From a virus: a stretch of 35,335 nucleotides of DNA. A model generated the notes under the pieces. That model searched no databases and had not been told where the DNA came from. It saw only the letters and a program-made list of their open reading frames with translations. Positions within the stretch are counted from its first letter, which is position 1. The number at the start of each line of letters is the position of its first letter. The DNA lies in the IMG/VR virus record IMGVR_UViG_3300010354_000267, positions 1-35,335 of that record. One strand, written 5' to 3'. Made by a program: the position numbers and the translations under genes. Positions 1-35,335 of this stretch are shown one piece after another.

Positions 1-1
1 A

Positions 2-1891
2 ACTTCTTCTGTCACGGGCGTTGCATCGTTTAGAGATGGCGATTTCGATGTTTCCATAACAGGCGCAGTTTCTCTAGATGCAGTTGTTGCTAAAACAAAT
101 ACTGCACAAACATTCACGGCTTTGCAGACTTTTTCTGGAGGAATTACAGGATCAACTGCACATTTTAGAACGGCTTCTATACCGCTAATTGGCTCAGAGC
201 AAATTGGTCTGTCCGGTGATGGTGCAGGAATTTACTTTGCTTCGGGCAATAATCCTGCATATCAACCATATATCGGATTTCCCCAACGAGGATTAGATGA
301 TATTCATATTGTTTCTGGCGGGGTAATTAGGATCGGAAATCCCGATTCAGATTATCCCGGAAATGATGGTGCAATCATCATCAATGATGGTGTATTGTCA
401 ATACAAAATATCAATACAATAAACGGTGCGGTTAGAACTGTCAATCAAATAGGAAATAATGTAACGATAAACGGTGGTCTCGGAATTCGTGCAGATACTG
501 GTGCTACAACAATCACGATTCACAACCTCGGTGTCACAAGTTTCAACGGTTCAACGGGTGCCGTAAGTTACTATCCACCTTTTGCTACACAATCAGTCAC
601 CGGTGTAGCATCGTTCTCATCGACAAACTTTGATGTCAATAATGGTGCAGTCAGCATCAAAAACGGTGGGGTTCCAAATGATGCACTAGCAAATTCAAGC
701 GTTACTGTTTCTTCTCTTGGACCTGGTCTTGGCGGTGGTGGATCTGTTTCTCTTGGCGGATCAGTAACACTTACGAATCTTGGTGTTACCGGCATTTCTA
801 CAAACACAAATAGCGGAATCACAATCAGCGGCACTACAGGTCAGGTTGTCATCTCCAATTCTGGTGTAACAGGATTCCGTGTTGGCGGAACTTTGCTGAC
901 AGGAACTCCGTCACTAACCAACAATAATAACATTGTTACAAGTGGAATCAACCTAATTCCAAGCGGACAGAATATTGCGGTGTGGAATACAGGGGTAACC
1001 TCGCTGAATGGTCTCACGGGCGCACGGACGCTCACGGGCGATGGTGGTGCGGTTCGTGGAGTAAACAATAATGCCATCACGGCAAGAATTGTCGATTGCA
1101 ATGGTGCTAGTGGAGTAGTTGCATTCGATTGCTCGGTATTTACAATCGACAATGGAGTAGTTACTGGAGTAAAAACCATCACTCCGGGCACAGCGTGTGC
1201 AGATTGTGCCGGAACAGCAGCAAATTCATCGGAGTGCAATGCGTGTGAGGGGTTGGGATGCAACTGTACTTTTTTTGCTGATATGAGCGGCGGTAGATGC
1301 ATATGCGATCCAATGGCTTTTGATGGAAATGGTCTGGAATCGGAATATGATGCGAATGGAAACCTTGTCGCTCTTTGGGTTTCCGCTGATAACCTGAACA
1401 ACTACACCGGAGACTTTACCACAAAGACCACTCCAAAAGTCGTCATGTTTGATCCGGACGAGGCAGGACTTCAAAAAACAAAAGCAGTCACCATTCAGGA
1501 TCTGTTTGTCAAGAACTACAATGTTTTCGAAAGCAAGACACCAAACCAACTTGCAAGTCCCAACAAAAAAGGATCAAACGACAAGATTGAATTTGAAATC
1601 GTAACGGGATTGTTGGCACAAGGCGACCAAGGTCTTCTTAAGGGCGGTACTGCATACGAATACATCGCAAACAACACGATATCATCGATCAATGGTTGTA
1701 CGGGCGGCACATTCAGCATAACCGGAACCGCACAAGAAGTTACTGTAACGACAGGAATCAATTGCCGTCAGATCGTAATCGGATTGCCCGACAGCGTGAG
1801 AATTCCGCATATTTCCGGCACGGGCGGCACATTCAGCGGAACCATCACGGCAAACAAATTCGTTGGTTCGATGGATGGAGGACTCTTCTAA
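2..1891 (+). CDS. Tail-fibre-like virion protein, 5' end cut by window edge
   Basis: The frame is open from base 2 to the TAA at 1889-1891, so the visible 629 residues are the C-terminal part of a longer protein; an in-frame TTG at 122 is not needed as a start. The sequence is low in charge and rich in Gly, Thr, Ser, Asn and Val, with many TG dipeptides, as in trimeric phage fibres. A unit of the form SVTGVASF-x4-FDV-x2-GAVS occurs at 8-79 and again at about 592-660, so the protein has internal repeats. An NTAQTFTALQTFSGG module at about 104-142 matches one in the next gene. A block at about 1099-1310 holds ten cysteines (CADC, CNAC, CNC, CIC), which is odd for a fibre and recalls the cysteine-rich proteins at 12460 and 18702. 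The role as a fibre or other virion appendage is inferred from composition and context; the receptor is unknown. Confidence 0.7.
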   Translation, partial: TSSVTGVASFRDGDFDVSITGAVSLDAVVAKTNTAQTFTALQTFSGGITGSTAHFRTASIPLIGSEQIGLSGDGAGIYFASGNNPAYQPYIGFPQRGLDDIHIVSGGVIRIGNPDSDYPGNDGAIIINDGVLSIQNINTINGAVRTVNQIGNNVTINGGLGIRADTGATTITIHNLGVTSFNGSTGAVSYYPPFATQSVTGVASFSSTNFDVNNGAVSIKNGGVPNDALANSSVTVSSLGPGLGGGGSVSLGGSVTLTNLGVTGISTNTNSGITISGTTGQVVISNSGVTGFRVGGTLLTGTPSLTNNNNIVTSGINLIPSGQNIAVWNTGVTSLNGLTGARTLTGDGGAVRGVNNNAITARIVDCNGASGVVAFDCSVFTIDNGVVTGVKTITPGTACADCAGTAANSSECNACEGLGCNCTFFADMSGGRCICDPMAFDGNGLESEYDANGNLVALWVSADNLNNYTGDFTTKTTPKVVMFDPDEAGLQKTKAVTIQDLFVKNYNVFESKTPNQLASPNKKGSNDKIEFEIVTGLLAQGDQGLLKGGTAYEYIANNTISSINGCTGGTFSITGTAQEVTVTTGINCRQIVIGLPDSVRIPHISGTGGTFSGTITANKFVGSMDGGLF

Positions 1892-1894
1892 ATA
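1888..1894 (+). promoter_or_regulatory. T4-type late promoter motif CTAAATA
   Basis: CTAAATA, one base from the core of the T4 late consensus TATAAATA, overlaps the TAA stop of the preceding fibre gene and lies 19 bases before the ATG at 1914. It would drive the fibre, adhesin and methyltransferase genes late in infection if gp55 recognises it. Confidence 0.55.
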
Positions 1895-1913
1895 GGGTGG
1901 AGAAGTATTCGAT

Positions 1914-3545
1914 ATGCCAAAAGAAAGCACGATTCAGCACTATTCTTCAACGGTGACAGGAAATGCTCCTGCCGCCATCGATTTGTCAACGGGTGAGTTG
2001 GCTATCAATGTAGCGGATGAGAAAGTGTTCTTCAAGAATCTCGGCGGAAGCGTTGTTTCGCTGTCTCAGACAAAAGACCTGTCGGGTGCATTTGCGTCAA
2101 AGTCAACAGAAAACACATTTACGCAGATGCAAACCTTCTCGGGTGGTCTGTCGGGCAACTTGACGGGAAATGCAACAACCGTAACCGTGACCGACACAAA
2201 TACGGGAACACGATTCCTCTGCATGGCAGGCGGTACGGGTCAAACTGGAATCTTTATTGATCGCACAACGACACCGCTTCAATATGTACCGGGATTGGGA
2301 AGAATCACGCTTCAATCTCTGCAAGCCACATCAGGCGGAGCAAGCACAATATTCAGTAGTGCTGGATTGGTTTCGACAAGTTTCTTTTCTTGTAGTGTTG
2401 CCGAGTCGATGGATTTTGTGACAACAAACACCGATCCTGGAAACAGTTCAATTTACTTTGTAACACCAAATGGAGATGTGGCATTTGGTGATGTCTATGG
2501 TTATGGTTCTGAAAACACCCTCAACATCTTTGGTGGTGCCAACATAATGGCATTTGCAAGTTCGGCGGGTACGAATGCCGGAAAGTTGAAGTTTGGAATC
2601 AACCGAAACGGTCTTGGCTGGACTGGTCAATTTGGATATGGCATTGAGTTGGGTCAAGACTCATCAAGAATGATGCGAATGACTCGCATTTTCAATGGAC
2701 TAACTGATCAATCCACCACGGGGCCGACATGCAATGCGACATTTGATCTGTCTGACAGCGGCGACCTGACCATCAAGCCAAGCGGCGGCGACCTGATTGT
2801 TTCAGGTTCATTGACCGTCACGGGAACAGGATTGAGCGGTAATGTCGTTGTGAACAATCAACTGAATGTTCTTGCCGGTGCAACATTCGCAGCATCCACG
2901 GATGTTTACTTTGGCGGTTCTACCAGAGGAATCATCATCAACGGCGGTAAAGGTTCTAGCGACATCTATGCGTATGGAAACACGGAAATCAATATTGACG
3001 GATATGTAGGAAACGGAGTTTCCGTTCGTGGATACATCGTGAATATTGGTGATGTTGATGGGAATGCAAATGGAACAAAGATAATTCTTGATGATAATAC
3101 TCCCGGAAGCATTACATATGAAACTGGGGGTACGCATGGGTTTTCAGGAAATGTTCGGCTAGGCAGTTTAGCAACAGATAGAACAACGATCTATGGTTCC
3201 AAGGTTGTCAATGAGTTTGTCTTCAACAACGGAACCGCAAGAACGGTCGGAGTCAGTTGGGCAAACGGAAATGTTCAGTTGCTTGGCGGTACTGGCTCGG
3301 GTGCGACAGGAGTAACCGCAATCTACTTCACGGGCGCACCCGCAACTGGAGCGGCAAGCATCACACTCATCGTCACCAACGGCGGAAACATGACGGGCAA
3401 CACCAACTTCTGGGCAACGAACATCAAGTGGCCCGGAGGAAACAAGCCCACTTTGACCGCAAGCGGAACCGATGTGATTTCTTTCGTCACCCCCGATGCC
3501 GGATCGACAATCTATGGATTCGTTGGAGGCTTGAACTTCGCATGA
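1914..3545 (+). CDS. Tail-fibre-like virion protein
   Basis: 543 residues. The N-terminus has the pattern TGELAINVADEKVFFKN (about residues 26-42), a short motif seen at the start of many phage fibre and neck-appendage proteins; a shorter version (YGELAVNIFDKKLF) starts the gene at 5036. Residues 63-85 repeat the NTFTQMQTFSGG module of the preceding gene. The rest is Gly/Thr/Asn-rich with regularly spaced beta-type strands (for example GDLTIKPSGGDLIVSGSLTVTG), as in beta-helical or triple-stranded fibres. The ATG at 1914 is chosen because it follows a late promoter motif and gives the conserved N-terminus. The stop overlaps the ATG of the next gene (ATGA), so the two are probably translationally coupled. 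A virion fibre role is well supported by composition; which fibre is not known. Confidence 0.75.
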   Translation: MPKESTIQHYSSTVTGNAPAAIDLSTGELAINVADEKVFFKNLGGSVVSLSQTKDLSGAFASKSTENTFTQMQTFSGGLSGNLTGNATTVTVTDTNTGTRFLCMAGGTGQTGIFIDRTTTPLQYVPGLGRITLQSLQATSGGASTIFSSAGLVSTSFFSCSVAESMDFVTTNTDPGNSSIYFVTPNGDVAFGDVYGYGSENTLNIFGGANIMAFASSAGTNAGKLKFGINRNGLGWTGQFGYGIELGQDSSRMMRMTRIFNGLTDQSTTGPTCNATFDLSDSGDLTIKPSGGDLIVSGSLTVTGTGLSGNVVVNNQLNVLAGATFAASTDVYFGGSTRGIIINGGKGSSDIYAYGNTEINIDGYVGNGVSVRGYIVNIGDVDGNANGTKIILDDNTPGSITYETGGTHGFSGNVRLGSLATDRTTIYGSKVVNEFVFNNGTARTVGVSWANGNVQLLGGTGSGATGVTAIYFTGAPATGAASITLIVTNGGNMTGNTNFWATNIKWPGGNKPTLTASGTDVISFVTPDAGSTIYGFVGGLNFA

Positions 3546-4417
3546 TAGGCGCAGCAAGAGGTCCGCAAGGAAGAAGTTACCAACTTCTTTTCACAAGCAC
3601 ATTCACCACAGGAGGAACACAATCATACAAGATTCCTGAGGGTGCGCTTTATCTCCATGTGCAAATGTGGGGTGCGGGTGGCGGTGGTGGTGGCGGAAGA
3701 GCGGCGGGGTCTAGACCCACTCTTTACTATGGAGGTGGCGGGGGTGCAGGAGGTGATTATGGTGAGTTCTTTTTCTACGGCGGTGACGGTCTTGTTGTGA
3801 GATATGACCCAATAGTTATTGGGGAAAACCCTTTCACCGGACCATGCAATAATTTTGACATGCAATCCGGAGACACCATAGAGTTGTATGTCGGAAATGC
3901 GGGTGCTGGAGGTGCCGCAAATACCAATGGAACTGCCGGTCAAAGCACTCGTTTAGTTAGTCACAAAAGAAATGGAACTCTAGTTCTTAATCACGACAAT
4001 TCCATTGGATGGTTAAATGGGGATGAGTTGATCCCCACTTCTTACCTATGCGATTCAAGTTATTTGTATAGCGTTTCTGTAGGTGGTGGTGCGGCTGGCA
4101 CATCGCCCACTACGATTCCCGGCGGCGCACCAAATCCCCCCTTTCTAGGAAGTCCTGTACCCGATAGAAAAGTAGGCTTATCCGCAGGATCAAACGGAAC
4201 AAACAATTCAGGCAGCACGACAACATCGCCCGGGGGCACGGGTGGCAGAGCAGGAGGCACGGGCGGCGCAGGCGGAACCGCAGGCGCAGCGGGGGCAAAC
4301 GGTACTGCGGGAACTTTTCCGGGTGGCGGTGGTGGTGGCGGTGGTTCGAATGCAACAACCCGTGGCACCGGAGGTAGAGGTGCAACTGGACAAGTAATCA
4401 TAAGGGCATACGGATGA
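3542..4417 (+). CDS. Glycine-rich adhesin-like protein
   Basis: 291 residues starting at the ATG inside the preceding stop (ATGA). After a short N-terminus comes a segment ending in LHVQMWGAGGGGGGG (about residues 36-52), typical of the glycine-rich domains of phage receptor-binding tips. Further runs of Gly follow, with alternating GG-aromatic and GG-Ala motifs, and the last 90 residues are almost entirely Gly, Ala, Thr and Asn with two six-to-eight-residue Gly runs. In T4-like phages the gp38-type distal adhesins use polyglycine-II helices bundled this way to form the receptor-binding surface, and they are encoded directly after the fibre gene, as here. The assignment as a tip adhesin is therefore inferred from composition and position. 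The next gene again overlaps by ATGA. Confidence 0.65.
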   Translation: MIGAARGPQGRSYQLLFTSTFTTGGTQSYKIPEGALYLHVQMWGAGGGGGGGRAAGSRPTLYYGGGGGAGGDYGEFFFYGGDGLVVRYDPIVIGENPFTGPCNNFDMQSGDTIELYVGNAGAGGAANTNGTAGQSTRLVSHKRNGTLVLNHDNSIGWLNGDELIPTSYLCDSSYLYSVSVGGGAAGTSPTTIPGGAPNPPFLGSPVPDRKVGLSAGSNGTNNSGSTTTSPGGTGGRAGGTGGAGGTAGAAGANGTAGTFPGGGGGGGGSNATTRGTGGRGATGQVIIRAYG

Positions 4418-4989
4418 CACGAATACAGGTCAACATCCCAACGGGCACGATTGGGGAATGGTCGATTCGCAAGGCAACAGGCGATTCTCCCGCATATGGT
4501 GTATCCACGATGTTCTCGCAAATTGTCGGTCATGATGCCACATATCTTGAAGAGCCTTCGGGGGAATACACATTCCTTTGCCATGATTCTCTTGGACCGA
4601 TCATGCAGGACACAACGCATGAATACCGTGAGCATCAAGAACTTTGGGATGGTGCCACGGGCGATGTGCTGATCGGCGGATTGGGAATTGGATTGGTCAA
4701 CCAAAAGTTGATCGACTATCCCAATATCACTTCAATCACAATTGTTGAGAAAAATCAAGAGGTGATTGACCTGGTTTGGCAGCATGTCCCGAAGGACTCA
4801 CGCTTTACGCTGATTCATGCAGACATCGATACATGGACCCCACCGGAAAATTCTCATTGGCATTACGGATGGTTTGATACATGGATAGGGGATAATACGA
4901 TAGCAAACCATGAAGAATACAATCAAATGTTGGAGCAGAAGTATTCTTCTTTCTGCGATCAAATGGGATTCTGGAGGCAGGAAGCATGA
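4414..4989 (+). CDS. Methyltransferase-like protein (spermidine synthase-like Rossmann fold)
   Basis: 191 residues, start overlapping the adhesin stop (ATGA). Residues about 87-100 read DVLIGGLGIGLVNQ, a good SAM-binding motif I (glycine loop after a hydrophobic strand). It is followed by an acidic strand end, ITIVEKN (about 108-114), where the Glu would bind the ribose, and by FTLIHADIDTW (about 131-141) and a HYGWFDTWIGDN strand that fits motif IV. This order is that of the spermidine synthase/O-methyltransferase superfamily. The protein is shorter than a full spermidine synthase and the substrate is unknown. Its place inside the fibre operon is unusual: it could modify a virion protein, a surface glycan or a small molecule. 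The fold is fairly sure, the reaction is not. Confidence 0.65.
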   Translation: MTRIQVNIPTGTIGEWSIRKATGDSPAYGVSTMFSQIVGHDATYLEEPSGEYTFLCHDSLGPIMQDTTHEYREHQELWDGATGDVLIGGLGIGLVNQKLIDYPNITSITIVEKNQEVIDLVWQHVPKDSRFTLIHADIDTWTPPENSHWHYGWFDTWIGDNTIANHEEYNQMLEQKYSSFCDQMGFWRQEA

Positions 4990-5022
4990 CAATGGCTCTC
5001 TGCAAACTTTCATAAACTACCC

Positions 5023-5029
5023 CTAAATA
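5023..5029 (+). promoter_or_regulatory. T4-type late promoter motif CTAAATA
   Basis: CTAAATA in the 46-base gap after the methyltransferase-like gene ends only six bases before the ATG at 5036. T4 late transcripts usually start about six bases after this box, so the mRNA from here would have almost no leader. No Shine-Dalgarno sequence is visible. Confidence 0.55.
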
Positions 5030-5035
5030 TGCAGT

Positions 5036-6028
5036 ATGGGTCTATTCAAGGTCAAAAGAACAGCAGTTCCCGGCAGAATTCCCGTAGGACTCACCTACGG
5101 CGAACTTGCAGTAAACATATTTGACAAGAAACTTTTTGTCGGCGGCACATCGGGAACCGGACCTGCAATCGAAATAGTCGGCGGTGGCGGCGGGGATGGC
5201 ACAGGACCGACATGGACAAATCCCGCACCAACAACAGCATCTTTTGAAGGCATTCCTGAAGGAACCACAATTGATTTGGGCAAAAATGCAATAGAAATAC
5301 TTGAATTGCTTCTTTATCCATATCAGAATGTTTCATTTGGCTCATTCAATGTGGGATTGGCTACAGCATATGAATTGGGACAAACCGCAGGAAACGGAAA
5401 CCAAACAATAACATGGACATCATCTCAGCCCGATGCAAATTGGGTTTCTGGAAGTGGAGTGTTGGAATATACGCTCGACAACAATGGTATAACATACTAT
5501 GGTCTGACTTCGGGTTTCAACCCAACAGCAGATTCACAAACGGTAACATATCCCGCATTCAATTCAGTAGACCCGGTAAACAACTTCTTGACCATAAGAC
5601 TGCGAGGGCAGGAAGTGGGTCCCGAAGGCGGCGGTCCACTTACGGTTTCCACGACAAAAGGAAGCCGATGGTGGCCCAAGTTCTATACAGGCAGATCGGC
5701 AAACCCCGCTCTTACGGGAGGAGATAGATCAACTCTGGTTGATGGCAACACCTCTGGCGTTTTGCACACTTTTAGCACATACAATTCCACATTTACGAAC
5801 GGAATTGACGGATACATCTACTTCTTTGTAGATGACAGTCGATCAATCACGAAGATTACATACAACGGTCTTGATGTTGCGATGGAAACAGTTCTTCCAA
5901 CGCCTTCACGGGTGTCGGCACACACAAATGCATACGGGCTGACGAGGAATTACAAAATCTACAGGAGCCTTTACAAACTTCCCGGAGAAATTACTAGCAT
6001 TCTGCCGATGATAGTATCTTTTAGTTAA
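5036..6028 (+). CDS. Virion protein with fibre-attachment N-terminus and shared C-terminal domain
   Basis: 330 residues. The N-terminus (about 20-40) has YGELAVNIFDKKLFVGG, the same short motif as the fibre at 1914. A Gly-rich hinge (about 50-60) leads into a segment around residues 95-190 with beta-sandwich-like alternation (FGSFNVGL, YELGQ, ITWTSSQPDANW). The last 130 residues share a pattern with the ends of the next two genes: a YIYFFVDD / YLYFAHPVRL / YIYIAYPARL strand and a terminal YKIYRS / FYVYRS / YKIWRS strand. This indicates a duplicated C-terminal module in three consecutive genes. The ATG at 5036 is favoured because it gives the conserved N-terminus, although it lies directly after a late promoter box without a ribosome binding site. 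It is probably a fibre, collar or decoration protein; the exact role is unknown. Confidence 0.65.
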   Translation: MGLFKVKRTAVPGRIPVGLTYGELAVNIFDKKLFVGGTSGTGPAIEIVGGGGGDGTGPTWTNPAPTTASFEGIPEGTTIDLGKNAIEILELLLYPYQNVSFGSFNVGLATAYELGQTAGNGNQTITWTSSQPDANWVSGSGVLEYTLDNNGITYYGLTSGFNPTADSQTVTYPAFNSVDPVNNFLTIRLRGQEVGPEGGGPLTVSTTKGSRWWPKFYTGRSANPALTGGDRSTLVDGNTSGVLHTFSTYNSTFTNGIDGYIYFFVDDSRSITKITYNGLDVAMETVLPTPSRVSAHTNAYGLTRNYKIYRSLYKLPGEITSILPMIVSFS

Positions 6029-6036
6029 CATAGACC

Positions 6037-6984
6037 ATGCCAATCACAGGAACAGTTCCAGTAACGGGGAGAATAGCACCAATCAGCGATGCTGCGGTCT
6101 ATCCTGTTACTGATCCTCAATGGGGTTTAGGCGGGCTTCGTTCGGTGGGAACCACCACACAGAGAGATGAAATTACTGTTGAACGCCGTCAGGTAGGCAT
6201 GATGGTATATGTTAGTGGGGAGGACAAATATTACTCTCTCATCGGCGGGACAGCCAACGCAAATTGGGTTGAGTTCAGTATTGGTGTAGGAACGCCCGGA
6301 GCAACGGGTGTCACGGGTCCACAGATTGTCATAATCGACACGGTATCAACCACAATCGATCAAACAATACTCAAGGGGTCTTCTGCCTATGCACTCAACG
6401 GAGATTCCATTCTTTTAACATATGCGGGGGGGATCGCACCCGCTACGGGATGTGCTTTCCTGACAGACCCATCCAAGGGGTCGGGGTTTCCGGTGTATTT
6501 CAGTAGTGCATCGATGACAGGAATTGATTTCACCTCACAGACTCTGACGGCAGCGGTTGGTGATTCTGTAACGATTCGGATCGTAGTGACGGGTCCGGCT
6601 TCTTATTCTTCTGATTCCTACGACTACGAGGTGGTTTTTGGAAATGAGTTGCGGTGGGGTGCCACGAATGGTGCAAGCATGACAGGCACTCAAGTTCAAA
6701 GTGTGTTGTCCAATTCTATCGTAAAAGAATCGGTAGACCATGAATTCAGCGTTCCTTTGAACTATGGGGATTATTTGTATTTTGCCCATCCTGTTCGGCT
6801 TGGCGGGTCTCGTCAATCAATAAATAACGCTGCATATGGTGGAATGTCGTTGCAGGGAGACCTATCATCGGGCGATTCGTCCGTAACTTCAATAAATAGC
6901 AACGGCTTTAGTGAACTTTTTTATGTCTATCGTAGTGAGAATCGTCTTGGCGAATTACTCAAGGTTAGAACTACAAGCACATAA
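6037..6984 (+). CDS. Virion protein, paralogous C-terminal domain
   Basis: 315 residues, eight bases after the previous stop; there is no clear Shine-Dalgarno, so coupling to the upstream gene is likely. The N-terminal 95 residues (GQVTDPQWGLGGLRSVG-like, then VERRQVGMMVYVSGEDKYYSL) resemble small phage proteins that precede a fibre repeat. A very short collagen-like stretch, GTPGATGVTGPQ, lies near residue 90. The C-terminal half, with NELRWGATNGASMTG, DYLYFAHPVRLGG and SELFYVYRSENRL, aligns by eye with the end of the next, much larger gene (NDFLYGLTNASYLTG, YYIYIAYPARL, EKYKIWRSEQRF). The pair looks like a duplication of one domain. A structural role is inferred from sequence type and location. 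Confidence 0.65.
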   Translation: MPITGTVPVTGRIAPISDAAVYPVTDPQWGLGGLRSVGTTTQRDEITVERRQVGMMVYVSGEDKYYSLIGGTANANWVEFSIGVGTPGATGVTGPQIVIIDTVSTTIDQTILKGSSAYALNGDSILLTYAGGIAPATGCAFLTDPSKGSGFPVYFSSASMTGIDFTSQTLTAAVGDSVTIRIVVTGPASYSSDSYDYEVVFGNELRWGATNGASMTGTQVQSVLSNSIVKESVDHEFSVPLNYGDYLYFAHPVRLGGSRQSINNAAYGGMSLQGDLSSGDSSVTSINSNGFSELFYVYRSENRLGELLKVRTTST

Positions 6985-6996
6985 AGGTAAACCAAA

Positions 6997-9900
6997 ATGG
7001 CAATTGACCTAGCATCAATCCTAAAGCAAATCGCCCGTGATGGAAGTCAGGGAGCGAGCGGCAACAGTTTCTTCTATCTGCTTGATGCGTCTGATATCGA
7101 TTTCAAAGTAAACGGATTTATCACAAGCAGCGGGGTCAGCGGACCAAACGCCGAAGTAGAAAACCGTCTTGGAAACAAGTATATTGTTCTTGACGAATCC
7201 GGTTTGACCAACGCTGCAATCGGTTCAGGAATTCGTTCTCAAGGAATTTCGAACAACGATATTATTGAAAAGCGTGGTTCTTATTGGGGCATTCACATGG
7301 ATGCCTCGCTCACCGGAAATGCAAGAGGGGCTTCTGGTGGTGCGCTTGCATACTCCGTTCCAGAAAAATCGTACTACTATTACGACAGCACCGGATGGAA
7401 AAAGTTTGGCACAGGATCGGTTGATGTTTCAAGTTTGACTGCCGGATTCGGAATCGGAATTTCTGGTACTGCTAGCGGAGTTCTGGCTTTCAACAATCTT
7501 GGTGTAACAGGAATTACGATCCCCGGTCAAACCACGGCTCTTGGTCTTTCAGGCACGGTTGGTCTCTCTGCCGGTGTTGCAACAAACATCACGCTAGATG
7601 GAAATCGTATTGTAATCTCGGTTGATACTGGCGCACTTGGAGGTTCTTTCAATATTCTTGATCAGTCTGGAAACAGCGATCAAGTAAATCTAAATTCGAC
7701 ACTCACATTCACGGGTGGCGCAGGAATGTCCGTGGTTGCTTCGGACAACAAGTTGACATTCAATAGCATCATAAATGGTGCTACAAACGGCGGATATTTT
7801 GAATATGGAACAACAGGTTCATGGTCGTTTAAAGACAATTCGTCTTTTGTTGCCCGTCCTGCAAATGCGGAAAATTCCAAGCCGGAATCATTCGTTGTCG
7901 GAAACAATGGGACGATTGAAGACCTGTATGTTTCTTTGCCCGGTAACCGGGTCAACCTGATCAAGCACAGCCAAGATTGGGTAACATCATCATGGAATAG
8001 GTACAATGGAAAAGAAGTAGTAGATCAAATCAATACTGATGTTGGTTGGCCCTTGGGGGGCACAGGCGGCATCAAAGTAGTATTTGATGATGGTGATGGA
8101 GATCCGGTAGGTGCTGCATGGAGCAACGGAATTTATCAACTGTTCTTTGACACGACCACAAACGGTGCAGTTACAGGACAGGAATATACCCTATCATGTT
8201 GGGCACAAAGAGCGCCGGAAAATGGCGATCATGATCTTAAGATTCGTCTGAGTTATTATTCCGCCAGCATAGATGGAAGCATTCACTCACAGCCGATTCC
8301 TGTAGGAAACACTCCCGAAAGAGTATCTTTCAGTTTTGTTTCTGTTGACGGCAATCAATTATCAAATGTTGCTATCGGTAATGATCACCCCGAAGGACAG
8401 GCTGGTGCCGGATCAACGGGTGCGGTATACCTATGGGGAATTCAACTTGAGCGTGGTACTGAACCGACAAATTACATTAGAACATTTGGTGCTACTGCTT
8501 CTGCGTCAGCAAAAAGTGTTCGTGTATCAAGCAGTTTCTACGGTCTGACTGGAGTAACTAGCGGTTTTTATCCGGCAGGACTCTCATCGAGTGGAATTAC
8601 GGGCGACCGACTAGTTGTCGCCACAGGACCATCAAGCGATCCATTCCGCACATATGTTAAATTTGGAAATGCTTGGGTTCAGACCGGTGTTGTTGGTGTA
8701 GGTCAGGGTCCAGTCGGACCAACGGGTGCCCAAGGTACTGCTGGAAATAAAGGCGATACGGGCGATGCGGGAATTAGCGGATACAACAGCGGAATATTGG
8801 TTCCGTTTAACTCCACCGAAGCGGGTCTTTCCGGACTTTCTTTTGGTGCTTCATCACTCTTTTTCATTAATGCATATGAACATCCTGGATTGTCCGCTGC
8901 TAGCAGTTTCGCCAGTCTGATTTCCCCAATTCGTGGTCAAACCATTATCGCACGAAATGAAAGAAACAGCGATAATGTTGTTGTTTTCCGTGCGACAGGT
9001 GCGGTTAATTTCGTTGATGTTGATACTAATATTGTCACGACATCGTTGAACGGCTCCTATGTTTTAGGAAACTCCTCCACATTCTCATATCCGGGAGCGA
9101 CCGGAGGATTGTTGCTTACCTTCCTGCCCGATGGGATTCGTGGTACTACAGGCTCGACCGGACAAAAAGGAGCAACCGGTGATGTTGGATATCACCTCTC
9201 TCTTCTCAATACGGGTGTTGATGCTACGGATCAGTTGAAGTTTGTGGATGCGAATAATATTGGATTCACCGGAGTTGGTGCAGATGATGCAACCCTACTG
9301 AATTTCATGATGGCTCAAGTTACTGGAGGAAATCCAGTAACAATCACTTTCGATCCATCGTCCGGAAATAAAAGCGATTACTCTGTTTTCTACGCAACAG
9401 GCGAATCGAAAGTCGGAACTTACCAATGGGAATTTGCCGGTAACTACCTCTATGGAAATCAAGCAACCATTGGCAATTCTTCAACACCTGTAAGCATACA
9501 TTTTACAATCAATGGGAAATCGGGTCTTACTGCTTCCGCAGGATTTGCAACATCGTGGGGCGTAACTGCATCGGGCGGTCCTTTAAATACCGGAGCAACA
9601 GCGGGACAAATTTGGGTTCTTCGAAATGCTCTGCCGGAAAATATTAGTGCGGTATACATGCCGCCCTTTGACAGATTTGAGAAATCGCTGACAGGATTGT
9701 ATGAAAAGGTATTTTCTGTTGGTGGTACTGGCGGGAATCCGCTCAAAGGAACTTTGTATGTCACCAGAGAAGATCAGGGTGCAGTTGGTGCAACGAATGA
9801 TACATTCATTTTCAATGTAACAAGCGTTGGCACAATTGTTCCGGGCAGACATACACAACTCAGCGGCAATCTTGTTGCGGGTTCCACGGGAATGTTCGGC

Positions 9901-10953
9901 AATGCCAACATGCCCGGAACAATTAGGACAAGATTTACTTTCGTTCCTGCGGGCGCAAGGGGTGAGACCGGAACAGTTTCACTCAGCGGATACAGCACAT
10001 ATTATGGATTTACTCACGACACAGGCACAACATTTGATGCATATACCAATCAGCGTGGCAGAAAATATCTCTACATGACGGAGGATGGTGGAATCACATG
10101 GGATTACATTCGTCCATATGACATCTATAACCAAAAGGATTTTGAATATGATGCCCTTTCATTCTCGTTCAATGGTGCAACCACTCGCAGAATAAGCAAT
10201 AGCACATATTCATTGAGCCTCAATACACTTTCTGCAACCTATAGAGTCAACAACCCAACTCCAGGTGGTACTGCACATGTTGTTGTTTCAACTAGTGGTA
10301 TTTTTGACGAAGGAACTGCATTTCCGCTGAGGGGAAATAATCCTGGAAGCACCTCGTTTGATTTGTCATCCGCATCAATAAGCGGAACGGGCGGTTCGGA
10401 TCGCAGCGTTACACTTACATTGACCTCCACAGGACAAGATTTTGATGGAAGCATTGCACAATCCAACCCAAGAAATATCACCATCATTCTCCGAAACGAT
10501 TTCTTGTACGGACTTACAAATGCTTCGTATTTGACGGGAGGAAATAGCGAAACTGGAATTGACTGGAGCGGTGGTGTGGGTGGAAGACCAAAAAACGGTC
10601 TTTCTGCTGATTATGGTCTTGTTTCATCGTACCCACGAAATGAAGTAATTGATGGTTTCAACAAAACCGTAACAACGGCAGAAACAGGACTTGTTGGCGA
10701 CTACTACATCTACATCGCATATCCAGCGAGACTGCATGTCGAAGGAATCAGCACTCGTTTGGGTTCTTCGACAGCAAATCTTGGTGGCATGAAACTTCAG
10801 GGAAATGAATTGTTGGATATTGGTCCCGGAGTAAGCACAATCGATTTCACAAACGAAAAGGGATATACCGAAAAATACAAGATATGGAGAAGTGAGCAAA
10901 GATTCTCTGCATCGGATAAACCCAGTTTCTTCATGGGAATCTACTCGTCTTAA
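6997..10953 (+). CDS. Large collagen-like tail-fibre protein
   Basis: 1318 residues, the largest gene of the window, with an AAAGG ribosome binding site 5' of ATG 6997. The N-terminal 130 residues (SILKQIARDGSQG, DASDIDFKVNGF, RLGNKYIVLDESGL, NDIIEKRGSYWGIHMDAS) are paralogous to the whole 133-residue protein at 10972. Three collagen-like Gly-X-Y stretches lie near residues 566-598, 712-735 and 984-992. Between them are beta-rich segments, one of which (about residues 320-510) has features of a carbohydrate-binding-like jelly roll (NLIKHSQDWVTSSW, EYTLSCWAQRA, YLWGIQLERG, TNYIRTFG), a pattern often seen in phage proteins. The C-terminal domain is shared with the genes at 5036 and 6037. The length, modularity and collagen repeats make a long trimeric fibre likely; receptor specificity cannot be read from the sequence. 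Confidence 0.75.
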   Translation: MAIDLASILKQIARDGSQGASGNSFFYLLDASDIDFKVNGFITSSGVSGPNAEVENRLGNKYIVLDESGLTNAAIGSGIRSQGISNNDIIEKRGSYWGIHMDASLTGNARGASGGALAYSVPEKSYYYYDSTGWKKFGTGSVDVSSLTAGFGIGISGTASGVLAFNNLGVTGITIPGQTTALGLSGTVGLSAGVATNITLDGNRIVISVDTGALGGSFNILDQSGNSDQVNLNSTLTFTGGAGMSVVASDNKLTFNSIINGATNGGYFEYGTTGSWSFKDNSSFVARPANAENSKPESFVVGNNGTIEDLYVSLPGNRVNLIKHSQDWVTSSWNRYNGKEVVDQINTDVGWPLGGTGGIKVVFDDGDGDPVGAAWSNGIYQLFFDTTTNGAVTGQEYTLSCWAQRAPENGDHDLKIRLSYYSASIDGSIHSQPIPVGNTPERVSFSFVSVDGNQLSNVAIGNDHPEGQAGAGSTGAVYLWGIQLERGTEPTNYIRTFGATASASAKSVRVSSSFYGLTGVTSGFYPAGLSSSGITGDRLVVATGPSSDPFRTYVKFGNAWVQTGVVGVGQGPVGPTGAQGTAGNKGDTGDAGISGYNSGILVPFNSTEAGLSGLSFGASSLFFINAYEHPGLSAASSFASLISPIRGQTIIARNERNSDNVVVFRATGAVNFVDVDTNIVTTSLNGSYVLGNSSTFSYPGATGGLLLTFLPDGIRGTTGSTGQKGATGDVGYHLSLLNTGVDATDQLKFVDANNIGFTGVGADDATLLNFMMAQVTGGNPVTITFDPSSGNKSDYSVFYATGESKVGTYQWEFAGNYLYGNQATIGNSSTPVSIHFTINGKSGLTASAGFATSWGVTASGGPLNTGATAGQIWVLRNALPENISAVYMPPFDRFEKSLTGLYEKVFSVGGTGGNPLKGTLYVTREDQGAVGATNDTFIFNVTSVGTIVPGRHTQLSGNLVAGSTGMFGNANMPGTIRTRFTFVPAGARGETGTVSLSGYSTYYGFTHDTGTTFDAYTNQRGRKYLYMTEDGGITWDYIRPYDIYNQKDFEYDALSFSFNGATTRRISNSTYSLSLNTLSATYRVNNPTPGGTAHVVVSTSGIFDEGTAFPLRGNNPGSTSFDLSSASISGTGGSDRSVTLTLTSTGQDFDGSIAQSNPRNITIILRNDFLYGLTNASYLTGGNSETGIDWSGGVGGRPKNGLSADYGLVSSYPRNEVIDGFNKTVTTAETGLVGDYYIYIAYPARLHVEGISTRLGSSTANLGGMKLQGNELLDIGPGVSTIDFTNEKGYTEKYKIWRSEQRFSASDKPSFFMGIYSS

Positions 10954-10971
10954 TGAAACGGAGCATTCATT

Positions 10972-11373
10972 ATGCCAATTGAAATAGCGGACACACTAAG
11001 ACAGGCAGGAAGGGCAGGATCCGTTTCGTCTTCGTCATACTTTCCGGTTGTTGAATCTCAAGACATCAATTTTGCGATAGAAAAGGTTGTCACGGGCGGA
11101 AGCACAGTCACGAACACAGTAGGGCTAAAATACATTATCGGTGACAATTCTGTATTGAGTGTAGCAAATGCAGAATTGAATGACATTGTTCGTTACAGCG
11201 GACAACCAACAAATGGTGGATGGGAACTTTTTTTGGATGTATCGAACAATGAGACAAATTATGGAATGGTGTTTAACAGAGAAACAAAGGAATTTATTCA
11301 GTATGACCCAATCGGACTTCGTTGGAATCCCATTCTCGTAAGTGGATCGGTTAACGGCGGGACATTCGAATAA
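10972..11373 (+). CDS. Small virion protein, paralogue of the N-terminus of the preceding fibre
   Basis: 133 residues behind a CGGAG ribosome binding site. It aligns by eye over its whole length with residues 1-130 of the 1318-residue fibre: IADTLRQAGRAGSVSSSSYFPVVESQDINFAIEKVV against LASILKQIARDGSQGASGNSFFYLLDASDIDFKVNGF, then LKYIIGDNS against NKYIVLDES, and AELNDIVRYSG against ISNNDIIEKRG. The N-terminal region of long fibres usually attaches to the baseplate or a collar, so this protein may be a stand-alone attachment or joint module. No enzyme motif is seen. The next ATG lies 22 bases downstream. Confidence 0.6.
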   Translation: MPIEIADTLRQAGRAGSVSSSSYFPVVESQDINFAIEKVVTGGSTVTNTVGLKYIIGDNSVLSVANAELNDIVRYSGQPTNGGWELFLDVSNNETNYGMVFNRETKEFIQYDPIGLRWNPILVSGSVNGGTFE

Positions 11374-11376
11374 ATA
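11369..11376 (+). promoter_or_regulatory. Weak late promoter-like motif AATAAATA
   Basis: AATAAATA overlaps the TAA stop (11371-11373) of the small virion gene, 19 bases before the ATG at 11396, the same geometry as the clear CTAAATA sites. The first base departs from the C or T of the others, so this is a weaker candidate. Confidence 0.35.
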
Positions 11377-11395
11377 GAAGCAAGGAAAACGACCA

Positions 11396-12442
11396 ATGAC
11401 AGACACATTCACACCACCACCAAATCCCCAAGATGGCGAAGGATATACCTTCGGTAATGTTGTTTGGAATTACCAAGCAAGCAACGGTGTGTGGAATATT
11501 TCCACAGGATCTTTAGTTGGGGCGCAGGGGACTCCAGGATCTCCGGGGGACAGAGGAACTACTGGACCAGGATTTACAGGTGCAAAACTGAACGGTGATG
11601 GCACCTTGACTTTCCAATTCGAAGACTGGTCTGCCGGGAGTCCCGCAAAATCGATTGTAAACATTGGATATGTTGGTGGTCGAACAGGATCTGGCTATAC
11701 GGGTGCAACTTTGTCTTTAACAGGGGCATTCTCGCTTACTTTTGCAGATTGGTCAACAGGGAATCTTGTTGAAACAACAGTATTCCTAGGAAACATAATG
11801 GGTCCGACAGGTTCGACAGGACCGACAGGTATCCCCGGTCCTGTTGGTGCAACATCAAACCAAGTCGTTTTTGCAGATGTAGGTGGTGCCAGCGGAAACA
11901 ACAATTTCCGGTTTAATGGGTTGCAGGCTACTTTTGGTGGTGCCAATACACGACTTACGGTAACAGGACCAACTATGCAGATTGGTTTTAATACCGAAGT
12001 ATTGGACGGTGTGTTTAAGTCCCCAAGAGAATTTTCCGGATATCGAACAGTTTCTGGCACATCGACCCTGAACATTAGTCCAGCGGAAGGTACGATTCAG
12101 AGGGTACTTTTTACTCCCCCTGCCGGTGTGGTCACAATCAATGCAAATAGCAGCGGATGGTCCAATGTCACCGGACACAGCGAAACAATAGTTGCATTTA
12201 TCAAAACAAATTCGGCTGCTGTGACTGAAGGAAAATTCCATGAAAGTATTCTTGTATCATCGCCAAGACCAACCGATATTTGCGAACACACCGTAACTGG
12301 TGCGGTAGACATGATTACTTTGATGCGAATTTGCACCGGAGTTGTTGGTGGAGTCAGCCGAGGTCTTACCATGGGATTCTATGTCGCCCGTGGACTGACC
12401 AACAATGCAGTATCTGATAGATCAACAAACTTCGAAACATAA
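11396..12442 (+). CDS. Collagen-like virion protein with internal duplication
   Basis: 348 residues with an AAGGAA ribosome binding site. The N-terminus (FTPPPNPQDGEGYTFGNVVWNY) is of a kind common at the start of phage and bacterial collagen-like proteins. Two Gly-X-Y stretches lie near residues 41-62 and 135-155. Between them a unit of about 40 residues is duplicated: TGAKLNGDGTLTFQFEDW-SAG and TGATLSLTGAFSLTFADW-STG (about 11578-11670 and 11698-11793). The C-terminal half is beta-rich without recognised motifs. It is probably a fibre or whisker-type appendage. The gene follows the small attachment-like protein and precedes the cysteine-rich 778-residue protein in the same direction. Confidence 0.65.
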   Translation: MTDTFTPPPNPQDGEGYTFGNVVWNYQASNGVWNISTGSLVGAQGTPGSPGDRGTTGPGFTGAKLNGDGTLTFQFEDWSAGSPAKSIVNIGYVGGRTGSGYTGATLSLTGAFSLTFADWSTGNLVETTVFLGNIMGPTGSTGPTGIPGPVGATSNQVVFADVGGASGNNNFRFNGLQATFGGANTRLTVTGPTMQIGFNTEVLDGVFKSPREFSGYRTVSGTSTLNISPAEGTIQRVLFTPPAGVVTINANSSGWSNVTGHSETIVAFIKTNSAAVTEGKFHESILVSSPRPTDICEHTVTGAVDMITLMRICTGVVGGVSRGLTMGFYVARGLTNNAVSDRSTNFET

Positions 12443-12459
12443 TTGGAAAATCAATAGTC

Positions 12460-14796
12460 ATGAAATTCACTTGGAAAAAGGTATTTGGGTCAATAACTGG
12501 TAGCGATGGCGGAACAAAACCATGCCCCGTCTGTTGCGTAAATTGCACACCCGCATGTGAAGGTTACCCAGATTGTAATTTTGCTAGCAATCCGGGCTGC
12601 ATCTGCGGTGGTGACCAGCAAATTCCCGGTGCAGGACCGAACATTTGTTATTGCTGCAAAGAATACACAAACACGGTATGCAGAAGTAATTGCCCACCAT
12701 GCGATTGCATTCCTGAGGAAGGACCATTCGCATGTCCATGTGAAAACTGTAATGAAGAATGGTGTGACACATGGACCGGTATTTGGTGTACTGATTGCGT
12801 ATGGACATCGGCATTTCCGCCACCAATCGGAAATCCCGGAGGTGCCGGATCGTGTGATATTGTAAGTGACTATAAACCGTACACATATAGAATTGATCTG
12901 AATCCCGCATACGGCGGATATACAGGATTCTCAAATCGAATCACAAACGGACAATCGTATGGATGTCCTGCGGGTGCCCAATGTGGAAATGGATCATCAA
13001 TTGTCGGTGGATGCGATCCCGACACGGCTCGACCTTATGTTAGAAGGTATCACACATCACCCGTACAGTCGCAGTCTGGTGGCATAACCGGCTTTGGTGT
13101 TGATTACGCTTGCTTGAGTTGGACATCAGACAAGAAGAGCAGAGTTATGGTGCTTTCTGGAAGAAATGTGTACAGATACACAGGATTCTTGTCAAGAAAT
13201 CCCGCAGGCGGCGGCGATACTGCCGCAAACTGGACAACGCAAGATATTTCACACCAATGCACATCCGATGGATATCTTGCAAAGTATTATCCGTGGATAA
13301 AAAACAACGGGTTGACATCATGGACAAATAACGAATTCGTAAATCCAAAAGGAATCAGCGGAATATCAGAAATGGAAACACTTCTGAGCAGAGCATATCC
13401 TCTGGCAGACAGCGTTTCGGGGCTTCCTCTTTGGGGTCAACCTCTGGCAGGAAGTTTCAACAATCCAAACAATGGCGGCGGAATTTATTGCGGTGCGACA
13501 CACGCTTGCATCGGCTGCGAATGCCTGACGGCATCAAACGGAACGATTGGTCACTATGATGCCCGAGGTTATACAGGAAGTCGTGTATGTTTCAATCCAC
13601 AAGCATATGTTGAAGCAAAACTCGCCGGGTGGGAAAGACCACAACTTGAAAGTATCCCCACGGGCGTTCCGCTCTGTTCTGTCTGGTCTTTTGTGAATTC
13701 GATGCTCAACTTCGGAATATACCAAACATATCAGAATGGATATTTCGGTCCTAATGGCGGTGTTGAGCCGGAGGTGATATTCGACTCAAGCAGCAGTTGG
13801 ATACAGCAAGCAAATGCATGGTATGACACAGATCCCGCAGGAAATTCAAAAACTACTCCCGGAAGATTGATAAAAGCATATCGTGATCTTTTTGCAGCAA
13901 ATCCACACGATATACTGTCTGGACTTGATGGTGGAACCTATTACGGCAATGCCCTGTCGTGGCACCTTGATAATTTTGCCGACAAATTATTTGTTGCCAC
14001 CGAGGGCTATTTGAAGATTGCAATGCCATCGGTTTTTCTCTGGGACGAAACACCATATCAGGCAGCATCTTCCGCTGACAAGTATAAGCATCTATACATT
14101 GTAGGAAACGCAAACATCCTATTCGACTCAACTTGTGCATTTCCCAGCGGTGCGACAAATGGTTATGTAAACGGTCCGGAAGGCACTCGTCTTCCGGTTT
14201 ATGAAACAATTACTCCACAGAACGCAGATACATATGAACATGTGTGGGCAACTGATGATGTTCGGTATCATATACTTCGACTTGATGAAGTTAATCATGA
14301 CAATTCTGCTGCACGACCGGGATTGACTGCAAATTCAGCAAGACTTGTTGTTTTTCCGGGATGTTCTGGAGGAACGGCACAGTTTGATGTGGCAATACGA
14401 AAAATTCCTGCTATTGTAGTTTTCGGAGATGACTGCGTTACTGAACCAACTTTAGATTGTCCAATTTATCAAATAGAAGTGGATGAAAGTTTGCAAGACG
14501 GAGGTATTCAACCAACTGAATGTGCATGTGCCGTTTGTGCAAATTGGGATAACCCATTAACTTGGTCCCATCTTCAAGACAATATCGATCAAAGAACATT
14601 GCCTGCGTGTTGGGCAAATCCTCAAAGTTGGAATTCGGACCCAAGTTTGAATCGTTATTTCCCTCACCCGTATTTGATTACAAACCCCACCACACAAAAT
14701 GGAGACTGCCGTTATTTTGGTCCATTAACATGGGTAACAGGAAGATCGTACTTTACCAATTATCCTTGCCGTGGATACAATATACTTGGTTCATGA
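12460..14796 (+). CDS. Large cysteine-rich virion-type protein, function unknown
   Basis: 778 residues. The region from residue 22 to 113 contains 21 cysteines in CxxCC, CxC and CxxC spacings (PCPVCCVNC, CICGG, CYCCK, CPPCDC, CPCENC), a density suited to metal binding or a disulphide-knotted tip. Single and paired cysteines continue to the end (CGATHACIGCEC near 350, CACAVC near 687). The central part is rich in Trp, Tyr, Asn and Gly and contains the stretch DILSGLDGGTYYGNALSWHLDNFADKLFVATEGYLKIAMPSVFLWDE, split here as DILSGLDGG then YYGNALSWHLDNF, which looks globular rather than fibrous. I do not recognise a family. The position at the end of the fibre cassette, directly before a terminator, suggests a virion protein. 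A second protein of this type lies at 18702. Confidence 0.6.
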   Translation: MKFTWKKVFGSITGSDGGTKPCPVCCVNCTPACEGYPDCNFASNPGCICGGDQQIPGAGPNICYCCKEYTNTVCRSNCPPCDCIPEEGPFACPCENCNEEWCDTWTGIWCTDCVWTSAFPPPIGNPGGAGSCDIVSDYKPYTYRIDLNPAYGGYTGFSNRITNGQSYGCPAGAQCGNGSSIVGGCDPDTARPYVRRYHTSPVQSQSGGITGFGVDYACLSWTSDKKSRVMVLSGRNVYRYTGFLSRNPAGGGDTAANWTTQDISHQCTSDGYLAKYYPWIKNNGLTSWTNNEFVNPKGISGISEMETLLSRAYPLADSVSGLPLWGQPLAGSFNNPNNGGGIYCGATHACIGCECLTASNGTIGHYDARGYTGSRVCFNPQAYVEAKLAGWERPQLESIPTGVPLCSVWSFVNSMLNFGIYQTYQNGYFGPNGGVEPEVIFDSSSSWIQQANAWYDTDPAGNSKTTPGRLIKAYRDLFAANPHDILSGLDGGTYYGNALSWHLDNFADKLFVATEGYLKIAMPSVFLWDETPYQAASSADKYKHLYIVGNANILFDSTCAFPSGATNGYVNGPEGTRLPVYETITPQNADTYEHVWATDDVRYHILRLDEVNHDNSAARPGLTANSARLVVFPGCSGGTAQFDVAIRKIPAIVVFGDDCVTEPTLDCPIYQIEVDESLQDGGIQPTECACAVCANWDNPLTWSHLQDNIDQRTLPACWANPQSWNSDPSLNRYFPHPYLITNPTTQNGDCRYFGPLTWVTGRSYFTNYPCRGYNILGS

Positions 14797-14797
14797 C

Positions 14798-14825
14798 TTG
14801 ACATCGTACTAAAAAGTGGTATGCT
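14798..14825 (+). promoter_or_regulatory. Sigma70-type promoter TTGACA-16-TATGCT
   Basis: TTGACA at 14798-14803 and TATGCT at 14820-14825 are separated by 16 bases, right after the stop of the cysteine-rich gene. A terminator starts about 30 bases downstream of the expected start point, so this promoter either makes a short RNA or feeds the RNR by readthrough. Confidence 0.55.
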
Positions 14826-14859
14826 TATGAAACGATTCTTTGAGAGTCGTGACAAGAAC

Positions 14860-14885
14860 CGCCCGCAAGTTGCGGGCGTTTCTCT
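14860..14885 (+). terminator. Rho-independent terminator between virion cassette and RNR
   Basis: CGCCCGCA (14860-14867) pairs with TGCGGGCG (14871-14878) around an AGT loop, and TTTCT follows. The stem is GC-rich and would end transcription from the 5-15 kb virion operon. The CTAAATA late motif begins just after the T tract, so nrdJ is restarted by its own late promoter. Confidence 0.7.
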
Positions 14886-14890
14886 AAATA
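14884..14890 (+). promoter_or_regulatory. T4-type late promoter motif CTAAATA upstream of nrdJ
   Basis: CTAAATA directly after the terminator and 24 bases before the RNR ATG leaves room for a normal leader with the AGGAG ribosome binding site at 14904-14908. It implies late expression of the RNR and the genes after it. Confidence 0.6.
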
Positions 14891-14914
14891 CCCTGACCCA
14901 AACAGGAGTTCAAC

Positions 14915-16855
14915 ATGAGCGAGTCACACAGTCTTCCGACACCATATCAGCAATTCATCCATCTCAGTCGTTACAGCAGATGGTTGCCTGATCATGGACG
15001 CAGAGAATCTTGGGAGGAGACTGTTGATCGCTATTTCAACTTCTTCGACAAGCACCTGAAGGAAAACCACAAGTTCCGCCTGTCCAAGGATGTTCGTGAG
15101 GAACTGCGAAGTGCGGTGTTGAACCTTGAAGTTCTTCCTTCGATGCGTTGCCTCATGACGGCAGGAGAAGCATTGGAGCGTGACAACATCGCAGGATACA
15201 ACTGCTCCTACGCACACATCAACCGTGTCCGTGCATTCGATGAGATTCTGTATGTCCTTATGTGCGGCACGGGCGTGGGCTTTTCCGTTGAGCGTGAGTT
15301 CGTTGACAAGTTGCCCACCATCGCAGAGGAGTTCTCGGACACCGACACCACGATCATCGTTGCCGATTCCAAGCAAGGATGGGCAAAGGCATATCGTGAA
15401 CTTGTTTCATTGCTTATCGTTGGTCAGGTTCCCAAATGGGATGTCTCCAAGGTTCGTCCTGCGGGTGCGAGGCTGAAGGTATTCGGTGGTCGTGCAAGCG
15501 GTCCTCGTCCGCTTGAAGATCTTTTCAAGTTCACCGTGGAGACATTCAAGAGGGCGGCGGGTCGCAAGTTGACTTCCATCGAATGCCATGACATCGTTTG
15601 CAAGATCGCAGAGATCGTTGTGGTGGGCGGTGTTCGCCGTTCTGCATTGATTTCACTTTCGAATCTCACGGACGAGCGTATGCGTGATGCAAAGAGTGGC
15701 GCATGGTGGGAAGCAAACCCGCAGAGGGCATTGTCCAACAACAGCGTTGCCTACAAGGAGAAGCCCGAAATCGGCACCTTCATGGAAGAGTGGCTGTCGC
15801 TCTACAAGTCCAAGAGCGGTGAGCGTGGCATCTTCAATCGTGCAGCAGCACAGAAGACGATTGCAAAACTCGGTGATCGGCGTGATCCAAATCATGCATT
15901 CGGAACCAACCCATGCAGCGAGATCATCCTGCGTGACCGTGAGTTCTGCAACCTCACCGAAGTGGTTGTTCGTGCAAACGACACCCCCGAATCCCTGAAG
16001 CGCAAGGTTCGCCTTGCTACGATCCTCGGAACGATGCAAGCCTCCCTCACCAATTTCCAATACATTTCCTCGGAATGGTCGAAGAACTGTCGTGAAGAAG
16101 CCTTGCTCGGCGTTTCGCTGACAGGCATCCTTGACTGCATGTACACCAATACCAACGATGAAAGGCTGCAAACCCTGCTGTCCCTTCTCCGTCAGGATGC
16201 GGTGGAGACCAACAAGGAGTGGGCAGACAAGATCGGCATTGAGCCATCTGCTGCAATCACTTGCGTCAAGCTATCAGGAACGGTGTCGCAGTTGACGGAC
16301 GCAGCCTCGGGCATTCATGCCCGTCATGCGCCCTATTACATCCGTACTGTTCGTGCGGACAACAAGGATCCGCTGTGTCAGATGATGAAGGAGATGGGTT
16401 TCCCGAATGAAGCAGATATCATGAAGCCGGAACACACCACCGTGTTCTCGTTTCCCATGAAGTCTCCCGACCGATCCGTGTTCCGCAAGGATATGACAGC
16501 ATTGCAGCACCTTGAACTGTGGCTGACATATCAGCGTTATTGGTGCGAACACAAGCCGTCCATCACGGTGACCGTAAAGGAGCATGAATGGATGGAAGTC
16601 GGCGCATGGGTCTACAAGCACTTTGACGAAGTGTCGGGAATCTCATTTCTGCCTTTTGCAGACCATTCCTATCAACAGGCTCCTTATCAGGACTGCACCA
16701 AGGAGGAATACGATTCCCTCCTTGCCAAGATGCCAAAAGATGTTGATTGGAGTCTTCTCCGCAACTACGAGAAGGAAGACCATACGGTTGGAAACCAAAC
16801 ATTTGCTTGCTCGGGAGACAAGTGCGAGGTGGTTGACCTGACCCGAACTGGCTAA
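14915..16855 (+). CDS. nrdJ: Adenosylcobalamin-dependent (class II) ribonucleotide reductase, monomeric type
   Basis: 646 residues, ATG after AGGAG. The enzyme would reduce ribonucleotides (triphosphates in the Lactobacillus leichmannii type) to deoxyribonucleotides using B12. The pattern NPCSEIILRDREFC at residues 332-345 gives C334, E336 and C345, spaced exactly as the thiyl-radical Cys408, Glu410 and Cys419 of the L. leichmannii enzyme. C97 in GYNCSYAHI fits the partner of its Cys119. The C-terminal C632-x4-C637 matches the re-reducing pair. Other class II signatures are MCGTGVGFSVE (about 116-126), GVRRSALISL (about 239-248) and LSGTVSQLTDAASGIHARH. It is shorter than the 739-residue bacterial enzyme. 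No NrdA/NrdB or NrdD is present in the window. Likely served by host thioredoxin and host cobalamin. Confidence 0.95.
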   Translation: MSESHSLPTPYQQFIHLSRYSRWLPDHGRRESWEETVDRYFNFFDKHLKENHKFRLSKDVREELRSAVLNLEVLPSMRCLMTAGEALERDNIAGYNCSYAHINRVRAFDEILYVLMCGTGVGFSVEREFVDKLPTIAEEFSDTDTTIIVADSKQGWAKAYRELVSLLIVGQVPKWDVSKVRPAGARLKVFGGRASGPRPLEDLFKFTVETFKRAAGRKLTSIECHDIVCKIAEIVVVGGVRRSALISLSNLTDERMRDAKSGAWWEANPQRALSNNSVAYKEKPEIGTFMEEWLSLYKSKSGERGIFNRAAAQKTIAKLGDRRDPNHAFGTNPCSEIILRDREFCNLTEVVVRANDTPESLKRKVRLATILGTMQASLTNFQYISSEWSKNCREEALLGVSLTGILDCMYTNTNDERLQTLLSLLRQDAVETNKEWADKIGIEPSAAITCVKLSGTVSQLTDAASGIHARHAPYYIRTVRADNKDPLCQMMKEMGFPNEADIMKPEHTTVFSFPMKSPDRSVFRKDMTALQHLELWLTYQRYWCEHKPSITVTVKEHEWMEVGAWVYKHFDEVSGISFLPFADHSYQQAPYQDCTKEEYDSLLAKMPKDVDWSLLRNYEKEDHTVGNQTFACSGDKCEVVDLTRTG

Positions 16856-16858
16856 ATA
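16852..16858 (+). promoter_or_regulatory. T4-type late promoter motif CTAAATA
   Basis: CTAAATA shares its TAA with the nrdJ stop codon and lies ten bases before the first ATG of the membrane protein gene, whose AAGGGA ribosome binding site would sit at or before the expected start point. Confidence 0.5.
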
Positions 16859-16868
16859 CAAGGGACTT

Positions 16869-17243
16869 ATGATGGATACCTTGATTTCTTCTTTATGGGT
16901 GGCAATGGTTCTGTACCTTCTGTACGAAACCACGGTTGTCTACTCGTATCTGAAGAGGTTGCCGTTTCTCAATTTCATCACACATGTCAAGGACTACGAA
17001 AAAGCCAGAAAAGACGATTGGTCTCTTTCGTATTCTTTCTTCATGCAGTACAACTACGGAGGATTCATGCTTGAACTCCTGACATGCCGATATTGTCTAG
17101 GGTTCTGGCTTGCATTTTCTGCATCGTTTTATTGTGGACTTCAATACATTCCTTGCGTATACTTTCTGTCACAGATCGGATACACCGGATTCAAAGCAAT
17201 CGACAAGACTCTTACACGGATAGGGGAGAACACAGATGAATGA
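16869..17243 (+). CDS. Small membrane protein with CRYCLGFW motif
   Basis: 124 residues; two ATGs in a row (16869 and 16872) follow AAGGGA. Residues about 5-27 form a transmembrane segment (LISSLWVAMVLYLLY), a polar stretch of about 45 residues follows, and two further hydrophobic segments lie at about 71-107. The motif LLTCRYCLGFWLAF (about 73-86), with two cysteines before GFW, resembles that of small bacterial membrane proteins of the DUF1360 kind. The function is unknown. The gene overlaps the next by eight bases and is co-directional with the RNR, so it is probably in the same late operon. The identity of the family is tentative. Confidence 0.6.
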   Translation: MMDTLISSLWVAMVLYLLYETTVVYSYLKRLPFLNFITHVKDYEKARKDDWSLSYSFFMQYNYGGFMLELLTCRYCLGFWLAFSASFYCGLQYIPCVYFLSQIGYTGFKAIDKTLTRIGENTDE

Positions 17244-17532
17244 AATGGTATTCAACAGCATGGTTGATTTTTTCAACCACATTCGCTCACGGGGAGGAGC
17301 GACAATTCCCGCACATGGTCCTTTGGGCAACTTCTACATGATGATGTCGGTCTACACAGACCCCAACGCATGTTCCTGCAAGAAGGGCAAGGCGGCTTTC
17401 AACAACATCTTCAACATCTGCAAGTCGCTGTCAACGGCATTGCAGGGAGATCAGTTGATGAATTCCCGTGCATTCTTCGATAACCAAATTGTAGTAGTAA
17501 ATGAGGGCGGCAAAGAAGTTGTGAGGTTCTGA
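17236..17532 (+). CDS. Hypothetical protein
   Basis: 98 residues, start ATG at 17236 inside the end of the membrane gene, with GGGGAG about ten bases upstream. I do not recognise it. It contains CSCKKGKAAFNNIFNICKSLSTAL (about 46-69): a short Cys-x-Cys-Lys-Lys motif followed by an amphipathic helix. The rest is predicted mixed alpha/beta, soluble, with no membrane segment. Tight packing between the membrane protein and the metallopeptidase-like gene indicates co-translation. Confidence 0.6.
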   Translation: MNEMVFNSMVDFFNHIRSRGGATIPAHGPLGNFYMMMSVYTDPNACSCKKGKAAFNNIFNICKSLSTALQGDQLMNSRAFFDNQIVVVNEGGKEVVRF

Positions 17533-17535
17533 CCC

Positions 17536-18126
17536 GTGAACACCGCCGAGAAGGAGTTTGTCAAGGCGGTCAGAAACGAATTGAAGGAGTACGGGATCAA
17601 ACTCGTATTCTCCCGAGGCTGTTTCGTAAAGACGGATGGAATGATGGCTTTTGGTTTCTTCGATGAGAAGCAAGTTCGTGTTGCCCGAGGACACTCAAGA
17701 TGGATTGAGGTTCTTGCCCACGAATACTCACATTTTCTTCAATGGCTGACAGGCAGCAAACTTTATCGCAGATGCGACAAGTCCGGCAATATCATCGATG
17801 ATTGGCTGCACGGAAAGAAAATAGAACCACGCAAGGTACATCGTGCATTCGAAAACATTCGTGCCATGGAGCGTGAGTGCGAGATGATCACGGTTGAGAT
17901 CATACGGGAATATGGATTGAATGTTGACATAGAGCGTTACAAACAAGAAGCAAATTGCTACATCTACATTCACCACTTGATGGAAATGCATCGAAAGCGT
18001 TTGGATCATTTCAAGAAAGACCCAATCACTCCGTATTACATTCGAAAGATGCCATCATCTTTTCGTGCGCCGAGTCACAAAAGTCTTCCCAAGAAAGTTG
18101 AGGCGATTCTTGAGCGATGCGTGTGA
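17536..18126 (+). CDS. HExxH zinc metallopeptidase-like protein
   Basis: 196 residues from a GTG start three bases after the preceding stop. Residues 62-66 are HEYSH in the context WIEVLAHEYSHFLQWL, the classic gluzincin helix with two zinc-binding histidines and the catalytic glutamate. A possible third ligand is a Glu in RAMERECEMITVEII (about 110-124), as in minigluzincin, ImmA/IrrE and SprT-type enzymes. No signal peptide or membrane segment is seen, so it would act in the host cytoplasm or in the virion. The C-terminal 45 residues are basic (RAPSHKSLPKKVEAI). The substrate is unknown; cleavage of a host regulator or of a virion component are both possible. Confidence 0.7.
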   Translation: MNTAEKEFVKAVRNELKEYGIKLVFSRGCFVKTDGMMAFGFFDEKQVRVARGHSRWIEVLAHEYSHFLQWLTGSKLYRRCDKSGNIIDDWLHGKKIEPRKVHRAFENIRAMERECEMITVEIIREYGLNVDIERYKQEANCYIYIHHLMEMHRKRLDHFKKDPITPYYIRKMPSSFRAPSHKSLPKKVEAILERCV

Positions 18127-18135
18127 GGCTGTGGG

Positions 18136-18142
18136 CTAAATA
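18136..18142 (+). promoter_or_regulatory. T4-type late promoter motif CTAAATA
   Basis: CTAAATA nine bases after the metallopeptidase stop and 64 bases before the next ATG at 18207; unlike most others here it does not share the stop codon and leaves a leader of roughly 60 bases. Confidence 0.5.
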
Positions 18143-18206
18143 CTTCTGCCATCGGCTTCTTTCGTTTATGCCTAAGTTGCACCATTCCGATGGCAGGAGG
18201 TCTCCC

Positions 18207-18665
18207 ATGTGGAACTACCGTTTGATCAAGAGGGTGCAGAGAGTAGGGCAAAACGAATATGTCACTTATGGCATACATGAAACCTACTACAACGAAAAGG
18301 GTCAGCCACAAAGTATTACCGAAAGACCCGTTGAGCCATATGGCGAAAATGCTACCGAGATTCTTTCGTCTTGGATGGCGATGGGAGAGGCTTTTACCAA
18401 GCCAATTCTAGATTACGATGAGTTCGTAAACAAGGACATCGAAACTGTCGATGATCTTGATGATCTTGTCAGCATCAAAAACATTACATTCAAACACGAT
18501 GAAGTTGCTGTCACCAAGAAAGACATCATTCGATTCAAGAATGAACATGCCAAAGAGCGGCAGTTGGCAGAGATAATCTATTCAAATGAATGTATTGACA
18601 AGCCTTTGGAAAAGGTGATTTCCTTTGCCATTGCCTTGCTCAAGAACGGTACTGTAAAGAAGTAA
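18207..18665 (+). CDS. Hypothetical protein with WNYR N-terminal domain
   Basis: 152 residues; the ATG at 18207 is chosen over the in-frame ATG at 18117 because it follows CAGGAGG (18194-18200) and gives the conserved start MWNYRLIKR. Residues 1-75 (NEYVTYGIHETYYNEKGQP, VEPYGENATEIL, MGEAFTKPILDYDEF) look like a small domain found as a stand-alone protein in phages and bacteria, of unknown function. The C-terminal half is charged and mainly helical. The pairing of the two parts is not one I recognise. It ends 36 bases before the next large virion-type gene. Confidence 0.6.
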   Translation: MWNYRLIKRVQRVGQNEYVTYGIHETYYNEKGQPQSITERPVEPYGENATEILSSWMAMGEAFTKPILDYDEFVNKDIETVDDLDDLVSIKNITFKHDEVAVTKKDIIRFKNEHAKERQLAEIIYSNECIDKPLEKVISFAIALLKNGTVKK

Positions 18666-18674
18666 ATTGGTTGG

Positions 18675-18681
18675 CTAAATA
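18675..18681 (+). promoter_or_regulatory. T4-type late promoter motif CTAAATA
   Basis: CTAAATA 20 bases before ATG 18702. Its last two bases begin an inverted repeat, TAAGAGG (18680-18686) and CCTCTTA (18693-18699), that would fold in readthrough RNA but be split in RNA started from this promoter. Confidence 0.55.
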
Positions 18682-18701
18682 AGAGGAATCCCCCTCTTAC
18701 G

Positions 18702-21047
18702 ATGCCAAACCAATACTTTCAACTGTACAACCATGCCTACTCGTTCGAAACGAGTCAGGTATTTTCCGGCGGCGTAACCTATTCGCTTCCGCAGAATGAC
18801 TATGGCATTTACGGCGATCAAGTCGATGCCTATTTCAACACCATTTCAGAGAGCGTAGGAGCCACGGGGAACCTCGCTGTGTGGTTCGTGGCAGACAAGG
18901 GTCTGACTTACTATCGGGACGATCCTGGGGCATCTGCGGCGGTTACTGGGTATATCGAAGGACGCTTCCCGGTAACGCCATCCACACAAGGATTGGGATT
19001 GGTAGATTTAAGGGGTGCGCCCGAGTGGAAGCATTTGATTGGAGATGGCATCATCGGTCCAACTTTGGCTTCCACCCAATCGGTAACATCATATTCTGGA
19101 ATCACAGGATATGTCCAATCAATATCCCTTCTGATGAGATTCTTGTCAGCAAGGTATCCAAACATCGATTGGGCAATTGCGGGACTTCCCCATTTGCCGT
19201 TTCAAATGCCTCTTGCGCCCACGGGCGGGTCTGCGCCCGTGTGGGACGCTTCTCTCACCAACACGGGAAGTTATGGTGGTTGGTGGGATGTATCGCACCC
19301 AAAAGGCACCACAAATCTTCTCTATGATTGGCAAGGCGCACCAACAGAACTGAAAGACTTCTACACGGGAATTGCAAGAGAAGGAATTCAACGATACATT
19401 TTTGACACATGCTTTGATGACATCGGTTGGGTTTGCCCGGACATCAGGACTCCGTTTGTTTCGGAGCAAGAGTTTTATCAGTATGGATACAATCCAGAAT
19501 CGAACTATGAAAGAAATCTCAACCTGAACCTGATTGCTTCGGAGTGGGCACTTGAGAAATTCTCGGTAAGTTACCCGATGGTTTCTCCGATGCACCCCAC
19601 ACGGGGATTGAATGTGTATGACGCATCGAACGGAAGATTCCTTGCAATCGACTACAACGATCAGACGGGCGCATATTCAATAACGGCAGCATCATTCACG
19701 GGTTCATCCGGATCCGCAAGAGACAACTTTTATTCCGCTTTTCAGTTCCGTGTTGACATGCTTGCTCCAGCAATTGAAGGTGAAGCGAACGGATTTGTTT
19801 ATTACGATCCAATCCCCACGATGATTGACGCTGCATGTACAGGAAACATTTCTGTAGGAGCAACGGGATATGTCGCACAGGTGAGAAGCAGAAACACTTT
19901 TTCCTCGCTGTTCTATGGCGGTTCATATCAAGACGGTTATGCACCATCAGGAAGCGGTTATGCTGATCCATGCGTCAAAACAGATTTGCTGCAAAATGCA
20001 TCAAAAGCCACAATAGCCTACTTGAATGAAATCCGTGAAGCAGTAAATCTTGAAGCACCCGGTTCGCCGCCGCAAACTCTCCTGATGCGAAATGGGTATA
20101 TCAATCCTACTTTAAATCCATATGCCCCGGCATTCGTCAGAAACAATAGTGCAATTGTAAACCAGAGACCAGCACTCACAGATGCACTTCCATGGGTGCC
20201 CGGAGGAGGGGGAGGGGGAGGACCAGACAATTGCTGTCCACCGCCATGCGAAACTCCAAATTGCACATCGACCCAAACAGGGTTTGATCTGTCTCGGTGC
20301 AGCAATACATTGAATGAAGATTGCAAAATCGAGGCTATATGTGACAACGATCTTGATGATGGACTGCCAGGAAATGTATGCAACTCATGCACATTCAAAT
20401 CCTTGGATGTTGATTGCTCAAATGCATGTCCGTGTGGATGTAATGGAGGAACATACACTCTATCAAGAGATGATATTGCAAATCTTTTGAATGGATCTAG
20501 GCTTGGAAGTGCGAATTCATGTCGTCCCCAAAGTCCTCCGATAGACATCGGTGGCTTGCCAAGTAATTGCACAGTCATTGTGCCAGACGCTGATGATTCT
20601 GTGTGGGATGAATTTATTGACTTTGACCCAAACGCTGGTGTTGGCCCGTGCTGCGCCGTGACTTGCCTGTGTGCGGTTAATGTTACATATCAAACAGACT
20701 GTAGCGGCGGTGACGGTATTCCACTTGCTCCATTTCCCATGAATGGTAGAACATATCCATACGACATCAAAACACTAGGCGTTTATTCAAATGATGTTGT
20801 GGTCATACACAATTTACGCAACTACGAAAGATCAACCAACTCTGTCACTTCATTCAATTCAATGGTAAACAGAAAACGGTCTTTGCCATGGAAACGGGTC
20901 TATCAAAGCAAGATCGACAAAAATGCGTATGCTACATTCACACAGTCGCTGGATACGATTTTGAAGCCTGAACAGTCTGTCCCTGCGATCAAAACGCATT
21001 ACGAGAAAGATCCGATCCGCCACTATCCCGGCAAGTACTTCACCTAA
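18702..21047 (+). CDS. Large virion-type protein with cysteine-rich C-terminal region
   Basis: 781 residues. The N-terminal 500 residues look globular and are rich in Tyr, Trp and Gly (ATGNLAVWFVADKGLTYY, YPNIDWAIAGLPHLPF, YIFDTCFDDIGWVCPD); an alpha/beta barrel-like enzyme domain is conceivable but I cannot name one. A seven-Gly linker near residue 507 leads to a region of about 160 residues with 20 cysteines (NCCPPPC, VCNSC, CPCGC, GPCCAVTCLC). The last 80 residues are basic and cysteine-free (NRKRSLPWKRVYQSK). The design recalls the cysteine-rich protein at 12460 and the block in the first fibre gene. It is preceded by a late promoter and followed by the small membrane peptide. A virion role is inferred from type, size and late promoter only. 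Confidence 0.6.
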   Translation: MPNQYFQLYNHAYSFETSQVFSGGVTYSLPQNDYGIYGDQVDAYFNTISESVGATGNLAVWFVADKGLTYYRDDPGASAAVTGYIEGRFPVTPSTQGLGLVDLRGAPEWKHLIGDGIIGPTLASTQSVTSYSGITGYVQSISLLMRFLSARYPNIDWAIAGLPHLPFQMPLAPTGGSAPVWDASLTNTGSYGGWWDVSHPKGTTNLLYDWQGAPTELKDFYTGIAREGIQRYIFDTCFDDIGWVCPDIRTPFVSEQEFYQYGYNPESNYERNLNLNLIASEWALEKFSVSYPMVSPMHPTRGLNVYDASNGRFLAIDYNDQTGAYSITAASFTGSSGSARDNFYSAFQFRVDMLAPAIEGEANGFVYYDPIPTMIDAACTGNISVGATGYVAQVRSRNTFSSLFYGGSYQDGYAPSGSGYADPCVKTDLLQNASKATIAYLNEIREAVNLEAPGSPPQTLLMRNGYINPTLNPYAPAFVRNNSAIVNQRPALTDALPWVPGGGGGGGPDNCCPPPCETPNCTSTQTGFDLSRCSNTLNEDCKIEAICDNDLDDGLPGNVCNSCTFKSLDVDCSNACPCGCNGGTYTLSRDDIANLLNGSRLGSANSCRPQSPPIDIGGLPSNCTVIVPDADDSVWDEFIDFDPNAGVGPCCAVTCLCAVNVTYQTDCSGGDGIPLAPFPMNGRTYPYDIKTLGVYSNDVVVIHNLRNYERSTNSVTSFNSMVNRKRSLPWKRVYQSKIDKNAYATFTQSLDTILKPEQSVPAIKTHYEKDPIRHYPGKYFT

Positions 21048-21050
21048 ATA
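21044..21050 (+). promoter_or_regulatory. T4-type late promoter motif CTAAATA
   Basis: CTAAATA shares the TAA stop of the 781-residue protein and lies 21 bases before the ATG of the 37-residue membrane peptide, leaving a leader that contains the AAAGGAG ribosome binding site. Confidence 0.55.
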
Positions 21051-21071
21051 CCCCTAGAAAGGAGATTGCAA

Positions 21072-21185
21072 ATGGATCACATTCTAGGAACAATCTGGTG
21101 GAGTGTCCTCATGTTTGTTGCCGGTGCGCTCGTTGGCGTTCCCGCATGGAAGTGGGTTTCCACGAAACTGCCGTGGAACAAGTGA
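21072..21185 (+). CDS. 37-residue single-span membrane peptide
   Basis: An ATG at 21072 follows AAAGGAG (21058-21064) by seven bases and opens a 37-residue frame ending in TGA at 21183-21185. The peptide is MDHILGTIWWSVLMFVAGAL for the first twenty residues, continuing with a short hydrophobic stretch and a basic, Trp-rich tail (WKWVSTKLPWNK). This is one transmembrane segment with an acidic N-terminus and basic C-terminus. A late promoter, a good ribosome binding site and a clean position between genes support it as a real gene. It could be a membrane-active lysis or envelope protein, but nothing proves this. Confidence 0.6.
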   Translation: MDHILGTIWWSVLMFVAGALVGVPAWKWVSTKLPWNK

Positions 21186-21186
21186 C

Positions 21187-21215
21187 TTGACATACCACGC
21201 ATCGTGGTGTATACT
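21187..21215 (+). promoter_or_regulatory. Strong sigma70-type promoter TTGACA-17-TATACT with internal palindrome
   Basis: TTGACA (21187-21192) and TATACT (21210-21215) with a 17-base spacer are close to consensus and point at gp46, whose ATG is 32 bases further. The spacer is largely taken up by ACCACG-CAT-CGTGGT (21194-21208), a perfect six-base inverted repeat that could be an operator. Confidence 0.75.
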
Positions 21216-21247
21216 TTCGCAATGCAATTCGGAGTGAATTCCCCACG

Positions 21248-22945
21248 ATGATTACATTCAAGAAGATTCGTTGGAAGAATTTCCTTTCGACAGGAAACAA
21301 CTTCACCGAAATTCAGTTGGACAAAACTGATAGCACCCTCATCTTGGGTGAAAACGGGGCGGGTAAGAGTACCCTTTTGGATGCTCTTACCTTTGTCCTT
21401 TTCAACAAGCCCTATCGAAACATCAATCTTCCCCAATTGGTCTGCTCCGTGAACGAGAAAGACTGCTTGGTTGAGATTGAGTTTTCTGATGGAAAGTCAG
21501 AATACAAAGTCGTTCGTGGGCAGGCACCGAAGGTCTTTGATATTTGGAAAGACGGAAAATTGCTTGATCAGGATTCCAAGGCAAAGGACGGACAGAAGAT
21601 GTTCGAAGACCTTATTCTTGGAATGAACTACAAGTCGTTTTGCCAAGTTGTCATTCTTGGCTCGGCAAACTATGTTCCGTTTATGCGACTTACCGCAGCA
21701 GAAAGACGGGCTGTGGTGGAATCGATTCTTGATATCGGTGTGTTCTCATCAATGAACACCCACCTGAAGGAGCGGATAAGCACCAACAAAGAAGAACTTC
21801 AACATGCGGAATCCGCATTAGCAGTTGCCAAAGAGCGAGTCATCCTTCTGAAGAAGATGGTTGATGACGAAAAGAAGCGCAGTCAAATTGATGATGCGTG
21901 GATCGCAGAACAGACGGAAACGGCAAACCAATCAATCAAGCAAGCAAAGATTGATGTGGAGACTGCGCTTGCACAGGTCGATCAGTTGACCGAGACCATT
22001 TCCGACAGCAGCAAAGTCTTGAATACCCACGACAAGTATGGTGAATTGAAGAGACAAATCGATAAGAAAATGTCTGCTCTGAAGAAGGAAATTGCTTTCT
22101 ATCAGACAAATGACAGTTGCCCAACATGCTCACAAAAGATCGATGATCAATTCAAGAACACAACGATCAACAAGGGCGAGGAAAAGATCAAGGAGATGGA
22201 CAAGGCTATCACCGATTTGATCCGTGAGCAAGACATCGCCGCAGCAAGACTGACGGAGATCGGAAAAATCAACGAAGAAATACGAAAGTTGAATGCGTTG
22301 ATTCTCAAGAAGTCGAACGAAATAGAGACCACGGAAAAACACATCAAGACGATTTCTGCCAAGAAGTTGACGAATACATCGACTTCGGAAGAAGACTTGA
22401 TCAAGGCGGTATCAAATGAAAGTGATGCAATTGATGAGAAAAAGGACTTGATTGAAGAGCAGCACTATCTGTCTCTTGCTTCGACTTTGCTGAAGGATTC
22501 GGGAATCAAGAGCAGGATAATCAAGAACTACATTCCCGTAATCAACACGACCATCAACAGTTACCTGACGCAGATGAATTTTTTCGTCAACTTTCACCTT
22601 GATGAGGAGTTCAACGAAACAATCAAGTCTCGTCACCGTGATGTGTTCACATACGCATCTTTCAGCGAAGGCGAAAAGAAGAAGATCGATCTTGCCTTGC
22701 TTTTTGCATGGAGATCGATTGCTTCTATCAAGAATTCAATTACAACGAATCTGCTGATCCTTGATGAGATTCTTGATGGCAGTCTTGATGATCAGGCTAC
22801 CGATGCCTTTTTGGACATTATGGCTAATACGAAGGCGGGTACAAATACCTTCGTGATTAGCCATAAGCCCAAAGAAGTGCTTCAGGACAAGTTTGACCGC
22901 TGCATTCAGTTTGCCAAGCGTGGCAATTTCAGCAGGGTGTCTTGA
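21248..22945 (+). CDS. 46: gp46, Rad50/SbcC-like recombination nuclease subunit
   Basis: 565 residues, close to the length of T4 gp46. It is the ATPase subunit that with gp47 resects DNA ends for recombination-dependent replication and helps degrade host DNA. Walker A is GENGAGKST at residues 34-42. Long coiled-coil arms (about 170-290 and 295-400) flank the zinc hook CPTC at 291-294. The signature motif lies in SFSEGEKKKIDLALLFAW near 470-487, and Walker B is LLILDEI with D506 and E507. All key motifs are intact. The gene has its own host-type promoter, and its stop abuts the stop of the convergent gene at 22946 (the palindrome TGATCA holds both). It is separated from gp47, which is on the other strand. 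Confidence 0.95.
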   Translation: MITFKKIRWKNFLSTGNNFTEIQLDKTDSTLILGENGAGKSTLLDALTFVLFNKPYRNINLPQLVCSVNEKDCLVEIEFSDGKSEYKVVRGQAPKVFDIWKDGKLLDQDSKAKDGQKMFEDLILGMNYKSFCQVVILGSANYVPFMRLTAAERRAVVESILDIGVFSSMNTHLKERISTNKEELQHAESALAVAKERVILLKKMVDDEKKRSQIDDAWIAEQTETANQSIKQAKIDVETALAQVDQLTETISDSSKVLNTHDKYGELKRQIDKKMSALKKEIAFYQTNDSCPTCSQKIDDQFKNTTINKGEEKIKEMDKAITDLIREQDIAAARLTEIGKINEEIRKLNALILKKSNEIETTEKHIKTISAKKLTNTSTSEEDLIKAVSNESDAIDEKKDLIEEQHYLSLASTLLKDSGIKSRIIKNYIPVINTTINSYLTQMNFFVNFHLDEEFNETIKSRHRDVFTYASFSEGEKKKIDLALLFAWRSIASIKNSITTNLLILDEILDGSLDDQATDAFLDIMANTKAGTNTFVISHKPKEVLQDKFDRCIQFAKRGNFSRVS

Positions 22946-23263
22946 TCAGGGTGCAACCAACTTCAGCGAAGCGGGTGCTTCCTGAATGTCGTTGTCTGGA
23001 ACAAGCAGTCCGGAACCGAAATTGCTGTTGTAGTCATTGACTAGTTGCGTCTTCACGGGCGCAACGAATGCCACGGCACTCTTTGGAAGTGTCATGCCTT
23101 CTGTTTCGCAATATGGTAGCCAAGGAGCCAGTCCCAACTTTCCATTACCGATTGGCAGAAGAATTGCGGGATTCTTGATTGTCCAACCCGTGTTCACTTC
23201 TTCCATCAACTTGGCAAGGACTTCCTCGCCCGAATTCAATCTAAACAATTTCACTTCACTCAT
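22946..23263 (-). CDS. Small conserved phage protein, possibly Sm-like
   Basis: 105 residues from the ATG at 23263, preceded by GGAGG; the longer reading from 23305 lacks such a site. The N-terminus VKLFRLNSGEEVLAKLMEEV, followed by WTIKNPAILLP, is the beta-strand pattern of a small family common in T4-like marine phages that I would compare with Sm/LSm folds. The protein at 26952 has the same opening (IRLVRMMTGELLVAGI, then YILEKPMGIYAI). The function is unknown. It lies 38 bases downstream of the trypsin-like gene and is probably the last gene of the leftward unit that starts at gp55. Confidence 0.6.
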   Translation of the reverse strand: MSEVKLFRLNSGEEVLAKLMEEVNTGWTIKNPAILLPIGNGKLGLAPWLPYCETEGMTLPKSAVAFVAPVKTQLVNDYNSNFGSGLLVPDNDIQEAPASLKLVAP

Positions 23264-23301
23264 TTTGATACCTCCTGTAGGTCTTGTATGTAGGCGGGGG
23301 T

Positions 23302-24888
23302 TCAAATAAACCCGAGCGGGAAGGGGTACTTTTCAGGAGATATACCCAACTGTATCTTTGCTGCTGCTGCCGTAATGTCCGAACTTCCCCCAACAGTAAT
23401 CATGTAGAGATTAAGAACATCAATCGGAGCAATTTGCGCTCCCCAAGGAAAAGTGTATTTTTTGGACGATCCCAATCCAAGACCAACGATATCCGCATAA
23501 GCACCGCCGTTGTATCCGATGTTATTGACAAATCCGAGGAAAATTGGTTTACCATCATAGTAGGTGATTACGGAACCACCACGATCTCCGGTAAGCATTG
23601 CGCCGATTGACATGTCTTCGGGCATTCCCGGCATTGTCAACGAACGGCGAATTCTTTCGCACCCTGTTGTTCTGCAACATTCGCCGCCTATCACTAGCGG
23701 GAACGGAAACGAACCACATCCGTGATTGTGATTGAAACTTACTTTCGCTTTGCCTGTTGTGTTGTTCCCTGTGAGTGGTGGGCAGAAAACCCCAACGCTG
23801 CCTCTTCCATCTTGACCAAAAACCATGGAGTAATAAACCATGTCGCTTTCTTGAGGATCGTAAAGCGAAATCGGAAGCACATCCGCAGGCAAATCGTTTG
23901 CGAATTTGAGTATCTTCAAGCCGCTGAAGTGTGCTGACAGCCCTTGGTAAGATTCCCATCCCGGTTGATCTTGTGCAATCGGATTGAACATACTATTCCA
24001 AAGTTGCTCAAAATTGCTGGCAGAAGATGCAACAGTTGCTGTAGTGAGACCGTGCTGTTCGGAGTAAAATCGAAGATTGTCTGTATCAATGTCCGAATTT
24101 GCATTGACAATTGCATGTCTTCTTCCGATCAAAACCGCATAGTTGCCCTTTCCGTCCGAAAGAGCATTGTACGGAATAGGTCTATTTCTTCTGTATGGGA
24201 TGTTTGACCAAGAATAGTCTAGCAATCCAAATTCATTGCCCGTCATGAAACTGTCGTTGAACGGATTTTTGTGATCAACATTCAACCTTGGCTGACCGAC
24301 ATAATTGAACACATCATGGTAATTGGGGATATAGGTTGCTTCATAGATGGAACCTTTCAGCCACCCACGACAATCGCTTCCATCCAATTCATTAACCGCT
24401 GTTGCTCCTTCGCAGACGCACTCAAGTTCTTTTGTATACCCCTTGAATGGTCCTGAGTAGTATCTCCTTGCTCCACTACTTTCTCCAACAAATACCGATC
24501 CTTTGATGAAGAAAGAATCAAATCCGCTTCCACCGCTAGTACCATCGTCTGCCAATGGCAAAGGCGACTTAATCCCGTCCCCCATCCGAATCGTAAGATT
24601 GGATTGATATGGAAGGACGAAATCGCCCCGTAGCGTAAGAGCAGAATTTTCGTTATTGCTTGATGTTCTGTCTACTTCAGATCGGAAGGTTCCTACGAAC
24701 GGGGTGTTTCCACCATCAACTCCAAATTGATATGCAGTACCCGACAACGAGTGTTCCGGCGGATAGTATACGGAAATTCTTTCTCCCTCTACAAAATCCG
24801 CACTCAATCCCGCCGTCAAGTACGGATCATAGCCGGGGAGATTGTTGGCAGCGATTACATAGAACTCTCTGTTGTGACCGAATATCAT
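23302..24888 (-). CDS. Large protein with a trypsin-like fold lacking the catalytic triad (putative pseudoprotease)
   Basis: 528 residues. Three stretches line up with the hallmark segments of chymotrypsin-type proteases. LIGRRHAIVNANS (253-265) matches the region ending in AAHC, with Asn264 in place of the catalytic His. SGLKILKFANDLPADVLPI (322-340) matches the DIALLKL strand, with Gly323 in place of Asp. GDRGGSV (434-440) followed by GKPIFLGFVNNIG matches GDSGGP and the next strand, with Arg436 in place of Ser. Order and spacing fit the family. The fold is inferred and activity is not expected. The first 200 residues are a separate beta-rich part, and CxC, GCGS and CCRTTGC motifs suggest disulphides or metal. 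It may be a virion protein. It overlaps the preceding 73-residue gene by ATGA and lies between gp46 and gp47. Confidence 0.6.
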   Translation of the reverse strand: MIFGHNREFYVIAANNLPGYDPYLTAGLSADFVEGERISVYYPPEHSLSGTAYQFGVDGGNTPFVGTFRSEVDRTSSNNENSALTLRGDFVLPYQSNLTIRMGDGIKSPLPLADDGTSGGSGFDSFFIKGSVFVGESSGARRYYSGPFKGYTKELECVCEGATAVNELDGSDCRGWLKGSIYEATYIPNYHDVFNYVGQPRLNVDHKNPFNDSFMTGNEFGLLDYSWSNIPYRRNRPIPYNALSDGKGNYAVLIGRRHAIVNANSDIDTDNLRFYSEQHGLTTATVASSASNFEQLWNSMFNPIAQDQPGWESYQGLSAHFSGLKILKFANDLPADVLPISLYDPQESDMVYYSMVFGQDGRGSVGVFCPPLTGNNTTGKAKVSFNHNHGCGSFPFPLVIGGECCRTTGCERIRRSLTMPGMPEDMSIGAMLTGDRGGSVITYYDGKPIFLGFVNNIGYNGGAYADIVGLGLGSSKKYTFPWGAQIAPIDVLNLYMITVGGSSDITAAAAKIQLGISPEKYPFPLGFI

Positions 24889-25106
24889 GTTATGCCCCCG
24901 GCACTCCAGTTTTTGTTTTTCAGTTTTGCTATGTCTTTTCGTGATGGAGATTTGTTCTGAAGTTGCCTAACAGATGGTTTTGATGCAGTATCAGACTTTC
25001 CTGTACGAAGTGACATCGCTGTAGAAACACCCTTGCCGCCCTTAAAAGTTGGGTCGATGCTCCATTCACGAATACTGTCTTTTAGATCGCTGAATGACTT
25101 GGGCAT
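24885..25106 (-). CDS. Small basic protein, hypothetical
   Basis: 73 residues from the ATG at 25106; the longer reading from 25148 would run into gp47. It begins MPKSFSDLKDSIREW and is rich in Lys, Ser and Arg, without Cys or membrane segments. Much of it is probably disordered (KGGKGVSTAMSLRTGKSD, then KSPSRKDIAKLKNK). I do not recognise it. It starts ten bases after the gp47 stop, with a late promoter motif across that junction, and its end overlaps the trypsin-like gene by ATGA. The two are probably made together; a small partner or attachment peptide for the large protein would fit. Confidence 0.5.
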   Translation of the reverse strand: MPKSFSDLKDSIREWSIDPTFKGGKGVSTAMSLRTGKSDTASKPSVRQLQNKSPSRKDIAKLKNKNWSAGGIT

Positions 25107-25113
25107 TTCATCG

Positions 25114-25120
25114 TATTTAG
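25114..25120 (-). promoter_or_regulatory. T4-type late promoter motif CTAAATA (minus strand)
   Basis: On the minus strand CTAAATA shares the TAA stop of gp47 and ends seven bases before the ATG at 25106. It would give the 73-residue gene and the trypsin-like gene a late, nearly leaderless transcript separate from gp47. Confidence 0.5.
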
Positions 25121-26160
25121 CCCTGCAATGACTCTGTGTATATCTCACGAATCAGCGTCTTTAGACGGACAGGATCAACTATGCCCTCCATCCCATCGAT
25201 TTCTTCGCATATCAGAGTGAGGGTATCTTTGCTCACATCGACCACCTGTTGGCTTTTGTTTGCTTCCTTTTCGGTCTGATCCACAATCGTTACAGAGTGA
25301 ACCGGAGCATCATTTAGACGATCCAAAAGGTTGTCAAACATGATTGGGCGATTCTTGCTCTTTACTTGAAGACGAACAAATGTGTTGCGGTATTTCTTGC
25401 AGTTGAGGATATTGTAATCCTCGTTGGTATCGTCATACACAATCTCATGGAATATCTGATGGGGGTTCTCGACAAACTCCATTTCTCCGGTGTCGGTATG
25501 GAGAATGTGGAATCCCTTTCTTTCGTTCAGGTCAGTAAATGTCATCTGATACTGTGTGCCGAGATAGTGAATGTTCTCTTTACTGTGTCTGCAATGAAAA
25601 TGTCCACTATAGACTGCATCGTAATTTCTCAAAAGGGAAGGTTCCATCCCATCATGATATTCCACCCCACGAAGAACTTCGTATCCATTGATCTCAAAAT
25701 GCCCCATGAGGATTTTTGTGTGCATTGAACGAATGAAGTTCAGGCACTCTTGTGCATTTTCTTTCGTAATCCATGGAACCAATCCGATGTCCATGCCATC
25801 CAAATCAAGAACCACCGGCGATTCATGAATCGTTATATTGGGATAGGAAGCAAAAAGTTCCACCACGGAATTCAACTTGTTCGTGTTCTTGAAGAAAACA
25901 TCGTGGTTGCCCAAAGTGACATCCATCCGCACATTCATCTCCCTCAATGGCTCAAGGAAGCGAGTTCGTACCTGATTCAATGTGTGGAAATTGACATACT
26001 TGCGGCGATCCATGAAGTCGCCAAGATGAACAATCCTGTTGATTCCTCGTTCTTTGATGGTTGGAAAGAATGTCTTTTCCCAAAACTCCATGAAATGCTC
26101 AAGGAATATTGGACTGTCGTTTCTTGCACCAAAATGGGTGTCGTTGATGATTGCAATCAT
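25117..26160 (-). CDS. 47: gp47, Mre11/SbcD-like nuclease subunit
   Basis: 347 residues. It is the metal-dependent phosphoesterase partner of gp46 in end resection. All family motifs are present: NDTHFG with D7 and H9, HLGDFMDRR with D48, TLGNHD with N85-H86-D87, MGHFE with H154, and SGHFHCRH with H187 and H189. The start overlaps the gp55 stop by ATGA, so gp55 and gp47 are translationally coupled. Unlike T4, gp46 does not follow on the same strand: a 73-residue gene and the trypsin-like gene come next, and gp46 lies convergently beyond them. Confidence 0.95.
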   Translation of the reverse strand: MIAIINDTHFGARNDSPIFLEHFMEFWEKTFFPTIKERGINRIVHLGDFMDRRKYVNFHTLNQVRTRFLEPLREMNVRMDVTLGNHDVFFKNTNKLNSVVELFASYPNITIHESPVVLDLDGMDIGLVPWITKENAQECLNFIRSMHTKILMGHFEINGYEVLRGVEYHDGMEPSLLRNYDAVYSGHFHCRHSKENIHYLGTQYQMTFTDLNERKGFHILHTDTGEMEFVENPHQIFHEIVYDDTNEDYNILNCKKYRNTFVRLQVKSKNRPIMFDNLLDRLNDAPVHSVTIVDQTEKEANKSQQVVDVSKDTLTLICEEIDGMEGIVDPVRLKTLIREIYTESLQG

Positions 26161-26732
26161 AGGTCTTCGAACATCCCGTTCAAATCGGTGGATGTGTGCT
26201 TGGTTGCTTTCTTCTTTCGTCTTTTCTTCTTATGTGCTTTTGATTCTTCACTTGGTGGATCGGTCTGAATGAATTCTACGAACGGACTTTGGCTGCTGTC
26301 CTCGTATTTCATGTGTTCCTCTTCCATCCAATTCCTGAATCTTCCTGTCGGATCGTTTTGCTCAAAGCACTTCATTTTGATGAACATTTGCTTTTTCTCC
26401 TTCTGTATTCTTCGGAGAAAGGCATAGTAGATAATCTGCGTGAAGAAGGCGAAGGGATTTCGACTCTTCTTTGGATCGAAGTTGGTGGCATACATGATGC
26501 AGTTCTCCACGGAATCGGAGATCATCTCATCTTTGTATGTGTAATTGGCGAAGTTGGGTTTCTTGGCAAGGTTGTTGGCGATATCAAGAAAGCATTGCCC
26601 GATGTAATCTGTTACACCGGGTGGTTTGACCCCTGCCTTTTTTGCCTTACCGACCGCTTTCTTGTGTGTCACCAGTTCCTTGAGGAACCGTTCGTTGTCT
26701 ATGTAATGAGTTGATTCTCTTTTCTTCCCCAT
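26157..26732 (-). CDS. 55: gp55, late-transcription sigma factor
   Basis: 191 residues, near the 185 of T4 gp55. This divergent sigma70-family protein directs host RNA polymerase to TATAAATA-type late promoters together with gp33 and the sliding clamp. The conserved middle segment is visible: ISDSVENCIMYATNFDPKKS, then NPFAFFTQIIYYAFLRRIQKEKKQ, which corresponds to sigma region 2 (DNA melting and -10 recognition). The C-terminal 40 residues are strongly basic (KAHKKKRRKKK) and end in TDLNGMFEDL, a short hydrophobic-acidic tail of the kind gp55 uses to bind the sliding clamp. A ribosome binding site (GAGAGG) and a host-type promoter lie upstream. Confidence 0.9.
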   Translation of the reverse strand: MGKKRESTHYIDNERFLKELVTHKKAVGKAKKAGVKPPGVTDYIGQCFLDIANNLAKKPNFANYTYKDEMISDSVENCIMYATNFDPKKSRNPFAFFTQIIYYAFLRRIQKEKKQMFIKMKCFEQNDPTGRFRNWMEEEHMKYEDSSQSPFVEFIQTDPPSEESKAHKKKRRKKKATKHTSTDLNGMFEDL

Positions 26733-26758
26733 TTAATCCTCTCTGTTTTCTGTGGAGG

Positions 26759-26787
26759 ACTATACCACCACATGCAAGGTCTGTAAA
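26759..26787 (-). promoter_or_regulatory. Sigma70-type promoter TTTACA-17-TATAGT for gp55
   Basis: On the minus strand TTTACA (26787-26782) and TATAGT (26764-26759) are 17 bases apart, and the ATG of gp55 follows about 27 bases after the -10. A host-type promoter before the late sigma factor fits early or middle expression. Confidence 0.6.
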
Positions 26788-26831
26788 GCATTATCGTCAT
26801 CGATCAAAAAAATCTTCGAGATTTTCTGACT

Positions 26832-26957
26832 TCAAGTGTAGACTATCGTTTCACGCTACTAGATACACTTGAGAATTCAAGGGCCCTATTAAGTACTATA
26901 GAGTACTCCTTAGAGAAGTACTTTAAGAAGTACCTAGAGTAACTTAAGTACCTAGAG
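26832..26957. repeat. Hairpin plus cluster of AGTAC repeats upstream of gp55
   Basis: In the 219-base gap between gp55 and the gene at 26952, TCAAGTGTA (26832-26840) pairs with TACACTTGA (26864-26872) around a 23-base loop. Beyond it AGTAC occurs five times, starting at 26892, 26902, 26917, 26929 and 26947. AAGTACCTAGAG is repeated exactly at 26928-26939 and 26946-26957; the second copy includes the stop of the upstream minus-strand gene. The AGGGCCCT palindrome (26880-26887) lies between. The function is unknown: protein-binding array, terminator-like structure or replication site are all possible. Confidence 0.6.
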
Positions 26958-27410
26958 GCGTGGATCGCCGCCCCAACCCGGAAACTCATCGTACTCTTCC
27001 CCTTCACCGGGTTCTGTTTCTAGATCATCGTCTTCTTCATTTGCCAAGTCTTCTACGGTCTTGCTACCACCGATCATTCCGTTCTCTATCATGTCTTCTA
27101 GTATGTCGGAATTGATCTTTGCCTGTGTGTAGTCGGAGAGAATGTCCTTGCTCGGACGCATGATGCACATGACGCTGCTTTTTGGCACGATGAAATAAAT
27201 GTCGTTGGTGAATTCGATCCAATCACGAAGTATGACTGTCATTTCTTGTGTGATTGGCTTGCTTTCAACAGGTTGATTTTGCACAGGAATTGCGTATATT
27301 CCCATCGGCTTTTCGAGGATGTATGTCTCTTTGCCGCCGTCCGATATTCCCGCAACCAACAATTCTCCTGTCATCATTCTCACAAGTCGTATCGGGTAGA
27401 ACTGCGTCAT
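26952..27410 (-). CDS. Small conserved phage protein, possibly Sm-like, with acidic tail
   Basis: 152 residues, ribosome binding site AAAGGAG. The first 75 residues (IRLVRMMTGELLVAGI, YILEKPMGIYAIP, IVPKSSVMCIMRPSKDI) match the strand pattern of the protein at 22946. The C-terminal 40 residues are strongly acidic (NEEDDDLETEPGEGEEYDEF). Proteins of this build occur near gp55 and uvsW in T4-like marine phages, but no function is known to me. The start overlaps the uvsW stop (ATGA), so it is coupled to the helicase gene. An acidic tail on a nucleic-acid-type fold could bind a partner or mimic DNA; that is speculation. Confidence 0.6.
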   Translation of the reverse strand: MTQFYPIRLVRMMTGELLVAGISDGGKETYILEKPMGIYAIPVQNQPVESKPITQEMTVILRDWIEFTNDIYFIVPKSSVMCIMRPSKDILSDYTQAKINSDILEDMIENGMIGGSKTVEDLANEEDDDLETEPGEGEEYDEFPGWGGDPRL

Positions 27411-28948
27411 GTGTTCTCCTTTGTCGGGCGTTTAATTCGAATGTCAATCGGCATCTTCACCAACTTGTAACGGAACTCTTCGGATTCGTAGATTTTCACC
27501 CGCTTCAGGAAATGCCGCAGGGTGTAATTGAGAGTTTCCCCGTGGTGAAGATCATCGGCAATGTCATAAAGTTTTGCAATGTGCTTCCCGTCTGCCTTAC
27601 GCAACTGCCTTCCGATGCTCTGCAAGATGCGTATTCTGCTCTTTGATGGGCTGGCGAATATGACATTCTTCAGGGATTTGATGTTGATTCCTGTGGAGAA
27701 TGTTCCGTAGGACGCAACGATAATTGCGTTGCTCTCTTTTTCCACAATGTTTCGAATGCCTTCTCGCTGCTCCATCTCCGTTTCTCCTGCCACGAAAAAC
27801 ACCTTTCGGTTTTCTATGGCAGTCATGGCAGTCGTTTGTATCAGGTCATAAAGCGGCTTTCCGTGCTTCTCGACATAGTTGAAAAGAACCAATGTATTTC
27901 CCCTCGTTGCCGATGCAAGGTGTGCAATGAACTCGTTTCGCTTTTCGCAATTGACAAGCCATTCGATCTCGCCGTGGTAATCCAAGCCACACACGGTCTT
28001 TCTTATTTCGGGAGGATATCGCAAAAGCAAACATTCGATACGCAATGATGCAAGAAGATTTCGATCCATCAGTTCCTTGGTCGTGATCACCCGATGAACC
28101 GGACCGAACAATCCTTCGATAGCCAACTTGTGAATCTTGCTGCCATCAAGAGTTCCCGTCAATGCGATGCGATAAGGACATTCGACCAATTTGTTCATGA
28201 TTCCATTGAGGCTCTGTGCCTTGAACAAGTGAGCCTCGTCACCGATGACTACCTCAAAGTTGTCAAACCATGTCCTCGGCAACTTGTAGATGCTTTGCCA
28301 TGTGGATATCACGATCTGCTTATCGGTCAACTTTGCTTCGCCGCCAACGATTCGATGGCAGTTCTTGTCTGCGTTCCAATTTGTGGTGGATGAATAGTCT
28401 TTGAAGTCCGCATACATTTGTGCGACAAGCGAGATTGTGGGAACAACGATGAGTATCTTCTTGTTTGGTGCAATTACATTCTGATAATGTCGGCAGAGTG
28501 AATAGATGTTCAGGCTCTTTCCGCTTGCCGTTGGGGAAAGCAACACGCATCTTGAAGCATTCAGGGCATGACACACCGCATCGACTTGGTGATCATGAGG
28601 GTCAAGGGGCGTTCCGTTTGCGGTTGGCTTCAGGGAGCGGATGAACTCACGAACCCCATCACAGTTGAATTTTATCTCGGGCTGTGCCACGGTCGAATCA
28701 ACCTGTAGTTCATAGCCACGATCCTTTGCAAATGTTGCAAGGTAGTCGATCAGCCCCGCAGGAAGCAGTCCCGAATATGCGTTGAAGAGCCTAACCTTGC
28801 CGTCCCACACCCTACGCTTGTATGCGGGTGTGTACTTTGCGCCGGGAACATCGTATGTGAAGTACTGCTGTATTTCGTATGCAATTCCGTTCTCCGTGAG
28901 TACACGAAGGAAAGCGGAATTCATGCTGCGTACTTCAATGCTTCCCAT
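27407..28948 (-). CDS. uvsW: UvsW, recombination and repair helicase
   Basis: 513 residues. This SF2 helicase unwinds D-loops, R-loops and stalled forks and drives branch migration, and in T4 it is made late to switch from origin to recombination-dependent replication. An N-terminal domain (1-110, with YKRRVWDGKVRLFN) precedes the helicase core. The core shows a Q-motif-like PHDHQVDAV (117-125), Walker A SPTASGKS (138-145), VVPTISLVAQM (168-178), DEAH (237-240), ALTGTLDGS (262-270), and motifs V and VI in STGINIKSLKNVIFASPSKS and ILQSIGRQLRK. Its ATG follows a late promoter motif by six bases. It is directly downstream of uvsY, as in T4. Confidence 0.93.
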   Translation of the reverse strand: MGSIEVRSMNSAFLRVLTENGIAYEIQQYFTYDVPGAKYTPAYKRRVWDGKVRLFNAYSGLLPAGLIDYLATFAKDRGYELQVDSTVAQPEIKFNCDGVREFIRSLKPTANGTPLDPHDHQVDAVCHALNASRCVLLSPTASGKSLNIYSLCRHYQNVIAPNKKILIVVPTISLVAQMYADFKDYSSTTNWNADKNCHRIVGGEAKLTDKQIVISTWQSIYKLPRTWFDNFEVVIGDEAHLFKAQSLNGIMNKLVECPYRIALTGTLDGSKIHKLAIEGLFGPVHRVITTKELMDRNLLASLRIECLLLRYPPEIRKTVCGLDYHGEIEWLVNCEKRNEFIAHLASATRGNTLVLFNYVEKHGKPLYDLIQTTAMTAIENRKVFFVAGETEMEQREGIRNIVEKESNAIIVASYGTFSTGINIKSLKNVIFASPSKSRIRILQSIGRQLRKADGKHIAKLYDIADDLHHGETLNYTLRHFLKRVKIYESEEFRYKLVKMPIDIRIKRPTKENT

Positions 28949-28954
28949 TCAATG

Positions 28955-28961
28955 TATTTAG
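28955..28961 (-). promoter_or_regulatory. T4-type late promoter motif CTAAATA for uvsW (minus strand)
   Basis: On the minus strand CTAAATA shares the TAA stop of uvsY and ends six bases before the uvsW ATG, the same spacing as at 5023. Late expression of uvsW agrees with T4, although the predicted leader is almost nil. Confidence 0.55.
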
Positions 28962-29395
28962 GTCACCCCGCTCATGAACTTCCGCCACTCTATGGCGTTG
29001 CGGATGACCCATTGGCGGTTGTTTATTCCCTTGATAACCGAATCAAGGTAATCGACCTTTGCCCTTTGCATCTCAATCTTTGATACGATCCGAACCATGT
29101 CGGCATCGGAATCCATGTAGATATCCATGTCCTGACGAAGGATGCGGTGACCAAAAGGTTCCCACCCCAATGCATTCAGTTCCTCCTGCGACAACTTGCC
29201 GTTGTAGTATTCCCACTTCTGCTTTCGAAGTGTCTTGTAGTCGGCTTCCAACTTCCGTAGGACAAGAGATTCGTCATGGTAGATGTTGATGTACTTTCCG
29301 TGCAATTGAGGAATCCTTGTGGACTCATCACCCAATTCGGTTCCATCTATCTTCAGGTCTGCTTCGACCATTTCCTTGATTTTGTCGATATTCAT
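28958..29395 (-). CDS. uvsY: UvsY, recombination mediator
   Basis: 145 residues, close to T4 UvsY (137). UvsY forms rings that wrap ssDNA, displace gp32 and load the UvsX recombinase. The family pattern is visible: IHGKYINIYHDESLVLRKLEADYKTLRKQKWEYYNGK (split here around residues 31-66), a central WEPFGHRILRQDMDIYMDSD, and a C-terminal helix DYLDSVIKGINNRQWVIRNAIEWRKF. The UvsX gene is not in this window. The gene is first in the leftward uvsY-uvsW unit and diverges from the RuvC-like gene. Confidence 0.88.
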   Translation of the reverse strand: MNIDKIKEMVEADLKIDGTELGDESTRIPQLHGKYINIYHDESLVLRKLEADYKTLRKQKWEYYNGKLSQEELNALGWEPFGHRILRQDMDIYMDSDADMVRIVSKIEMQRAKVDYLDSVIKGINNRQWVIRNAIEWRKFMSGVT

Positions 29396-29402
29396 GCGTC
29401 AG

Positions 29403-29430
29403 ATTCTAGCACAAAAGTTGGCAAAGGCAA
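29403..29430 (-). promoter_or_regulatory. Possible sigma70-type promoter TTGCCT-16-TAGAAT for uvsY
   Basis: On the minus strand TTGCCT (29430-29425) and TAGAAT (29408-29403) are 16 bases apart, just upstream of the uvsY ATG at 29395. The -10 is good and the -35 is only partial; the leader would be very short and no Shine-Dalgarno is seen. Confidence 0.3.
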
Positions 29431-29441
29431 TACATACTTTC

Positions 29442-29984
29442 GTGAAAGTGCTTGGCATTGACTACTCTATGACATCACCCGCCGTCACCTTGATTGACGG
29501 CGACAAAGCCACATGTTGGTTCTTGACATCCATCAAGCGGCACCAAGTTACATATTCTTTCGGAAACATCGTGTGCATCGGAGACATCTATCCCGACTTC
29601 CTTTGCCCCGAACAAAGATACGATTTGATTTCTGATTGGGCGATCACCAAATGCAGGAACGGTGGTTCGATCCTCATAGAGGACTATGCGATGGGTGCCA
29701 AAGGAAAGGTCTTTCATATCGGTGAAAACTGTGGTTTGCTGAAACACAAACTTTGGAAAGAAAAGATGGCTTTTGAAGTTACTGCTCCAACCGCATTGAA
29801 GAAGTTTGCTTCGGGAAAAGGAAATGCGGACAAATGCATGATGCATGAAGCATTTGTAAAAGAAACAGGAATCAACCTGATGAAGGAGATGGACAAGGAA
29901 AGCAAAGACTGTGGCAGTCCTGTTTCCGACATCGTTGATTCCTACTTCTTGGCTCGATTCCTTCTCAAGAAGAAATCACAGTAG
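29442..29984 (+). CDS. RuvC-like Holliday junction resolvase
   Basis: 180 residues from a GTG at 29442, which places the first catalytic strand VKVLGIDYS at the N-terminus as in RuvC; upstream starts (ATG 29394, TTG 29319) would overlap uvsY on the other strand. The acidic residues of the RNase H-like fold are seen: Asp7 in GIDYS, Glu in SILIEDYAMG, and an Asp pair in VSDIVDSYFLARFLL near the C-terminus. The helix with TAPTALKKFASGKGNADKCMM is the usual lysine-rich segment before the last acidic motif. It would cut branched recombination intermediates, complementing UvsW and gp46/gp47; T4 uses the unrelated endonuclease VII for this. The 3' end overlaps the convergent gene by 20 bases. Confidence 0.8.
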   Translation: MKVLGIDYSMTSPAVTLIDGDKATCWFLTSIKRHQVTYSFGNIVCIGDIYPDFLCPEQRYDLISDWAITKCRNGGSILIEDYAMGAKGKVFHIGENCGLLKHKLWKEKMAFEVTAPTALKKFASGKGNADKCMMHEAFVKETGINLMKEMDKESKDCGSPVSDIVDSYFLARFLLKKKSQ

Positions 29985-30402
29985 CCGCAATATCGGGAAA
30001 AGCCTCTTGAACAATCTGCTTGTTCAAGCCATACCCGTATGCAAATGTTCCGCCAAGAAGTTCCTTCACGAGAAGAGCCTCATCGGGATGAATGCCTTCA
30101 AGCATCTGAATCAGCAAGACATCCTTTCGTTCCTTGGGAAGATTGTAAGACTCCTTGAACACATATAGCCTCCGAACCTCGTTGAACAGGCTTGCGGGAG
30201 TCAATCCCTCGGGTGCCTGATCCGGTGTATATGGCGGCAAATTGGTTCGATACCACTTTGTCGTGTCAAAGAATGCGTAGCGCAGAATCTGCTTCAATGC
30301 CATCGAAGAATTTTCTCGGAGAAGACGAACGGTGTCTTCACGACTCTTCGACTCTTTCGATATCTTTCGTAGCACTTCGGGGATGGTCAATGTAATTGGC
30401 AT
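29965..30402 (-). CDS. DUF6433-like conserved T4-type phage protein
   Basis: 145 residues, all predicted helical. The order of motifs (REDTVRLLRENSSMALKQILRYAF, then PPYTPDQAP, RRLYVF, LIQMLEGIHPDEALLVKELL, and a final QIVQEAFPDI) is that of a family conserved in T4-like cyanophages and relatives, which I associate with DUF6433; no function is known. An AAAGGTAC ribosome binding site and a CTAAATA late motif precede the ATG. Its end overlaps the RuvC-like gene on the other strand by 20 bases, so the two late and early transcripts may interfere. Confidence 0.7.
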   Translation of the reverse strand: MPITLTIPEVLRKISKESKSREDTVRLLRENSSMALKQILRYAFFDTTKWYRTNLPPYTPDQAPEGLTPASLFNEVRRLYVFKESYNLPKERKDVLLIQMLEGIHPDEALLVKELLGGTFAYGYGLNKQIVQEAFPDIAATVISS

Positions 30403-30420
30403 AATGTACCTTTCTATACC

Positions 30421-30427
30421 TATTTAG
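30421..30427 (-). promoter_or_regulatory. T4-type late promoter motif CTAAATA (minus strand)
   Basis: CTAAATA on the minus strand, 18 bases before the ATG of the DUF6433-like gene, is back to back with the rightward TTGACA promoter that begins eight bases away, making a compact divergent late/early control region. Confidence 0.55.
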
Positions 30428-30434
30428 CAGGCAC

Positions 30435-30462
30435 TTGACAAGATCGAAAAATGTGGTACGAT
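30435..30462 (+). promoter_or_regulatory. Sigma70-type promoter TTGACA-16-TACGAT
   Basis: TTGACA (30435-30440) and TACGAT (30457-30462) with a 16-base spacer open the rightward cluster of small genes. The CTTGACA context is shared with the promoters at 14798 and 21187. Confidence 0.6.
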
Positions 30463-30515
30463 TGCCGAATCAAATCCCAATGTGGGGTTTGTACGCATTT
30501 CAAACAGTTACAAAC

Positions 30516-30716
30516 ATGGACACAGAAAACACAGAAAAGTCGTATCAGAAGGTTTGGCTAAAGGACGAGCGCAAGGCTGCGGTTGTTCGCAAGGTCGAAT
30601 CGCACCCAAATTGGGGAAAGCAGTATTTGGTCACCACACACAGCGATGAGTGGGGACCGGAAACCTTTTGGGTCAAGGAAGAGAATGTCGAAACCATTGG
30701 AGGTCGCCGTGGCTGA
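30516..30716 (+). CDS. Small hypothetical protein
   Basis: 66 residues from the ATG at 30516. An in-frame ATG at 30480 would start only about a dozen bases after the expected transcript start. Neither has a clear ribosome binding site, so the start is uncertain. The sequence (KSYQKVWLKDERKAAVVRKV, then PETFWVKEENVETIGG) is charged with several aromatic residues and looks like a small beta domain (KVWLKD, YLVTTHSD, TFWVKEENV), similar to short SH3-like phage proteins. Function unknown. First gene after the early promoter; overlaps the next gene by eight bases. Confidence 0.55.
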   Translation: MDTENTEKSYQKVWLKDERKAAVVRKVESHPNWGKQYLVTTHSDEWGPETFWVKEENVETIGGRRG

Positions 30717-31008
30717 AAAGAAGATCAGAGTAGTTGCCAAGAGAAATGGCAACAAGTCAAAGTTGGAGGCAGTCGATCAGGTTCCTGCAACCGCTGCCAA
30801 GAAAGAGTACATCGAACCCCCGATTGCTCCTGATGCTGTCCCGTTCAAGCCAGAGCCAAAGAACGAGGCAATCAAGAGCATCCTGCCCGAATACATCATG
30901 GTGTGTCAGGCGGGGGAGTATAGGTCAAACTCTTGGATTGGTCTCGGTTGGGCAATCCTCACGCACCGACTGTGGCATCTGTGGAAGCACGGATCGTTCA
31001 TGGATTGA
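30709..31008 (+). CDS. Small hypothetical protein, GTG start
   Basis: 99 residues. GTG at 30709 is chosen because GGAGG lies five bases upstream; an in-frame ATG at 30685 lacks such a site. The first 60 residues are Lys/Pro/Ala-rich and probably disordered (KKIRVVAKRNGNKSK). The C-terminal 30 residues (RSNSWIGLGWAILTHRLWHLWKHG) are Trp-rich and amphipathic and could bind a membrane or a protein. I do not recognise it. Its stop is followed two bases later by the next ATG, so translation is coupled. Confidence 0.5.
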   Translation: MAEKKIRVVAKRNGNKSKLEAVDQVPATAAKKEYIEPPIAPDAVPFKPEPKNEAIKSILPEYIMVCQAGEYRSNSWIGLGWAILTHRLWHLWKHGSFMD

Positions 31009-31010
31009 TA

Positions 31011-31559
31011 ATGAACATCTTCGTAGTTGACAAAAACCCACATACGGCGGCGCATGACTTGTGCGACAAGCATGTTGTCAAGATGATTGTTGAAACAGCA
31101 CAAATGTTGTCAACAGCACATCGTGTTCTTGACGGAGAACAAACAATCCGAATCACCAAGAGCAACCGTAAGATCAAGCATTGGGTTCATCCCGATCCTG
31201 AAAAGGACAGGGTTCTATGCTTGCCAACCATGGTCAACCACCCATGTACAGTTTGGTCTATGCAAACAGACTCAAACTATTCTTGGCTATATGACCATGG
31301 TATTGGTCTTCTCAAGCAGTACACCCTGCGATACGGCAAAGTGCATTCGATGCAAAATCTGTTTGGTCATCACTTGATTGAGGCACCAAACAAAATTCAA
31401 ACGGGAGAACTTACCCCATTCGCCCAAGCAATGCCTGACAAGTATCGCTGCTGCGATGCAATTACTGCATATCGTAACTACTACATTGGTGAAAAAAAGC
31501 GATTTGCAAAGTGGAGTCGAAGCCAAATTCCAGCATGGTTTGTTTCTGACGGCGTATAA
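31011..31559 (+). CDS. Conserved phage protein with CDKHVVKMIVETAQMLSTAHR motif region
   Basis: 182 residues from the ATG at 31011, two bases after the previous stop; the longer frame from 30933 lies inside the upstream gene. The opening MNIFVVDKNPHTAAHDLCDK continued by HVVKMIVETAQMLSTAHRV is highly characteristic of a family widespread in T4-like and other lytic phages, with several histidines, Cys and Glu in one helix. The C-terminal YRNYYIGEKKRFAKWSRS-x-IPAWF is the other conserved block. I know no established function; the conserved His/Glu residues would suit a metal-dependent or DNA-processing enzyme, but this is a guess. The stop is part of a TATAAATA late box. Confidence 0.7.
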   Translation: MNIFVVDKNPHTAAHDLCDKHVVKMIVETAQMLSTAHRVLDGEQTIRITKSNRKIKHWVHPDPEKDRVLCLPTMVNHPCTVWSMQTDSNYSWLYDHGIGLLKQYTLRYGKVHSMQNLFGHHLIEAPNKIQTGELTPFAQAMPDKYRCCDAITAYRNYYIGEKKRFAKWSRSQIPAWFVSDGV

Positions 31560-31562
31560 ATA
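31555..31562 (+). promoter_or_regulatory. T4 late promoter, exact consensus TATAAATA
   Basis: TATAAATA exactly as in T4 overlaps the TAA stop (31557-31559) of the preceding gene and lies 11 bases before the ATG of the zinc ribbon gene. It would add late transcription to the zinc ribbon, nuclease, gp33 and gp32 genes. Confidence 0.65.
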
Positions 31563-31573
31563 CAAGACTTGCC

Positions 31574-31828
31574 ATGCCAAACTATGATTACATGTGTCAG
31601 GACTGCAAGCATACTTTCGAAGAGTTCTTGCCAATCAAGGATCATGACAAGCCTTGCAAGAAACCTTGCCCAAAGTGCGGTAAGAAGAAAGTTGAGCAGT
31701 ACATTCCTTCTGCACCGCCGGTCATCGATCCGGTAAGGTTGGGCATTCGCAAACCCGACAGCGGCTTCAAGGAAGTCATTTCAAAGATCAAGGCAGCACA
31801 CCCCAAACACGGAATGCGAGACTATTAA
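31574..31828 (+). CDS. FmdB-type zinc ribbon protein
   Basis: 84 residues. The N-terminus MPNYDYMCQDCKHTFEEF with C8 and C11, followed by PCPKCGKKKVEQYI with C32 and C35, is the FmdB / CxxC-CxxC putative regulatory domain, a single zinc ribbon. The rest (VIDPVRLGIRKPDSGFKEVI) is a short tail. In bacteria such proteins have loosely defined regulatory roles; in phages they are common small proteins of unknown function, possibly binding RNA polymerase or nucleic acid. The stop overlaps the next ATG (TAATG), so it is coupled to the nuclease gene. Confidence 0.75.
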   Translation: MPNYDYMCQDCKHTFEEFLPIKDHDKPCKKPCPKCGKKKVEQYIPSAPPVIDPVRLGIRKPDSGFKEVISKIKAAHPKHGMRDY

Positions 31829-32508
31829 TGAATACTGATGAAGTGAAACTCGTTTCCGTTGAAGCGGATGGACTCGGCAGATACTATCAATCGCCAACAA
31901 GCGGCAAGTGGTATCCGTCTGTCACAACCGTAGTCAACCATGAAGATGCGGAAAAGTGGGCAAAGTGGAGGCAGAATCCCGAAAACCTGAAGATTTCACA
32001 GGCAGCAATTCAGCGAGGCAACAAACTCCACTCGTTGGTTGAGGACTACCTGACGAAAGGAACCGTGCCCACGGATATCAGCGAAAGATGGCATTTCGAT
32101 CCAATGTATCCGATGCTTCAGAACATCGGTGAAATCTATGCCATCGAAAAACCGCTGTGGTCTGACAATCTGATGCTTGCGGGAAGAACCGACTGCATCG
32201 GAGAGTACCTTGGCGAACCCGCCATCATCGACTTCAAGACCGCTTCGAAGGAAAAGAAACGGTCTTGGATCAAGAACTATTTTCATCAAGCGGCTGCTTA
32301 TTCATACATGTGGGAGGAGCGAACGGGTCAGCGAATCAAGCGACTCGTAGTTCTCATTGCCACAGATGAGGGAACATCACAGGAATTTGTCGAAGACCGT
32401 GATGATTACAAGGAAGGTTTGGCTCATGTGATTGAGTCATATTGGAACAAGCATCGCTTCAAGCACATACAGGAGATTGCGAATGAACTGGCTCAAAAGG
32501 CTGTTTAA
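31828..32508 (+). CDS. PD-(D/E)XK exonuclease (Cas4/MGME1-like)
   Basis: 226 residues. The core motifs are in order: H68 in GNKLHSLVEDYL, E108 in AIEKPLW, D122 in LAGRTDCIG, D135 and K137 in AIIDFKTAS, and a QAAAYSYMW helix near 154-162 providing the usual Gln-Tyr motif IV. This is the layout of the MGME1/RecB/Cas4 branch of ssDNA exonucleases found in many T4-like marine phages. It probably trims ssDNA ends or flaps in recombination or replication. N-terminal pattern SPTSGKWYPSVTTVV is also typical of this branch. The gene is coupled to the zinc ribbon upstream and overlaps the next gene by 26 bases. Confidence 0.85.
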   Translation: MNTDEVKLVSVEADGLGRYYQSPTSGKWYPSVTTVVNHEDAEKWAKWRQNPENLKISQAAIQRGNKLHSLVEDYLTKGTVPTDISERWHFDPMYPMLQNIGEIYAIEKPLWSDNLMLAGRTDCIGEYLGEPAIIDFKTASKEKKRSWIKNYFHQAAAYSYMWEERTGQRIKRLVVLIATDEGTSQEFVEDRDDYKEGLAHVIESYWNKHRFKHIQEIANELAQKAV

Positions 32509-32725
32509 GTTCTTTGGCTGGGAGTTGTCTTCCGCCAAGGATGTGGTTCAATCAGAGGAACCCGTAAAATATCATTGCATTCGTTTCATGACGGACAAGG
32601 GTGAGCAAGTAGGCATTCTTCTCACTACCGAGGAACTTGAGCGGGGTCTGAACCGTTGGGTTGACACGATTCAGGAAATGCCCATCGACCCAGTAGATGT
32701 AGACAAAGACGAAAGGATTCCATAA
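32483..32725 (+). CDS. Small hypothetical protein between nuclease and gp33
   Basis: 80 residues. ATG 32483 is preferred to the longer frame from 32432 because AGGAG (32471-32475) precedes it. It overlaps the nuclease 3' end by 26 bases and its TAA overlaps the gp33 ATG. The N-terminus MNWLKRLFKFFGWEL is an amphipathic basic helix. The middle (YHCIRFMTDKGEQVGILLTTEELERGLNRW) looks like a small alpha/beta fold, and the tail is acidic. No family recognised. Its place before gp33 suggests co-expression with late-transcription and replication functions. Confidence 0.55.
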   Translation: MNWLKRLFKFFGWELSSAKDVVQSEEPVKYHCIRFMTDKGEQVGILLTTEELERGLNRWVDTIQEMPIDPVDVDKDERIP

Positions 32726-32958
32726 TGGGATCAATCATTAATATCGAAGAATCGTTCAGCAAGGAAATCGAAGAACTTTGTAAGAACCGAAAAGATGGCA
32801 AGTACATTGATGCCATTCTTGAACTCTGCGAAAAACACGGAATCGAACCTGAATCGATTGCCAAGTTGGTAACCAAGCCGATTCGGGAGAAACTGAAGGC
32901 AGAGTTTGAAGATCGTAATATGATTCGGGGCAAAAGAACCAAGTTGCCTCTTGACTGA
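32725..32958 (+). CDS. 33: gp33, late-transcription co-activator
   Basis: 77 residues. The pattern DAILELCEKHGIEPESIAKLVTKPIREKLKAEFEDRNMI (split about residues 29-66) agrees with the helical core of T4 gp33 (EATTAFLEENSIPETQFAKFIPSGII, then EKIQSEAIDENLL). The end KRTKLPLD gives the short hydrophobic-acidic C-terminus by which gp33 contacts the sliding clamp. gp33 bridges host RNA polymerase (beta flap) and the clamp and, with gp55, activates late promoters. It is shorter than T4 gp33 (112 residues), as in other marine relatives. An AAAGGA site precedes the ATG. Its position directly before gp32 also resembles the T4 cluster of genes 33, 59 and 32. Confidence 0.8.
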   Translation: MGSIINIEESFSKEIEELCKNRKDGKYIDAILELCEKHGIEPESIAKLVTKPIREKLKAEFEDRNMIRGKRTKLPLD

Positions 32959-32979
32959 TATGCAGTTTTGGGTTAGGAT
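32951..32979 (+). promoter_or_regulatory. Sigma70-type promoter TTGACT-17-TAGGAT for gp32
   Basis: TTGACT (32951-32956) overlaps the gp33 stop and TAGGAT (32974-32979) follows after 17 bases. The gp32 ATG is 47 bases downstream behind a purine-poor leader (repeated ACACA) and AAGGAG, allowing high separate expression of gp32. Confidence 0.55.
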
Positions 32980-33026
32980 TTGACACATCGTTTCATACTT
33001 CACACACAACACACAAGGAGATACAA

Positions 33027-33953
33027 ATGAGTTTCGCAAACATGAAGAAGAATTCGCAGTCTGCAATCGATGCTCTTTCGAAGGAAATGAGCAAGTTGAA
33101 CACCAAGGCAAGTTACGAGGATGACCGGTTTTGGACGCTTGAGCGGGACAAGTCGGGGAACGGTTATGCCGTGATCCGCTTCCTTCCCTCTGTTGAGGGC
33201 GAGGACATCCCGTGGGTTCGTGTCTTCAGCCACGGATTTCAGGGCAAGGGCGGTTGGATGATTGAGAACTGCCCGACCACGGTTGGCAAAAAGTGCCCCG
33301 TCTGCGAGGCAAACAACGAACTTTGGAACAGCGGGCTTGAGTCGAACAAGGGCATTGCCCGTGACCGCAAGCGCAAGTTGACCTACATTGCCAACATCCT
33401 TGTTGTTAGCGATCCTGCTAACAAGGACAACGATGGCAAGGTCTTCCTGTTCAAGTTCGGCAAGAAGATTTTCGACAAGTTGCAGGATGCGATGAACCCT
33501 ACCGATGACGAGCCGAAGATCAACCCATTCGACTTTTGGCAGGGTGCCAACTTCAAGTTGAAGGCGGCTATGGTTGATGGCTATGTCTCCTATGAGAAGA
33601 GCGCATTCCAACCCGCTTCGGAACTCTTTGATGGCGATGACAAGCGTCTTGAGGCTCTGTGGAAGACCGAGTATCCTCTACAGCCGTTTGTCGCTCCCGA
33701 TCAGTTCAAGTCCTATGAGGAACTGAAGGGTCGTATGGATCAGGTTCTTCACGGGGGCGCACCCGAGGGCGCACCCGCCCGTGCGGAGGAGGCTGCTCCA
33801 GAGGACTTCCGTTCGAAGATGAAGTCCAAGCCCGTCATGGAGGAAACCCCCGCCAAGAAGGCTCCTACCAAGGCTCCCGCCAAGGTGTCTTCGGGCGATG
33901 AGGACGAGGATGCATTTGCCTACTTCAAGAAGTTGGCTGATGATGATGAGTGA
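33027..33953 (+). CDS. 32: gp32, single-stranded DNA-binding protein
   Basis: 308 residues (T4 301). It coats ssDNA and organises replication, recombination and repair. The basic N-terminus (MKKNSQSAIDAL) is the cooperative-binding region. The core has the zinc site H69 in FSHGFQ with C82, C90 and C93 in CPTTVGKKCPVC, the same His-Cys3 set as T4. DRKRKLTYIANILVV and NPFDFWQGANFKLK are the conserved OB-fold strands. The Ala/Pro-rich linker (about 245-285) leads to the acidic tail GDEDEDAFAYFKKLADDDE, which recruits partner proteins such as UvsY and the helicase loader. The gene has AAGGAG, its own promoter and a strong terminator, so it is an independently expressed unit. Confidence 0.95.
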   Translation: MSFANMKKNSQSAIDALSKEMSKLNTKASYEDDRFWTLERDKSGNGYAVIRFLPSVEGEDIPWVRVFSHGFQGKGGWMIENCPTTVGKKCPVCEANNELWNSGLESNKGIARDRKRKLTYIANILVVSDPANKDNDGKVFLFKFGKKIFDKLQDAMNPTDDEPKINPFDFWQGANFKLKAAMVDGYVSYEKSAFQPASELFDGDDKRLEALWKTEYPLQPFVAPDQFKSYEELKGRMDQVLHGGAPEGAPARAEEAAPEDFRSKMKSKPVMEETPAKKAPTKAPAKVSSGDEDEDAFAYFKKLADDDE

Positions 33954-33959
33954 TAAATA
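33952..33959 (+). promoter_or_regulatory. Late promoter-like motif GATAAATA after gp32
   Basis: GATAAATA overlaps the gp32 TGA. No gene follows on this strand, only an imperfect hairpin and a terminator, so this is either a chance product of TGA-TAA or the promoter of a short late RNA. Confidence 0.3.
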
Positions 33960-33995
33960 ACCTCGTACCCCGCCGAAGATAGCATCTTTGGCCCG

Positions 33996-34029
33996 ACAAC
34001 CCCCTTCGCAGAGGGGGTTGTTTCTTTTT
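33996..34029 (+). terminator. Rho-independent terminator after gp32
   Basis: ACAACCCCCT (33996-34005) pairs with AGGGGGTTGT (34012-34021) around TCGCAG, followed by TTTCTTTTT. This strong terminator closes the rightward gp33-gp32 unit. Its T tract touches the stop codon of the leftward gene at 34028. A second weaker hairpin, GCCGAAGAT / ATCTTTGGC, lies just upstream at about 33972-33992. Confidence 0.85.
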
Positions 34030-35335
34030 ACATGGCAGGGGCTTCCAAGAACAAAAGGGAACGGAATGTAGGTTCTGTGTTTCTGTTGTTCGATGGACTG
34101 AGCATTACAGATTCCCCGCCACCGCCACTTGCAACATTTGTTGTGGGTGCATTGATTGCAACAGTACCTGTACTTGTTGTTGCTTGATACTGTGCGTTTG
34201 ATGCAGTCGTTGCGGCGGTATTGACGCTGTTTGCGCTATATGTTGCAGTATTGCTCATCGAAGCAGAAGCAGCATTGCCCTTCAGCCCACTAGCAAACTC
34301 TGGTGTCTGCGAAGGAGTTGCAGCAATTGCAGTTGTTTTTGGGGCGGTAGTGCTTTGAGCCACCGAATCGACAGCCTTCTTTGCTTCGTCAACTGTTTTT
34401 GCAGTTTCTTTTACAGCATCGGCAAGATTGTTGCCCACAGCAGATTGTGCGGCACTTCCGCCACCCAAAGCCTCTTTGATATACCCACCGACAACGGGCA
34501 GTTCTCCGAGTCCATCTGCTATTGAATTGATGATTTCTACAAAGAATCCAACCAATTCTTCATAGAGCCAAGTTCCGAAGTTAGCAACATCGGCTAGTAT
34601 TTCACCGCTGGAAATCCAATTCCACAACGATACGAAAGCGTTATATGTCAGTTCGATCAATTTGAAAACCATCTCGTTGATGAATTTACTGATTTTGAAT
34701 GGCAAAACAATCACAGCATTAAACACAACCTTAATTGCCATAACAATCATGGCAATGATGTTCTTCAACATCAATGTGATGCCAACCATAATCGCTTTCA
34801 ATATCTTGCTGAATATGGAACCCTCTCCTTGGAAGATCGCAAACATTCGAGAGAAAGCGTTTACAAAGTTTGTGTACACCTTGGAGAAGAATTCAATTAT
34901 GGGTTCAAAAACTCCTGCGATGCCATCAAACACATCTCCCATTGTTGTGTTGAAGAAATCAAAGATGCTTTGAAAGTCAAGCAATCCAAATGTAAGACCG
35001 CTAATGATCTGAGCAAGGGCACCCATGATGAGACCCTTGATGTTGCCCAACTGTTTAAAGCCTTTGTAGGCACCCATGATGGCATCGATAACCAAACCGA
35101 CATAGAAGAATACTTTGCCGAGGATACGGAATCCAAATTGAAATGCCTTACTCAGTTGACCAAAAAAAGGAAATATCTTGGCTAGCCCTGCTCCAAATCT
35201 ACCCAACTTACTCCCAACACCACCAAGAGAACCAAATATCTTTCCTAAGAATCCCCCGACACCACCAAACATACTACCTATTGCTTTACCAATACCAAAT
35301 GGTAGATGTGTAAGCAAACCGATGACACCTTTCAG
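34028..35335 (-). CDS. Tape-measure-like hydrophobic protein, 5' end cut by window edge
   Basis: The frame is open to the right edge (35335), so the visible 435 residues are the C-terminal part. The first 100 visible residues are a Gly/Phe/Leu-rich amphipathic region (GKAIGSMFGGVGGFLGKIFG, GRFGAGLAKIF). About 100-260 is strongly hydrophobic with several membrane-like segments (ILKAIMVGITLMLKNIIAMI). The last 150 residues are Ala/Ser/Thr/Asn-rich and low complexity and end in RSLLFLEAPAM. This order, amphipathic glycine-rich, hydrophobic, then a flexible tail, is common in tail tape-measure proteins that also help DNA pass the inner membrane. The identity is inferred. It faces gp32 convergently across the terminator. 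Confidence 0.55.
   Translation of the reverse strand: MKGVIGLLTHLPFGIGKAIGSMFGGVGGFLGKIFGSLGGVGSKLGRFGAGLAKIFPFFGQLSKAFQFGFRILGKVFFYVGLVIDAIMGAYKGFKQLGNIKGLIMGALAQIISGLTFGLLDFQSIFDFFNTTMGDVFDGIAGVFEPIIEFFSKVYTNFVNAFSRMFAIFQGEGSIFSKILKAIMVGITLMLKNIIAMIVMAIKVVFNAVIVLPFKISKFINEMVFKLIELTYNAFVSLWNWISSGEILADVANFGTWLYEELVGFFVEIINSIADGLGELPVVGGYIKEALGGGSAAQSAVGNNLADAVKETAKTVDEAKKAVDSVAQSTTAPKTTAIAATPSQTPEFASGLKGNAASASMSNTATYSANSVNTAATTASNAQYQATTSTGTVAINAPTTNVASGGGGESVMLSPSNNRNTEPTFRSLLFLEAPAM

Follow-up and report, generated by a model that had tools for sequence, protein, structure and literature searches.

A selectively maintained trypsin-fold pseudoprotease beside gp47 in T4-like phages and its probable use as a binding module

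The window analysed here, a 35,335-nucleotide stretch of viral DNA, contains an open reading frame for a 528-residue protein among the replication genes of a T4-like phage. In the original prediction, this protein was read as a chymotrypsin-type serine protease in which all three catalytic residues had been replaced. This raises the question of whether the protein has a protease fold, whether catalysis has been lost in its relatives as well, and what such a protein could do for the phage. The ORF at 23302-24888 was found to lie on the minus strand, which had not been named before, and its placement between gp46 and gp47 was borne out by PHROG matches (phrog_77 and phrog_100). The genes concerned and the two parts of the protein are as follows.

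18702..21047, plus strand: 781-aa protein, candidate partner of the pseudoprotease (co-divergence in L017/L018; tail in common with the L014 protease)
21248..22945, plus strand: gp46 (SbcC-like; phrog_77, E 2.5e-160), convergent with the pseudoprotease gene
22946..23305, minus strand: phrog_527 protein, 119 aa, downstream of the pseudoprotease gene
23302..24888, minus strand: pseudoprotease gene (P0001), 528 aa, ATG start; homologues adjoin gp47 in 16 or more other records
23386..24318, minus strand: residues 191-501, predicted trypsin-fold pseudoprotease domain (AF2 model with Foldseek and VIA-align)
24319..24888, minus strand: residues 1-190, family-specific N-terminal region with no known relative (alignment)
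24885..25148, minus strand: 87-aa ORF; 4-base overlap with the start of the pseudoprotease gene; L002 is arranged alike
25117..26160, minus strand: gp47 (SbcD-like nuclease; phrog_100, E 4.4e-96), upstream of the pseudoprotease gene and in the same direction

The gene is flanked by small ORFs, that of the phrog_527 protein on one side and the 87-aa ORF on the other, and the start/stop overlap with the latter likely reflects translational coupling. Its neighbourhood is made up of replication genes (gp46, gp47, gp55 and a ribonucleotide reductase), not tail genes. The reductase, encoded at 14915-16855 in this T4-like region, is of class II (B12-dependent) and shares ~63% identity with the enzymes from Puniceispirillum phage HMO-2011 and Sinorhizobium phage phiM6. 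Matches to T4-type late promoters were at chance level, with no excess, and no signal peptide was seen by eye in the pseudoprotease. In its N-terminal region, Cys157, Cys159, Cys173 and the motif GSxxxGxxSGA(K/R)R(F/Y)Y(A/S)GP(F/Y)K were conserved across the family alignment. The C-terminal extension, almost absent from the window protein, varied among L008, L013, L014 and L015, some of which had a Cys-rich extension of 250-300 aa and others one of ~65 aa.

The fold was predicted with AF2 from 15 rows of the pseudoprotease family, with no templates and no intact protease in the alignment; a model from two sequences only (pLDDT 27) was discarded. The pLDDT was 60 for the whole model, ~73-89 for residues 250-350 and 61-87 for residues 430-500, and it fell below 50 in residues 387-433, just ahead of the nucleophile loop. 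Of the 337 PDB matches that Foldseek found at E <= 0.001, the best 50 were all chymotrypsin-fold structures (E 7.6e-6). VIA-align matched model residues 191-501 with a Z score of 12.5 over 185-195 residues (rmsd 3.8-4.1), and its matches included chymotrypsin, thrombin, protein Z and HGF chains. The chymotrypsin double beta-barrel sought by structure prediction was thus obtained, and residues 191-501 are modelled, with moderate confidence, as the two six-stranded barrels of the PA clan. Because the input alignment contained no intact protease, this result is independent of the reading of the motifs.

The motif positions were rechecked, and Asn264, Gly323 and Arg436 stand where the original prediction had put them.

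24094..24132, minus strand: His57-equivalent motif LIGRRHAIVNANS, residues 253-265, Asn264 at the catalytic position
23869..23925, minus strand: Asp102-equivalent motif SGLKILKFANDLPADVLPI, residues 322-340, Gly323 at the catalytic position
23569..23589, minus strand: Ser195-equivalent motif GDRGGSV, residues 434-440, Arg436 at the nucleophile position
23515..23553, minus strand: strand after the nucleophile motif, GKPIFLGFVNNIG, residues 446-458 (alignment and model strand 447-459)

The profile of the family C-domain was aligned with trypsin-like relatives, with 100 column shuffles as the control. The score was 64.7, compared with 33.0 for the best shuffled control, and the global E value was 1.2e-9. 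Three separate, collinear local matches coincided exactly with the three catalytic motifs (His, Asp and Ser), in agreement with the proposed order of three protease-like segments. The strand after the last motif, which had also been said to fit, was aligned with TVFVGLMNGG of the intact relatives and coincided with strand 447-459 of the AF2 model. Judged by its sequence, the window protein appears to have none of the catalytic His, Asp and Ser of an active family S1 peptidase, and from these losses it is predicted to be inactive as a protease.

Catalytic loss was then followed across 14 aligned family rows. The His57 column (NDESSSSSEEDDEY) held N, D, E, S or Y and never His (0/14); the Ser195 column of GDxGSPV (RIVIIINNVNIINT) held R, I, V, N or T and never Ser (0/14); and the Asp102 column (GGDGNNDDDDGGDP) held G, D, N or P, with Asp in 6/14 rows. 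The surrounding GD-G-S-P-V was nearly invariant, and the GD-G flanks were intact in all rows except L007 (AD-G). The replacement of all three residues therefore holds for the window protein and, as far as His and Ser are concerned, for every homologue, but it does not extend to Asp, which survives in six rows. An intact His, Asp and Ser elsewhere in the protein were also sought in the family alignment and not found. Considering that there is no invariant Ser and that the catalytic columns hold varied residues, it may be concluded that the loss of catalysis is old and family-wide and that the freed positions drift. The C-domain evolves under purifying selection (dN/dS 0.09-0.23 in pairs with measurable dS). 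With the predicted fold, the absence of a triad elsewhere, the loss of His and Ser in all homologues and selection taken together, the pseudoprotease reading was supported: the protein is almost certainly a trypsin-fold pseudoprotease maintained by selection.

The distribution of the family was studied by a gp47 scan, which yielded 80 viral records; those nearest the window hold a homologue immediately after gp47. A profile scan confirmed 18 pseudoprotease loci. The gene adjoins gp47 in 16 or more T4-like records from metagenomes, the only source from which the clade is known, and it is absent from the sister group L022-L027. Relative to gp47, gp46 is inverted (21248-26160) in the window clade and in the sister records L023, L024, L026 and L027; L031 and G014 (L123), unlike the window clade, have a colinear gp46-gp47 order. 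In G014, a very distant homologue was detected by profile scan within a 1188-aa ORF (E 6.9e-16), the match covering profile positions 120-245, part of the N-terminal region; by eye, this protein has neither the catalytic His nor a GDSG motif. The ORF comes directly 3' of the gene for the G014 counterpart of the 781-aa protein, a homologue of 944 aa, and is convergent with the colinear gp46-gp47, on the strand opposite to gp47. This order indicates that the pairing of the pseudoprotease with the 781-aa protein is older than the local inversion, and the simplest reading of the window arrangement would be an inversion of the segment holding the pseudoprotease gene and gp46.

The two paired proteins were found to diversify together. 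Between L017 and L018, protein identity was 99% for gp47, 98% for gp46 and within 94-100% for the phrog_527 protein and two small genes, compared with 85/79% for the N- and C-terminal parts of the pseudoprotease and 85/55% for those of the 781-aa protein. Between L011 and L014, gp47 and the N-terminal half of the pseudoprotease were 91-100% identical and its C-terminal half fell to 72-84%; L013 and L008 showed the opposite trend, with identity rising within the gene. The 781-aa protein (18702-21047) has a conserved N-terminal part, a highly variable, Cys-rich C-terminal part, with identity as low as 55% where neighbours are 98-100% identical, and a conserved tail, xxRHxPNxYFT. Its conserved-N/variable-C pattern appears fibre-like, and it looks like a recognition protein. 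Such identity patterns are like those seen when host-range genes exchange modules, and local divergence with swapping of modules, next to genes that stay conserved, would be expected of an adhesin or receptor-binding protein.

Because the catalytic His and Ser are gone and yet the gene is kept by selection and reshuffled like host-recognition genes, the protein probably binds rather than cuts. Purifying selection combined with host-range-like diversification favours a role as a binding scaffold. The best explanation overall, to which we assign a probability of about 0.6, is that an inherited, dead trypsin fold serves as a binding module together with the 781-aa protein. The T4-like clade would have inherited a trypsin-fold protein that was already catalytically dead. 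The fold would have been retained as a scaffold, with the GDxGSPV frame of the oxyanion loop and the barrel strands kept and the His and Ser positions drifting. The module may bind a host-side ligand, for example a surface polypeptide or a protease inhibitor, by its former substrate face or the loops of that face, and together with the variable 781-aa protein it may form one recognition unit on the particle or the cell surface. A recognition or adhesin role for the pseudoprotease itself is proposed tentatively, at somewhat less than even odds. Against the best explanation as a whole speak the modest pLDDT of the model with its low stretch before the nucleophile loop, the replication-gene setting, the absence of a signal peptide by eye and of an excess of late promoters, and the lack of a virion-protein profile match; any accessory gene, moreover, can diversify by recombination.

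The gp47-gp55 neighbourhood makes intracellular binding the main rival. The pseudoprotease could be expressed early with gp47 and gp55 and act in host takeover or counter-defence, for example by sequestering an antitoxin, a protease inhibitor of the host or a substrate of proteases. In the window clade, gp47, gp55 and UvsW are indeed oriented as the pseudoprotease gene is, with overlapping start and stop codons, and arms-race genes also diversify and recombine. However, the G014 homologue lies on the opposite strand to gp47 and adjoins the homologue of the 781-aa protein, which indicates that the pseudoprotease is not tied to a gp47 operon. The diversification is, moreover, common to the C-terminal part of the 781-aa protein and follows a fibre-like pattern. 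An intracellular role is therefore considered rather unlikely.

Relatives with an intact triad were found in other phages, mostly with a dockerin and with the motifs LISPKHALICEHY, PDHTLLEF and GDSGSP. This trypsin-like family comprises L014:15974-17206 (minus strand), L122:5133-6197 (minus strand) and L097-L121. The L014 protein, from the same clade as the window, has 411 aa and carries LISPKHAIICQHY, IDHSILEF and GDSGSP; scans gave ~20 more in other phages, the majority with a dockerin, and a further one in G001. Most of the intact proteins end in a type I/GC-type dockerin, and searches of PDB sequences with them mainly matched dockerins; the L122 protein matched PF00089 weakly (E 0.14). In L121, a pilin-like protein with an N-terminal methylation motif (PF07963; 1164-2249, plus strand) adjoins the intact trypsin-like gene. 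The GC-type dockerins and the pilin-like neighbour hint at hosts of a Planctomycetota-like kind.

The L014 intact protease has the same C-terminal tail as the 781-aa protein (phmmer 2.9e-8), a link between the protease fold and that module. This tail, and the presence in both G001 and G002 of a pseudoprotease copy and an intact-triad relative, would suit a dead paralogue that acts as a chaperone, inhibitor or competitor in the assembly or maturation of the 781-aa protein or of an intact protease. Against such a partnership, which is clearly unlikely, most pseudoprotease-bearing records, which are fragments, show no intact relative, and the two groups are very distant, being linked by hhalign only; this distance excludes a recent duplication.

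The invariant polar residues of the domain (H258, D266, D344, D435, T442, Y443, C369 and C391) could suggest that it is still an active hydrolase, using atypical catalytic residues in or close to the former active site. D435 is, however, the ordinary Asp194, and His258, the sole invariant His of the C-domain, is found equally beside the catalytic His of the intact relatives and is therefore structural. No invariant Ser and no conserved substitute Ser-His pair were present in the C-domains of the 14 rows, and the His and Ser positions each hold about five unrelated residues, so that hydrolysis is very improbable. A decaying pseudogene or annotation artefact, which the absence of all three catalytic residues from the window protein might suggest, was rejected on account of the full-length frames at a conserved place in more than 12 divergent phages and a dN/dS of ~0.1-0.2.

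The reading of the protein as a dead trypsin fold used as a binding module with the 781-aa protein concerns a family that was absent from the collections searched. Pfam gave no match for the pseudoprotease or its family members, apart from an unrelated one at E 0.15, and its trypsin profile did not match the family at any threshold tried. The PHROGs scan with the pseudoprotease was empty at E 10, with no profile of a known fibre, receptor-binding or other virion protein matched, and single-sequence and profile searches of PDB sequences gave chance matches only. When 50,697 annotated phage records were searched by tblastn, nothing was found for the pseudoprotease, the 1188-aa homologue, the 781-aa protein or the intact-triad relatives. 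The bacterial genome contigs scanned yielded no relative of the pseudoproteases or of the intact-triad proteins, and nothing relevant was found in the literature on phage pseudoproteases and pseudoenzymes. The statement that no phage protein of this type had been described was thus upheld for these records, Pfam, PHROGs and the searched literature, in which no trypsin-fold pseudoprotease of a tailed phage was found.

What is new is the family-wide loss, the fact that the same phages also have intact relatives, and the host-interaction-like diversification of the locus. The family offers a clean example from nature of how a protease fold has been put to another use, with the frame kept and the nucleophile and base drifting, and the intact relatives within the same phage genomes can be compared with it directly. 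Should the binding role be true, a new fold for phage recognition and an unnoticed host-interaction locus in the T4-like replication region would have been found. A broader conjecture, which is doubtful at present, is that the dead trypsin domain and the 781-aa protein form an evolvable recognition module, while these phages also exchange active, dockerin-tagged relatives, so that one fold serves phage-host contact in both a cutting and a binding version; the protein would then be the first phage pseudoprotease adhesin.

Among known systems, the chymotrypsin/trypsin peptidases (PA clan, S1; PF00089) share with the family the predicted double beta-barrel, the ordered neighbourhoods of the His, Asp and Ser motifs and the GDxGSPV loop with its Asp194 equivalent. 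They differ in that the family lacks the His57 and Ser195 equivalents throughout and the Asp102 equivalent in most members, has an extra N-terminal region of 190 residues and is not matched by the Pfam trypsin profile. Trypsin-fold pseudoproteases are familiar in animals (protein Z, HGF and haptoglobin), and in animal serine protease homologues that have lost the triad, the fold has taken on binding and been kept by selection. The phage protein has no close sequence kinship with these, and its origin and N-terminal region are different.

The intact-triad phage proteins (L014, L097-L121 and L122) have the same motif order, and their AVLIxxxHA, GDxGSP and LVGL/FLGF segments align with the family; unlike it, they have a full triad, 300-400 aa and a dockerin or a tail of the 781-aa type, and the similarity is at the profile level only. 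The receptor-binding and tail-fibre proteins of T4-like phages differ from the pseudoprotease, which has no similarity to known fibres and sits among replication genes, but both show local hypervariability against near-identical neighbours and mosaic domain swapping.
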